Origin: Myxococcales bacterium
Lineage (GTDB): Bacteria > Myxococcota > Myxococcia > Myxococcales > JAJYLH01
Direction of reading: 5' to 3'
Assembly (NCBI GenBank): GCA_021787845.1
Contig: JAJYLH010000002.1
Location: forward strand, 1-64,000
DNA length: 64,000 nucleotides
The notes beneath the pieces were generated by a model that worked only from the letters and a program-made list of their open reading frames with translations, was not told the origin of the DNA and did not search any database. Of the stretch, positions 1-64,000 are shown one piece after another (within the stretch, counting starts at the first letter, position 1; every line of letters begins with the position of its first letter). The position numbers and the translations under genes were made by a program.

Positions 1-99
1 GCGTCTCAATGACTTTCCACTCGTCGTTTGCGGCAGGTCCCATCGGCCGCAAGCGTACTCGCGCTCGCCTCCCGTGTCAAGTTTTAGGTTAACGCATAT

Positions 100-160
100 G
101 GGGGCTTGTCCCCCGCCGTTGGGGGCGACGTCAGCGTGCGGCGGGGGGCAAGCCCCCGCC
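100..160. repeat. Inverted pair of GC-rich palindromes
   Basis: A GGGGGCTTGTCCCCCGCC arm at 100-117 is matched by an inverted arm at 140-160 (GGCGGGGGGCAAGCCCCCGCC has the same core reversed). Each arm is itself a hairpin around CTTG/CAAG, so the element could fold as two hairpins or one long cruciform. It resembles REP/BIME-type intergenic elements. No second copy was seen in this window. Confidence 0.7.
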
Positions 161-335
161 CTACGGTTCTTGAAGTCCCTGCCTGCACCCGGACACTGGC
201 GTGTCCGGCTCCAACTCCAATTTCGATTCCCATTCGAAACAGCGCGGAGCCAGATTTCGTGGCTTGGCAGATCAGGTGGACCGTTGAAACGCTGCGAGCC
301 GTTCTCTGAAGCGGAGTGCGGGCATCTTCCGCGCG

Positions 336-363
336 TCCCTCGATTGCGCTCGGGACGAGCGGG
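336..363. repeat. Dispersed palindrome, TGAGC/GCTCA family
   Basis: The stretch reads TCCCTCGATTGCGCTCGGG followed by ACGAGCGGG. It matches units at 30149-30177 and inside the P-type ATPase gene at 36961-37222, where the form is CCCTCGACTGCGCTCGGGATGAGC. It is a single half-element here. Confidence 0.65.
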
Positions 364-486
364 CGGGCGATCCTTGGAAATCCCGACAGAGCCGCCCATC
401 GACTGCGTTCGCTCGTTCCTCGCTCACTTCGCTTAGCGCGGGCCGACGCCCGCAACCCAAGCTCGACCTTGGAGACGATCGGAATC

Positions 487-577
487 GTGGCACGGGCGTC
501 CTCGCCCGTGAAAGCCCAGTCGAACCCGCTGGCATGGCAGGTCCCCAAGCGCTCACGGGCGGGGACGCCCGTGCCAC
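487..577. repeat. 91-bp MITE-like inverted-repeat element, copy 1
   Basis: A 25-bp arm at 487-511 beginning GTGGCACGGGCG is repeated in inverted orientation at 553-577, around a 41-bp centre. Each arm is also a short hairpin (CACGGGCG/CGCCCGTG). A 90-bp copy with nearly identical arms lies at 42375-42464 inside a coding region. The size and terminal inverted arms are like a MITE or BIME. No transposase for it is visible. Confidence 0.8.
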
Positions 578-844
578 GAAGTCGTGCTACGTGGCGTCGA
601 GAATCTGCGCGCCGCGCGAGCCTTTCGAGGCTTAGTAGATCAGATGGGATGAAACAGAGATGGCGGCGCAACCTGAGATGGTTGGATCTCCCAGGTCCCG
701 GAAAGGCGTGGCACGGTCGGCGAATGGATTGTCTCGTTGGGTCGGTCGGGATGATGCAAGTATCACGACGTTGGCGCCGCTCCCTGACGGTCGCGGGACA
801 GGATCATTACTGGCCGGCGGCCGGAACCGGAGCCGCCGCCCGCC

Positions 845-907
845 GAGGACCGGGAACCGCCCGTCGAGGATCGGGAACCGCCCGCCGAGGATCCGGGACC
901 GCCCGCC
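845..907. repeat. Three 21-bp tandem units, minor locus
   Basis: Three units start at 845, 866 and 887, each containing GAGGATCGGGAACCGCCCG or a one- to two-base variant, with a degenerate fourth unit from 908. This is the reverse complement of the 21-bp unit in the larger array at 45949-46250, so the same satellite occurs at two loci 45 kb apart in opposite orientation. Confidence 0.85.
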
Positions 908-1034
908 GAGGGCGCGACGGACGCTGCCGGTCGGCCGCGAGGCGAGGCGCGTTGACGCACCGTGCCATTGAAATGGCGGGCCTTGCTCCCTATGTTGGCC
1001 GTTTCGCGTTCCTGTCGAACGCGCCGGAGGAGCG

Positions 1035-3002
1035 ATGGCGATTTCGAGAGAGGAGCAGGACGTCTTTCCACCGCCGAAGGCGTTCGCGGAGCGCGCGCGG
1101 CTGCATTCGCTCGAGGAATATCGCGCGATGCACGCGCGGTCGCTGAGCGATCCGGACGCCTTCTGGGCCGAGCAGGCGACGCGCATCGACTGGTTCGAGC
1201 CCTTCACGAAGGTCTCCGAGTGGAGCTTCGAGACCGCGGAAATCGGCTGGTTCCTCGGGGGCAAGACCAACGTCGCCACCAACTGCCTCGACCGCCACCT
1301 CGCCGGCCCGCGCAAGAACAAGGCGGCGCTGATTTGGGAGGGCGACTCGCCGCACGAGCGCAAGACGCTCACCTACCAGCAGCTCCACCGCGAGGTCAGC
1401 CGCTTCGCCAACGTGCTCAAGGCGCACGGCGTGAAGAAGGGCGACCGCGTCACCCTCTACCTCCCGATGGTGCTCGAATTGCCCATCGCGATGCTCGCCT
1501 GCGCGCGCATCGGCGCCGTGCACAGCGTCGTCTTCGGCGGCTTCTCCTCCGAGGCGCTGCGCGACCGCATCCTCGATTGCGGCTCGAAGGTCGTCGTCAC
1601 CGCCGACCACGCCCTGCGCGGCGGGAAGCTCATCCCGCTCAAGCGCAACACCGACGAGGCGCTCGCGAGCTGCCCAGAGGTCGAGCGGGTGATCGTCGTC
1701 CGGCGCGCCGCCAGCGAAGAAGCGCCCTGGCACCCGTCCCGCGACCGCTGGTGGGACGACGAGATGCGTTCCCCCGACATCGCCGACGAGTGCCCGCCGG
1801 AGCCGATGGATTCCGAGGACCCGCTCTTCATCCTCTACACCTCCGGCTCGACCGGCCGCCCCAAAGGGGTTCTGCACACCACCGCCGGGTATCTCATCTA
1901 CGCCGCGCTGACGCACGAGCTGGTCTTCGACCTGCGCGAGGAGGACACCTACTGGTGTACCGCCGACATCGGCTGGGTGACCGGGCATAGCTACATCGTC
2001 TACGGCCCGCTCGCGAACGGCGCGACGAGCGTGATGTTCGAAGGGGTCCCGCAGCACCCGGATTGGGGCCGCTTCTGGGATGTCGTCGACAAGCATCAGG
2101 TGACCGTCCTCTACACCGCGCCGACCGCCATCCGCGCCATCGCGCGCGAGGGCGATTCGCCGGTGCAGAAGCGGCGCCTCTCGTCGCTGCGGCTCCTCGG
2201 CACCGTCGGCGAGCCCATCAACCCGGAAGCCTGGCGCTGGTATCATCAGACGGTCGGCCATGGTCGGTGCCCCATCGTCGACACCTGGTGGCAGACGGAG
2301 ACCGGCGGCATTCTGATTACGCCGCTGCCGGGCGCGATGCCGCTCAAGCCGGGAAGCGCGACCTTGCCGTTCTTTGGCATCGAGCCGGTGATCGTCGACG
2401 CCGAGGGCAAGCCGCTCGAAGGTCCGACCGCGGGCCGCCTCTGTCTCAAGACCGCCTGGCCGGGCATCATGCGCGGCGTGTATGGCGATCCGGACCGCTT
2501 CCGCCAAACCTACTTCACGACCTTTCCCGGTCTCTACTTCACCGGTGATGGCGCCCGGCGCGACGCCGACGGGTACTACTGGATCACCGGCCGCATCGAC
2601 GATGTGATCAACGTGAGCGGCCATCGCCTCGGCACCGCGGAGATCGAAAGCGCGCTCGTGGCCCACGGAGCGGTCGCCGAGGCGGCGGTGGTCGGCTTCC
2701 CGCACGACATCAAGGGGCAGGGCATCTACGCCTATGTCACCGTCAATCAGGGCGTGACGACCAACGACGACTTGAAGCGCGAGCTCATCAACCTGGTGCG
2801 CAAGACCATCGGATCGCACGCGAGCCCGGACGTCATCCATTGGGCGCCGGCGCTGCCGAAGACCCGGTCGGGAAAGATCATGCGCCGCATCCTGCGCAAG
2901 ATCGCAGCGAGCGAGTTCGAGGCGCTGGGCGATACCTCGACCCTCGCGGACCCGTCGGTGGTCCAGACCCTCATCGCCGACAAGAAGGCGTTCCACTCGT
3001 GA
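1035..3002 (+). CDS. acsA: Acetyl-CoA synthetase (AMP-forming)
   Basis: This cytoplasmic enzyme activates acetate to acetyl-CoA through acetyl-adenylate. The 655 residues match the usual bacterial length of about 650. The ANL-superfamily phosphate-binding loop [11 protein letters not shown] lies at about residues 268-278. The adenylate-binding [10 protein letters not shown] is at about 415-424. The conserved C-terminal [11 protein letters not shown] has its lysine near residue 616, which in well-studied homologues is inactivated by acetylation. The ATG at 1035 has GGAGG six bases upstream. The stop overlaps the GTG start of the next gene (GTGA), so the two are probably translationally coupled. 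Assignment to acetyl- rather than propionyl-CoA synthetase rests on overall similarity. Confidence 0.96.
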
Positions 3003-3514
3003 GCATCCGCACCCCGCGCGAGCGCGCCCGCAAGGCATGGAAGTCCTGGGCGACCGAAGTCGGGCTCGCCGTCGTCGTCCTCGCGGGCTTCCACTTCTGG
3101 CAGACCCGCCACGCGGTGAGCGGGGCCGCGCCGGCGCTCGATGCGCTGTCCCTCGACGGCGAGCGCGTGTCGCTCCAGAGCCTCGCGGCGAAAGGGCCAG
3201 TGCTGGTCGACTTCTGGGCGACCTGGTGCAGCGTCTGCAAGGCGGAAGAGGGGAACATCGCGGCCGTCGCCAAGGATCATCAGGTCGTCGCCGTCGCGAC
3301 CAACTCCGGCAACACCGTCCGCGCCTATGCCCAGGCACATCACATGACGATGCCCGTCGTCGAAGACCCCGGCGGCGCCCTCGCTCGCGCCTGGGGCGTC
3401 AACGCCTTCCCGACGAGCTTCATCATCGGCCGCGACGGACGGGTCCGCTTCGTCGAGGTCGGTTACACCACCGAGATCGGACTCCTCGCCAGACTGTGGT
3501 GGGCCGGGAGGTAG
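2999..3514 (+). CDS. Membrane-anchored thioredoxin-like (TlpA/DsbE type) protein
   Basis: The 171-residue protein starts with a basic segment and one hydrophobic helix (about residues 20-35) that probably anchors it facing the periplasm. A thioredoxin fold follows, with [10 protein letters not shown] giving the redox-active CxxC (CSVC) and [10 protein letters not shown] giving the cis-proline loop. Such proteins reduce or transfer disulfides, for example in cytochrome c maturation. No cytochrome gene is adjacent, so the substrate is unknown. The GTG start overlaps the acs stop by four bases, which fixes the start better than the longer upstream reading frame does. The pairing with acs has no obvious functional reason. 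Confidence 0.85.
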
Positions 3515-3606
3515 GAGACAAGCCGGGTTGCGAGAGCCAGATTTCACGTCGGGCTACCCGGGCAGCAGCGGCAATCGCCGGACCCGAGCGCGTCCGGCTC
3601 GTACCG

Positions 3607-3907
3607 TCACGACTGCGCCTGCGAGAAGGTCGCTGCCTTCGAGATGACGCGCACGACCCCGGCAGGCTGGCCCTTCGGCCGCAGGCGCACGACCGACGGA
3701 TCGCGCGTGCCAGCGAGCGCGAGGAGCGCATGAAAGTCGGCATCGAGCGTGACCACGATGCACCCGTCCGAGTGGGCTCGCGCGAGCAACTGCTCGTCTG
3801 AAGCGGCCGCCAGGCCGAGCTCACCAGCGTGAAACGGCATCGATCCCGGCTGCTCGAAGGAGGCTCGCGGCCGAACGCGGTAGCCCTTGGTCGATGAGGA
3901 GCTTCAC
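3607..3907 (-). pseudogene. DUF5615 (PIN-like) toxin with a frameshift
   Basis: From a GTG at 3907 the frame reads VKLLIDQGLPRSAASLL and then RAAGIDAV before a premature stop. The rest of the family profile (HAGELGLAAASDEQLLARA, then IVVTLDADFHALLAL) continues in the next frame from about 3832. Deleting one A from the run at 3832-3834 restores a complete protein of about 100 residues with the expected acidic PIN-like residues. The GTG overlaps the stop of the DUF433 antitoxin remnant by four bases, as in intact DUF433/DUF5615 pairs. Decay fits the truncated partner, but a single-base sequencing error cannot be excluded. Confidence 0.75.
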
Positions 3908-4065
3908 GATGCGGCCGGAAGGTCGAGCACGCGATCATCGGCCGCGCAGGCGGTATACTGGAGCGCCTGCCGGATGCCCTCGTCCTCCAGCTCCGGGTAC
4001 TCGCGCCGCAGCTCACCGCGGTCTGGATAAGTCGCCACCGCATCGAGCACCCGGCGCACCGTGAT
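3904..4065 (-). pseudogene. 5'-truncated DUF433 antitoxin
   Basis: Fifty-three codons read ITVRRVLDAVATYPDRGELR and continue with an EYPELEDEGIRQALQYTA block, the conserved second half of DUF433 antitoxins. The first half of the family (the GxPxIxGTRI segment) is absent, because the frame runs within 7 bases of the end of the dsrE-like gene. No start codon or ribosome site is available. It is the broken antitoxin partner of the DUF5615 gene downstream. Confidence 0.75.
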
Positions 4066-4071
4066 GCGCGG

Positions 4072-4548
4072 TCAGGTGAAGATGATCTGCGCGCCTTCGG
4101 CCATGTCGTAGAAGTCGCCAGCGGTGATCACCTCCGCGACCTCGGGCACCAGGTCCTTCTTCTCGCGCTTGAACATCCTCATCGCGAGCTCGCAGGCGTA
4201 CAGCTTGGCGCCGGACTCGTCGAGAATTTTCAGCATCTCGCGCGGGCCGGGGAGGTCGATCTCCGCCATCTGCTTGGTCATCTTCTTGCCCGCGAACGCC
4301 TCCATCCCGGGCAGTCCCATCAGCATCGTCGGCATCGGGCTCGACGCGTTGCCGACCATGTTGACGTGCAGGTGGTCGACCTTCTCCTCGGTCACCACGT
4401 CGAGGCCCCAGAAGGTAAAGAACACGAACGCCTCGATGTCCGCCTGCCGCGCGGCGTTCGCCAGAATCAGCGCCGGATACGCCTCGTCCAGCCCGCCGTG
4501 CGAGCAGATGATGGCCACCTTGCGCGGTTGCTCTGCGATGTTTGCCAT
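4072..4548 (-). CDS. DsrE/DsrF-family sulfur-carrier protein
   Basis: This 158-residue cytoplasmic protein starts MANIAEQPRKVAIICSHGGL and contains the small Rossmann-like DsrE fold (ANAARQ, then FVFFTFWGLDVV). A single cysteine in GAKLYACELAMRMF is the likely persulfide-carrying residue of this DsrE2-like group. Relatives relay sulfane sulfur between sulfide oxidation enzymes and TusA/DsrC-type carriers. An AGGAG lies seven bases before the ATG. It is the last intact gene of the minus-strand operon after the SQR-like flavoprotein and the DUF1641-TusE fusion, which supports a role in sulfur trafficking. The exact partner is inferred. Confidence 0.85.
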   Translation of the reverse strand: MANIAEQPRKVAIICSHGGLDEAYPALILANAARQADIEAFVFFTFWGLDVVTEEKVDHLHVNMVGNASSPMPTMLMGLPGMEAFAGKKMTKQMAEIDLPGPREMLKILDESGAKLYACELAMRMFKREKKDLVPEVAEVITAGDFYDMAEGAQIIFT

Positions 4549-4577
4549 GGTTCGGCTCCTTTGTCGTTACGCCTCGG

Positions 4578-5522
4578 CTAGAGGCACCCGGCCGGCTTGG
4601 GCAGCCCCGCGATCTTGGCGATGGTCCGGCCGGGCGCCTTGGGGAAGAGCGAGTAGAGATCCTTGGTCGACACGCCCGCACCCTGGGTGATGCGGCGGAT
4701 GTTCGGCGAGGCCTTCGTCTCGGCGAAGTCCTTGCGCGCGAAATCGATGACCACCCAGTGCGCGTCGGTCAGCGTCACGCCCTGGGTCGCGCTCAGGGTC
4801 TCCGCCAGCGTCTTGGTCCACTGCGCGGAATCGGCGAGGTGCCCGTCGGCGGTGAACGAGATGCCGTCGATGACCGTCGTCGCGGGTGCGGGCTTGGCCG
4901 GCGCGGCACAGGCGGGCGCGGGAAGTTGCTTGGGCGCGGGCCGCTCGATGCCGAGGTTCTTCTTGCGCGGTCCGAGCGCCGCCGCGAGCTTCTCCTTCTG
5001 CGTGCCAGAGCGCCCCTGCTTGTCCGCCAGAGCGCCCGCCCCTTTCCCGACCCGCTTCAAAAGCTCCATCATCACGGCCATGCCGCGCTGCACGTCGCCG
5101 TCGCGGGTCGCCCGCACCATGCCCACGAGACCGAGCGGCTTGGTCGTGTCGGCCTGCGCCAAGACGCCCGACATCTCGCCCGCGACCGAAAGCACCTCCG
5201 GTTGCGTCAGCGCGCGCACCGTGTCGAGAATCGAAGTCACCGCCTCGCCGAGCTGGCGCACGTCCTCGGTCGAATAAGTCTCCACGATGCGCGAGCCGAT
5301 CTTCACGAGCTCCCGGCCGAAGGCGAAGTAGCCCTTCTTCTCCAGAGCGTCGAGCCGCGCGGTCGCGCTCGCCATCACCTCCTTGGAGACCGGCAAGAGC
5401 AGATCGTCGATCAGCTCCTGCTGCTTCTTCTGCTGCTCGACCAGGCGGTCCATCTGCCCGGCGATCGCCTCGAGCTGCGTCAGCACTTGCGTCAAGCGCG
5501 GGTCGAATCCGTTGGCTTCCAT
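4578..5522 (-). CDS. DUF1641-TusE/DsrC fusion protein
   Basis: The 314 residues split into an N-terminal coiled coil (about 8-45), a DUF1641 helical domain (about 50-150), an Ala/Pro linker (about 175-215) and a C-terminal DsrC/TusE domain (about 218-314). The last domain shows SLFPKAPGRTIAKIAGLPKP and ends GCL, giving the penultimate catalytic cysteine (residue 313). The second DsrC cysteine, ten residues earlier in true DsrC, is isoleucine here, so the tail is TusE-like. DUF1641 proteins usually sit beside SQR-like flavoproteins, as here. The ATG at 5522 is chosen because GGAGG lies five bases upstream. An alternative ATG at 5552 overlaps the upstream stop. Confidence 0.85.
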   Translation of the reverse strand: MEANGFDPRLTQVLTQLEAIAGQMDRLVEQQKKQQELIDDLLLPVSKEVMASATARLDALEKKGYFAFGRELVKIGSRIVETYSTEDVRQLGEAVTSILDTVRALTQPEVLSVAGEMSGVLAQADTTKPLGLVGMVRATRDGDVQRGMAVMMELLKRVGKGAGALADKQGRSGTQKEKLAAALGPRKKNLGIERPAPKQLPAPACAAPAKPAPATTVIDGISFTADGHLADSAQWTKTLAETLSATQGVTLTDAHWVVIDFARKDFAETKASPNIRRITQGAGVSTKDLYSLFPKAPGRTIAKIAGLPKPAGCL

Positions 5523-5542
5523 CGATGCCTCCAAAGTCTCTG

Positions 5543-6769
5543 TCACGCCCATTTGCCGGCCCAGAGCATCCGATGATCGAGCGGGAGCTCCTTGCCCGGG
5601 ACCAGCGCGTTCCAGTAGAGCCACTTGAACGCGAGCTTGCCCCAATGGTTCGCCTCGCTCTCTTCGAGCAGCGTGAACGGACCGATGCTCGGTAGCGGGA
5701 ACCGCCCCGGCAAGGGCTCGGTCTCGTAGTTGAAGTCGATGAGCATGCCTTTGCCGTGCCCGGTCTCGATGAAGCAGTTCGCATGCCCGTCGAAGCCCGG
5801 GTCGAGCGGCCGGCCGCCAATGAAGCGCAGGACGTTCTCGAAGAGCACGTCGCCCTCGAAGTGCGCGACCGAACCGGCTTTCGACGAGGGCAGGTCCGTC
5901 GCGTCGCCGATGACGAAGATGTTCGGATGCGCCTTCGACTGGAGCGTGTTGCGGTCGGTCGGCACCCAGCCGTTCTGATCTCCGAGCTCCGAGCGCGCGA
6001 TCACCTCCGACCCGCCGTGGAGCGGAATCGAGACCAGAAGATCGTAGGGCACCTCGCGGCCGTCGTAGCCTTTGATCACTTGCCGCTCGCCGTCGACCTC
6101 GGCCAGGTTGAAGTCGCCGACGACCTGGATGCTGCGCCTCGCGAGCTGATCGCCCAGCGCCGCCGAGGCCCGCGGCTTGGTGAACGCGCCCTCGAGCGGC
6201 GTCGCGTAGGTGATTTCCACCTTGTCGCGCATCCCGCGGTCCTGGAAGAAGGCGTCCGCGAGGAACAGGAACTCGAGGGGCGCGACCGGGCACTTGATGG
6301 GCATCTCGGCGACGTTCAGGACGAGCCGGCCGCCGGCAAAGGTGCAGAAGGCGTCCCGGAGGGCGCGCGCGCCGTCGAGGGTGTAGAAGTCGAACGCGGT
6401 CTTACGCCAACCGGCACCGGTCAAGCCCGGCGTCTGCTCCGGCAGGATGCGGCTGCCCGTCGCGACGATCAGAAGGTCGTAGGGCAGCTCGGTGCCGTCG
6501 CCCAGGCGCACGACCTGACGGTCGGTCACCACCCGGTCGATTTCCGTCAGCCGCACGTCGACCCGCGGGTCGAACAGCGGCCGGCGCGGGCGCGTCAGCT
6601 CCTCCTCCCGGTAGAGCCAGAACGGCAGGAACAAGAGCCCCGGCTGGTAGACGTGGACGTCGTTCCGATCGAGCACCGTGATGCTCCAGTCGGCCGCCAG
6701 CGCTCGCGCCAGCTTGTTCGCCATCATCGTTCCGGCCGTGCCCGCGCCCAGGATCACCAGATGTTTCAT
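5543..6769 (-). CDS. Sulfide:quinone oxidoreductase-like flavoprotein
   Basis: The 408-residue FAD-dependent pyridine-nucleotide-disulfide-family enzyme has an N-terminal dinucleotide loop (GAGTAG, residues 8-13), a second loop LIVATGSRI (about 100-108) and the C-terminal FAD contact FVIGDATDLP (about 285-294). Cys160 in MPIKCPVAP and Cys332 in ANCFIETG occupy the places of the redox-active cysteine pair of sulfide:quinone reductases. Known relatives oxidise sulfide or sulfane sulfur and pass electrons to quinone at the membrane. It leads the operon and is divergent from the sigma-54 activator at 7041, which is its likely regulator. Substrate specificity is inferred. Confidence 0.85.
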   Translation of the reverse strand: MKHLVILGAGTAGTMMANKLARALAADWSITVLDRNDVHVYQPGLLFLPFWLYREEELTRPRRPLFDPRVDVRLTEIDRVVTDRQVVRLGDGTELPYDLLIVATGSRILPEQTPGLTGAGWRKTAFDFYTLDGARALRDAFCTFAGGRLVLNVAEMPIKCPVAPLEFLFLADAFFQDRGMRDKVEITYATPLEGAFTKPRASAALGDQLARRSIQVVGDFNLAEVDGERQVIKGYDGREVPYDLLVSIPLHGGSEVIARSELGDQNGWVPTDRNTLQSKAHPNIFVIGDATDLPSSKAGSVAHFEGDVLFENVLRFIGGRPLDPGFDGHANCFIETGHGKGMLIDFNYETEPLPGRFPLPSIGPFTLLEESEANHWGKLAFKWLYWNALVPGKELPLDHRMLWAGKWA

Positions 6770-7040
6770 CGCGTTCACCTCATCCAGGCAGCCCGACGCT
6801 CGGTGCCGTCGCCTCGCCGCCCTCGGGACCCCCCACCTGCATCGCTCGAGCCAGGCGCGGGCGCGCTGGAGCGACCGCGATTTCGTGAGCCAGGTGAAGC
6901 GCCCATCGCGTCGGGCACGCGAGGCCCGAGGGTGCATGCGAGGGATCGGCCGCCGAGGGCGACGGTTCCGTTGCGTTGCGATTCGTTCCAGAGTGTTGTC
7001 GCGTGGCGTTGCACGATGTTGCGTGCTAAGGAGGGTCGCC
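6770..7040. promoter_or_regulatory. Divergent control region between SQR operon and sigma-54 activator
   Basis: This 271-bp intergenic region must hold both promoters. Four GTTGC copies (6970, 6975, 7008, 7018) cluster just upstream of the activator gene and could be part of an activator-binding site. I looked for a -24/-12 sigma-54 promoter (TGGC and TTGC with correct spacing) on the minus strand and found none with both elements intact. Confidence 0.35.
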
Positions 7041-8837
<1,797 letters not shown>

Positions 8838-8939
8838 GGGCAGGATGGCGCGCGACCGTCAGCCGGCGGGCGCCGAGCGCGAATCCGCCCGGCGCGAGCG
8901 GGCTCACAATCGGCGGTAGAAGGTGTTGCGGAGGCTCAC

Positions 8940-9320
8940 ATGGCTCGCATCGGGATGGCGCTGAAGCGAAACAACCTCGACTCGCAGCTCTCCGACCACT
9001 TCGGAAAGGCGAAGTGGCTGCTCGCGTGGGAGGACGACCAGCATCACGAGTTCATCCGGAACGAAGGGCTGAACGGCCGCTGGGTAGCAGAAGCGCTGGC
9101 GCAGGCCGGATGCCAGGTGGTGGCGCTGAACGACGCCGGGCCGGGTGCCATCCTGCACCTCAAGGCATCGGGAATGCGGCTGGTCGAGGCGCCGGCCGAG
9201 CTCACCGCCCGCGAGGTCGCGCGGCGCGCGGCAAGGGGCGAGCTGCCGGAATGGAGCGAGAGCGCTCACGCCAGGCACGAAGGCCACCAGCACCTCCATC
9301 ACGACCACGGCGAGCGCTAG
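8940..9320 (+). CDS. NifX/NafY-family (dinitrogenase cofactor-binding domain) protein
   Basis: This 126-residue protein begins MARIGMALKRNNLDSQLSDH, typical of the NifX/NifB C-terminal fold, and includes GAILHLKASGMRLVEAP. The C-terminal tail is histidine-rich (seven His in HARHEGHQHLHHDHGER) and could bind a metal. Family members carry Fe-S or iron-molybdenum precursors. Outside nitrogen fixers many are of unknown function. No nif genes are in view. It lies 102 bp after the sigma-54 activator and has GGAGG five bases before its ATG, so it may belong to the same sulfur/metal regulon. Confidence 0.85.
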   Translation: MARIGMALKRNNLDSQLSDHFGKAKWLLAWEDDQHHEFIRNEGLNGRWVAEALAQAGCQVVALNDAGPGAILHLKASGMRLVEAPAELTAREVARRAARGELPEWSESAHARHEGHQHLHHDHGER

Positions 9321-9765
9321 GGCCGCACCTGCCGCCGAACCTGACATCGGACCGATCCGACGGATCCGACCGATCGGTCCGAGGTCGCGCAGCTTGTTGA
9401 AGCCGCTCGAGTAGCGTCATACGCCCTGCGTCAGCGCTCCAGGTAGGCGCCGATGTCGGGCGGCGTGGTGCGCGCGCCGATTCTCCGCCGTCGGCCAGCG
9501 AGCGTGCCGGCCGAAATCCTCCGCTTCCCCGGTGCGCGACGCCGTGTTCCCCGGCGTCCTGCGAGGCGCCGGGAACCAAACCGTGGCCCGCTTGTCCTGG
9601 TGAGACGAAGCGCGCCCGCACGGGGGGGGGCGCTTCCCCTTCCGCCGACCGGCGGAAGCGGTCGCGCTCGATTGTCGAAACGACGGTCAGACTTCGGCAG
9701 GGCATTCCCGTCGCCCCACACCATGCGTTCGGCGTCCTTGCCGATCGCGACAGGAAGGAAACGCG
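9321..9765. other. 445-bp intergenic region
   Basis: It contains a GACCGATCGGTC-family palindrome at 9348-9382 and otherwise GC-rich DNA without a convincing gene or promoter. A short CCGCCGACCGGCGG hairpin lies near 9643-9656. Confidence 0.6.
9348..9382. repeat. GACCGATCGGTC-family palindrome, copy 1
   Basis: This copy has two overlapping palindromic units, CGGACCGATCCG and CCGACCGATCGGTCCG, separated by ACGGAT. Related units occur at 16508-16524, 38636-38680, 42536-42572 and 51991-52029. Confidence 0.8.
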
Positions 9766-11814
9766 ATGAACGACCCCATCTCCCTTCGCCTGCGCATCAC
9801 CGCGCCCAACGGAACGGTCGAGACCGTGGAGCTGCAGGGCACGACGTTCATCGTCGGGACGAGCGACGGCGCGTCGATCCGCCTCGACGATCCGGGCGTG
9901 TCGGACCTGCACGCGCGCTTGAAGGTCAAGGAGGGCCGGGTCTTCGTCACTGACCTCTGGTCGGAGAGCGGGACTCGCATCGACGGGCATCTGGTGGGGA
10001 GGGAAGCGCTTCTGGAGAGCGGACAGCGGCTGACGGTCGGAAGCACGACGCTGGAGGTCGTGAGCGGCGCCAGTCGCGACGAGCGGGCCGAAGGCGGATC
10101 CGCCTGGCGCCGGCGCAACCGCAAGGAGGCAGGGCGCCAGCAGAGCGTTCCGGCCGCGGTGTCGCGTCGACTCCCGGCGGCGGTCGAGCGACCCGCGAGT
10201 CCGGGGGAGGTCTCTGAAGAGACCGTGCCGCCGGTTGCGCGCGGGCGGCCGTCGCCGTCGTTCGGCCGGCCAGCGGCGAATCCAGCGAGCGTGCTCGACG
10301 GGAACGCGGCCCGCGCGATCGACCCGGAGCTGACGGTTGCCGAGGGCGGTCCCGCCTGGCGGTACCGGTCCGTGCTGGACCTGCCGCCCACGTCACGGGC
10401 GATCGCGCAGCTCAAGGATGTCGCGACCCGGTTTCTCGCCGACGACCTGCCCGAAGCGCTCCGTCCGACGCCGACCGAGAAGAGGCTGCAGGTCGCGCTC
10501 GTCTGGGGCGCCGACCAGCTCCTCGACGTGAGAGACGTCTTGCCAGGAGAAGCGCTGACGGTCGGCGAGGGGCCTCTCGCTGACCTTTCGGTCTCGGGCG
10601 TGCCGGATGCGCTGCCTTTCGTGCGGCCCGCCGGCGACGGCTTTCGGCTGCTCGTCCCGCACCTCGCGCGGATGCAGGTGCGGCGTGACGGGCGCGACTA
10701 CTCCGGCGATCGCCTCGAAGCGCTTCGCGGCGCGAGCTCGGTCGAGGTGCCGGTCAGGGGAACCGCTCTCGCACTCGAGCTCGACGATCGGGTCACCGTC
10801 GAGATCGGGACTCAACGCCTGATTGCCCGGTACACGAGGCCGCAGGTCTCGACGAAGCGCCCGTGGGTCGAGCGAATCGACATCGGCTTCGTCTCGTCGC
10901 TGCTCATGCTGCTGCTCGTCGGCGTCGCGTTCCAGCGGATGATCGCGATCACCTCGTTCTCCGATTTCGGTCTGACCGACGACCTGCTGCGCCACCAGCA
11001 GCAGTTCGCGAGGTACGTTGCGCAGGCGCTGCCACCGACGCGCTTCCAGCCGCTTTCGCCCGCGCCCGAGGGGGCTAAGGCGCCCGGTGAACGGAGGCGG
11101 CTAGGCAGACCGGAAGCGGTGGAGCTGAACGCCGCGCCGGGGAAGCAAGGCGCGCCGGTCATCGACCTGAACAAGCGCGAGAGGGACTTCGAAAGAGTCA
11201 AGAACTCTGGGCTCGTCGCGGTTCTCCTGCACGACCACGCGGGACCGGTCGGCAGCGTGTTCGGACCCGACGGGATCGACCTGGGCAACAACCCCGACAT
11301 GGGTGGAACCGACGCGACGGCCGGCAGCGGCGACCAGAACGGCCTGTGGGGGATGACGCCCCGCGGCGGCGGCTCGGGCGGCGGCGGACCGGCTTGGAGC
11401 ATCGGCGACCTCGACGGCCATGGCGACGGACCCGGTCGCTACCGGCTCGGCGTCGGCAACGGCGTCGGCAACGGCGTCAAGCCGCAGACGCGATTTCGGC
11501 ACGGCAAGATCACGGTCCAGCCCGGCCTGACCGCCGGCGAGGTCGGGCGCATCGTCCGGCGCCACTGGAACGAGATGAAATATTGCTACGAAAAGGAATT
11601 GGCCCGGGATCCGAACCTGGCGGGCACCGTGCAGCTCGAATGGGTGATCAACCCGGTCGGTTTCGTGGCGAGCGCGAGGACCGGCGAGTCGACGCTGAAC
11701 GACGCCACCGCCGAGGCTTGCATGCTGGCGAACGTGCGCCGCTGGAAGTTCCCCCCGCCGCGCGGGGGCGGAACGGTGCAGGTGACCTATCCGTTCAGCT
11801 TCGAGAGCGAGTAG
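9766..11814 (+). CDS. FHA domain protein with AgmX/PglI (TonB-like) C-terminus
   Basis: The 682-residue protein starts with a forkhead-associated phosphothreonine-binding domain (about 7-100). An Arg/Ser-rich linker and a second beta-rich region follow (about 205-355). One transmembrane helix (about 371-390, GFVSSLLMLLLVGVAFQ) leads to a Gly-rich stretch (about 535-575). The C-terminus (about 580-682) has the AgmX/PglI fold, with GEVGRIVRRHWNEMKYCYEK, GTVQLEWVI and a final TYPFSFE. AgmX-type proteins act in myxobacterial gliding motility and cell-envelope machinery. The topology puts the FHA domain in the cytoplasm and the TonB-like domain in the periplasm, so it may pass kinase signals across the membrane. 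Confidence 0.88.
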   Translation: MNDPISLRLRITAPNGTVETVELQGTTFIVGTSDGASIRLDDPGVSDLHARLKVKEGRVFVTDLWSESGTRIDGHLVGREALLESGQRLTVGSTTLEVVSGASRDERAEGGSAWRRRNRKEAGRQQSVPAAVSRRLPAAVERPASPGEVSEETVPPVARGRPSPSFGRPAANPASVLDGNAARAIDPELTVAEGGPAWRYRSVLDLPPTSRAIAQLKDVATRFLADDLPEALRPTPTEKRLQVALVWGADQLLDVRDVLPGEALTVGEGPLADLSVSGVPDALPFVRPAGDGFRLLVPHLARMQVRRDGRDYSGDRLEALRGASSVEVPVRGTALALELDDRVTVEIGTQRLIARYTRPQVSTKRPWVERIDIGFVSSLLMLLLVGVAFQRMIAITSFSDFGLTDDLLRHQQQFARYVAQALPPTRFQPLSPAPEGAKAPGERRRLGRPEAVELNAAPGKQGAPVIDLNKRERDFERVKNSGLVAVLLHDHAGPVGSVFGPDGIDLGNNPDMGGTDATAGSGDQNGLWGMTPRGGGSGGGGPAWSIGDLDGHGDGPGRYRLGVGNGVGNGVKPQTRFRHGKITVQPGLTAGEVGRIVRRHWNEMKYCYEKELARDPNLAGTVQLEWVINPVGFVASARTGESTLNDATAEACMLANVRRWKFPPPRGGGTVQVTYPFSFESE

Positions 11815-11870
11815 CCCCGGTCGGGCGTCCGGCAGTCGTTCGGAGGACGCCCGAAGGACCGTTGGGGGTA

Positions 11871-11909
11871 GAGCGCATCCGCTCCTGTCATGCGGAAGCG
11901 AATGCGCTC
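11871..11909. terminator. Hairpin downstream of the FHA/AgmX gene
   Basis: GAGCGCAT at 11871-11878 pairs perfectly with ATGCGCTC at 11902-11909, and an inner CCGC/GCGG can extend the stem. There is no T-tract, so it may be a processing or rho-independent-like structure between the convergent genes. Confidence 0.4.
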
Positions 11910-12028
11910 TGCCGTTGCGCTCAGGCTCGGCGATGACGCTGCCGGTCGGCCAGCCAGGCGAGCAGAAGCGGCGCCGCTTGACGACAAGGAAGGCGAAAGC
12001 GCTTCTCCCCACCGTCAGAGCGCGACCG

Positions 12029-12217
12029 CTAGCCCCGCCGGCCCTTGGCCTCGAGCGCGGCCCGTCCGGCCTCGATCAGCGCCTTGACCTTGGCGCCGCC
12101 GGCCTTGCCGATTTCCCGGTAGAACTCCTTGCCACGCGTCTTCTTGGCGGCCGTTCCACGCGACTTGGTCGCGGTCTTGTGGGGGGCCGGCTTCGCTGCG
12201 GGCTTCTTCTTCGGCAT
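12029..12217 (-). CDS. Small lysine-rich basic protein
   Basis: This is a 62-residue protein with a Lys/Ala/Pro-rich N-terminus (MPKKKPAAKPAPHK) and a short conserved-looking segment, GKEFYREIGKAGGAKVKALI. The GKEFYxEIGxxGG part resembles stress-related KGG-type or histone H1-like small proteins, suggesting nucleic acid binding. The ATG at 12217 is preceded by GGAG at nine bases. A longer start is possible but would add unrelated residues. The function is not established. Confidence 0.6.
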   Translation of the reverse strand: MPKKKPAAKPAPHKTATKSRGTAAKKTRGKEFYREIGKAGGAKVKALIEAGRAALEAKGRRG

Positions 12218-12690
12218 CGCGATGCTCTCCAGGTGCGCTAGCACCTTGCTGGGGGAAACGAACGACGCATGCTAGCACGCTGAACAGAGCGTGCACGTCT
12301 TTTTCTTCAAGCCCCTCGGCACCCCCGCCACCCGGCGTGCGACGGGGACTGACAGTGGACCCCCCGAGCGGGACCGATGCCGCCTATTTCACGGCTGAAA
12401 CGGCCTCGGGAGCGGTGCCGCCTGCCGAGGGGGGCTGGATGACCGCCAGAGGCGAGAAACAGCGGCGGGATCGCGCGACGATCCCACCGCTCGGCGCCTG
12501 TCCCGCCGCGATCGCGCCGGCCGCCGGAGGCGGGCGCCCACGGCGACGCTCGACAGCGGTGCTGGCCAGCGGCAGGGTGAGCGGGCGGCAACGTCCTTCT
12601 CGCCGTCGCGACCTTCGAGGCGCTTGCCCGGCTCGGCCACCGGCCGCAACGTCTGATCGGCCGGGCGGACGTCTCGGGGGGGAATGGGCG
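12218..12690. other. 473-bp intergenic region
   Basis: An open frame runs through this region into the heparinase-like gene, but its translation is low-complexity Arg/Ala/Pro sequence with no family resemblance. I read it as non-coding. It probably contains the divergent promoters of the basic protein and the heparinase-like gene, though no clear -35/-10 was found. Confidence 0.5.
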
Positions 12691-14895
12691 TTGAGCCGAA
12701 CAGAGTACTACCGCGTTCTCGCGACGGCTCTCCCGCCCGCACGGCTGGGCGAGGCGGCCTTGCGGCGGGCGAGGCGGACGGCGGTGCGGCGGCTGGCTGG
12801 GATGGCGTGGGGGGCAGGACGGGTGCCGGACCTCGTGCGCGCGCTCGCGCTGAGCTCGGCGGACGAGTTGGCGGGGCGGCTGCGAGGGACGCGGGCAGCG
12901 CGCGGCCCGCTGGAGCCCAACGAGGTTCCGACCGCGCGCGACTTGCTCGACCGGCACCTGCCGGAGCACGCGCAGGCCGTGGTCGAGCGGGCGGACCGCA
13001 TCCTCGCCGGCGAGCTGTGGCTCTTCGGCGCGTGGAGGCCGCACGCGCGCGGAGAGCTGGTCCCGGGAGTCGCCGCCGTCGACTGGACGCGCGACCCGTT
13101 GAGCGGGACCGCTGCCGTCGAGGAGAGCGCCACCGTCCGCCGAAAGGGCGGCCGGGAGGCATCGGTCCAGCCGCGGGATAGGACCTCTTGGGCGCCCCTC
13201 CTCCGGCCGGACCCGCGGTCGATCTGGGAGGCGGGGCGGCTCGCCCACGTGCTGTGGCTGGCGCAGGCGGACGTGGTGCAGGGGTTCTTCGGGACCGAAC
13301 GCTCGCGCGGCGCTCGGGAGCCGGGCCTCTACGCGCGGGCGCTGGCGCTGCACGTGCGCGATTTCGTCGCCACCCAGCCGGTCGGCGCGGCCCCCCACTG
13401 GACCTCCCCGATGGAGGTGGCGCTGCGGGCGATTCACCTGGCGCTGGCGCTGCTCTACGTGCGCACGTCGCCGGAGCTCGACGCGACCTTCCTCGTCGAG
13501 GCGGCCGAGGCGCTCTGGCAGCACGGCCGCTTCCTCGCTCTCGAGCTCGAAGACGGGCAAGCGGTGCCCGGGAACCACCTGCTCGCGGACCTCGCGGGCT
13601 TGAGCGTGCTGGGTCTTGCGTTCCCGGAGCTGCCAGGCGCCCTCCGATGGAGGGCGAAAGCGCTGCCGGCCTTCGGCGAGGCGCTTCTCCGGCAGACGAG
13701 CGCGGACGGGTTCGCGTTCGAGGCGTCGCTTCCCTACCACCGGTTCGCGACCGAGTTGGGGCTCGTCGTGCAGGCGCTGGCGCGTCGCCAGGGAACGGGG
13801 CTCGGGCCCGACGCCCTCGCGCGGTTGTGGAAGATGGCGGGCGTGATCGAGCGGGCGACGCTTGCCGACGGGCGGCTCGCGAACCTCGGCGACAACGACT
13901 CGTCGCATGCGTTCCTGGTCGAGCCGCGGGCCGCGCTGGACGGCTCGCAGGTGGTCGCGCTGGCGGCGGGCCTGGGGGCGCCGGTCCTGCCGAGCGGCAT
14001 CGCTCCCGAGTCGCTTTGGATCGGCGGGCTGGCAGGCTTGCGGAGGAATCTGGCGGTCCTGTCGGAGCCCGACCGCCGGCGTCCGGGCGCGCGATCGTTC
14101 CAGGCCGACGGGCTCGTGGTGCTGGACGACGGTCGCGGGCGCAGCGCCACCTTGTGGGCCGGCGCCAACGGCCAGCGGGGCTTGGGTGGTCACGCGCACA
14201 ACGACAAGCTCGCTTGCGAAGTCTGCCTCGGCGGCCGGCGGCTGGTGATCGACCCGGGCTGTCCGGTCTACCTGGGCGATCCCGAAGAGCGGGATCGCTA
14301 CCGTTCGACGCGAGCGCACCCGACCCTCAGCGTCGACGGGATGGAGCAGGCGCCGCTGCCGCACGGGGCGCCCTTCCTCCTTCCCGAGGGGGCGGGGGCG
14401 AAGCTCATCGAGGTCGGCTCGGACCACGCGGCCGGCGAGCATCGCGGCTACGCCCGGCTGCGGCCGGGGGCGATTCATCGTCGAGAGGTAGCGCTCCCGC
14501 CCGGCATGCCGGCGGTGGTGGTGACGGACCGGCTGGTCGGGGAGGGCGCGCACGTGGCGGAGATCGTCTGGCCGCTCGCTTGGCGCGAGGTCGCGCTGCG
14601 GGAGCCGACCGTCGAGGAGCGCGCGGTTCTCCAAGCCCTGGAAGCGCTGCCGGTAGGCGAAGGGCGGTTCGGCTCGGAGCGGGTGGCGGTGCTGTCGGAA
14701 GCGGGCAGGGCGGTAGCGCTTCTGGCCTTCGCGTCGGAGGCGCCGTTCGAGCTGACCTTGGTCGAGAGCACCTACTCGGTCGGCTACGGCGAGCGCGAAT
14801 GCGGGCGGATCTTGCGGGTGACGGTGCGGGCGCAGCTTCCGATTGCCGTCACGAGCGTGCTGGTGGCGCTCGTCCCTCGGCTGCCCTCCGGGTGA
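12691..14895 (+). CDS. Heparinase II/III-family polysaccharide lyase-like protein
   Basis: From a TTG start this is 734 residues: an N-terminal helical toroid (about 1-380, with TSPMEVALRAIHLALALLYV and GNHLLADLAGLSVLG) and a C-terminal beta-sandwich. The heparinase II/III signature is GGHAHNDKLACEVCLGGRRL, followed by VIDPGCPVYLGD and YRSTRAHPTLSVDG. It probably cleaves or modifies an acidic polysaccharide, and such genes are common in exopolysaccharide loci. A nucleotide-sugar dehydrogenase follows 235 bp downstream. No signal peptide is seen with this start. The TTG at 12691 with a G-rich Shine-Dalgarno is preferred over the upstream extension, but the start is uncertain. Confidence 0.8.
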   Translation: MSRTEYYRVLATALPPARLGEAALRRARRTAVRRLAGMAWGAGRVPDLVRALALSSADELAGRLRGTRAARGPLEPNEVPTARDLLDRHLPEHAQAVVERADRILAGELWLFGAWRPHARGELVPGVAAVDWTRDPLSGTAAVEESATVRRKGGREASVQPRDRTSWAPLLRPDPRSIWEAGRLAHVLWLAQADVVQGFFGTERSRGAREPGLYARALALHVRDFVATQPVGAAPHWTSPMEVALRAIHLALALLYVRTSPELDATFLVEAAEALWQHGRFLALELEDGQAVPGNHLLADLAGLSVLGLAFPELPGALRWRAKALPAFGEALLRQTSADGFAFEASLPYHRFATELGLVVQALARRQGTGLGPDALARLWKMAGVIERATLADGRLANLGDNDSSHAFLVEPRAALDGSQVVALAAGLGAPVLPSGIAPESLWIGGLAGLRRNLAVLSEPDRRRPGARSFQADGLVVLDDGRGRSATLWAGANGQRGLGGHAHNDKLACEVCLGGRRLVIDPGCPVYLGDPEERDRYRSTRAHPTLSVDGMEQAPLPHGAPFLLPEGAGAKLIEVGSDHAAGEHRGYARLRPGAIHRREVALPPGMPAVVVTDRLVGEGAHVAEIVWPLAWREVALREPTVEERAVLQALEALPVGEGRFGSERVAVLSEAGRAVALLAFASEAPFELTLVESTYSVGYGERECGRILRVTVRAQLPIAVTSVLVALVPRLPSG

Positions 14896-15130
14896 ACGGC
14901 TCGTGCGGTCGGCGCGTCTTGCGGGGACCGCTTCGAAATCGGACGGGTTCTGGCTTTGTGGCCTGCTGCGCCGACGAGTGGCAGCACCGTTTCCCTGGGG
15001 CACACGGTCGGTGGTCGGTGAGCATCGTCGGCACTTGCGCGCGGGAGGCGGGCGTTCCCACCTTTTTCGCGCTCGGCGCGGGCGGCGTCGAAGCTCGAAG
15101 ACACAGGGCTTGGAGAACGGGGGAGAGGCG

Positions 15131-16462
15131 ATGTTGGGTCGTCCGGAGATGGCGGAGCTGATGGCGAAGATCGAGCGCCGTCAAGCGCGGGTCGGGGTGG
15201 TGGGCTTGGGGTACGTGGGCCTGCCGCTGGCGCTGACGTTCGGCGAGGCGGGGTTTGCGACGCTCGGGGTGGACGTCGACGCGCGCAAGATCGAGTCGCT
15301 CGGGCGGGGCGAGAGCTACCTGAAGACCATCGAGAGCAAGCGCCTTCTGAGCGCGAACGAGACGCGGCGGTTCGAGTTCTCCTCGGACCTCGCGCATCTC
15401 GCGCAGGCGGACGCGATTCTCATCTGCGTGCCGACGCCGCTGACGGAGGAGCGCGAGCCGGACATGCGGTTCATCGTCAGCTCGTCGGAGGCGGTGGCGC
15501 GGGTGCTCCGGCCGGGGCAGCTCGTGGTGCTGGAGAGCTCGACCTGGCCGGGCACGACGCGCGAGGTGGTCAAGCCGATTCTGGAGCGGACGGGGCTGAC
15601 GGCGGGCGTCGACTTCTATCTCGCGTTCAGCCCCGAGCGAGAGGACCCGGGCAACCCGAGCTTCGAGACCCGGACCATCCCGAAGATCGTGGGCGGCTAC
15701 ACGCCGCAGTGCCTGGCGCACGCGCAGAAGCTGTACGAGAGCGCTCTCGAGCGGGTGGTGCCGGTCAGCTCGCTGGAGGTGGCGGAGCTGGCGAAGCTGC
15801 AGGAGAACATCTTCCGCTCGGTGAACATCGCTCTCGTCAACGAGCTGAAGAAGCTGTGCCACCGGATGGGCCTCGACGTGTTCGAAGTGATCGACGCGGC
15901 GGCGACCAAGCCCTTCGGGTTCCTGCCGTTCTACCCGGGCCCGGGGCTCGGCGGGCACTGCATTCCCATCGACCCGTTCTACCTGACGTGGAAGGCGCGG
16001 CAGTTCGACTTCGCGACGCGGTTCATCGAGCTCGCGGGCGAAATCAACACCAGCATGCCCTACTACGTGGTGCACAGGACGCTCGAGGCGATGAGCCGGC
16101 GCGGCCGGGCGCTCAAGGGCGCGAACGTGCTGGTGGTCGGCCTCGCGTACAAGAAGAACATCGACGACGTGCGCGAAAGCCCCTCGTTCCGGATCATCGA
16201 GCTCCTGGAAGAGGAGGGCGCGCTCGTCTCGTACCACGACCCGTACGTGCCCAAGACGCACCGCATGCGGCACCACGACGTGAAGCTGACGAGCCTCGAC
16301 CTGACGCCGGACCTCCTCGAGACCATCGACTGCGCGATCATCTGCACCGACCACGACGCGATCGACTACGACCTGCTGGTCGAGACGCTCCCGCTGGTGG
16401 TCGACACGCGCAACGCGACCCGGCACGTGCGTGGGGAGAAGTCGAACGTCGTGCAGGCGTGA
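15131..16462 (+). CDS. Nucleotide-sugar (UDP-GlcNAc/GlcNAcA-type) dehydrogenase
   Basis: The 443-residue UDP-glucose/GDP-mannose dehydrogenase-family enzyme has the NAD-binding GLGYVGLPLAL at about residues 22-32, CVPTPL near 100, and the catalytic cysteine (about 276) in GLGGHCIPIDP. The SSTWPGTTREV and ETRTIPKIVGG segments and overall length favour the WbpA/VipA (UDP-N-acetylglucosamine 6-dehydrogenase) group over plain UDP-glucose dehydrogenase. It would supply a uronic acid sugar for surface polysaccharide. GGGAGAGGCG precedes the ATG. The upstream heparinase-like gene suggests a polysaccharide locus. Confidence 0.9.
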   Translation: MLGRPEMAELMAKIERRQARVGVVGLGYVGLPLALTFGEAGFATLGVDVDARKIESLGRGESYLKTIESKRLLSANETRRFEFSSDLAHLAQADAILICVPTPLTEEREPDMRFIVSSSEAVARVLRPGQLVVLESSTWPGTTREVVKPILERTGLTAGVDFYLAFSPEREDPGNPSFETRTIPKIVGGYTPQCLAHAQKLYESALERVVPVSSLEVAELAKLQENIFRSVNIALVNELKKLCHRMGLDVFEVIDAAATKPFGFLPFYPGPGLGGHCIPIDPFYLTWKARQFDFATRFIELAGEINTSMPYYVVHRTLEAMSRRGRALKGANVLVVGLAYKKNIDDVRESPSFRIIELLEEEGALVSYHDPYVPKTHRMRHHDVKLTSLDLTPDLLETIDCAIICTDHDAIDYDLLVETLPLVVDTRNATRHVRGEKSNVVQA

Positions 16463-16507
16463 ACGAGGCGCCGTCGGCGGTTGGCTGGCGTTCCGTCCAC
16501 ACGACCA

Positions 16508-16524
16508 GACCGATCGGTCCGATC
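16508..16524. repeat. GACCGATCGGTC-family palindrome, copy 2
   Basis: One GACCGATCGGTCCGATC unit sits between the convergent dehydrogenase and cysteine desulfurase genes. It could fold in either transcript. There is no T-tract. Confidence 0.75.
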
Positions 16525-16536
16525 ACGGCTGAACGG

Positions 16537-17673
16537 CTAGCTCCTTCGTTCGTGCGCGCGCAGCGACTCGACGACCTGCGGCAGGACCGTGGCGACCTCG
16601 TCGATTTCAGCGGCGGTGTTCTCGGGTCCCAAGCTGAGCCGCAGCGCTCCTCGTGACCATTCGGGCAGGACGCCCATCGCGCCGAGGACGCCGCTCGGCT
16701 CCAGGGTGCCGGAGTTGCAGGCGCTGCCGCCGGAGGCGCAGATGCCCTTCAAGTCGAGCGCCATCAGGAGCGCCTCGCTCCCGACGCCGCGAAAGCACAG
16801 GTGCAGCGTGTGCGCGAGCTTCGGCGCGCCGTCGGCGGTGACGCGCACGTCGGGAACCGCCTGAAGGATTCGTTCGCGCAGGCGGGCGGCGAGGGCGGTC
16901 ACCCGGGCGTTCGTCTCTTCGAGAGCGCTCAAGGCGAGCTGCGCCGCTGCCGCCAAGCCGACAATGCCCGCGACGTTCTCGGTGCCCACCCGCAACCCCC
17001 GTTCCTGGTGCCCGCCGGTCAGGAGCGGTTCCAGGGAGCGCCCGCGGCGGAGGAAGAGCGCTCCCGTCCCCTTGGGGCCCCCCAGCTTGTGCGCGCTCAG
17101 GCTCAAGAGGTCGACCGGCAGCCGCGACAGGTCGAGCGGCACCTTCCCGAACGCCTGCACCGCGTCGACGTGCAGCGGCACCCCGCGCTCGTGACACAAG
17201 AGCCCCAGCTTCTCGATGGGGAAGAGGACGCCCGTCTCGTTGTTCGCCGCCATCGCCGAGACGAGCGCGGTGCCCGGGGTGAGCGCGCGGTCGACCGCGT
17301 CCCAGTCGAGCGCGCCCCTCCCGTCGACCGGCAGCTCGACGACATCGCTGCCGCTCTTCTTCAGCGCTCTCGCGGTGTCTAGGACCGCCGGGTGCTCGAC
17401 TCGGGTCACGACCAGGCGTTGTCCCGGCCGCACGGTGCCGCGCAGGGCGAGGTTGTCGGCCTCCGTTCCGCCGGAGGTGAACAGGAGCTCTTCCGGTTCG
17501 CACGAGAGCAGCCGGGCCACGTCCTCGCGCGCGTCGTCGACCGCGGCGCGGGCGCGCTGGCCGAGGCGATGGACGCTCGAGGGGTTTCCGTGCTCGCCGG
17601 AGAGGAACGGCAGCATCCGTTCGAGGACGGCGGGGTGGACGGGGGTGGTCGCGTTGTGGTCGAGGTAGATCAT
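16537..17673 (-). CDS. Cysteine desulfurase (NifS/IscS family)
   Basis: The 378-residue PLP enzyme removes sulfur from cysteine as a persulfide for Fe-S cluster or thio-cofactor synthesis. MIYLDHNATTPVHP is the classic N-terminus. The PLP lysine is in SLSAHKLGGPKGTG (about residue 197). The catalytic cysteine is in GICASGGSACNSGT (about residue 316), in the longer mobile loop of the NifS/IscS class rather than SufS. It has no iscU, iscR or mnmA neighbour here, so its sulfur acceptor is not visible. The Shine-Dalgarno is weak. It could be IscS, NifS or a dedicated tRNA-thiolation enzyme. Confidence 0.93.
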   Translation of the reverse strand: MIYLDHNATTPVHPAVLERMLPFLSGEHGNPSSVHRLGQRARAAVDDAREDVARLLSCEPEELLFTSGGTEADNLALRGTVRPGQRLVVTRVEHPAVLDTARALKKSGSDVVELPVDGRGALDWDAVDRALTPGTALVSAMAANNETGVLFPIEKLGLLCHERGVPLHVDAVQAFGKVPLDLSRLPVDLLSLSAHKLGGPKGTGALFLRRGRSLEPLLTGGHQERGLRVGTENVAGIVGLAAAAQLALSALEETNARVTALAARLRERILQAVPDVRVTADGAPKLAHTLHLCFRGVGSEALLMALDLKGICASGGSACNSGTLEPSGVLGAMGVLPEWSRGALRLSLGPENTAAEIDEVATVLPQVVESLRAHERRS

Positions 17674-17791
17674 CTTCGCGAGCGTAACTGAATCGGCGCT
17701 TCGACGGTCGCGTCGAAGGGCTTGACGGCGGCGGGTCGCCCTTGGCAAAACCGCCGGTCCTGGCGCAGGGCGCCTCGGGATGGGAGCAAGC

Positions 17792-18211
17792 ATGCGGCGG
17801 ATCTCGTTGTTCGGTCTTTGCCTGTTGGCGGCGCTGGCGCTGGCGTGCACCGCGCGCGCGAACGTGTCCTCGAAGCTGTACGACCTTTCCTTCTCCGCGC
17901 CGAAAAAGGTCGCCCGCGGGGGGCACGGCCGACTCTCGGTGAAGATTACCCCGAAGAACGGCGGCGAGATCCACGGCGGCGCTCCAGCCAAGCTGAAGCT
18001 GTCCAGCACGACGCAGCTCAAGCTGGCGAAGGAGACGCTCGGGAACGCCGACATGAAGCTGCAAGGCGGGAACGCCTCGTTCGAGGTGCCGTTCACCGCG
18101 GTCTCGCGCGGACGAGCGAAGATCGACGGCGACCTGTCGTTCTTCATTTGCACGGCGAAGAGCTGCGCTCGGCAGGAGTGGAAGCTGTCGACACCCGTCC
18201 GGGTCCGTTAG
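17792..18211 (+). CDS. Small exported protein of unknown function
   Basis: This 139-residue protein has a signal peptide (RRISLFGLCLLAALALACTA), cleaved either after ARA or at the cysteine if it is a lipoprotein. The mature part is a beta-rich domain of about 115 residues ending ICTAKSCARQEWKLSTPV. That two-cysteine segment resembles the C-terminal strand of DsbD-N/thiol-reductase-like beta-sandwich domains, so a periplasmic redox or carrier role is possible. The ATG at 17792 has GGAG six bases upstream and is preferred to the ATG at 17780. Its stop overlaps the next start (TAGTG). Confidence 0.7.
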   Translation: MRRISLFGLCLLAALALACTARANVSSKLYDLSFSAPKKVARGGHGRLSVKITPKNGGEIHGGAPAKLKLSSTTQLKLAKETLGNADMKLQGGNASFEVPFTAVSRGRAKIDGDLSFFICTAKSCARQEWKLSTPVRVR

Positions 18212-18933
18212 TGCGCGTCGTGTACGGCCGGCATCCGGTCGAGGCGCTGCTCGAAGCTCGGCCGCATGAGGCGCGTCGCCTCTTCGCTGGCGACGGCGCC
18301 TCGCCGCGCGCGCTCGAGCTCGCCCGCCTCGCGAAGGTGCCGGTCGAGCGCGTGCGGGCGGACCGCCTCCAGGCCCTCGCGAAGACTACGCACCATCAGC
18401 TCCTCGTCGCCGAGGCGGAGGACCTGCCGAACGCCGAGGTCGAAGACCTCGTCCCGGCCGATGCGCCCGCCCTGGTGCTCGCCCTCGACTCGGTGCAGGA
18501 CCCGCACAACCTGGGCGCGCTCGTCCGGTCGGCGGAATGCTTCGGCGCGACCGGCGTCGTCTTCCCGCAGGACCGCTCGGCGCCCCTTTCCGCTGTGGCC
18601 GCCAAGGCCTCGGCCGGCGCCGTCGAACGCCTTGCGCTCGCGAAGGTGGTGAACCTCGCCCGCGCGCTCGTCGAGCTCAAGGAGCTCGGCGCCTGGGTGG
18701 TCGGCCTCGCGTCGGAGGGACCGGAAGCGCTCCCGGAGGTCGACCTGACCGGCCCGGTGGTCCTGGTCGTCGGCGCGGAAGGGGAAGGCTTGCGGCCCCT
18801 CGTGCGGCGGACGTGCGACCGGCTGGCGCGGCTTCCGCTGGTCGGCCGGACGGGCTCGCTCAACGCGTCGGTCGCCGGCGGAATCGCCCTCTACGAGGCG
18901 TTCACCCAGCGGGCGAGGCGCCGGGCGAAATGA
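18211..18933 (+). CDS. SpoU/TrmH-family RNA 2'-O-ribose methyltransferase (RlmB-like)
   Basis: This 240-residue SPOUT enzyme starts VRVVYGRHPVEALLEA with an L30e-like substrate-binding domain (about 1-75). The knotted methyltransferase follows, with motif 1 DSVQDPHNLGALVRSAECFG, motif 2 VVLVVGAEGEGLRPL and motif 3 VGRTGSLNASVAGGIALYE. This layout matches RlmB, which methylates G2251 of 23S rRNA. The GTG start overlaps the previous stop by one base (TAGTG), implying coupling to the exported protein gene. Confidence 0.9.
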   Translation: MRVVYGRHPVEALLEARPHEARRLFAGDGASPRALELARLAKVPVERVRADRLQALAKTTHHQLLVAEAEDLPNAEVEDLVPADAPALVLALDSVQDPHNLGALVRSAECFGATGVVFPQDRSAPLSAVAAKASAGAVERLALAKVVNLARALVELKELGAWVVGLASEGPEALPEVDLTGPVVLVVGAEGEGLRPLVRRTCDRLARLPLVGRTGSLNASVAGGIALYEAFTQRARRRAK

Positions 18934-18936
18934 AGC

Positions 18937-18965
18937 TTGACTTCGCCGAGCGAACCGAGTAAAAG
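18937..18965 (+). promoter_or_regulatory. Housekeeping-type promoter for the tRNA-tuf operon
   Basis: TTGACT (18937-18942), a 17-bp spacer and TAAAAG (18960-18965) form a good -35/-10 pair four bases after the methyltransferase stop. A 177-bp leader precedes the first tRNA. The same -35 hexamer and spacer recur before rplK. Confidence 0.7.
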
Positions 18966-19142
18966 GCGGCCCCCTTTCGGGCGTGCGTGCTCGAGCGCGG
19001 CCCGAAGAGCGGTTTGAAAACAAGAAGAACGGTGTTCGCGAGGTGTCTTCTCTTCGCGCGCGGCGGTCCTCGAGGCCTTTCGCTCTCGCCCTCTCCAGCT
19101 CGACGCTCGTCTTTCTTAGGAGCGCTGCTGGTTTCCTGGAGG

Positions 19143-19218
19143 GCTGGTGTAGCTCAGACGGTAGAGCAGCTGCCTTGTAAGCAGCAGGTCGCGGGTCCGA
19201 GTCCCGCCGCCAGCTCCA
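19143..19218 (+). tRNA. tRNA-Thr(TGT)
   Basis: The acceptor GCTGGTG pairs with CGCCAGC, and the discriminator T is followed by an encoded CCA. The anticodon stem GCTGC/GCAGC encloses CTTGTAA, giving anticodon TGT. It is the first of four tRNAs in the conserved order found before tufB in E. coli. Confidence 0.95.
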
Positions 19219-19246
19219 GCGCCCGAGAAGAGCGCGTTCGAACAGA

Positions 19247-19333
19247 GGAGGGGTGCCCGAGCGGCCAAAGGGAGCAGACTGTAAATCTGCCGGGCCATGC
19301 CCTACGGTGGTTCGAATCCACCCCCCTCCACCA
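19247..19333 (+). tRNA. tRNA-Tyr(GTA)
   Basis: The acceptor GGAGGGG pairs with CCCCTCC, ending ACCA. The anticodon stem GCAGA/TCTGC encloses CTGTAAA, giving anticodon GTA. The long variable arm (87 nt total) is typical of bacterial tRNA-Tyr. Confidence 0.95.
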
Positions 19334-19337
19334 CCAA

Positions 19338-19413
19338 GCGGGAATAGCTCAGTTGGCAGAGCGTCAGCCTTCCAAGCTGAATGTCGCGGGTTCGAATCCC
19401 GTTTCCCGCTCCA
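19338..19413 (+). tRNA. tRNA-Gly(TCC)
   Basis: The acceptor GCGGGAA pairs with TTCCCGC, followed by TCCA. The anticodon stem TCAGC/GCTGA encloses CTTCCAA, giving anticodon TCC. Only four bases separate it from tRNA-Tyr. Confidence 0.95.
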
Positions 19414-19505
19414 GCGTTCCGCTTCGAAGAAGGGCGGCGAAGGCTGCCGTCGCCACGCAGGAGAAGAGGCGACGGGCCCCTCGGGGGCCCCCACAGAGAA
19501 AGAGG

Positions 19506-19581
<76 letters not shown>

Positions 19582-19669
19582 CTTCTTCTTCGTCTTGCGA
19601 CGGTGGCCCAAAGGTCGGCCGCTTCTCTTTTCAGGACGGCTCTTCGACGGGCGGGCCGGAGGCGACAAG

Positions 19670-20857
<1,188 letters not shown>

Positions 20858-20942
20858 GGTTCTGGGGCTTTGGCGGTGCTCGAAGGAGGGGTAGCTCTCC
20901 TGCTCGACGTGAGCGGTGCCGCTGTCAGAGGAGAGGTGGAGG

Positions 20943-21095
20943 ATGATCCGGTCGATCGTGACGCTCGAGTGTACGGTCTGCAAGAACCGCAACTACTCGA
21001 CGACCAAGAACAAGCGCACCACCCCGGACAAGCTGCAGTTCTCGAAGTTTTGCAACACGTGCCGCAAGCACACGGTCCACAAGGAGGCGAAGTAG
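20943..21095 (+). CDS. rpmG: 50S ribosomal protein bL33
   Basis: This is a 50-residue protein, [20 protein letters not shown] and onward, ending HKEAK. Two CxxC pairs (CTVC and CNTC) mark the zinc-binding (C+) form of bL33. AGGAGAGG lies six bases before the ATG. Its place between tuf and secE is the conserved position in many bacteria. Confidence 0.95.
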
Positions 21096-21211
21096 GCGGC
21101 TGTCGACGGGCAGTGTTCGGCCTCGCGGACCGGCTTGGGATGGACGCGGCCCGTCGCGGTCGACTAGGCTGCCGGCCGGCGGGTCGGGCCGGACGTCGAG
21201 AACGAGCTCTT

Positions 21212-21287
21212 AGGCCAGTAGCTCCAACGGTAGAGCAGCGGTCTCCAAAACCGCGTGTTGGGGGTTCGAATCCCTCCTGGCCTGCCA
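21212..21287 (+). tRNA. tRNA-Trp(CCA)
   Basis: The acceptor AGGCCAG pairs with CTGGCCT, discriminator G and encoded CCA. The anticodon stem GCGGT/ACCGC encloses CTCCAAA, giving anticodon CCA. tRNA-Trp between rpmG and secE is a widespread arrangement. Confidence 0.95.
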
Positions 21288-21465
21288 CTGTTCGACCGGC
21301 GGCGAGCGCGCCTGTTTCGGCGCGGGAATGCGTCCGCCGGGGCCGGTCGTTCTGGACCGACCGGCGCCTGTCGCGCGCAAGCGTGAGGGGCGTGCTCGGG
21401 GGAGCGAGCGGCAAGGGGAAGACCCGCCCCGAAGGGAGGGGCGGCAGCCTCGTGAAGGAGCCTTG

Positions 21466-21858
21466 GTGTCCACGCAGCGCATCCTGCTCTTCAGCTACAT
21501 CCTCCTCGGGTGGCTCGTCGCGGTCACCCTGGGGAATCTGCTCGACAGCTTGTTCTCCGGCGTGAACGCGCTCGGGCCGTTGAACCACACGGTCTTCGGC
21601 CTCGCGGGGGTGACGTACGCGACGGTGGTCGGCTACGCGGTGGCGCTGGGGCTGGTCATCTATTCGTGGAAGAGCCCGAAGGTGCGGCAGCCGGCGACCC
21701 AGGTGGTGGAGGAGCTGTCGCGGGTCTCCTGGCCGACCTTCGCCGAGACCCGGCAGGCGACCTGGGCGGTGATCATCGCGACGTTGATCTGCGCGGTGCT
21801 GCTCGGCCTGTTCGACTACGGTTGGGGGGCGGTGACCCAGAAGCTCTACAACCCTTAG
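21466..21858 (+). CDS. secE: Preprotein translocase subunit SecE
   Basis: This is a 130-residue membrane protein of the SecYEG channel. Two hydrophobic helices (about 5-22 and 38-60) precede the conserved VVEELSRVSWPTFAETRQAT amphipathic/hinge segment and a final helix (about 103-122), the three-helix form also found in E. coli. The GTG at 21466 follows AAGGAG by five bases. An in-frame TTG one codon earlier is less well placed. It leads into nusG. Confidence 0.92.
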   Translation: MSTQRILLFSYILLGWLVAVTLGNLLDSLFSGVNALGPLNHTVFGLAGVTYATVVGYAVALGLVIYSWKSPKVRQPATQVVEELSRVSWPTFAETRQATWAVIIATLICAVLLGLFDYGWGAVTQKLYNP

Positions 21859-21980
21859 AGCGCGAGAGACCGGGCTCGCCGGCGGGGCGGTGGGCTGAAG
21901 CGCTCCCGGCGGACGGCGGCGCAGCCGTTACCCGAATCGAAGGCGCGTCTCGAGCGCCGTGCTTGGCGGAGTTCTTCCAG

Positions 21981-22514
21981 ATGGCGAAGAAGTGGTACGT
22001 CGTCCACACCTACTCGGGGTTCGAGAACAAGGCGAAGAAGTCGCTGGAGGAGCGGATCAAGCTGGAGAGCCTCGGCGACTCCTTCGGGGAAGTGATGATC
22101 CCGATGGAGAACGTGGTGGAGATGGTGAAGGGGGAGAAGCGCACGAGCAAGCGCAAGTTCTTCCCCGGCTACATCCTGGTGCAGATGGAGATGAACGACC
22201 GCACCAAGCACCTCGTCAAGAACACCCCGAAGGTGACCGGCTTTCTCGGGGGCGACCCGTTGAACCCGATGCCGGTCTCCGAGGCGGAGATCGCCCGGCT
22301 GACGACGCAGGTGCAGGAGGGCACGGCGGCGCCCAAGCCGAAGGTGCAGTTCGCGGAGGGGGACAACGTCCGGGTGATCGACGGGCCCTTCTCCAACTTC
22401 AACGGGATGGTGGAGGAGGTCCAGGCGGACAAGGGCAAGGTCCGGGTGCAGATCAGCATCTTCGGGCGGGCGACCCCGGTCACCCTGGACTTCATGCAGG
22501 TCGAAAAAACGTAA
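21981..22514 (+). CDS. nusG: Transcription termination/antitermination factor NusG
   Basis: This is a 177-residue protein with the NGN domain (about 1-115: KKWYVVHTYSGFENKAKKSL, KRKFFPGYILVQMEM) and the C-terminal KOW domain (about 125-177: GDNVRVIDGPFSNFNGMVEE). It binds RNA polymerase and Rho or S10. It lies in the usual place between secE and rplK. Confidence 0.97.
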   Translation: MAKKWYVVHTYSGFENKAKKSLEERIKLESLGDSFGEVMIPMENVVEMVKGEKRTSKRKFFPGYILVQMEMNDRTKHLVKNTPKVTGFLGGDPLNPMPVSEAEIARLTTQVQEGTAAPKPKVQFAEGDNVRVIDGPFSNFNGMVEEVQADKGKVRVQISIFGRATPVTLDFMQVEKT

Positions 22515-22539
22515 CGATTCCGGGCACTTATCCGTTCGC

Positions 22540-22568
22540 TTGACTTTCGTCCGCGGGCGGGGTAGAGG
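22540..22568 (+). promoter_or_regulatory. Promoter upstream of rplK
   Basis: TTGACT (22540-22545), 17 bp, then TAGAGG (22563-22568) lies between nusG and rplK, giving a leader of about 70 bases. Its -35 and spacer match the promoter at 18937. It corresponds in position to the rplK promoter of E. coli. Confidence 0.6.
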
Positions 22569-22643
22569 CGTCGGCCCCATTTCGGGGGAGACGCCCTTCG
22601 CGCTGGACAGTAGCCCTTCTTTTCAAAGAGGTTCGGAGCCACC

Positions 22644-23090
22644 ATGAAGAAAGTCACCGGCCAGGTCAAGCTGCAGCTTCCCGCGGGGAAGGCGAACCCC
22701 TCGCCGCCCGTCGGTCCGGCGCTGGGGCCGCACGGCGTCAACATCATGGAGTTCTGCAAGCAGTTCAACGCAGCCACCCAGGCGGCGATGAAGGAGCAGC
22801 TCATCATCCCGGTGGTGATGACCATCTACTCCGACCGGTCCTTCACCCTCCAGTTCAAGACCCCGCCGGCGAGCGTCTTGTTGAAGAAGGCGTGCGGGCT
22901 GCACACCGAGAAGAAGAAGGGCTCGGGAGCGCACAAGCCCGGCAAGGAGAAGGTGGGGCAGGTGTCGCGCGCGAAGCTCGAGGAGATCGCGAAGACGAAG
23001 CTGCCGGACATGACGGCCGGGTCGCTGGAGGCGGCGATGAAGTCGGTCGCCGGCACCGCGCGGTCGATGGGCATCGACATCGTCGAGTAG
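22644..23090 (+). CDS. rplK: 50S ribosomal protein uL11
   Basis: This 148-residue protein of the GTPase-associated centre binds 23S r[23 protein letters not shown] and the [10 protein letters not shown] segment are diagnostic. It has GGAG five bases before its ATG and a promoter of its own upstream. Confidence 0.97.
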
Positions 23091-23213
23091 GAAGGCGTCG
23101 GTCAGTGACTGCACCGCACCGCTCCTGGTCCAGTGGAGCGGTGGCGGCTTGCAGGAGCGAGGCGGGGCGGCGGAAGCGGTTTCGTCCCTTTTTCTCGCGA
23201 GGAGGAGCGAGCG

Positions 23214-23918
23214 ATGGCGAAGGCGGGCAAGAAGGTCGTGGCGGCGAAAGGGAAGGTCGACCGGCAGAAGCGCTACTCCGTCGAGGAAGCGGTGAAGCTC
23301 GTCAAGTCGCTCTCCGGCCGGAAGTTCGACGAGAGCGTGGACGTCGCGTTGAACCTGGGGGTGGACCCGAAGCACGCGGACCAGATGGTGCGCGGGGCGG
23401 TGGTGCTGCCGCACGGCATCGGCAAGACGGTCAAGGTGGCGGTCTTCGCCAAGGGAGAGAAGGCGAAGGAAGCGGAGGCGGCGGGCGCGGACGTGGTGGG
23501 CGCCGAGGACCTGGCGCAGAAAATCCAGGGCGGCTTCCTCGACTTCGACAAGACGGTGGCGACCCCGGACCTGATGGGGGTGGTCGGCCGGCTGGGCAAG
23601 GTGCTGGGGCCCCGGGGGCTGATGCCGAACCCGAAGCTCGGGACGGTGACGCAGGACGTGGGTCGGGCGGTGCGGGAGGCGAAGGCCGGCAAGGTCGAGT
23701 ACCGGGTGGAGAAGGCGGGCATCGTCCACGCGCCGGTGGGGAAGGTCTCGTTCCCCGAGGAGAGCCTGCGAGACAACCTGAACGCGCTCATCGAGAGCGT
23801 GATGAAGGCGAAGCCGTCGGGCGCGAAGGGGACGTACCTGAAGGGCGCGTCGCTGTCGACCACGATGGGCCCCGGCGTCCGGCTCGACGCGGTCGCCATC
23901 TCGGCGGCGCACCGGTAG
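23214..23918 (+). CDS. rplA: 50S ribosomal protein uL1
   Basis: This is a 234-residue protein of the L1 stalk. [20 protein letters not shown], then [16 protein letters not shown], are family hallmarks. GGAGGAGCGAGCG precedes the ATG at 23214. uL1 commonly represses its own operon by binding the leader mRNA. Confidence 0.97.
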
Positions 23919-24333
23919 CGGGAGGCGGGAGAAGACAGGCGCGGGCTCTCGAGTGCCCGCGGTTCGAGCGAAGGGCCGGCTGCGCTGCGCGACCGAACGA
24001 ACGGTCCTTCAGGTTCTTTTCGACATCCTGGTCCAAGACAGCAGGTCCGCTCCGCTGTCCTCGACGCGAAGGCCGTGCGGGCCCCGGGTTTCCGGGGCGG
24101 CCGTCGTCGCGAGTGGCGGAGGGTCAAACGGGAGCTCTTTCGGCCTGCCGAGACACCTTGCGGGAACTTTCGCCCTCGTCGAAGAACGGCTGGCGAGGTC
24201 GTGGTCTTTGGGTTTTCGCCTTGGCCAGGGTAAGCCGGAGGGCTCTAGCTGCCCTTTCGGCGCAACCACGCCGCGGCGGCGCTCCAGGAGGGGCATCGCC
24301 GCGAGACGGCCAAGGAAGGAGGTGACGGACAGG
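23919..24333 (+). ncRNA. Candidate uL10 (L10) leader RNA between rplA and rplJ
   Basis: The 415-bp gap has several perfect short stems: CGCGGGC/GCCCGCG at 23940-23961, GACAGC/GCTGTC near 24037-24061 and CCCCGG/CCGGGG near 24083-24098, plus AGGGC/GCCCT near the 3' end. Bacterial rplJ genes are usually preceded by a structured leader to which the L10-L12 complex binds. I could not identify the kink-turn consensus, so this is a placement-based candidate. Confidence 0.4.
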
Positions 24334-24867
24334 ATGAACAGGACCGAAAAGGAAGCGACCGTTCAGGCGCTGCACGAGAAGCTGGCGAAGGCGACCTTCG
24401 TCGCGGCGGTCTCCTTCACGAAGCTCGACGCGCTTTCCACAGTCGAGCTGCGCAAGGGGATGCGCGGCGCGGGCGTCGACTACCAGGTGGTGAAGAACAC
24501 CCTGGCCAAGTTGGCGGCGAAGGGGACGGCGGCGGAGCGGCTCGAGCAGGAGCTCGAGGGGCCGGTCGCGATGGCCATCGGCTATGGCGACATGGTGCAG
24601 TCGGCGAAGACGCTGACCGAGCTGTTCAAGAAGGCGCCGGAAGGCTCGGTGACCATCAAGAAAGCGGTGGCGGAGAAGGAGACCTTCGACCAGAAGGGGG
24701 TCGAGGCGCTCTCCAAGCTGCCGGGGCTGCCGGAGACCCGGGCGATGCTCCTCAGGCTCGTCTCGACGCCGGCGACGCAGATCGCGCGGATTCTCGCGAC
24801 CCCGGCGCAGCAGCTCGCGCGGGCGATTCAGCTCCACAGCGAGAGCGAGGAGAAGGCGGCGGCATAG
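24334..24867 (+). CDS. rplJ: 50S ribosomal protein uL10
   Basis: This is a 177-residue stalk base protein. The N-terminal rRNA-binding part ([13 protein letters not shown]) and a C-terminal helix (about 150-172, [16 protein letters not shown]) that docks L12 dimers are visible. AAGGAGGTGACGGACAGG precedes the ATG. Confidence 0.96.
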
Positions 24868-25022
24868 GGACGGGCTTTTCTTGTCGAACAGGGACGGGCT
24901 TGGCTCTTCGCGAGCGAGCGGGAGCGAGCCCGAGCGAAAAACGAACTCTTGGCCGCAAAGCGTGGAGGACCTCGAGGATGAGGTCGAGGCGGCGGCCGCG
25001 AAAAAGAAGTGGAGAGATAGAG

Positions 25023-25397
25023 ATGGCGGACTTGAACGCGATCGTGGACAGCCTGAGCAGCCTCACCCTGATGGAGGCGGCAACGCTCGTCAGGCAGCTC
25101 GAGGAGAAGTGGGGCGTCTCGGCGGCGGCACCGGTGGCGGTGGCGGCGGCGGGCGGGGCGGCGCTGGCGGCGGCGGTCGAGGAGCAGACCGAGTTCACCG
25201 TGATCCTGGCGGCGGTCGGCGAGAAGAAGATCAACGTGATCAAGGAAGTGCGGACGATCACCGGCCTTGGCTTGAAGGAGGCGAAGGACCTGGTCGAGGG
25301 CGCGCCCAAACCGGTCAAGGAGGGCGTGAACAAGGAAGAGGCGGAGAAGCTGAAGAAGCAGCTCACCGACGTCGGCGCGACGGTGGAGATCAAGTAG
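25023..25397 (+). CDS. rplL: 50S ribosomal protein bL12
   Basis: This is a 124-residue protein: N-terminal dimerisation helices, an Ala-rich hinge (about 33-53) and the globular domain with [20 protein letters not shown] and [20 protein letters not shown]. It binds uL10 and recruits translation factors. Confidence 0.97.
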
Positions 25398-25896
25398 CGG
25401 ACAAGAGAGGCGGGCAGCCCGGCGGCCGAACGCAGCGCTGGGCTGTTCGCCGGCTCTTGACGAGTGGTTCGGGGCGGGTGGTGCCGGGGAGTCTGCCCGC
25501 GAAGAGGGCATCGGGTTGCGCGGGCGAATTTCGCCCGATAGGAAGGATGGCAGGACCCGAGAAGCCGAGAGCCGGGTCGAATTTCCCCGAAGAGGAGCGA
25601 GAATCAGTCGCAAACGCCCGAAGCAGAAGGCTCGCGTTTGGCGGGAGGGCGAGACGCGGGTTCTTCGTGAGCAGGACGTCACGGGGCCGACGGCGCTCCT
25701 GAAGAGGAGAGCCGTGGGGTTCGTGACTCTTTCGCGTTTTTGAAGCCGCACGGGCACGACCAGGAAGCTTGGCCGGGGCCGCTCTTCGTAGGAGCGGTCC
25801 CGGGGAGCGAAGCCGGCGAAGGACGAAAGGGAGCCTTGCCGGGACCCCAGGGGCTCTTGCGCACGAGAGCCCTCGTCTCTTTGGAGAGACCGCCAC
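25398..25896 (+). other. 499-bp rplL-rpoB intergenic region
   Basis: No gene fits here. It contains the attenuator-like hairpin at 25678-25741. In E. coli the same interval carries an attenuator and an RNase III site that lower RNA polymerase subunit synthesis relative to ribosomal proteins. Confidence 0.6.
25678..25741 (+). terminator. Terminator-like attenuator upstream of rpoB
   Basis: An outer stem GTCACG (25678-25683)/CGTGAC (25722-25727) encloses an inner stem ACGGC-g-CTCCT/AGGAG-a-GCCGT with a GAAG tetraloop (25701-25704). A T-rich stretch ending TTTTT at 25737-25741 follows. The position, between rplL and rpoB, is where partial termination is known in E. coli. Function here is inferred. 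Confidence 0.55.
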
Positions 25897-30135
<4,239 letters not shown>

Positions 30136-30148
30136 TCGAACGGCGCCC

Positions 30149-30276
30149 ATCCCTCGACGGCGCTCGGGATGAGCGGGAAAGGGCTCGGGCGCTGATCTTG
30201 GGCGGAACCGCGATGGAAGGGCCTGAAGGCCGGGTGCCCGTCCGCTCACCCTGAGCGAAGTCGAAGGGCGAGCGGG
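30149..30276. repeat. TGAGC-family palindromes in the rpoB-rpoC gap
   Basis: A CCCTCGACGGCGCTCGGGATGAGC-type unit at 30149-30177 and an inverted relative CGCTCACCCTGAGCGAAGTCG and onward at 30241-30276 lie in the 200-bp rpoB-rpoC spacer. They match the elements inside the P-type ATPase gene and could fold into hairpins in the rpoBC mRNA. Confidence 0.75.
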
Positions 30277-30335
30277 GCATGTCGCTAGGGGAAGACAAGG
30301 TGCGTGAGCGGGGCTAGGCCCCAGGGAGTCTCCAG

Positions 30336-34571
<4,236 letters not shown>

Positions 34572-34819
34572 GACCGTTGATCGAAGACGGGACGTGGTTT
34601 CCCTGTCGATGATCCGCGGCCGATTTCGCAAACGTTGGGCCACAAGCCAGTCGGATGGACAGTCCCGTCGAGCGCGGTCCTTCGCGCTCGGTGGGCGGTC
34701 CGTCTGAGAAGAGGGCGCGCGGTAGCGGGGGGTGAGGCCGACTCGCCGCCAACCTGAGACTGCGAAACGGAAAAACCCTCGACCTTGATTACGGACGCGT
34801 TGCACCGGAAAGCGAGGCT

Positions 34820-35626
34820 TCACGAGGGCCGAACGGCGTCGCCGAGTGAATAGCACTCGGGACGGCGGTCACGGAGCCGATCGTTGTGGTCGGTGATGCG
34901 CTTTTCCCGAGCGCGGCTGACGTCGATAGTCGCAACCAGAACCTCGTCGCCGGACTCGCCGCCGCGGACGATGATTTCCCCGCGAGGGCCGACGACCTGG
35001 CTGTGGCCGGTGAACCGGAGCGACCTCCCGGCTCGTTCCTCGAGCCCGACGCGATTGGCGGTCGCGACGAAGACGCCGTTCTCGAGCGCTCGCGTGACCA
35101 TCGCGTCTTGGCAGTGGGGCAGGACGAGGTTCGCCGGATGCGCGATGAGGTCGGCGCCGAGGAGCGCGAGGCTCCGCGCCGCCTCGGGGAACATCCAATC
35201 GAAGCAAATCATGATGCCAAGCCGCAGTCCGCCGCCGCCGAAGACGCGGAACGGATCCGGCCCCGGGTCGAAGGCGAGCTTCTCGCGCTCGAACAGATGG
35301 ACCTTGCGGTAGACGCCCCGCACGCCGTCGGGGCCGAGGTACGCCGCGCTGTTGTAGAGCGCGCGTCCGAAACGCTCGGCGATGCCGACGACCAGGGTCG
35401 TGCCGAGCTCGGCGCACCGGCGAACCAGCGCCTCGGTCGACGGACCGGGAATCGGCTCGGCGAGGCGGGCGAGTTCGTCGCGGTCGGCGAAGAGGTATCC
35501 GGTCGTCGCGAGCTCGGGGAGGATCCAGAGGTCCGCCGGCTGCCGCGAAAGCTGCGTGCGGATGTGGGCGAGGTTTCGCTCGACGGCGCCGAGCTCGGGA
35601 TGCGTCTGGAGGAGAGCCACCTGCAT
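34820..35626 (-). CDS. Nitrilase-superfamily carbon-nitrogen hydrolase
   Basis: The 268-residue amidase has the catalytic Glu-Lys-Cys triad: LPELATTGY (Glu38), VYRKVHLFE and GIMICFDWMFPE. The size and motifs match the N-carbamoylputrescine amidase/beta-ureidopropionase-like branch, but the substrate cannot be read. Two ATG codons (35626 and 35635) are possible and neither has a strong ribosome site. It is the last gene of the minus-strand series beyond the 41-bp repeat array and probably has its own promoter. It is convergent with rpoC. Confidence 0.88.
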   Translation of the reverse strand: MQVALLQTHPELGAVERNLAHIRTQLSRQPADLWILPELATTGYLFADRDELARLAEPIPGPSTEALVRRCAELGTTLVVGIAERFGRALYNSAAYLGPDGVRGVYRKVHLFEREKLAFDPGPDPFRVFGGGGLRLGIMICFDWMFPEAARSLALLGADLIAHPANLVLPHCQDAMVTRALENGVFVATANRVGLEERAGRSLRFTGHSQVVGPRGEIIVRGGESGDEVLVATIDVSRAREKRITDHNDRLRDRRPECYSLGDAVRPS

Positions 35627-35683
35627 GGCTCGCATCGTAAGGCGCCCGCGCGGCCGGCGGCAAGCACGGCGAAGCGGCCCCGC

Positions 35684-36274
35684 GCGCCAGAATCGGCGCC
35701 GGAACCTTCCCGAGACGCCCCGGAGTTCCGGAACGGGATCCTCGCGACAGAGAAACGGTCCCGGAGCTCCGGAACGGGATCCTCGCGACGGAGAAGCCGT
35801 CCCGGAGTTCCGGAACGGGATCCTCGCGAAGGAGAAACGGTTCCGGAGTTCCGGAACGGGATCCTCGCGACGGAGAAGCGGTCCCGGAGTTCCGGAACGG
35901 GATCCTCGCGACGGAGAAGCGGTCCCGGAGTTCCGGAACGGGATCCTCGCGACGGAGAAGCGGCCCCGGAGTTCCGGAACGGGATCCTCGCGACGGAGAA
36001 GCGGTCCCGGAGTTCCGGAACGGGATCCTCGCGACGGAGAAACGGTCTCTGGGCGCAGAATCGGGATCTCCGCCTCGACAAAGTGGCCTCGGACCTCCAA
36101 ATCGGGTTCGTCGCCTCGACAAAGCGGCCTCGGGGCCCCGAATCGGGTTCGTCGCCTCGACAAAGCGGCCTCGGGGCCCCGAATCGGGTTTGTCGCCTCG
36201 ACAAAGCGGCCTCGGGGCCCCGAATCGGGTTTGTCGCCTCGACAGAACGGCCTCGGGCGCCAGAATCGGCGCCG
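35684..36274. repeat. 41-bp tandem repeat array (15 cores)
   Basis: Fifteen cores recur with 41-bp spacing from 35694 to 36267 (thirteen intervals of 41 and the first of 40). The central units contain the perfect palindrome GTTCCGGAAC followed by GGGATCCTCGCGACGGAGAAG. The right-hand units have diverged to GGGGCCCCGAATCGGG with TCGCCTCGACAAAGC. Both edges carry the same GCGCCAGAATCGGCGCC. Because 41 is not a multiple of three, all three frames are used in turn, so this is not a coding repeat. There are no unique spacers, so it is not a CRISPR array. Confidence 0.9.
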
Positions 36275-36277
36275 ACG

Positions 36278-38560
36278 CTATCTGGTTTCGCTCTCGCCCA
36301 GGGCGAGGATGCGGGACCCGTTGGCGACGACGACCAGGACGGCCGCGCTCCCGAGGAGGGCGCCGCTGCGCGGGTCGAGGAGCCCGGTGGCAGCGAGGGC
36401 GATGAGGACCATCGACAGCCCGAAGGCGAGGTAGACGTTCTGGCCGAGGATCTGCCGGGTGCGGTCGGCGAGGCGGACGAGGCGCGGGAGGCGGCCGAGG
36501 TCGGCGCCGAGGAGGGCGACGTCCGCGCCGCCGAGGGCGACCTGGTCGAGCTCCGCGCCGATGGCGACGCCGACATCCGCGCCGCCGAGCGCCGGGGCGT
36601 CGTTGACGCCGTCGCCCACCATCATCACGACTCGCCCGGCGGCCTGCTCCCGGCGGATCACTTCCAGCTTTTGCGCCGGCAGCACGTCCGAAATGACCTC
36701 GTCCATCCCCAGCGCCGTGCCGACCTCGCGCGCCACCGCCGCCCGGTCGCCGGTCAGGAGCACCAGCCGGTTGATGCCCAGGTCGCGCATCGCCTGCAGA
36801 GAGTCCCGCGCCTCCGCCCGCGGCTCGTCCCGCAACACGAGGCGCCCCAGGCACCGCGCGCCGAGCCCCACCCAAACCTGCGAAACGTCGTCGGCGCCGT
36901 CGGGTGCGGGCGGGACCGCTCCGGGCATCGGTTCCAACCCGGCTCGGGTTCCGTCCCGCTCATCCTGAGCGCAGTCGAAGGATGAGCGCGCGTCCAAGGC
37001 CCCGGCCCGCTCGTCCCTCGACTGCGCTCGGGATGAGCGGTCAATGGCGAACGCGTCGTCGGCGCCGTCGGGTGCCCGCTCATGCTGAGATGCTGCCCGC
37101 TCATCTTGAGCTCCTCCCCGCACATCCTGAGCGCAGTCGAAGGATGAGCGCGCGCCCCTTTTCCCGGCCCGCTTGTCCCTCGACTGCGCTCGGGATGAGC
37201 GGTCAATGGCGAACGCGTCGTCAGTCCCTACGGTTCGAGCGCCAGTCTCGATGCCGAGCTCTTCCAGCAACGCGCGCCGGCCGAGGACCGCGCGGCCGCC
37301 ATCGAGCGTCGCGGTGACGCCGAGCCCGGGCTTTTCCTGGAGCTCTCGCGGCGCCTCGACCTCGAGCCCCCGCGCGCGGGCTTCGGCGACCACCGCGCGG
37401 GAGACCGGATGGAGCGAGCCGAACCCGCATGCCGCCGCCGTCGCCAGGACCTCGCTCTCCGTCGCGCCGCCGAACGCGTGGACCTCGTGGACCGACGGCG
37501 CGCCGACGGTCACGGTGCCGGTCTTGTCGAGAATCAGGGTGTCCACGTCCGATGCGCGCTCCAGGAAATCGCTGCTCTTGATCAGCAGCCGCAACCGCGT
37601 CGCCGCGGTCATCGCCGAGACCATCGCCGCCGGGCCCGCGACGACCAGCGCGGTCGGCGTCGCCACGACCAGGACCGCAATCGCCCGCGACAAGTCGCTC
37701 GTGAAGAACAGGGTCGTCGCCGCCAGGGTCAAGACCAGCGGCAGCCAGACGCCGGCGCGCTTTTCGAAGAGCCGAAGAATCGGGACCGAGCTGCGCTCGA
37801 CCTCGGCGAGGAGCTTCACGACGCGTCCGAGCACCGTGTCCGATCCGGCGCCGCGAACTTTCACCCGCAGCATCCCGTCGAGCGCGACGGTGCCCGCGAA
37901 GACCGGACTTCCGGGGCCGACATCCTGGTGCAACGACTCGCCGGTGATGGCGGACGGGTCGATGGCCGCGCGACCCTCGACGACGATGCCGTCTGCCGCG
38001 ACGCGCTCGCCCGGGCGGACCAGGATGATGTCGTCGGGGCGGAGGGAGTTGGGATCGACCCTCTCCTCCGCGCCATTTTCCCAGCGCACCGCCTGTCGCG
38101 CCGCCAGCGCGCGGATGCCGTCGATGGCGGCGCGCGCCCCCAGGGAGCTGCGGTCTTCGAAGATGCGCCCGATTTCCAGGAACAGCGGGACGAGCGTCGC
38201 GGTGACGAAATCGCCCGCGGCGGCGGCGGCGAGAATCGCGATGGCGACGAGCTGATCGGTCGCGCGCTTGGGGTCGCCGGTGACGATGCCGCGCAGGCCG
38301 GCGAGGAGCGTCGGCACGCCGACGACCAGCGCCGCCGCCGCGCGGACCAGCTCGCCGACTTGCCATTGCGCGGGCTCCAGGCGGAGGAGCACGGTACCCA
38401 GCGCCAAGAGGCCGAGCGCGACGAGCCCGGAGCCCATGCGGACGCCGATGCGGCGGCGTTCCTCCGGCCCGAGGACCGAGGGCGGCGACGGGCTTCGCGC
38501 TTCTTCGCCCAGCCGCCGTTCGTCGAGGGCCGGCGCGACCGCCGCGGCAGGGACCGTCAT
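36278..38560 (-). CDS. P1B-like P-type ATPase lacking the CPx motif, with an in-frame repeat insertion
   Basis: The 760-residue pump has no N-terminal metal-binding domain. It has paired hydrophobic segments (about 45-120), the TGES actuator loop (DPSAITGESLHQD, about 200-212), a core helix reading VVATPTALVVAGPAAM (about 298-313), the phosphorylation site DKTGTVT (about 343-349), the HP of GSLHPVSRAVV and GDGVNDAP (about 650-657). The core CPx motif of heavy-metal pumps is TPT here, so classical Cu/Zn/Cd transport is doubtful. Residues about 447-533 derive from two copies of a dispersed palindromic repeat inserted in the nucleotide-binding domain. It ends an operon of three SPFH proteins, 190 bp upstream. 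Confidence 0.85.
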   Translation of the reverse strand: MTVPAAAVAPALDERRLGEEARSPSPPSVLGPEERRRIGVRMGSGLVALGLLALGTVLLRLEPAQWQVGELVRAAAALVVGVPTLLAGLRGIVTGDPKRATDQLVAIAILAAAAAGDFVTATLVPLFLEIGRIFEDRSSLGARAAIDGIRALAARQAVRWENGAEERVDPNSLRPDDIILVRPGERVAADGIVVEGRAAIDPSAITGESLHQDVGPGSPVFAGTVALDGMLRVKVRGAGSDTVLGRVVKLLAEVERSSVPILRLFEKRAGVWLPLVLTLAATTLFFTSDLSRAIAVLVVATPTALVVAGPAAMVSAMTAATRLRLLIKSSDFLERASDVDTLILDKTGTVTVGAPSVHEVHAFGGATESEVLATAAACGFGSLHPVSRAVVAEARARGLEVEAPRELQEKPGLGVTATLDGGRAVLGRRALLEELGIETGARTVGTDDAFAIDRSSRAQSRDKRAGKRGARSSFDCAQDVRGGAQDERAASQHERAPDGADDAFAIDRSSRAQSRDERAGALDARSSFDCAQDERDGTRAGLEPMPGAVPPAPDGADDVSQVWVGLGARCLGRLVLRDEPRAEARDSLQAMRDLGINRLVLLTGDRAAVAREVGTALGMDEVISDVLPAQKLEVIRREQAAGRVVMMVGDGVNDAPALGGADVGVAIGAELDQVALGGADVALLGADLGRLPRLVRLADRTRQILGQNVYLAFGLSMVLIALAATGLLDPRSGALLGSAAVLVVVANGSRILALGESETR
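36961..37222. repeat. Two 100-bp direct copies of a TGAGC-family palindrome inside the ATPase gene
   Basis: Near-identical 100-bp copies at 36961-37060 and 37123-37222 are 62 bp apart. Each holds CATCCTGAGCGCAGTCGAAG and the inverted relative CCCTCGACTGCGCTCGGGAT. They are read in frame as SSRAQSRD and SSFDCAQD peptides. Relatives lie at 336-363 and 30149-30276. Confidence 0.85.
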
Positions 38561-38635
38561 GGGGTGCCCCGCGGGGGAGGGAAACGCGAGCCTGGCGTCA
38601 GGTCGCCGCCGCCTCCCGCTGCCAAACGCTCGCGC

Positions 38636-38680
38636 CGATCAGACCGATCGGTCCGATCCGACCGATCGGTCCGATCGGAC
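38636..38680. repeat. GACCGATCGGTC-family palindrome, copy 3
   Basis: Two full GACCGATCGGTCCGATC units lie in tandem in the 190-bp gap between the third SPFH gene and the ATPase gene. They could form a hairpin within the operon mRNA. Confidence 0.85.
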
Positions 38681-38750
38681 ATTTGCGCGGAGACGTTTGC
38701 TCGCAGCGAGGAGAACCTGGCCGCGCGCCAGCCTGCGTTTCCCCTCGCCC

Positions 38751-39827
38751 TCATCGCCGCTCCGGGAGCATGCGCAGCACGCGGTCTTCCGAATTCGCGC
38801 TCGCCGTCGCGGGGGGCCCGGCGGTCTGCGGCGCCATCGTGATGCGCAAGCCGTGGTAGTGCCCTCCCGCCGCCGGCGGCGGAATCCAGCGGACGCTTCC
38901 CGCGCTGGAAATCGCCTGGTCCACCGCGTCGCGGTAGAGGCGCTCGCGCACCATCGCCGGGTTCGCTCGGTACTCCTTCTCCAGCGCCAGAAAAGCCGCA
39001 GCCGCTCCATTCGCCTGCGCGAGCGCGGCCGCGGCGTCCGACTTCGCCTGCGCGACCGAGCGGGTCGCCTCCGCTTGCGCCTCGGGAATCGCGCTTTGCG
39101 CGTACGCCTCCGCCTTCTTCTTCGCCGTCTCCGCGTCGATGACCGCGCCCTGCACCGCGTCGAAATCGCGCTGGACCATCACGGGCGGCGTCAGAGCCGT
39201 CACCTCGAGCGACGCGATTTCGAGTCCCGAATGCGCCGCGTCGAGCCCGGCCTGGGCGCGCTTCGTCGCCGCCGCGAGGAGCGCCTTGCGCCCGTTCGCC
39301 AGCACGCGGTCGACGCCCATCTCGCCGACCGACTGGACCATCGCCGCGGTCACCTCGGCTCGCAGCACCGCGGCCGATGGCGGCCCGTAGAACTCCCACG
39401 CGACGGGATCCCGGACGCGGTAGTGCACCGTCATCGCGAGGTGCACGATGTTCTGGTCGCCCGTCAGCGCGTAGCCGTTCTGTACGGGATCGAGAGTCGC
39501 ACCCGTCAGCTTGTCGGTCATCAGCGTGTCGACCCGGAGCTCCTCGACGCGCTTGATTTTCACGCGAACCACTTCGTCGATCGGCCGCGGCAGCGCGAAA
39601 AGGAGGCCTGGACCATGCTCGCGCAGACCCGGACCCGCGCCGACGAGCCGTCCCCAGCGCAGGACGATCGCGACCTCGTCCGGATGCACGATGGTGATTC
39701 CCGAGACGGCGTAGAGCACAGCCATCGCGGCAATCCACCAGTGCATCCGCTGCCAGGCGGCGCCGGCGGCGGCCGAGAGCGGCGTCGCGAGCCGACCGAG
39801 CTCGGACGAATCGCGCCGGCGTCTCAC
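38751..39827 (-). CDS. SPFH/Band 7 (HflK/HflC-like) protein, third of three
   Basis: The 358-residue protein has one N-terminal membrane helix (about 30-45, MHWWIAAMAVLYAVSGI), then an SPFH domain (about 45-240, TIVHPDEVAIVLRWGRLVG and IKRVEELRVDTLMTD) and an Ala-rich coiled coil (about 250-300). SPFH proteins assemble as large membrane rings that enclose partner proteins. The GTG start overlaps the previous stop by four bases (GTGA). It is followed by the P-type ATPase gene. Confidence 0.85.
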   Translation of the reverse strand: MRRRRDSSELGRLATPLSAAAGAAWQRMHWWIAAMAVLYAVSGITIVHPDEVAIVLRWGRLVGAGPGLREHGPGLLFALPRPIDEVVRVKIKRVEELRVDTLMTDKLTGATLDPVQNGYALTGDQNIVHLAMTVHYRVRDPVAWEFYGPPSAAVLRAEVTAAMVQSVGEMGVDRVLANGRKALLAAATKRAQAGLDAAHSGLEIASLEVTALTPPVMVQRDFDAVQGAVIDAETAKKKAEAYAQSAIPEAQAEATRSVAQAKSDAAAALAQANGAAAAFLALEKEYRANPAMVRERLYRDAVDQAISSAGSVRWIPPPAAGGHYHGLRITMAPQTAGPPATASANSEDRVLRMLPERR

Positions 39828-40849
39828 GGGCGGCCTTTGCTCGGCGTCGGGGGGACCTGGCCGCTCTGGAGCATCGAGAACGGCTCGGAGTCGGTGCGCA
39901 ACACGAGCGAGGCGCCCGGCCCGACCAGCTTGTCCAAGGATTGGAGCGACCGCGTGAAGCGATAGAGGTCCGGATCGACCTGGTGCGCGTCGGCGTAGAT
40001 CTTCGCGACCTTCGCCGCCGATTCGCCGCGGATGCGCGCGGTCTCCTCGGCGCCCTTGGCGCGGATTTGCGCCGCCTGGAGGTCGGCCTCGGAGCGGATG
40101 CGGCTCGCCGCCTGCGCGCCTTCGGCCTGGTACTTCGCTGCGAAGCGCTGCCGCTCGGCGCGCATCTGCTCGAAGGCCGCCGCGACGTTCTCCTCGGGAA
40201 GCGAGAGCCGCTCGAGGCGAATCTGATCGATCGCGATGCCGTACTTCGACTTCGCGAGCGGCGCCGTCGAGGCGAGCAGCTCCTTCTCGATTTCGTCGAC
40301 GTGCAGGTCCTTCGGGTCCGTGGAAACCAGCGCCGACAGGTCGTACTCGCCGAGCGTCCCGATGGCGGCGTTCGCGAGGAGGCCGTCGAGCTTCGTCTGC
40401 GCTCCCGGTTGGCTTCCGATCGCCTGCACGAACGCGAGCGGGTCGGCAACCTGCCACACCGCGAAGAGCTTGACGATGACATTCTTCTTGTCGCGCGTCA
40501 GCATCTCGGTGTGGCCGGTTTCGTAGACCTGGCGGCGCATGTCGAGCATCCGCGCCTCGTCGACGGGCCAGGGGAGCTTCCAATGGAGCCCCGGTTTCGT
40601 CGCCGCGCGCAACGGACGGCCGAAGCGGGTGATCAGCGCCGCCTGCCCTTCGCGCACCACCACCGCGCTCGCGTCGAACACGATGGCCGCGAGCGCCAGC
40701 GCGCCCACGCTCGCGCGGAGCCAGCGCTGAGTCCTCAGACCGCGACCGCTCGACGGCTCGACCGCGCTCGACAGGAGCGGCGCCGGCCCCCCGTCCGTCC
40801 CGGGCGCAATCGATGGGCGAGCGTCATGTTCCTTCATGGCCTCAGCCAC
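39824..40849 (-). CDS. SPFH/Band 7 (HflC-like) protein, second of three
   Basis: The 341-residue protein has a single membrane helix (about 46-62) followed by VVREGQAALITRFGRPLRAA, the typical SPFH opening. The SPFH domain runs to about 220 and an Ala/Arg/Glu-rich coiled coil follows (about 220-285). It reads like HflC, including the LERLSLPEENVAAAFEQMRAE helix. The GTG at 40849 has GGAGGTGA six bases upstream inside the preceding gene. An ATG at 40837 overlapping that gene's stop is the alternative. No FtsH protease gene is adjacent. Confidence 0.85.
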   Translation of the reverse strand: MAEAMKEHDARPSIAPGTDGGPAPLLSSAVEPSSGRGLRTQRWLRASVGALALAAIVFDASAVVVREGQAALITRFGRPLRAATKPGLHWKLPWPVDEARMLDMRRQVYETGHTEMLTRDKKNVIVKLFAVWQVADPLAFVQAIGSQPGAQTKLDGLLANAAIGTLGEYDLSALVSTDPKDLHVDEIEKELLASTAPLAKSKYGIAIDQIRLERLSLPEENVAAAFEQMRAERQRFAAKYQAEGAQAASRIRSEADLQAAQIRAKGAEETARIRGESAAKVAKIYADAHQVDPDLYRFTRSLQSLDKLVGPGASLVLRTDSEPFSMLQSGQVPPTPSKGRP

Positions 40850-42843
40850 AGCTCACCTCCGTCGCGCTGAATCCGCGAGTCGATCACCGTGAAGCGCCGG
40901 CCGGCGAGATCCGCCTCGAGCGTCTCCAGCCGCCGCCGCATCCGGTATTCCGCCGGGCTCGCGCGGTACTGCGATTCCAGCGTCCGAAACGCCCACGCGC
41001 GGCCGGTTGCGCGCGACTCGTTTTCCGCCGCCGTCGCCTTCGCGTCGTTCTCGGTGGCGAGCGCCTTCGCCTCCACCGCCGGAACGAGCTTCGTCGCGTA
41101 CGCGTCGGCGAGCACTTGCGTCGTCACCTCGCCGAGCTGCGCGGAAACAACGTCCTGATACGCCCGCGCGACCGGCACCGGCGGATGCATCCCGTGCAAG
41201 GTGAACGCGACGATCTTCACGCCAAGGCCGAGCTCGTCCGCGTCGTGCTGGACCATCGCCCGCATCGTCGCCGCGTCCTGAAAGACGTTCTGCGAAAGCA
41301 CCTCCTCCAGCGTCCGGTCGACCGTCGTGCGCATCACCGCGCGGTACGCGATGGCGTCGAGCGCTCGCAGCGGGTTCGCGCAGTCGTACTCCCACGCTTT
41401 CGCGTCCGCGATTCGGAAATCCACGCTCGCGTCGATGGAGACGAGATCGCGGCCGTTGCCGAGCAGGAGGTAGTACTCGCGCTTCGCGTGCTGCTTCGCC
41501 CAGAGCACGTTCTCGGGACCGCTGCCGCTCCCTTGGTCGCCGACGTTGATCCACTGCACGCGGCGCACCGGGACGCGCCGCACCCGGTCGATCGGCCACG
41601 GCCAGTGCACGTGCATCCCCGGACCGAGCGGCGCGCCCGCCGCCTGGACGCCGAACCGCTCCAGAAGACCTTGCTGCTCCACCGGAACGAGCGTCACCGA
41701 GGTCGAGAGCCAGCCGATGAGCGCGAGCGAAATCACGAGCGGCTCGAAACCGCGGCGGATGACCGTGAAGGCCCAGGTCGAGCGCAGGTCGACGCCGAAT
41801 TTCTTCTGAGCCGCGTCGAGCACGCTCGCGACGACGTTCGGCCGGCTGCCGAGGACGACCAGCGCGGCGGAGTCGAGGGCGAACGGCGCGTCGGGCACGG
41901 GGAGGCCGCGTCGCATCGGGCGAAGGCCCCAGCACACCGCGACGTCGAAGGCGAGAATCAGAGGGACGGCGAGGCTCGCGAGGGAGAGGACGTGGATTGC
42001 CGCGAAGACCGGAGCGGTGCCGGCGAATAGGAGCGCCCACGAGACCACCCGCGCGCCACGAGCGAGCGTCGGGGCTTCGGGAAACGCTGTCGCGTCCGCG
42101 CCTTCGAGGTAGCGCGCGGAAATCGCGGCGAGCCAGGCGACGACGGCGAGCGCGCCGACGATGGCGACCGTGGGCAGGAGGGCGCGCGCCATCGGCGGCG
42201 ACGAAGCTTTCAGCGCCCAGAGAATCGCCAGCGGCCCGACCGCGGAAACCAGAAGCCGCAAGGTCGACGACGCCGACGCGCCGCTCAAGAGATGGAGCCC
42301 CGACGACGAGCGGTCCGCGTCGTCCGGCTCCTCGCTGGCGTCCGATGGCTCCTCTTCCCGTGGCACGTTCTCTTGTGGCACGGGCGTCCTCGCCCGTGAT
42401 GGGCTTGCCGGATCGTGGGCCTCGGAATCGCGCCCGCCTTCACGGGCGAGGACGCCCGTGCCACGGGACAAGAGAGTTCCCGGGTCCTGGAGAGGTTTCC
42501 CCGGCGGCGCCGCACGCGCTCCGGCTCCGCTCTTATCGGACCGATCGGTCCGATCCGACCGATCGGTCCGATTCGTCTCGAGCCCTGCGGCTGGGCTCAG
42601 GGCGAGCTTTGGCGCCGCCGCGCGCGCGTGCGCGCGTTCCGCCTGCGTGAGCGCGACGCCGAGCAGGATGCCGGTCGCGAGGAGGAACGTGACGCCGACC
42701 GAGACGAGCGCGCCGCACGCGAGCACCAGCCCCGCGACGGCCGCGGCGAGCATCCCGACGAACGAAGCGACCGCGAGCAGCAGGACCACGCCGCGGTAGC
42801 GGTCGCGACGGGGCTCGGCGGAGAGTTCGGGTCCGGACGACAT
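40834..42843 (-). CDS. Polytopic SPFH/Band 7 (HflK-like) protein, first of three
   Basis: The 669 residues begin with about 390 residues of membrane region: hydrophobic segments near 18-66, 197-213, 222-243, 265-307 and 370-390. An SPFH domain (about 390-600, VPVEQQGLLERFGVQAAG) and a coiled-coil tail follow. Ordinary HflK has one helix, so this is an unusual polytopic form. The loop at about 90-180 is translated repeat DNA: TDRSDRTDRSD comes from the palindrome at 42536-42572, and SRGTGVLAREGG to SRARTPVPQE comes from the element at 42375-42464. It is first in the SPFH-ATPase operon. Confidence 0.8.
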   Translation of the reverse strand: MSSGPELSAEPRRDRYRGVVLLLAVASFVGMLAAAVAGLVLACGALVSVGVTFLLATGILLGVALTQAERAHARAAAPKLALSPAAGLETNRTDRSDRTDRSDKSGAGARAAPPGKPLQDPGTLLSRGTGVLAREGGRDSEAHDPASPSRARTPVPQENVPREEEPSDASEEPDDADRSSSGLHLLSGASASSTLRLLVSAVGPLAILWALKASSPPMARALLPTVAIVGALAVVAWLAAISARYLEGADATAFPEAPTLARGARVVSWALLFAGTAPVFAAIHVLSLASLAVPLILAFDVAVCWGLRPMRRGLPVPDAPFALDSAALVVLGSRPNVVASVLDAAQKKFGVDLRSTWAFTVIRRGFEPLVISLALIGWLSTSVTLVPVEQQGLLERFGVQAAGAPLGPGMHVHWPWPIDRVRRVPVRRVQWINVGDQGSGSGPENVLWAKQHAKREYYLLLGNGRDLVSIDASVDFRIADAKAWEYDCANPLRALDAIAYRAVMRTTVDRTLEEVLSQNVFQDAATMRAMVQHDADELGLGVKIVAFTLHGMHPPVPVARAYQDVVSAQLGEVTTQVLADAYATKLVPAVEAKALATENDAKATAAENESRATGRAWAFRTLESQYRASPAEYRMRRRLETLEADLAGRRFTVIDSRIQRDGGELWLRP
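42375..42464. repeat. 90-bp MITE-like inverted-repeat element, copy 2 (intragenic)
   Basis: An arm starting GTGGCACGGGCG at 42375-42399 is repeated inverted at 42440-42464 around a 40-bp centre, nearly identical to the element at 487-577. It lies in frame inside the first SPFH gene and encodes part of its cytoplasmic loop. Confidence 0.85.
42536..42572. repeat. GACCGATCGGTC-family palindrome, copy 4 (intragenic)
   Basis: Two tandem units TCGGACCGATCGGTCCGAT and CCGACCGATCGGTCCGAT lie inside the first SPFH gene, translated as the RTDRSDRTDRSD stretch. Confidence 0.85.
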
Positions 42844-42991
42844 CGACGCGACGGTCTATCGCGAAAGCCAGGGGATGTGCACGCCTGGCCTGCGAAGCCC
42901 TCGGCCGCCGGGTGAGAGCCGCCTCCCGCGCGCCCACGGCAGCGCCCGATGAGCCGCGCCAGATTCAATTCCGAGGAGGGAAACGCCGAAC

Positions 42992-45748
42992 CTACTGCCT
43001 TGCTCCGCCCCCGGCGGCCAGGAGCCCTTGGGCGAGGCTCTGGAGCAGCGACGCCAACGCGACCGCGGCTTCTCTCGGCGCCTCGATGTGCACGCCGCCG
43101 TCCGGGCGGGGCTCGATGGTGACCATCGACGCCAGGCGTGCGACCTCGGCGAACGGAGCGGGAGCGGTCGCGAGCGGCATGACCGATACGATGGGCGGCA
43201 CGTCGGAGGCCGGCGCGCCGGTCGCCGCGGAGTCGATCCCAGCCGGTGGAGCGGCCGGCATCGGCGGTTGCGACAACGCCGGGGCCATCGCCGGCTCGGC
43301 GGGCGCCCTCGTCTCCGGCGGCGTCGCGGTCGGCGTCGTCGCGATCGACTCGGCTGGTGGCGGCGCCGTCATTCGCTCTCCGGCAGCGCCATCGGGGATC
43401 GTCGGTTCGCGGACCGCGGCCGCATCGCCCGCCAGCGCCTGCGCATCCGCGTCCGCCTCGATCGCATCGATGTCGTCGCCGATCTCTTCCGACTCTTCCT
43501 CGGGCGCGACCGGCGAAGCCGGCGTCGATTCGCCGGGCGCGGGCTCGACGAGCTGTTGCACGCGGGCCAGGAACGACCCGCCGGAGTCGTACTGCACCGA
43601 GTCGGTCGTCCCGTCGAAGAGGCCGGTGAAGAGCGCCTGCTTGTCGGCGACCACGTTCGCGATGCGGGCCTCGATACCGCTCTCGGCGACCAGGCTGTAG
43701 ACCGAAATCGGCTCGGTCTGGCCGTGCCGGTGGATGCGGCCGACGCGTTGCTCCAGCACCGCCGGGTTCCAGGGCAGGTCGAGGTTGACGACCACGCTCG
43801 CCGCGCGCTGGAGGTTCAGGCCCACGCCGCCGGCGTCGCTCGCGAGGAAGACGCGGACGGTCGGGTCGTCGTGGAACTCGATGACGTTCTGCTGGCGCCG
43901 CAGAAGATTCTCGCGGCCCGTGAAGAACACCGCGCGCAGACCCTCGCGCCGCAACAGGTCCTGCACCGCCCAGCGCGCCAGCTCCAGCATCCGCACCCAC
44001 TGGCTGAAGACGACGATCTTTCGCTCCTCCTCCACGGCCACGGTCTCGACGAGCGAGCGAAACTCGCCGAGCTTCGGGCTCGCGAGCGAGGCGAGCACCC
44101 GGTCGGTCGGATCGCGCCGGCGCTCGGCGGCAGCGGCGTCCCAATCCCGGAGCGCCATCCCGTTGCAGATGAGCCTCTGCTCGGTCAGGAGCTGCATCAG
44201 CTTCAGGAACTCGGCTTGCGTCAGGGGACGGCGTTGAGCCCGCGCCATGAGCTGCGCGATCGGCGGCTTGAGCAGGTCGTGCTCCGTCGTCTGCTCCGGC
44301 GTCATCGGCACCGGGAGGCGCACGTCGGTGCGCTCGGGCAGCTCCGCCAGCACCTCGGATTTCCGCCGTCGCAGGAGGCACGGCGACAACCGCGCGCGTA
44401 GCGTGTCGAGGTTTCGCGCGCCCACCGTCTGGCGCGTCCCGTCGGCGAGCTGCGAGTGCCAGGGCGCGAGCCGCCACTTGGGGGCGAGAGCGGTTTCGTC
44501 CACCCAGTCGAGGAGCGAGGCCAGCTCGTCGAGCCGGTTCTCCATCGGCGTCCCGGTGAGCACGAGGCGCAACGGCGGCGAGAGGGACTTCACCGCGGCC
44601 GAGGTCTTCGTCGCCCAGTTCTTGATGCGCTGCGCTTCGTCGAGGACCACGAGGTCCGGATTCCAGCGGCGAAACGCTTGCGGGTCGCGCATCACCTGCT
44701 CGTAGTTCGTGATGAGGAAGCCGCCTTCGTCCGACGCGAGCCGGGTCTGGCGGCCTTGCGCGTCGTCGAGCACCTGCGCGGAAACGTCCGTCCACTCCTG
44801 CCACTCGCGCAGCCACTGCAGCTTGAGCGAGGCGGGCACCACGATGAGGCCCTTGCGCACGCGGCCCGCGCGCACGAGCGCGTGCGAGGCGCAGATGGCC
44901 TGGATGGTCTTCCCGAGACCCATGTCGTCGGCGAGCAGCAGCCGTCCTTCGGAGAGGAAGCGCTCGACGCCGGCGCGCTGATAGGGATAGGGCCTGCGCT
45001 GGAGGGAGGCGAGAGCGGTGTCGAGGTCAGCGACGAGCCCGCGTCCTTCCGTGCGCCGGGCGAGGCGCGCGCGCTCGTGGGCGATGAGCGGAGGGAGCAC
45101 CGGGTCGGCGGAGATTTCGGCGCGCTCGATGGCGGCGGCGAAGGCTTCGAGCGCGGCGGCACGTTGGCCGTCGATCGCGTCTTCGCTCAGGGTGCGTCGC
45201 CCGGCGCCGCCGGTGAACCAACGGTCGATGGGGGTCGAGATCTCCGCTTCGAGCCAGACGCGTCCGAGCCAATCGCCGGCGCCGGTCAGCGGCCGGACGG
45301 GATCCCAGCGCAGGAGCGGCGCCGCGACCGGACGCGCGGTTCTCGACTTCGCTCGGCGGAGCGCGTGTTGCGCCGCGACGGCCAGGTGCTTGCAGCAGCC
45401 GAGCGACGAGGTGAGAAAGTCCGGGCAATCGCAGCTCCCGTCGAACGGCTCGAGCGAGACGAGCAGCGTGCGGTACGAACGCGCGCCGGACGAGCTGCGC
45501 ACGACGAACTCGCCCAAGCCGCGACCGGGCCGGGCCTCGACGGTCAGCTCGTCGCGCGCGGCGGCGGCGAACCGGCGGTTGAGCGCCTCCATCGCCGCGC
45601 GGCGCACGGGCCAGTCGCCGCCCTCGGTCCCGCGCATCACGAGCTCGACCAGCGCGTCGGGCATCGCGCGGCCGGCGCCGTGGCGCGCCATCGAGCGCAG
45701 CTCCTCGCGCGCTTCGAGATCGGTCGTGGGGATGAACGAGACGGGCAT
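42992..45748 (-). CDS. SWIM zinc-finger SNF2-family helicase
   Basis: The 918-residue protein has a SWIM domain (about 105-122, CDCPDFLTSSLGCCKH), then an SNF2 ATPase with Walker A LADDMGLGKTIQ (about 272-283), DEAQ box VVLDEAQRIKNW (about 367-378) and LTGTPMENR. The helicase C lobe has VFSQW, SDAGGVGLNL and RIHRHGQ. A Pro/Ala/Glu-rich tail of about 190 residues ends in a short hydrophobic helix. Such proteins remodel protein-nucleic acid complexes. Neighbours do not indicate a defence role. GAGGAG precedes the ATG. It lies upstream of the SPFH operon on the same strand. Confidence 0.92.
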   Translation of the reverse strand: MPVSFIPTTDLEAREELRSMARHGAGRAMPDALVELVMRGTEGGDWPVRRAAMEALNRRFAAAARDELTVEARPGRGLGEFVVRSSSGARSYRTLLVSLEPFDGSCDCPDFLTSSLGCCKHLAVAAQHALRRAKSRTARPVAAPLLRWDPVRPLTGAGDWLGRVWLEAEISTPIDRWFTGGAGRRTLSEDAIDGQRAAALEAFAAAIERAEISADPVLPPLIAHERARLARRTEGRGLVADLDTALASLQRRPYPYQRAGVERFLSEGRLLLADDMGLGKTIQAICASHALVRAGRVRKGLIVVPASLKLQWLREWQEWTDVSAQVLDDAQGRQTRLASDEGGFLITNYEQVMRDPQAFRRWNPDLVVLDEAQRIKNWATKTSAAVKSLSPPLRLVLTGTPMENRLDELASLLDWVDETALAPKWRLAPWHSQLADGTRQTVGARNLDTLRARLSPCLLRRRKSEVLAELPERTDVRLPVPMTPEQTTEHDLLKPPIAQLMARAQRRPLTQAEFLKLMQLLTEQRLICNGMALRDWDAAAAERRRDPTDRVLASLASPKLGEFRSLVETVAVEEERKIVVFSQWVRMLELARWAVQDLLRREGLRAVFFTGRENLLRRQQNVIEFHDDPTVRVFLASDAGGVGLNLQRAASVVVNLDLPWNPAVLEQRVGRIHRHGQTEPISVYSLVAESGIEARIANVVADKQALFTGLFDGTTDSVQYDSGGSFLARVQQLVEPAPGESTPASPVAPEEESEEIGDDIDAIEADADAQALAGDAAAVREPTIPDGAAGERMTAPPPAESIATTPTATPPETRAPAEPAMAPALSQPPMPAAPPAGIDSAATGAPASDVPPIVSVMPLATAPAPFAEVARLASMVTIEPRPDGGVHIEAPREAAVALASLLQSLAQGLLAAGGGARQ

Positions 45749-46330
45749 GCGGCTCCTCGGAAAAAATCGGGCGCGCGACCGTAGACGAGCCGCCGCGGAG
45801 CTGACAAGCGGCGGCGATTTCCCCTCGAGATGCGGGCGTCACGTGTGCCAGGCCATCGCGTTCGGGGACCTGTGGCCGCGTCGCGGGCGCGCGCAAACCT
45901 CTCGGCGCTGCAACCCGGGAGGGAGCGGCGTCGGGTTTCAGGCGGCCGGTTCTCGAAGCTCGGCAGCCGGTTGGCGACGCTCGGCGGGCGGTCGTGCAGG
46001 CTCGGGCGGGCGGTTCCCGATCCTCGACGGGCGGTTCCCGATCCTCGACGGGCGGTTCCCGATCCTCGACGGACGGTTCCCGATCCTCGACGGGCGGTTC
46101 CCGATCCTCGACGGGCGGTTCCCGATCCTCGACGGACGGTTCCCGATCCTCGACGGGCGGTTCCCGATCCTCGACGGACGGTTCCCGATCCTCGACGGAC
46201 GGTTCCCGATCCTCGGCGGGCGGTTCCCGATCCTCGGCGGGCGGTTGCGCGCTCCGGCGCGACACCTGTTGAGGCCGCACGCGAGGCCACGCCGGCCCTG
46301 TGAGCCGCCGCCGAGCTATCTTCCGGCGCG
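45749..46330. other. 582-bp divergent intergenic region carrying the 21-bp array
   Basis: Apart from the 21-bp tandem array at 45949-46250 it has no recognised element. All six frames across the array are open because the unit is a multiple of three, but the translations ([14 protein letters not shown] and EDREPPV repeats) have no start signal or family match. Confidence 0.6.
45949..46250. repeat. 21-bp tandem repeat array (about 14 units)
   Basis: Eleven near-identical units containing GGTTCCCGATCCTCG start every 21 bp from 46012 to 46222. Three degenerate units lie before them (45949-46011) and a partial one follows at 46243. Units differ mainly at one position (GACGGGC or GACGGAC). Three reverse-complement units occur at 845-907. 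The array sits between divergent genes and is probably a minisatellite. Confidence 0.9.
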
Positions 46331-46969
46331 ATGCAGAACGGCATCGCCATCCGATGTGGCTCGTGTCGCGGCGGCGGGTGGCTGGAGGGCTGGTTCAAGC
46401 GCTGCCGCTACTGTCGCGGGCGGGGCTGGTTCGACCCCGTGAGCGCTCCCGGAGGGCTCGGGCCGCTGGTCGCGGCGGCGGACGCGGTGCGCACCGGCGC
46501 CGCGCAGGCGCTCCTGGTGCGGCCGGCGCTGCCGTGGGAGAGGTTCCCGATTCCCGAGGAGCTCCAGTCACGCGACGGCGCGCCGGACGAGCTGATCTGG
46601 GAACGCGCGGTGCGGGCGAGCGCGGTCATCCTCTACGACCACGGCGAGCGCGGGTTGCAGCTCGCGGGCGGGCTCGAGCTCGCCAAGCTCCCCGAGACCC
46701 ATGCCGTCATCCGGGAGCTCTTCTGGCAGACGACGCTCGACGGCGGGCTCTGGCGGTGCGTCGACGACCGGCTGCGCGACGTGTACCTGCACTTCTCGTT
46801 CTTCCGCGCCTGGCACGGCGACTGGGTCGAGGTCACGTGGCACGACGCCAGCGCTGCCGCCCAGCAGGAGCCGGCGCCGGGACCGACGCCGAGCGAGATC
46901 ACCGGCGAAGCGCAGAAGTACGTGACGGGAAAGCTTTTCGTCGGTGTGCCGAAGGAGGATGAACCATGA
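46331..46969 (+). CDS. Uncharacterised protein with an N-terminal double CxxC (zinc-ribbon-like) motif
   Basis: The 212-residue protein begins MQNGIAIRCGSCRGGGW with a second pair in KRCRYCRGRGWF. The two CxxC pairs, each followed by GRG/GGG, look like one DnaJ-type zinc site. The rest (about 50-190) is a soluble alpha/beta domain with no family I recognise. Its last codons overlap the coaBC start (ATGA), so the two are translationally coupled. A role linked to coenzyme A or to mRNA/protein quality control is possible but unproven. Confidence 0.7.
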   Translation: MQNGIAIRCGSCRGGGWLEGWFKRCRYCRGRGWFDPVSAPGGLGPLVAAADAVRTGAAQALLVRPALPWERFPIPEELQSRDGAPDELIWERAVRASAVILYDHGERGLQLAGGLELAKLPETHAVIRELFWQTTLDGGLWRCVDDRLRDVYLHFSFFRAWHGDWVEVTWHDASAAAQQEPAPGPTPSEITGEAQKYVTGKLFVGVPKEDEP

Positions 46970-48207
46970 CCCCGGGCGACGAAGTGGTGGCGGAGGTGGA
47001 GGGGCTCCTGAAGGAGCGGCGGATTCTGGTCGCGGTCGGCGGCGGCATCGCGGCGTACAAGGCGTGCGAGGCGGTGCGGCTCTTCGTCCGCGCGGGCGCC
47101 GAGGTGCACGTGGCGATGACCCGGGCCGCGCAAGAGTTCGTCGCGCCGCTCACCTTCCAGGCGCTCTCGCAGCGGCCGGTGGCGACGGACCTCCTGAGCC
47201 CCGCGGAGGAGCAGCAGATCGGCCACATCGGTCTGGCGGACCGGGCGGAGCTGGTGGTGGTCGCGCCGACGACCGCCGACCTCGCCGCGCGGATTCGGAT
47301 GGGCGTCGCCGACGACATCGTCACCGCCGCGCTGCTTGCCACGACCGCTCCCGTTCTCCTCGCGCCGGCGATGAACGTGCACATGTGGGAGCACCCGGCG
47401 ACGCGCGAGAACTGGGAGGTGCTGCGCTCGCGCGGGTACCAGCAGGTCGGTCCCGACTCGGGCGCGATGGCGTGCGGGCACACGGGCGACGGGCGGCTGG
47501 CGGAGCCGTGGGACATCGTGCGGGCGGCGGCGCGGATGCTTGCGCCGAAGGATCTCGCCGGGCGCAAGGTGATCGTCACCGCGGGGCCGACGCGCGAGTT
47601 CTTCGATCCGGTGCGGTTCGTCTCGAATCCGTCGAGCGGCCGGATGGGCTACGCCATCGCTTCGGCGGCCCTCGCCCGCGGCGCCGAGGTGCTCTTGATC
47701 TCGGGACCGGTCTCGCTCTCGGCGCCAGCGGACGCGGAGCTCCTGCCGGTCGAGACCGCTGCCGAGATGGCGCAAGCGGTGCAGGAGCGCGTCGAGGGCG
47801 CGGACCTCGTGGTGATGGCCGCGGCGGTCGGCGACTACCGGCCGCAGCACGTCGCGTCGCACAAGCTCAAGAAGTCGCCGGGCGCCGAGACGGTGGTGTT
47901 CGAGCGGACCGAGGACATCCTGGTGATGCTCGGCGCGCACTTCGAGGACGCGCCCGAGCGCCCGCTGCTCGCGGGATTCGCTGCGGAGACCGAGCACGTC
48001 GTCGAGCACGCGCGGGAAAAGCTCGAGCGCAAGAAGGTCGACGCCATCGTCGCGAACTTCGTCGGCGAGGGCGGGGCCTTCGGAAGCGACGAGAACGAGG
48101 TGGTGATCGTCACCCGCGAGGGCACCACCACGCTCAAGCGGGCGTCGAAGGAGCGCATCGCCTGGCAGATTCTCGATGCGCTGGTGCCGAGGGTCGTGCG
48201 GCGGTGA
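46966..48207 (+). CDS. coaBC: Phosphopantothenoylcysteine decarboxylase/synthetase
   Basis: The 413-residue bifunctional flavoprotein makes 4'-phosphopantetheine for coenzyme A. The CoaC half (about 1-190) has VGGGIAAYKACEAVR, the PAMNVHMWEHPATREN loop and the catalytic cysteine in SGAMACGHTGDGR. The CoaB half (about 200-413) has TAGPTREFFDPVRFVSNPSS and AAVGDYRP. The ATG overlaps the stop of the preceding gene by four bases. Confidence 0.95.
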   Translation: MTPGDEVVAEVEGLLKERRILVAVGGGIAAYKACEAVRLFVRAGAEVHVAMTRAAQEFVAPLTFQALSQRPVATDLLSPAEEQQIGHIGLADRAELVVVAPTTADLAARIRMGVADDIVTAALLATTAPVLLAPAMNVHMWEHPATRENWEVLRSRGYQQVGPDSGAMACGHTGDGRLAEPWDIVRAAARMLAPKDLAGRKVIVTAGPTREFFDPVRFVSNPSSGRMGYAIASAALARGAEVLLISGPVSLSAPADAELLPVETAAEMAQAVQERVEGADLVVMAAAVGDYRPQHVASHKLKKSPGAETVVFERTEDILVMLGAHFEDAPERPLLAGFAAETEHVVEHAREKLERKKVDAIVANFVGEGGAFGSDENEVVIVTREGTTTLKRASKERIAWQILDALVPRVVRR

Positions 48208-48230
48208 GACCGGCGGGTTGCTCGGGCGTT

Positions 48231-48262
48231 CGCTCCTGCCCCGACTGGGGTCGACAGGAGCG
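48231..48262 (+). terminator. Hairpin after coaBC
   Basis: CGCTCCTG (48231-48238) pairs perfectly with CAGGAGCG (48255-48262), with an inner CCCC/GGGG stem. It begins 23 bases after the coaBC stop. No T-tract follows. Confidence 0.5.
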
Positions 48263-48480
48263 GTCTCGATGAGCCCGGCGTCTTCCGCTCGTGCCGAGAC
48301 GTCATGAGCCCGTGGTTCATCGACATCGATGAAAGAGCACGGGGGTGCCAGGCGGTCGGCCTGGCGTCGGGCCAGCGGCCCGACACCACCTTCTTCGAGG
48401 GCGGCGAAGTCGGGGGGCGAGCGGGGCCGGGCGTCGGTCTCGAAGCGTGGCCCGCCGCTTCGCGCTATATGCTCGCCCCG

Positions 48481-49392
48481 ATGAGCGATGCGTCCCAGAA
48501 CGACCTGCGGGCCGAGCTCGCGGGCCTCGTCGAAGAGACGCGCCGGCACCTCGTGTGGATGCGCGACGCCGGACAACGCGTCGTGCGCAAGGAGCGCGAC
48601 CTGGCGATCGCGCCCGCGCTGGCGTCGACGCCCGCGCGCGCGCCCGGTGCCGCCGAGGCTCCGACGACCCCGGTCGCGGCGCCGACCGCGCCCTCGTCCG
48701 CGCACGCGCGACCCTCCTTTCTGGAAGCGCCGCCGAAACCGAAGGAGCCGAGCCCGATGCCCTCGTCGCCCGTGCGAGCTACGGCACCGCTCCCGTCGCC
48801 CGCCACCGCCGCGCCGGCCGATCCCGCGGCGCAGCTCAAGGTGATCCGGGACGACCTCGGCGATTGCCAGCGCTGCGCCCTCGGCTCGACGCGCACCCAG
48901 CTCGTCTTCGGGCAGGGCAACCCCAAAGCGGAAGTGCTCTTCCTCGGCGAAGGCCCTGGCGAGGACGAGGACCGCTCCGGCTTGGCGTTCGTCGGCCGCG
49001 CCGGGCAGCTCTTGACGAAGATGATCGAAGCGATGGGCTTCACCCGCGACGACGTCTACATCTGCAACATCGTCAAGTGCCGTCCGCCGGGCAATCGGCG
49101 CCCGGAGCCGGACGAGGTCGAGCATTGCCGGCCCTTCGTCGAGCAACAGATTCGCGCCATCGCGCCCCAGGCCATCGTCGCCCTGGGGGCCACCGCGGTG
49201 CAGTCGCTTCTCCGGACGACGACGCCGATTTCGCGGTTGCGCAATCACTGGCAGGAATGGCAGGGCATCGCGGTGATGCCGACGTTCCATCCGAGCTACC
49301 TGTTGCGGGCGCCGGCGGAGAAGGGAAAGGCCTGGGACGACTTGAAGCTGGTGCTCCAGAAGCTCGGCCGGCCGGTGCCGGCGAGAAAGTAG
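48481..49392 (+). CDS. Type-4 uracil-DNA glycosylase (Fe-S)
   Basis: The 303-residue base-excision repair enzyme removes uracil from DNA. A low-complexity Pro/Ala/Ser segment (about 45-115) precedes the catalytic domain. Four cysteines for a 4Fe-4S cluster are present (GDCQRCALG, then IVKCRPPGNRRPEPDEVEHC). Motif A is GEGPGEDEDRSGLAFVGRAG and motif B is PTFHPSYLLR. The ATG at 48481 starts a plausible MSDASQND N-terminus. The upstream in-frame extension to 48304 lacks homology. It is separate from coaBC by a hairpin. Confidence 0.9.
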   Translation: MSDASQNDLRAELAGLVEETRRHLVWMRDAGQRVVRKERDLAIAPALASTPARAPGAAEAPTTPVAAPTAPSSAHARPSFLEAPPKPKEPSPMPSSPVRATAPLPSPATAAPADPAAQLKVIRDDLGDCQRCALGSTRTQLVFGQGNPKAEVLFLGEGPGEDEDRSGLAFVGRAGQLLTKMIEAMGFTRDDVYICNIVKCRPPGNRRPEPDEVEHCRPFVEQQIRAIAPQAIVALGATAVQSLLRTTTPISRLRNHWQEWQGIAVMPTFHPSYLLRAPAEKGKAWDDLKLVLQKLGRPVPARK

Positions 49393-49401
49393 GAGCGGCG
49401 G

Positions 49402-50865
49402 ATGAGTGGGTTTCGCAGGCCGAAGCGTCCGCGCGTCTCGGTCCTCGTTCTGGCGCTGGTGCTCGTCGTCGCCGGCGCGGCCAGGCTGTGGGCGAGCGAC
49501 GAGGCCGGGCGTGGCCGGGTGGCGGAAGCGGTGCTGGATGGCGCCATCGACCCGGGCAGCGGCGAGTTCCTGAAGGACGCGATCGTCCGCGCCGAGCGGC
49601 ACCACTACGAAGCGCTGGTGATCGAGCTGAACACGCCGGGCGGGCTGGTCGACACCACGCGGGAAATCGTCAACGCCATCGACGACTCGACGGTTCCGGT
49701 GATCACCTATGTCGCGCCGACGGGAGCGCACGCGGGGAGCGCCGGCGTCTTCATCACGCTCGCGGCGCACATCGCGGCGATGGCGCCGTCCACCAACATC
49801 GGTGCCGCTCACCCGATTCTCGTCGGCCTCGGCGGTCTGGGCGGCGGCGACCACAAAGACCAAAAGGACCAGAACCGGCCCGCGCGTCCGGCGCGCAGTC
49901 GAAAGGCAAAGGCGAAGCCGGGCGAGAAGGAGCCGGAGTGGGCGAAGAGCCAGCACGACATCCTCAAGCGGAAGATCGAGAACGACATGGTCGCCTTCGC
50001 CAAGTCCATCGCGGCCGAGCGGGGGCGCAACGTCGATTGGGCAGCGAAAGCGGTGCGGGAGAGCGCCGCGATTCCGGCCGAGGAGGCGGTGAAGGACCAC
50101 GTGGTCGACCTGATCGCGACCAGCGTGCCCGACCTCCTCGCGAAGATCGACGGGCGGACGGTGCAGCTCGGGCCGAGCAAGACCGCTTACGTTCTACACA
50201 CCAAGGGCGCCGCGGTCGACGAGCTGTCGTGGAGCTTGAAGAGCCGCTTCCTGCACACCATCGGCGACCCGAACATCACCTCGATTCTGATCATGCTCGG
50301 CCTCGCGGGGCTCCTCATCGAGTTCTACAAGCCCGGCGCCATCGTGCCCGGCGTGATGGGCGCGATGCTGTTGTTGCTCGGCATCATCGGCGCCTCCACC
50401 CTGCCGATCAACGCGGGAGGGGCGGCGCTGCTGCTCCTCGGCGTGGCCTTCGCGGTGACCGAGTTCTTCGTCACCTCCCACGGCGTCCTCGGCGTCGCCG
50501 GCGCCATCTGCTTCGGCCTGGGCGCGCTCCTCCTCATCAACTCGACCGGCGACAACTTCTTCGCGGACAAGAGCTTCGGTGTTAATCCTGGGTTCGTGCT
50601 GCCGACGATGCTCTTCGCGATCTTCGCGGCGATGTTCGTGGGCTACAAGGCCCTGCGCGCGCGCTCTCTCAAGCCCGCCGCGGGCGCGGGCGGGATGATC
50701 GGCGAGGTGGCTCTGGTCGACGTGGACATCGAGCCGGGGCGCGAAGGCAAGGTGCTGGTGCACGGCGAGATCTGGCGCGCGGTGTCGAACCAGCCGCTCG
50801 CCAAGGGCGCGCGCACGCGGGTGGTCGGGGTCGAAGGGCTGACTCTGCGCGTCGAGCCGCTCTAG
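49402..50865 (+). CDS. NfeD-family membrane-bound serine protease
   Basis: The 487-residue protein has a signal/anchor helix (about 12-30), a ClpP-class protease domain (about 37-235) with nucleophile Ser113 in GAHAGSAGVF and a candidate general-base lysine in LKRKIENDM, then four membrane helices (about 293-430) and a C-terminal OB-fold NfeD domain (about 435-487, MIGEVALVDVDIEPGREGKV). NfeD proteases cleave SPFH/stomatin-type partners in other organisms. Three SPFH genes lie 7 kb away. It starts 9 bp after the glycosylase gene and probably shares its transcript. Confidence 0.93.
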   Translation: MSGFRRPKRPRVSVLVLALVLVVAGAARLWASDEAGRGRVAEAVLDGAIDPGSGEFLKDAIVRAERHHYEALVIELNTPGGLVDTTREIVNAIDDSTVPVITYVAPTGAHAGSAGVFITLAAHIAAMAPSTNIGAAHPILVGLGGLGGGDHKDQKDQNRPARPARSRKAKAKPGEKEPEWAKSQHDILKRKIENDMVAFAKSIAAERGRNVDWAAKAVRESAAIPAEEAVKDHVVDLIATSVPDLLAKIDGRTVQLGPSKTAYVLHTKGAAVDELSWSLKSRFLHTIGDPNITSILIMLGLAGLLIEFYKPGAIVPGVMGAMLLLLGIIGASTLPINAGGAALLLLGVAFAVTEFFVTSHGVLGVAGAICFGLGALLLINSTGDNFFADKSFGVNPGFVLPTMLFAIFAAMFVGYKALRARSLKPAAGAGGMIGEVALVDVDIEPGREGKVLVHGEIWRAVSNQPLAKGARTRVVGVEGLTLRVEPL

Positions 50866-51023
50866 CCGTGTTGAAAGCGGCACGCCGCTCGCAAAGGCGG
50901 GAATGAGTCGGCGGCCACCGGCCGTTTGCGTCGGCGGCGAGGCGCCCGCGATAAGCTGCCCGCTCGAGCGGCTCCAACGCCGGCTAGGAAGCCTCCTCAC
51001 ACCGCAGCTTGAGAAGACTGAGC

Positions 51024-51965
51024 ATGCCGACGGACGTGGTGATCACAGAGCACCTGTCGAAGACCTACCGGGTCGGGTTCTGGGGCCGGAAGGTGGAGGC
51101 GCTCAAGGACGTGAGCCTGAGCGTCCGGGAGGGCGAGATCTTCGGCCTCCTGGGCCCGAACGGCGCCGGAAAGACCACCACGATGAAGCTCCTGCTCGGC
51201 TTCGTGAAGCCGACCAGCGGCCGCGCGTTCGTGGCCGGGATGCCCGCCGGGAGCCCCGCCGCTCGGCGCGCGTTCGGGTACACGCCCGAGAACCCGGCGC
51301 TGCACGAGTTCCTGAAGGGCGACGAGCTGCTGGTCCTCCTGGGCCGCTTGAGCGGTCTCGGAGGGCGGGACGCCAAGCGGCGGGCGGGAGAGCTCCTGGA
51401 GCTCGTCGGCCTCACCGGCCGGGGCACCGACCGGCCGATTCGGAAGTTCTCCAAGGGCATGGTGCAGCGGCTCGCCATCGCCCAGGCGCTGATCGCCGAC
51501 CCGCCCATCGTGCTCTTCGACGAGCCGATGAGCGGCCTCGACCCGGTCGGCCGCAAAGACGTGCGCGACCTGATCTTCGCGCTACGGGAAAGGGGGAAGA
51601 CGGTCTTCTTCTCGACCCACATCCTCCCCGACGTCGAGGCGATTTGCGATCGCGTCGGCATCATCACCAACGGGCGGCTGACCGACTGCGGAAAGCTCTC
51701 GGAGCTGGTCGACGCGAACGCGCGGGAGACCGAGCTGGTCCTCGGGGGGATTGGTAGCGCTCTCAAGGAGCGTTTCGCGAAGGTGGCGCGGACGCTGGAG
51801 CGCGACGGCCAACTCGTACTGCGCTTCTCCGACGAAGAGGCCGCGCAGGCCGCCGCGCGCGAGGCCCTCGACCAGGGCGGGCGCCTGGTGTCGCTGGTGA
51901 CGCACCGGGAGAGCCTGGAAGAGCTCTTCGTCCGTCGCGCGAAAGAGGCGCGGCCAGCGGCGTGA
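51024..51965 (+). CDS. ABC transporter ATP-binding protein (GldA/CcmA type), no adjacent permease
   Basis: The 313-residue ATPase has Walker A GPNGAGKTT (about 43-51), Q-loop/FGYTPENP, signature FSKGMVQRLAIAQAL (about 143-157) and Walker B VLFDEPMSGLDP (about 165-176). A C-terminal extension (about 215-313) resembles those of exporters of the GldA/multidrug type. No permease gene follows. The downstream gene is on the opposite strand, so its membrane partner is encoded elsewhere. The Shine-Dalgarno is weak and the ATG at 51024 is chosen from homology to the MxxDVVI N-terminus. Confidence 0.88.
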   Translation: MPTDVVITEHLSKTYRVGFWGRKVEALKDVSLSVREGEIFGLLGPNGAGKTTTMKLLLGFVKPTSGRAFVAGMPAGSPAARRAFGYTPENPALHEFLKGDELLVLLGRLSGLGGRDAKRRAGELLELVGLTGRGTDRPIRKFSKGMVQRLAIAQALIADPPIVLFDEPMSGLDPVGRKDVRDLIFALRERGKTVFFSTHILPDVEAICDRVGIITNGRLTDCGKLSELVDANARETELVLGGIGSALKERFAKVARTLERDGQLVLRFSDEEAAQAAAREALDQGGRLVSLVTHRESLEELFVRRAKEARPAA

Positions 51966-51990
51966 GGGCGCGGTCCGGAGCTCGCCGATG

Positions 51991-52029
51991 ATCGGACCGA
52001 TCGGTCGGATCCGACGGATCGGTCCGATC
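51991..52029. repeat. GACCGATCGGTC-family palindrome, copy 5
   Basis: ATCGGACCGATCGGTCGG and CCGACGGATCGGTCCGAT are inverted relatives and sit exactly between the convergent ABC ATPase and methyltransferase genes, where they could act as a bidirectional transcription stop. Confidence 0.8.
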
Positions 52030-52040
52030 GACGTTCGTGC

Positions 52041-52814
52041 CTACTCGCGCCGCGCCCAAAACAAGATGCGCTTGAACGCGAAGAAGTAGGGCCGGCGGTC
52101 GCCGAGCCGGGGCAGGAGGCGCTCGCGGTAGCGCGCGAGGAATTCCGGAAAGAGCGGCCCCAGGCGCTTTTCGTAGTCGGTCAGAAGCGTGCCCTTGACC
52201 CATTCGACCACGTCGTCGGGGGTCCCCAAGGGGTGGCCGTAGACCTGCAAGCGCACGTTCTGCCGCCGAAAGCCGAGGCGCTCGAGAAGCTCGGCGTAAC
52301 GCTCGGGCGCGAGCACCGGGGAGGCCCGCAAATACCCTCCGAGAGCGGTCCGGAATGGCTCCTCGCCGGCGACTTCCGCCGCGACCGTGTGCGACAGGTG
52401 ATCGTGGTTCGCGGGCACTTGCACGGCGAGCTGGCCCCCTGGCGCGATGAGGGCCGCCAGCCGCGCCAGGAGCGACTCGTGGTCGCTCACCCATTGAAGA
52501 GCGGCATTTGAAAAGACGACACTCCAGCCCGTCTCTTCGAACGATGCGAGGTCGGCCTGGGCGAAGGTGAGCCCGTCGCCTGCGAACGCCCGGCTCCTCT
52601 CCAGCATCGCCGCCGAGGTGTCGATTCCCACCGTCTCGCGCGCCTGCAAGCGCCGGTGCAGCGTCCGGGTCAGCTCGCCGGTGCCGCAGCCCAGGTCGAC
52701 GACGCGCCCGCCCGGCGCCGGCTGGCACAACGCGAGCAGGTCATGAAACGGCTGCGACCGCTCCGACTGGTAGCGCTGATATTGGTCCGGGTTCCACGCG
52801 TCCACGCCGCTCAT
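52041..52814 (-). CDS. Trans-aconitate 2-methyltransferase-like SAM-dependent enzyme
   Basis: The 257-residue class I methyltransferase has WNPDQYQRYQSERSQPFHDL at its N-terminus, SAM motif I VVDLGCGTGELT (about 38-49) and FSNAALQWVSDHESLLARL, all typical of Tam. Tam methylates trans-aconitate, an aconitase inhibitor. Its ATG overlaps the preceding gene's stop (ATGA), so it is the last gene of the glnB-ntrBC operon. Confidence 0.85.
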   Translation of the reverse strand: MSGVDAWNPDQYQRYQSERSQPFHDLLALCQPAPGGRVVDLGCGTGELTRTLHRRLQARETVGIDTSAAMLERSRAFAGDGLTFAQADLASFEETGWSVVFSNAALQWVSDHESLLARLAALIAPGGQLAVQVPANHDHLSHTVAAEVAGEEPFRTALGGYLRASPVLAPERYAELLERLGFRRQNVRLQVYGHPLGTPDDVVEWVKGTLLTDYEKRLGPLFPEFLARYRERLLPRLGDRRPYFFAFKRILFWARRE

Positions 52815-53341
52815 CGCTTTCGCTCCCGCTTGGCGAATGCACGCAGGGCCCTCTCGAGACGGGGGACGCCCACCGGGAACGGGGCGCGCACGACCTCCCG
52901 TCCGTCCGGCGCGTAGACGATGCCGATGGATTCGGTGAAGCCTTTTGCAAGCCCTGCCGCACTCGCGCCCTCGCCCTCCCAGTCGGGCACGAAAATGAGG
53001 TGGTGACCGCTGCTGGCAGGCGGCGGCAGTCCTGCTCTGCGGTAGAGCTGTCGGGTGCGTTCAACGCTCTCGCGGTACGCGTCCTTCATCTCGCGTCGCG
53101 CGAGGAACCGGAGCACGCCGGCCGATCCGCGGAGATCGACGCGGACGATCGTGACGTAGGGCACCTCGTGCAGCCGGAGCGAAAGCTCGGTGCCCGTCCG
53201 GATGGTGCTCTCGCGCATCTTGGAGTTGGAGAAGAACACCAGCAGGGGGCGGCCTCGGATCTGCGGCACCACCGGCTGGCCGAAGAGGTCCACCTGGCCG
53301 CCGAAGAGCGTCGTGGCGAGCAGCAGCGCTAACGCTTTCAT
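52811..53341 (-). CDS. Small exported protein of unknown function
   Basis: The 176-residue protein has an N-terminal signal peptide ([15 protein letters not shown]) and a soluble domain with a thioredoxin-like pattern ([38 protein letters not shown]) but no cysteines, so it cannot be a thiol oxidoreductase. It overlaps both neighbours by four bases (ATGA on each side), so it is translationally coupled between ntrC and the Tam-like gene. I cannot assign a function. Confidence 0.7.
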
Positions 53342-54735
53342 CGGCGCTTCCCCTCGGGGGTGAGGCCCAGCTCGTCCATCCTCCGCCTGAGGGAGTTGCG
53401 ATGGATGCCGAGCAGCGCCGCCGCCCGAACCTGGTTGCCCTGCGCCTGGGCGAGCGCGCGGGACAGGATCACCCGCTCGGCTTCGGCGAGCAGCCGCTCA
53501 TGGGCAGCGCCGCCGCCAAGCTCGGCCCCGACGCGCTCGGCGAACGCCCGCTCCCAGCCGACCGCCGGCGGCGCGGTCTGCGCCAGGACCGACTTCAGGT
53601 CGCGCGCGGCGATCGTCGCCTCCGACAGGCCCACCAGCACCGCTCGCAGAGCGTTCTCCAGCTCCCGGACGTTGCCCGGCCACGGGTGGCGCTGGAGGAG
53701 CTGGAGCGCCTCCGCCGAGATGCCGACCTCGCGCCCCCGCAGCTTGGGGCCGTCGCGCCGGAGGAAGTGCTGCGCGAGCGCCGGGATGTCCTCCCTCCGG
53801 TCGGAAAGCCGGGGCAGCTTCAGCGGCAGCACCCGCAGGCGGTAATAGAGGTCGGCGCGAAACCGGCCGGACGCGACCGCCCGCGCGAGGTCCAGGTTCG
53901 TCGCCGCGAGCACCCGCACGTTCACCCGCGTTGCCCGCCCCCCGACCCGGGAGATTTCGCCCTCCTGCAGCGCGCGCAGGAGCTTCGGCTGCAGCTCGAG
54001 CGGCAGCTCGCCGACCTCGTCGAGCAGGAGGGTACCGCCCTCGGCCAGCTCGAACTGCCCCGGCCGGGCGGCGGTGGCCCCGGTGAACGCGCCCTTCTCG
54101 TGGCCGTAGAGCTCGCTCTCGACCAGCTCGCCCGGCAGCGCCGCCAGGTTCACCGCCACGAAGGGACCCGCCGCCCGCGCGCTCGACGCGTGAATCGCCC
54201 GGGCCACCAGCTCCTTGCCGGTTCCGCTCTCGCCCTCGAGCAGGACCGGCAAGTCGGTCGGCGCCACCCGCCCGATGCGCTTGTAGACTTCCCGCATCGC
54301 CGCGCTCGTCCCCACCAAGCCGAACGGCGCCGCTCCCGTTGGGCCGGCGGCCTCGTGCTCGACGCGCGAGCGCTCGAGGGAAGTGCGCGCGAGCTGCTCC
54401 ACGTCGGCAAGGGCGAAGGGCTTGACCAGGTACTCGTCGGCGCCGCGCTTCATCGCCTCGATGGCGTGCTCGACCGTGTCCTGCGCGGTCACCACCACGA
54501 TGAGGGGCCGGGCCGGACTCCGCGCGAGGTCGCTCGCGACGTCGAGGCCGCTGCCGTCGGGAAGGCGGATGTCGACGAAGGCCAGGACGAACCGCTCGCC
54601 CTCGATCGCCCGCCGGGCTTCGGCAGCGCTTCCGGTGGCCGTCACGTCGAGCCCCGCGCCCGCGAGCGCGCGCTGGAGCACGAACCGGATGCCCGGCTCG
54701 TCGTCGACCACCAGGGCGCGCGGGCCGTCAGGCAT
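53338..54735 (-). CDS. NtrC-family sigma-54 response regulator
   Basis: The 465-residue protein has a receiver domain (about 1-120; acidic pocket Asp11/Asp12, phospho-acceptor Asp55, Lys in LVKPF), a sigma-54 AAA+ domain (about 142-375; [28 protein letters not shown]) and a Fis-type HTH at the C-terminus (about 425-460). With the PII gene and kinase upstream it is most likely NtrC (GlnG). Its start overlaps the kinase stop by eight bases. Confidence 0.92.
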
Positions 54736-55777
54736 CGGAGATCCCGAGCGGCAGGAGCACTTGGGCTTCCAGGCCCGGCGCCAGATCCTTGAGCGAGAGC
54801 ATCCCGCCGTGCGCCTCCACCGTCCGGCGGGCGAGGACGAGACCGAGACCGGTACCGTTCGCCTTGGTGGTGAAGAACGGGGTGAAGAGGCGGTCGCGTC
54901 CGCTTCCCAGGCCCGGGCCGTTGTCGCGCACGGCGAACCGAAAAAGGCTGTGCGCGCGGCCGCCCGCGTCGCGCCGGCGCAGCGCCGCCTCGACGAACGC
55001 GGTCAGCTCGATGCGCCCGCCCGGCGCCGGCACCGCCTCCACCGCGTTCTTGACCAGGTTCGCCAGCGCCTCGAAGAGCCGCGCGCGGTCGGCGTCGAGC
55101 CGGGGCGCGGCCGGGTCGTAGCGCTCGACCACCTCCACCTCCTGGCCGCGCGCCTTGGCGAAGGCGTGCGCCTCGAGGGCGAGGTCGTGGAGGATTTCGG
55201 CGGGCGAGACCCGGTTCTTCCGCAGGTTCGGCGGGCGGGAGAGGTCCAGCATCTTGCCGACGAGCGCGTCGACCCGCTTCGTCTCGCGCAGGATCAGCGC
55301 CAGGTACTCGGCAGCGGCGCCGTCTGGCGCAAGATGCTGGGTGAGCAGCTCGGTCGCGCCCCGCACCGCCGCGAGCGGATTTCGCACCTCGTGGGCGAGG
55401 CCGGCCGCGAGCGCCGCCAGGTCGGTCGGCGGCCCCGGGCGATCGGTGGCCGCGGTCGCCTGAACGACCAGCACCGCGCCGACCAGCTTCCCTCCCGCCC
55501 ACCAGGGGCTCGCCTGGACGACTCCCGCGTGGTCGACGAGCGCGGTTCGCACCTCGCTCGACTGGATGGCGGCGGCGGCAAGGGCGGCGAGCGCCGGGCC
55601 GGCGGGGTCGAGCGCCGAAAGGGGGCGACCGGCGACCCGCGCGCGAGAGCGCCCGAGCCAGCTCTCGGCGGCGTCGTTCAAGAACGCCGGCGAGAGGGTC
55701 CGGTCGACGGCGAGGATCGGCGCGCCGACGCTCTCGACGAGGCTCAGGAGCGCTTCAGGCTCTACGGGAGCGGTCAC
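54728..55777 (-). CDS. NtrB-like sensor histidine kinase
   Basis: The 349-residue cytoplasmic kinase has a PAS domain (about 5-115), a dimerisation/phosphoacceptor helix with [20 protein letters not shown] (His about 137) and an ATP-binding domain with N-box [16 protein letters not shown] and [11 protein letters not shown]. There are no membrane segments. Its place between the PII gene and the NtrC gene argues for NtrB (GlnL), which PII controls. The GTG at 55777 lies eight bases after the PII stop. Confidence 0.9.
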
Positions 55778-55785
55778 GGTGGCCT

Positions 55786-56755
<970 letters not shown>

Positions 56756-56855
56756 CTTCGGGCTCCTTCTCGCCGCGCGCTCGGTTCTCGATCCGCTCCG
56801 GCGAGCCGAGTCGCATGGTAGCTTCGCTCCGGCCTGGATTTTGAGGCGAGGCAGT

Positions 56856-59564
56856 GTGCAGACCCTGACACGGTACGCTTCGGAGCGTCTCCAGCTCCTG
56901 GAACGCCTGCGCCAGCAGGCCGCCGGAGCGAGCCTGGCCGAGCTGTTCCGTCCGGATCCGAACGCGCTGCGCTTCACCCTCGGGACCTCCCTCGCCGAGC
57001 TGCGGGTGCCCTTCCGGATTACGGCAGGGCTTCAGCAGATCGTCCAGACCGCGAGCGCGGAGGCCTTTTTCGCCGCCGCCCAGCGGCACAAGACGGAGAT
57101 CCTTGCGGACGAGTACGACCAGCTCGTGTTGGTGGAAGGCTTCGACCCGACCTTGATTCGGCCGCTCTCGTTCCAGCCGCCGCCGGGCGTGACGAGCGCC
57201 CGGCTCAAGGAATCATTCGCGGAGATCACCGAGAGCCATCACGGCCTGGACGCTGGGGTGGTCGAGAGCGTGCTCGCGGTCGGGCGCGCGGGGCGGCGGC
57301 TCTTGGTCGCGCTGCACTCGGTGCTCACCCGGGCCCGGCGGGAGGCTCGGGCCAACGACGCCGGCGAGCCGACCGCTTTCCTCTCGGCGCTGATGCTGCG
57401 GTCCGTCGCGCACCAGAGCTTCGCCTTGACCGGAGGGGCGCCGGTGTCGGAGCCGATGCGCCGGTTCTTGCGCTCCACGGCTGCGGTGCTGGTGGGCGGC
57501 GTCGTCCGGCTCGCCTTGAAGGAGGGCGGGCTATGGCGCGACGCTGGTCTGTCGCCCGGCGGCCATTCGGCAGCGCCCGCGCCCTCCGACCCGGTGACCC
57601 GGGAGGGCCTGTTGTCGTTGGCGGCGCTGGGCCAGCTCGCGTTCATGGGACCGCGGCCGGTCGTCCAGCGCAGCGGGGTCGCCGCCTGGGGAGTCGCGTT
57701 CGACCGGCTCTCGTTCGTCGAGGAAGCGGCGACCGCGTTGGAGGGCGGGCAGGACCCGGAGCTGCTGGCGCAGGACCTCGCGGGGCGCGCCCTGCGCGAC
57801 AAGGAGACGCAGCGGCAGATGGAGCGCGCTGGCGCGCTCGGGGTGTTGCGGGGACGGCTGAAGGAGCTGGCGCGATTGTGGGAGGGTCAGCGGGCGCCTG
57901 CGCTGCAGGTGCCCGACGGCGGTCTCGAGGGGCTCGTCATCGGGCGGGACGCGCTGGAGCGGCTCCTCGCTTCCGAATGGCGCCGCCAGGCGGCGGCGAA
58001 GAGCGCTCGGGAAGCGGCGCGGGCGGTTTCGAACGACGAGGCGCGGGCGCACCTCGAGCTGTTCGCCCGCGCGCTCAAGGAATATCGGGACGACGAGCCG
58101 GCGGCGTGGCTGGGGGCGAGCGACGCCCGGCTGGCGGCGGCGCGGGCGTCGGTGGCGCTGGCGGCGGACGTGGTGCTGGAGCGGCTTTCGAGCCAGGCGG
58201 CACAGCTCCTGCTCGAAAGGACCGGTACCGAGACCCGCAGCGGCGAGCAGGGTGAGTACGAGACCGGGCGGCTCTACCTCGTGGGAAGCGAGAACCGGCC
58301 GATTCTCAAGTCGCGGGTGCGGGCGCGGCAGGTGGGGCACCTGTTCGCGGACGTGAAGGACTTCACGCGGCGGACGGCGTTCTTGAAAGAGAACGTGATT
58401 GCCGACTTCCTGCAGCGGGAGTTCTACGCGCCGATTCTGGCGGCGGCGTCGGGCGAGATACCAGGCGACAGCGCTCCCAAGGGGCGGGTGGGCATCGAGC
58501 TCAACAATCTGCTGGGGGACGCGGTCTCGTTCTCCGGGGACATCGTGGAGCTGGTGCGGCTGTCGCACGACATCCGCAAGGCGTTGTCCGACTACGCGAA
58601 GCGGCTGGAGGCGGAGGGGTCGCAGCAGGACGTGACGGCGCGGGTGAAGAGCCTCGAGGCGAGGCTGTCGCAGCAGCGCGCCGAGATGGAGAGGCGGGAA
58701 GCGGCCCTCCTCGCGCAGGCGCGCGCCCTGGCGCCGGGCCAGAGGGAGGGGCTTCTCGCGCGGGCGAAGGGTCTACGCGAGGAGCTCTTGCGGCAGACGA
58801 AGCTGTTCGAGGCGGAGCGCAGCCGGGCGGCGGGAGAGAAGCTGGAGGCGGGCAGCTTCGTCTCGTTCGGGGCGGCGCCGGTGATCGCGCGCTTCCAGGA
58901 CCCGGTCTTCGGCGACATCAAGGTGGCGATTGCCGAGAAGATCAACGAGTCGGCGCGGGGGACGGCGCGCCAGGCGGCGGTGCGGGAGAGAGTTCACGCG
59001 GCGTGGACGCGCGCCCGGCGGGCGACGGGACGGCCCCTCGAGCTGCCGTTCTTCGTCCACGTCGAATCGCCGGGAGCGCTGGCGCTGCCGGCGCAGGAGG
59101 CGGCGCGGCTCGACGACCTGTTGGCCCGCGGCGACGAGAGCGGGGCGCAGGCGCTGTGGCTGGAGCTCGCGCGGCAACGGTTGGACGGCAGCGGTCCCGG
59201 TGAGGTCTACAACGCGGGGGCGGCGCTGAGCGAGGAGGCGCTGCGGGCCTATCTGGAGGCGCGGGCGGACGAGTTGGTGGCGCTGGAGCGCACCCTCGGC
59301 CTGAGCGAGATGCATCCGTCTCTCCGGGACCGCTTCTACTTCCCGCGCGGGAAGCTGGAGCTGGTGGGGGCGGTGCGGCCCGGGACCGGCGCGCTGGTCG
59401 AGCTGTTCGTGTTCCAGGGCCGGGCGCTCTTTCGGGGTTTCGAGGCGACGGCCGGGCTCGGCATCTTCGAGATCGTCGACCCGACGAACCCGTTGTTTCG
59501 CGCGCTCGCGGCGCAGCACGTCCCGCAGTGGGTGGAACAGATGCGACAAGCGAAGGGCTCGTAG
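56856..59564 (+). CDS. Large protein with a divergent, coiled-coil-split class III cyclase-like domain
   Basis: The 902-residue soluble protein has an N-terminal helical region (about 1-455) without a family I recognise. A class III nucleotide cyclase-like domain follows: HLFADVKDFTRRT (metal Asp about 499), then NNLLGDAVSFSGD (second metal Asp about 555), then a charged coiled coil (about 585-665), then SFVSFGAAPVIARF and VFGDIKVAIAEKINESA. The last block lines up with the cyclase G-D-x-V-N-x-A-A-R motif, but the conserved Asn and Arg are Val and Glu. Both metal aspartates remain, while transition-state residues are missing. A C-terminal domain (about 720-902) is unassigned. The GTG at 56856 follows GAGGCGAGG. 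TTG at 56841 is the alternative. Confidence 0.65.
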   Translation: MQTLTRYASERLQLLERLRQQAAGASLAELFRPDPNALRFTLGTSLAELRVPFRITAGLQQIVQTASAEAFFAAAQRHKTEILADEYDQLVLVEGFDPTLIRPLSFQPPPGVTSARLKESFAEITESHHGLDAGVVESVLAVGRAGRRLLVALHSVLTRARREARANDAGEPTAFLSALMLRSVAHQSFALTGGAPVSEPMRRFLRSTAAVLVGGVVRLALKEGGLWRDAGLSPGGHSAAPAPSDPVTREGLLSLAALGQLAFMGPRPVVQRSGVAAWGVAFDRLSFVEEAATALEGGQDPELLAQDLAGRALRDKETQRQMERAGALGVLRGRLKELARLWEGQRAPALQVPDGGLEGLVIGRDALERLLASEWRRQAAAKSAREAARAVSNDEARAHLELFARALKEYRDDEPAAWLGASDARLAAARASVALAADVVLERLSSQAAQLLLERTGTETRSGEQGEYETGRLYLVGSENRPILKSRVRARQVGHLFADVKDFTRRTAFLKENVIADFLQREFYAPILAAASGEIPGDSAPKGRVGIELNNLLGDAVSFSGDIVELVRLSHDIRKALSDYAKRLEAEGSQQDVTARVKSLEARLSQQRAEMERREAALLAQARALAPGQREGLLARAKGLREELLRQTKLFEAERSRAAGEKLEAGSFVSFGAAPVIARFQDPVFGDIKVAIAEKINESARGTARQAAVRERVHAAWTRARRATGRPLELPFFVHVESPGALALPAQEAARLDDLLARGDESGAQALWLELARQRLDGSGPGEVYNAGAALSEEALRAYLEARADELVALERTLGLSEMHPSLRDRFYFPRGKLELVGAVRPGTGALVELFVFQGRALFRGFEATAGLGIFEIVDPTNPLFRALAAQHVPQWVEQMRQAKGS

Positions 59565-59585
59565 CCTCGACCGGTCGCCCTCCGG

Positions 59586-60056
59586 TCACCCGCGGGGGCT
59601 CTGGCCGGTCGGAGGGGGCGGCAGCGCTGCCGCTTCGCCCATGCCCGACAGCTCGAGGCCGAGGCGCTGGGCGTAGGTGAAGATCCGGTCGTCCCGGTAG
59701 AACTCGCCGAAGACGATCCGCCGGACGCCGGCATTGGCCAGCAATTTGAAGCAAGGCCAGCAAGGGCTCGCGGTGGTATAGATGGTAGCGCCGTCGACGG
59801 CCACCCCGTTCTTCGCCGCCTGCACCAGCGCGTTCGCCTCGGCGTGGATGGTCGCGACGCAGTGGCCCTCCTCCATCATGTGGCCGGCCTCGGTGCAGTG
59901 GGGCAGACCCCGGATGGACCCGTTGTAGCCGGTGGAGAGAATCAGCCGGTCGCGCACCAGCACCGCGCCGACGTACTTGCGGTCGCAGGTCGCCCGGCTC
60001 GCGACCACCTTCGCGATTTCCATGAAGTAGCTGTCCCAGTCGGTGCGCCCGCTCAT
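59586..60056 (-). CDS. dCMP/deoxycytidylate deaminase-family protein
   Basis: The 156-residue zinc enzyme starts WDSYFMEIAKVVASRATCDR. The zinc ligands are in TIHAEANAL (His and catalytic Glu) and TASPCWPC. This is the dCMP deaminase pattern (dUMP supply), as in ComEB/Dcd-like proteins. It is convergent with the cyclase-like gene, 21 bp apart. Confidence 0.9.
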   Translation of the reverse strand: MSGRTDWDSYFMEIAKVVASRATCDRKYVGAVLVRDRLILSTGYNGSIRGLPHCTEAGHMMEEGHCVATIHAEANALVQAAKNGVAVDGATIYTTASPCWPCFKLLANAGVRRIVFGEFYRDDRIFTYAQRLGLELSGMGEAAALPPPPTGQSPRG

Positions 60057-60308
60057 CCGCTCGGCTCCCGGACGAAAGAAACGCAGTCTACCGTCGTTTC
60101 CCGCCGGCGCCGGTCGAACGGTCGAGCGCCCGTGCCGTGCGCGGGCGGGGGCCGGTGGCAATCGTGCGAGGTGGCCACGCCGCGCCGTGAGGGGCCCACC
60201 GGCCGGACGATGCCCGGCCGCGGGCCGGCCGGCGACAAAGGGTCCGACGGCGCTGAGGGTGAGCTAGAGCGGAGTCGTCCACCGCAAGCGGAGCCGAAGG
60301 AGGCGAAG

Positions 60309-61127
60309 ATGGTGAAGAGCACAGCTTGGGCAGCGCTGGCCGCGCTCGCGTTGTCCGTCCCGGCGCTCGCGTACGGCGCGCAGCAGAACCAGCACGGCTC
60401 GATGACCCAGAGCCCGACGACGCAGCAGCAGCCGTCGGGCACCGTGGGGCAGAACCGGGCGCCGAAGCCTTTCGCGACCAACGAGGTGAGCGGAAAGATC
60501 GCCAACGTCAGCCCGAGCGCGAAGGAAGTGGTGATCGCCCAGCCCGACGGGCAGCAGCAGAGCTTGAAGCTCGGCAGCAACGCCACCGTCTTCCTACAGG
60601 GCCGCTTGGGCTCGTTCAGCGACCTGAAGGAGGGCCAGCAGGTGCGGGCGGCGTACGAGATGCAGAACGGGCAGAAGACCCTGCGGTGGATCGAGGTGCG
60701 CCCGACCTCCGACACCGTCCAGCCGAAGGCTCCGTCGGCGCAGCCGTACCCCGGCAGCGGTGGCGACGCCCCGGCGAGCGGCGCCTGGAAGGGCTCGAAG
60801 ACCAAGGCCCAGAACCTCCAGACCATCGAAGGCAGCGTGGTCAAGGTGAGCGCCCGGCATCATCGGCTGGTGCTCAACGAGGCCGGCGAGCACGTGACGC
60901 TCCAGGTCAAGCGCGACGCGAAGATCTTCGTGCAGGGAAAGCGGGCGAGCCTGTCGGAGCTGAAGCCGGGGGACGAGGTGCGCGCCTCCTTCGAGACGCC
61001 GAAGACCGCCCGGAAGATCGCGGTGCGGGTGGAGACGGTGGGCGCCAAGGGGACGGCTCCGATGCAGCAGGGCGCCCAGCCGGGCGAGCAGGGAACGCCG
61101 CCGGGCAGCCAGCAGAACGCGCCCTAG
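60309..61127 (+). CDS. Exported protein with two related beta domains
   Basis: The 272-residue protein has a signal peptide cleaved after ALA (about 20-22), a Gln/Pro-rich linker, and two domains of about 70 residues with the same plan: VSGKIANVSPSAKEVVI to VRAAYE, and IEGSVVKVSARHHRLVL to VRASFE. Both share a FLQGRLGSFSDLKEGQQVRA / FVQGKRASLSELKPGDEVRA core, so an internal duplication is clear. The pattern resembles DUF5666-type OB folds. A Gln/Gly/Pro tail follows. GGAGGCGAAG precedes the ATG. Function unknown. Confidence 0.75.
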   Translation: MVKSTAWAALAALALSVPALAYGAQQNQHGSMTQSPTTQQQPSGTVGQNRAPKPFATNEVSGKIANVSPSAKEVVIAQPDGQQQSLKLGSNATVFLQGRLGSFSDLKEGQQVRAAYEMQNGQKTLRWIEVRPTSDTVQPKAPSAQPYPGSGGDAPASGAWKGSKTKAQNLQTIEGSVVKVSARHHRLVLNEAGEHVTLQVKRDAKIFVQGKRASLSELKPGDEVRASFETPKTARKIAVRVETVGAKGTAPMQQGAQPGEQGTPPGSQQNAP

Positions 61128-61150
61128 CCGGTTCGATTCGGGTGACAGGA

Positions 61151-61179
61151 GCGGCATCGGATTACGGATCCGGTGCCGC
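61151..61179. terminator. Bidirectional terminator-like hairpin
   Basis: GCGGCATCGGA (61151-61161) pairs with TCCGGTGCCGC (61169-61179) over 11 bp with one G-T pair and loop TTACGGA. It lies between the convergent genes ending at 61127 and 61186 and can serve both. Confidence 0.55.
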
Positions 61180-61185
61180 TTCTCG

Positions 61186-62091
61186 TCAGGGCGAGCGGCT
61201 GGAAGCGGCAGGGAGAATCGCGGCGGGCACCGTCGCCGCCTTGGCGCCCGTCGCGAGCTCGACCGGCTGGGGCTCGGGAAAATCGCGTGCTCCCAGATGC
61301 GCCGCGAGGAACGAGCGCACCTCGGTCAAGGGCGCGAGGAAAGTCTCCCCCGGCATCGGCACGTCGAAGCTCTCCCGGGCGTTGATGTCCACCTCGGCCG
61401 TCTGGTAGCCCTCGACCACGCCCGCGAGCCGGCCGCCCGGCACCACGAACACTCCCCCTCCCGAGGAGCCGTAGCCGATGGGCGCGTCGGTCTTCATGGA
61501 GGTGAAGCGCAGCGGCTGGCCGGGAGCGGTGTCGGCCGCCACGATCTGGCTGAGCATCCCCCCGGAGACCGAAAGGGCCCGGCCGTAGGGCGCGCCGACG
61601 ACCACCACCTCGTCGCCCATCTCGAGAGCGCTCTCGTCGGCCAACTGCGCTGCCGGAAGGGCGGCGTTCACCTCGAGAATCGCGAGGTCCGGGTCGGGGA
61701 CCGCGCCGATGGCGACGAGCTTCGCGGGAAGCCGGGCGACGATGCGCCCCATCTTTTCTCGCAGCACCTGGTAGGTCACGTGCTTCAAGCCGGTCTGGTC
61801 GGCGACGTGGGCGTTGGTCACGATCTCCGAGCGCGCCTTTCCGTCGGCGCCGGTGGTCGTCTGCACCACGACACCGCTGCCGCTTCGCGTGAGGGTCCCC
61901 GCCGCGAACACCTGCACCCCGACCGATTCGCGCAGCGCCTGGTGCACCACCTCGGCGCGGGTGCGCAGGCGCGCGGGCGCGTCGTTGGCGAGCGAGGGAA
62001 GCGAAGCGAGGAGGAGGGCGCAGGCGGTCGGCAGGGCGAGGCGAGGCAACGAGGCTCCGGAGGGTTCGAGGCGGGACGGCGCCCGCCTCAT
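61186..62091 (-). CDS. Exported trypsin-like serine protease (HtrA/S1C type, no PDZ)
   Basis: The 301-residue protein has a signal peptide (about 18-35, LALPTACALLLASLPSLAND) and a chymotrypsin-fold protease. The catalytic triad is visible as His95 (VTNAHVAD), Asp135 (PDPDLAILEV) and Ser210 (GYGSSGGGVF). There is no PDZ domain, unlike DegP. It probably acts in the periplasm on misfolded or regulatory proteins. Confidence 0.85.
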   Translation of the reverse strand: MRRAPSRLEPSGASLPRLALPTACALLLASLPSLANDAPARLRTRAEVVHQALRESVGVQVFAAGTLTRSGSGVVVQTTTGADGKARSEIVTNAHVADQTGLKHVTYQVLREKMGRIVARLPAKLVAIGAVPDPDLAILEVNAALPAAQLADESALEMGDEVVVVGAPYGRALSVSGGMLSQIVAADTAPGQPLRFTSMKTDAPIGYGSSGGGVFVVPGGRLAGVVEGYQTAEVDINARESFDVPMPGETFLAPLTEVRSFLAAHLGARDFPEPQPVELATGAKAATVPAAILPAASSRSP

Positions 62092-62181
62092 TGCGTGGGC
62101 GGGACCCGGGCGACGAGCATGTCAGGCGCGACGGGCCTTCGCACGCGCCGGGCGGGCGGTCGGCCTGCGAGCGGGCTTCTT

Positions 62182-62538
62182 TCAGGAGGCGGGCGCCGGC
62201 TCTCTGGACGGCAGGTAGCGCACGACCCGCACCGGTTCCATCGTGACCAGGCCCTCGGTCACCATCTCGTCGAGAATCGGCAGCAGCTTCTCCGCCCGCT
62301 CCTCGGTGTCGACCACCTCGATCAGCACCGGCAGCTCCTCCGACAGCCGCAGGTGGTGCGCGGCGTGCAGCACGTTCTTGGCGCCGAACCCCTCGATGCC
62401 GCGGATGACCGTGGCTCCGGCGTAGCCCTCGCGGCGCAGCCGCTCGACGAGCGCGGTGACGAGCGACGCGCGGTGCCACCTCTCCCCTTCGCCGAGAAAG
62501 ATGCGCACGAGCACCTGCTCTCCTTCCAGCCGTCGCAT
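62182..62538 (-). CDS. PII-like DUF190 protein
   Basis: The 118-residue protein reads RIFLGEGERWHRASLVTALV, then GATVIRGIEGFGAKNVLHAA and LPVLIEVVDTEERAEKLLP, the hallmarks of DUF190 (a PII-fold family). Members often neighbour CrcB fluoride exporters and may be nucleotide-regulated. No crcB is present here. The ATG at 62538 is 11 bases after AGGAGG. Confidence 0.8.
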   Translation of the reverse strand: MRRLEGEQVLVRIFLGEGERWHRASLVTALVERLRREGYAGATVIRGIEGFGAKNVLHAAHHLRLSEELPVLIEVVDTEERAEKLLPILDEMVTEGLVTMEPVRVVRYLPSREPAPAS

Positions 62539-62867
62539 CGCTTGTGTCGCCTCCTTGGGAGCCGCGGCGCGCCGACCGGAGCCGACGCCACCCGCGATGA
62601 GACAGATGACCACGGTCTCGGCGATGTTCAACAGCCGGGGTCGCGCGCTGGGCCCGTCGACCTCCGGCAGCGGTGCAGAAGGGCGCCGATCGACCGGCCG
62701 ACTCGAATCGCCGGGGGACCGCAAGGGGCGAGCGCCCGTTGGAATCGACGCCGGTGCCGTTGGTTTCCATCCGCTTACCGATCCCGCCGTCGCCTCTCCG
62801 GTGGGTGTGGCGGCTTGGGGTTCAAGCGCCGCCGTTTCGCGCCGATAAGGGCGGAAGGTACTGGTCG

Positions 62868-64000
62868 ATGGCAAACGGTCGCGATGAAGTCCAGGCATCG
62901 ATGAGCGGCCGAGTCGCCCCGTCGGAAAACGCGGTCGCGGACGAACGGATGTGGGCGGTGCTCGAGCACTCGAGCCTGCCGATGTGGATCTTCGAGCTCG
63001 GGTCGCTGCGGTTCGTCGAAGTCAACGCGGCGGCGGTCGCGCTGTACGGCTACTCCCGCGCGGAGTTCATGGCGCGGACGGCGCTGGACATCATCGCTCC
63101 CGTCCACCGGGAGGACGCGCGACGCGCGCTCGCGCCCGGGCAGACGCGTGGCGGGTACATCGGCCTGCGCCCGCACGTCAGGCGCGACGGGTCGCTGCTC
63201 TGGGTCGACGTCCACTCGCAGCCGGTCGTGTTCCACGGCCAGCCGGCGCGTTGGTCGACGCTGATCGACCGGACGTTCGAGCTGCGCGCCAAGGAAGCGG
63301 CGGCGCGCGAGCGGGCGTTGCTCGCGGCGGAGATCGAGGCGTGTCCCGACGCGGTCGTGATGTTCGACCCGGAGGGGCGCATCGTCGGCTTCAACGGGCG
63401 GCTGCTCCAGGAGTGGCACACCGACGCGGACACCCTGCGGGCGCTGACGCTCGAGGACACCCTGCGCGCCGCCCAGCAGCATCTCGTCGACGCCACCCGC
63501 GAGACCGAGCTGCCGGCCGAAGGCGCGGCCGAGACCCTGCGCGCCGAAATCCAGTGGAAGGACGGGCGCATCAGCGAACGGTTCGCGACCATCCTGCGTG
63601 ATGCGGACGGCACGCCGCTCGGCCACACGCGCATCTTTCGCGACGTGACCGAGGCGAGGCGGGCGGTGCGCGCGCTCCAAGCGAGCGAGGCGCGGCTCAA
63701 GGTGCTGCTCGCCGGCGCGAAGGGCGTCGCCTTCGAGTTCGACGAGGACCGGCGCTACCTCGGCATCTGGGCGACCGACGAGTCGCTGCTCGCGCAGCCG
63801 CGAGCCGAGTGCCTGGGCCGCACCATCCGCGAGGTGCTGGGCGAGAGCGCTGACGAGCTCTTCGCCAAGCCCATCGCGCAGGTCTTCGCCACTGGCGAGC
63901 CGCGCACCATCGAGTACAGCATCCAGACGCTGGGCGGCGAGCGCTGGTTCGAAGCCGACGTGAGCCTGGTCCCGCTGGAATCCGGGGCCCGGCGGACGGT
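62868..64000 (+). CDS. Multi-PAS sensor protein, truncated by the window edge
   Basis: At least 377 residues from an ATG at 62868, open to the end of the window. Three PAS domains are visible: about 28-135 (LEHSSLPMWIFELGSLRFVE, RRDGSLLWVDVHSQPVV), about 150-265 (VVMFDPEGRIVGFNGRLLQE, ILRDADGTPLGHTRIFRD) and from about 275 (FEFDEDRRYLGIW). No transmembrane segment is seen. The output domain lies beyond the window, most likely a histidine kinase or a diguanylate cyclase. Confidence 0.8.
   Translation, partial: MANGRDEVQASMSGRVAPSENAVADERMWAVLEHSSLPMWIFELGSLRFVEVNAAAVALYGYSRAEFMARTALDIIAPVHREDARRALAPGQTRGGYIGLRPHVRRDGSLLWVDVHSQPVVFHGQPARWSTLIDRTFELRAKEAAARERALLAAEIEACPDAVVMFDPEGRIVGFNGRLLQEWHTDADTLRALTLEDTLRAAQQHLVDATRETELPAEGAAETLRAEIQWKDGRISERFATILRDADGTPLGHTRIFRDVTEARRAVRALQASEARLKVLLAGAKGVAFEFDEDRRYLGIWATDESLLAQPRAECLGRTIREVLGESADELFAKPIAQVFATGEPRTIEYSIQTLGGERWFEADVSLVPLESGARRT

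Follow-up and report, generated by a model that had tools for sequence, protein, structure and literature searches.

A new subfamily of predicted class III nucleotide cyclases in Myxococcota with an Asn/Val base-selecting pair

The protein encoded at 56856-59564 of the window (the whole stretch of DNA analysed, 64,000 nucleotides from a Myxococcales bacterium) is a new subfamily of class III cyclases. It is probably an active, soluble nucleotidyl cyclase of class III fold that lies beyond the reach of present sequence models, and we regard the presence of the fold together with a complete catalytic set as close to certain. Its true oddity is a fixed Asn/Val base-selecting pair, which went unmentioned in an earlier note made from the sequence alone. 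The gene, its domains and the residues discussed below are listed here in window coordinates.

56856..59564, plus strand: whole gene, GTG start, 902 aa; helical N-terminal domain and split class III cyclase domain; full-length homologues
56856..58229, plus strand: N-terminal all-helical domain (residues 1-458), presumed regulatory; AlphaFold2
58323..58616, plus strand: cyclase domain part 1 (490-587), beta1 with Asp499, helices, beta2-beta3 hairpin with Asp555
58350..58352, plus strand: Asp499, metal ligand (FADVKDFT), invariant 45/45
58506..58508, plus strand: Asn551, base-selecting Lys/Glu position, Asn in 44/45
58518..58520, plus strand: Asp555, metal ligand (LLGDAV, in LLGDAVSF), invariant 45/45
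58617..58835, plus strand: helical-hairpin (coiled-coil) insert (588-660), 73 aa; AlphaFold2; 5-169 aa across the family
58836..58970, plus strand: cyclase domain part 2 (661-705), three strands and the helix bearing Asn697/Arg701; model, structural alignment, hhalign
58923..58925, plus strand: Val690, second base-selecting position (Asp/Thr/Cys in known enzymes), invariant 45/45
58944..58958, plus strand: N-E-S-A-R (697-701), transition-state Asn and Arg, equivalent of NxAAR in VNxAAR, invariant 45/45
58971..59201, plus strand: second insert (about 706-782), mostly helical; AlphaFold2, alignment
59202..59486, plus strand: cyclase domain part 3 (783-877), C-terminal strands of the fold; model, structural alignments

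The 902-residue open reading frame was judged to be real on 45 aligned sequences, namely the window protein and 44 relatives with 21-47% identity to it. A pattern scan of contigs with the single protein as query returned nothing, whereas the alignment as query worked, and an alignment-based scan of about 85,000 species yielded 47 loci. The record titles of these loci, which include Archangium and Anaeromyxobacter, all name Myxococcota or “Deltaproteobacteria”, except for one titled Proteobacteria alone. Relatives occur in 31 of 60 sampled related genomes, own genome counted, and the family is found in 58 of 195 Myxococcota genomes, a few of these being weak or partial matches. The culturable species Archangium violaceum carries the gene (L055). 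The gene is present once in its own genome, and a single copy is the usual state across the family. The plasmid and phage records searched held no match.

Whether the query was the protein alone or the alignment, none of the Pfam or NCBIfam models reached its cut-off, and no solved structure in the PDB was confidently matched by sequence. PF00211 (Guanylate_cyc) matched neither the window protein nor any of the 20 members scanned, at E values up to 1. A match to DUF4349 within the coiled coil (E 0.0059) misses the cut-off and was set aside, as it looks like coiled-coil composition. Our literature search found nothing on this cyclase family in myxobacteria. The earlier suggestion of a new family therefore holds in that no Pfam or NCBIfam model or PDB sequence recognises the protein, whereas the catalytic part has a class III fold.

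An AlphaFold2 model of the full protein, with the 45-sequence alignment (the window protein and loci from the species scan) as input, had a mean pLDDT of 90.4 and a pTM of 0.79. When the model was compared with the PDB by VIA-align, the best 50 matches listed were all class III cyclases (Z 14.7-16.8) with rmsd values of 2.1-3.2 over 155-184 residues, one match excepted, and the aligned range of the model ran from about residue 459 or 490 to 877. The top Foldseek matches were likewise class III cyclases; none had E < 0.001, which is not surprising when a single domain, itself interrupted, is matched within a model of 902 residues. A class III cyclase-like palm fold had been proposed before and staked on structure prediction, and AlphaFold2, VIA-align and Foldseek bear it out, the window protein having the class III fold over 490-877 at the Z scores given.

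The cyclase domain thus comprises residues ~490-877 and is broken by two inserts. It had earlier been taken as 485-705; it reaches past 705, since VIA-align covers the C-terminal strands to 877. The flanking parts had been called unassigned domains, which needs correction for the C-terminal 100 residues, as these complete the cyclase fold. In part 3, the sequence FRGFE, with K or R at 860, resembles the LKG element of known cyclases, an equivalence drawn by eye.

A coiled coil inserted after the second metal aspartate, previously put at about 80 residues, was confirmed at 73 residues by AlphaFold2 as two antiparallel-looking helices (590-624 and 627-658). Its length ranges from almost absent to 169 residues, and it is therefore not part of catalysis. 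The hairpin is a variable decoration and not the defining feature of the family, and it may supply a contact surface. The N-terminal 458 residues were modelled alone with a pLDDT of 93.9 and a pTM of 0.92 as all helix. No Pfam family matched this domain, and its comparison with PDB structures gave no E < 0.001 and a best Z of 6.3 at an rmsd of 10; it may still have a common fold that Foldseek missed. Among 189 Myxococcota genomes, every strong match to it preceded the cyclase domain of this family, and we infer that it is a regulatory input.

Both metal aspartates, which the earlier note had picked out in FADVKDFT and LLGDAVSF, are confirmed as D499 and D555; they lie in F-x-D-[IV]-x-x-F-T and in a G-D hairpin and are invariant in all 45 sequences. 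The same note had read GDIKVAIAE as the GDxVNxAAR block and concluded that the transition-state Asn and Arg are missing. The string is indeed present, as residues 686-694, and forms a strand in the model; the motif is the next stretch, AEKINESAR, in which N-x-x-x-R sits on helix 694-701 after this core strand. This register comes from hhalign, by which the family profile was compared with 21 ordinary cyclases of the same order collected with PF00211. The comparison gave a probability of 88.5% and an E value of 2.7e-6, and INEsARG fell on VNvASR unprompted, so that V-A-I-A-E-K-I-N-E-S-A-R (690-701) lines up with T-A-I-G-D-T-V-N-V-A-S-R. The 21 controls, made up of eight stretches from elsewhere in the same family, twelve profiles with shuffled columns and one reversed profile, reached at most 0.7%. 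Given this register and the canonically spaced Asn697 and Arg701, invariant in 45/45, the supposed loss was a register error.

In all, 29 positions are invariant in the 400-residue domain region of the 45 sequences, and the chance of D499, D555, N697 and R701 all falling among them is about 2e-5. The active site is under strong constraint while insert length varies freely. Further invariant residues near the active-site motifs, K501, T703 and R705, are absent from the ordinary cyclases compared, which could speak for a class III-like fold doing other nucleoside triphosphate chemistry, such as pyrophosphate release without ring closure, or formation of a dinucleotide. We consider this highly improbable, as the Asn/Arg pair for 3'-5' cyclisation is invariant and the structures listed are class III cyclases.

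The first choice of the earlier note was a pseudo-cyclase receptor, in which the domain binds a nucleotide allosterically or acts as a scaffold and makes no product. Such a role is unlikely for the window protein because Asn697, Arg701, D499 and D555 are all present and invariant in 45/45, and the argument in its favour, loss of Asn and Arg, was the register error described above. It draws some support from base-selecting residues unlike those of known enzymes, and from three members in other genomes that lost at least one of D499, D555 and N697 with the frame open. The replacements are Glu499 and His697 in L034, Ser697 in L150 and, where the alignment is poor, Gly555 and Ala697 in L147. These exceptions are candidate true pseudo-cyclases of the same architecture, to which the window protein does not belong, and some part of the family may have a role that needs no catalysis.

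An active cyclase remains the preferred explanation. In the mechanism we propose, two chains would pair head to tail, with Asp499 and Asp555 of one chain holding two metal ions and the triphosphate, and Asn697 and Arg701 of the partner chain orienting the ribose and stabilising the transition state of 3'-5' ring closure, which would yield a cyclic nucleoside monophosphate and pyrophosphate. The helical N-terminal domain would shift the dimer in response to a ligand or partner; in Rv1264, the N-terminal domain acts in this way. Counting against activity are a base-selecting pair of no matched type and the double interruption of the domain; in addition, the three members above keep an open frame, so some function may not need catalysis.

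The base-selecting pair lies four residues before the second metal Asp (Asn551) and seven before Asn697 (Val690). At the former position, Lys marks adenylyl and Glu guanylyl cyclases (PMC4215837, PMC4886424), and the cytidylate cyclase EaPycC has Arg there, as deduced from residue numbers (PMC11224242). Ordinary myxobacterial cyclases had Lys with Thr/Asp in 21/21, whereas the family had Lys in 0/45 and Asp/Thr in 0/45; the window protein thus carries neither the ATP-type pair (Lys with Asp/Thr) nor the GTP-type pair (Glu with Cys/Ser/Thr etc.). A pair of known type is not required for the class III fold, but it is required to name an adenylyl or guanylyl cyclase, and with Asn/Val in place of Lys and Thr/Asp the base is not predictable. 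If the base is read by Asn/Val and not by Lys/Asp or Glu/Cys, the product could be cAMP, formed by way of a different contact, or else cGMP or a cyclic pyrimidine nucleotide.

The first of these products would make the protein an ordinary adenylyl cyclase that recognises ATP without the Lys/Asp pair, a sub-case of the active-cyclase explanation and a real possibility, though short of an even one. The ordinary cyclases sampled in the order look ATP-type by their residues, and class III enzymes tolerate changes: Ala replaces Asn in Ma1120 and the second base site varies widely among guanylyl cyclases (PMC4215837), and Rv1900c is cited as a cyclase with His replacing Asn (PMC4886424). However, the family lacks Lys and Asp/Thr throughout, and the constancy of Asn/Val among very divergent sequences suggests that another contact has been selected for. 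The earlier idea of an enzyme for another nucleotide is open as a candidate that would rest on the Asn/Val pair, and not on the Asn/Arg argument by which it was reached. A product other than cAMP and cGMP is rather unlikely, and we consider equally unlikely the idea of a myxobacterial subfamily making, e.g., cCMP or cUMP, a chromosomally inherited signal outside phage defence that would be switched by a new helical sensor domain.

The neighbours do not settle the function, as no neighbourhood is common to all members. In the window's own family and those related to it, a small lipoprotein-like gene and glnB (PII) are divergently oriented to the cyclase gene. The lipoprotein-like gene (window 56234-56899, minus strand) had no Pfam match, and its relatives lie in six other loci, mostly adjoining glnB. 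A functional link to glnB was dropped, because Anaeromyxobacter and a deep clade (L073-L083 and L086) do not retain this neighbour. In that clade the gene lies directly 3' of a gene for a secreted CAP-domain (PF00188) protein in an operon-like arrangement, with a HAD phosphatase ahead of the CAP-domain gene in the two loci scanned. In three Myxococcaceae-type loci (L051-L053) it adjoins a class II cAMP phosphodiesterase, a CRP-like protein and a CHASE2 adenylyl cyclase. We take the link to this cAMP cluster as incidental: the phosphodiesterase is near-universal in the order (113 of 127 genomes), whether or not the cyclase gene is there, and it also lies within 2 kb of a cyclase in genomes that lack this gene (G003:C34, G016:C40). 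No constant neighbour reading or degrading a cyclic nucleotide was found in the loci examined, which also counts against an active cyclase. The own genome has 15 matches to PF00027, the cyclic-nucleotide-binding domain, and a class II phosphodiesterase homologue; possible readers for a cyclic nucleotide therefore exist.

Elsewhere in the window, an EF-Tu-like frame lies at 19595-20857, and a dip in GC content at 24-36 kb coincides with the reading frames at 25897-34571 that we take to be rpoB- and rpoC-like. Downstream of rpoC, two arrays of 41-bp tandem repeats (35719-36269; 8.0 copies with 94% matches and 5.5 copies with 88%) overlap a minus-strand nitrilase-like frame at its upstream end.

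Because this entire branch of cyclases escapes the sequence libraries, cyclic-nucleotide signalling is undercounted in about one third of the sampled Myxococcota genomes. A fixed Asn/Val in an otherwise complete active site makes base choice in class III enzymes directly testable, and the N-terminal part adds a confidently modelled helical domain with no solved relative found in the PDB comparison.

Among known systems, the closest are class III cyclases (PF00211) such as CyaC of Spirulina platensis, CyaB of Pseudomonas aeruginosa and Rv1264, with which the protein shares the whole-domain fold (Z 14.7-16.8), the order and spacing of Asp, Asp and Asn...Arg, and an N-terminal part before the catalytic domain. 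It differs from these PF00211 cyclases by the absence of a PF00211 match in the 20 members, the Asn/Val pair, the two inserts and an N-terminal domain outside Pfam. The DUF2652 cyclase-like proteins (PMC4886424) are likewise sequence-divergent bacterial relatives of class III with changed specificity residues, and are likewise predicted only; they have Lys-Glu or Glu-Lys/Arg pairs with Asn absent or replaced by His, whereas Asn/Arg is intact and the pair is Asn/Val in the family described here. Myxobacteria are unmentioned in the main text of that paper.

The Pycsar cyclase PycC, which acts in phage defence together with a cyclic-pyrimidine effector (PMC11224242), is likewise class III-like and likewise altered at the residue four positions ahead of the second metal Asp, which is Arg142 in EaPycC (numbering of that paper) and Asn551 in the window protein. 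Of the pyrimidine-selecting residues F100, R142 and Q144 of EaPycC, which correspond to F497, N551 and L553 here, F alone agrees. No Pycsar-type effector was noted among the neighbours looked at, only some of which were Pfam-scanned. Unlike Pycsar, the gene sits on the chromosome and occurs in several families within a single phylum.
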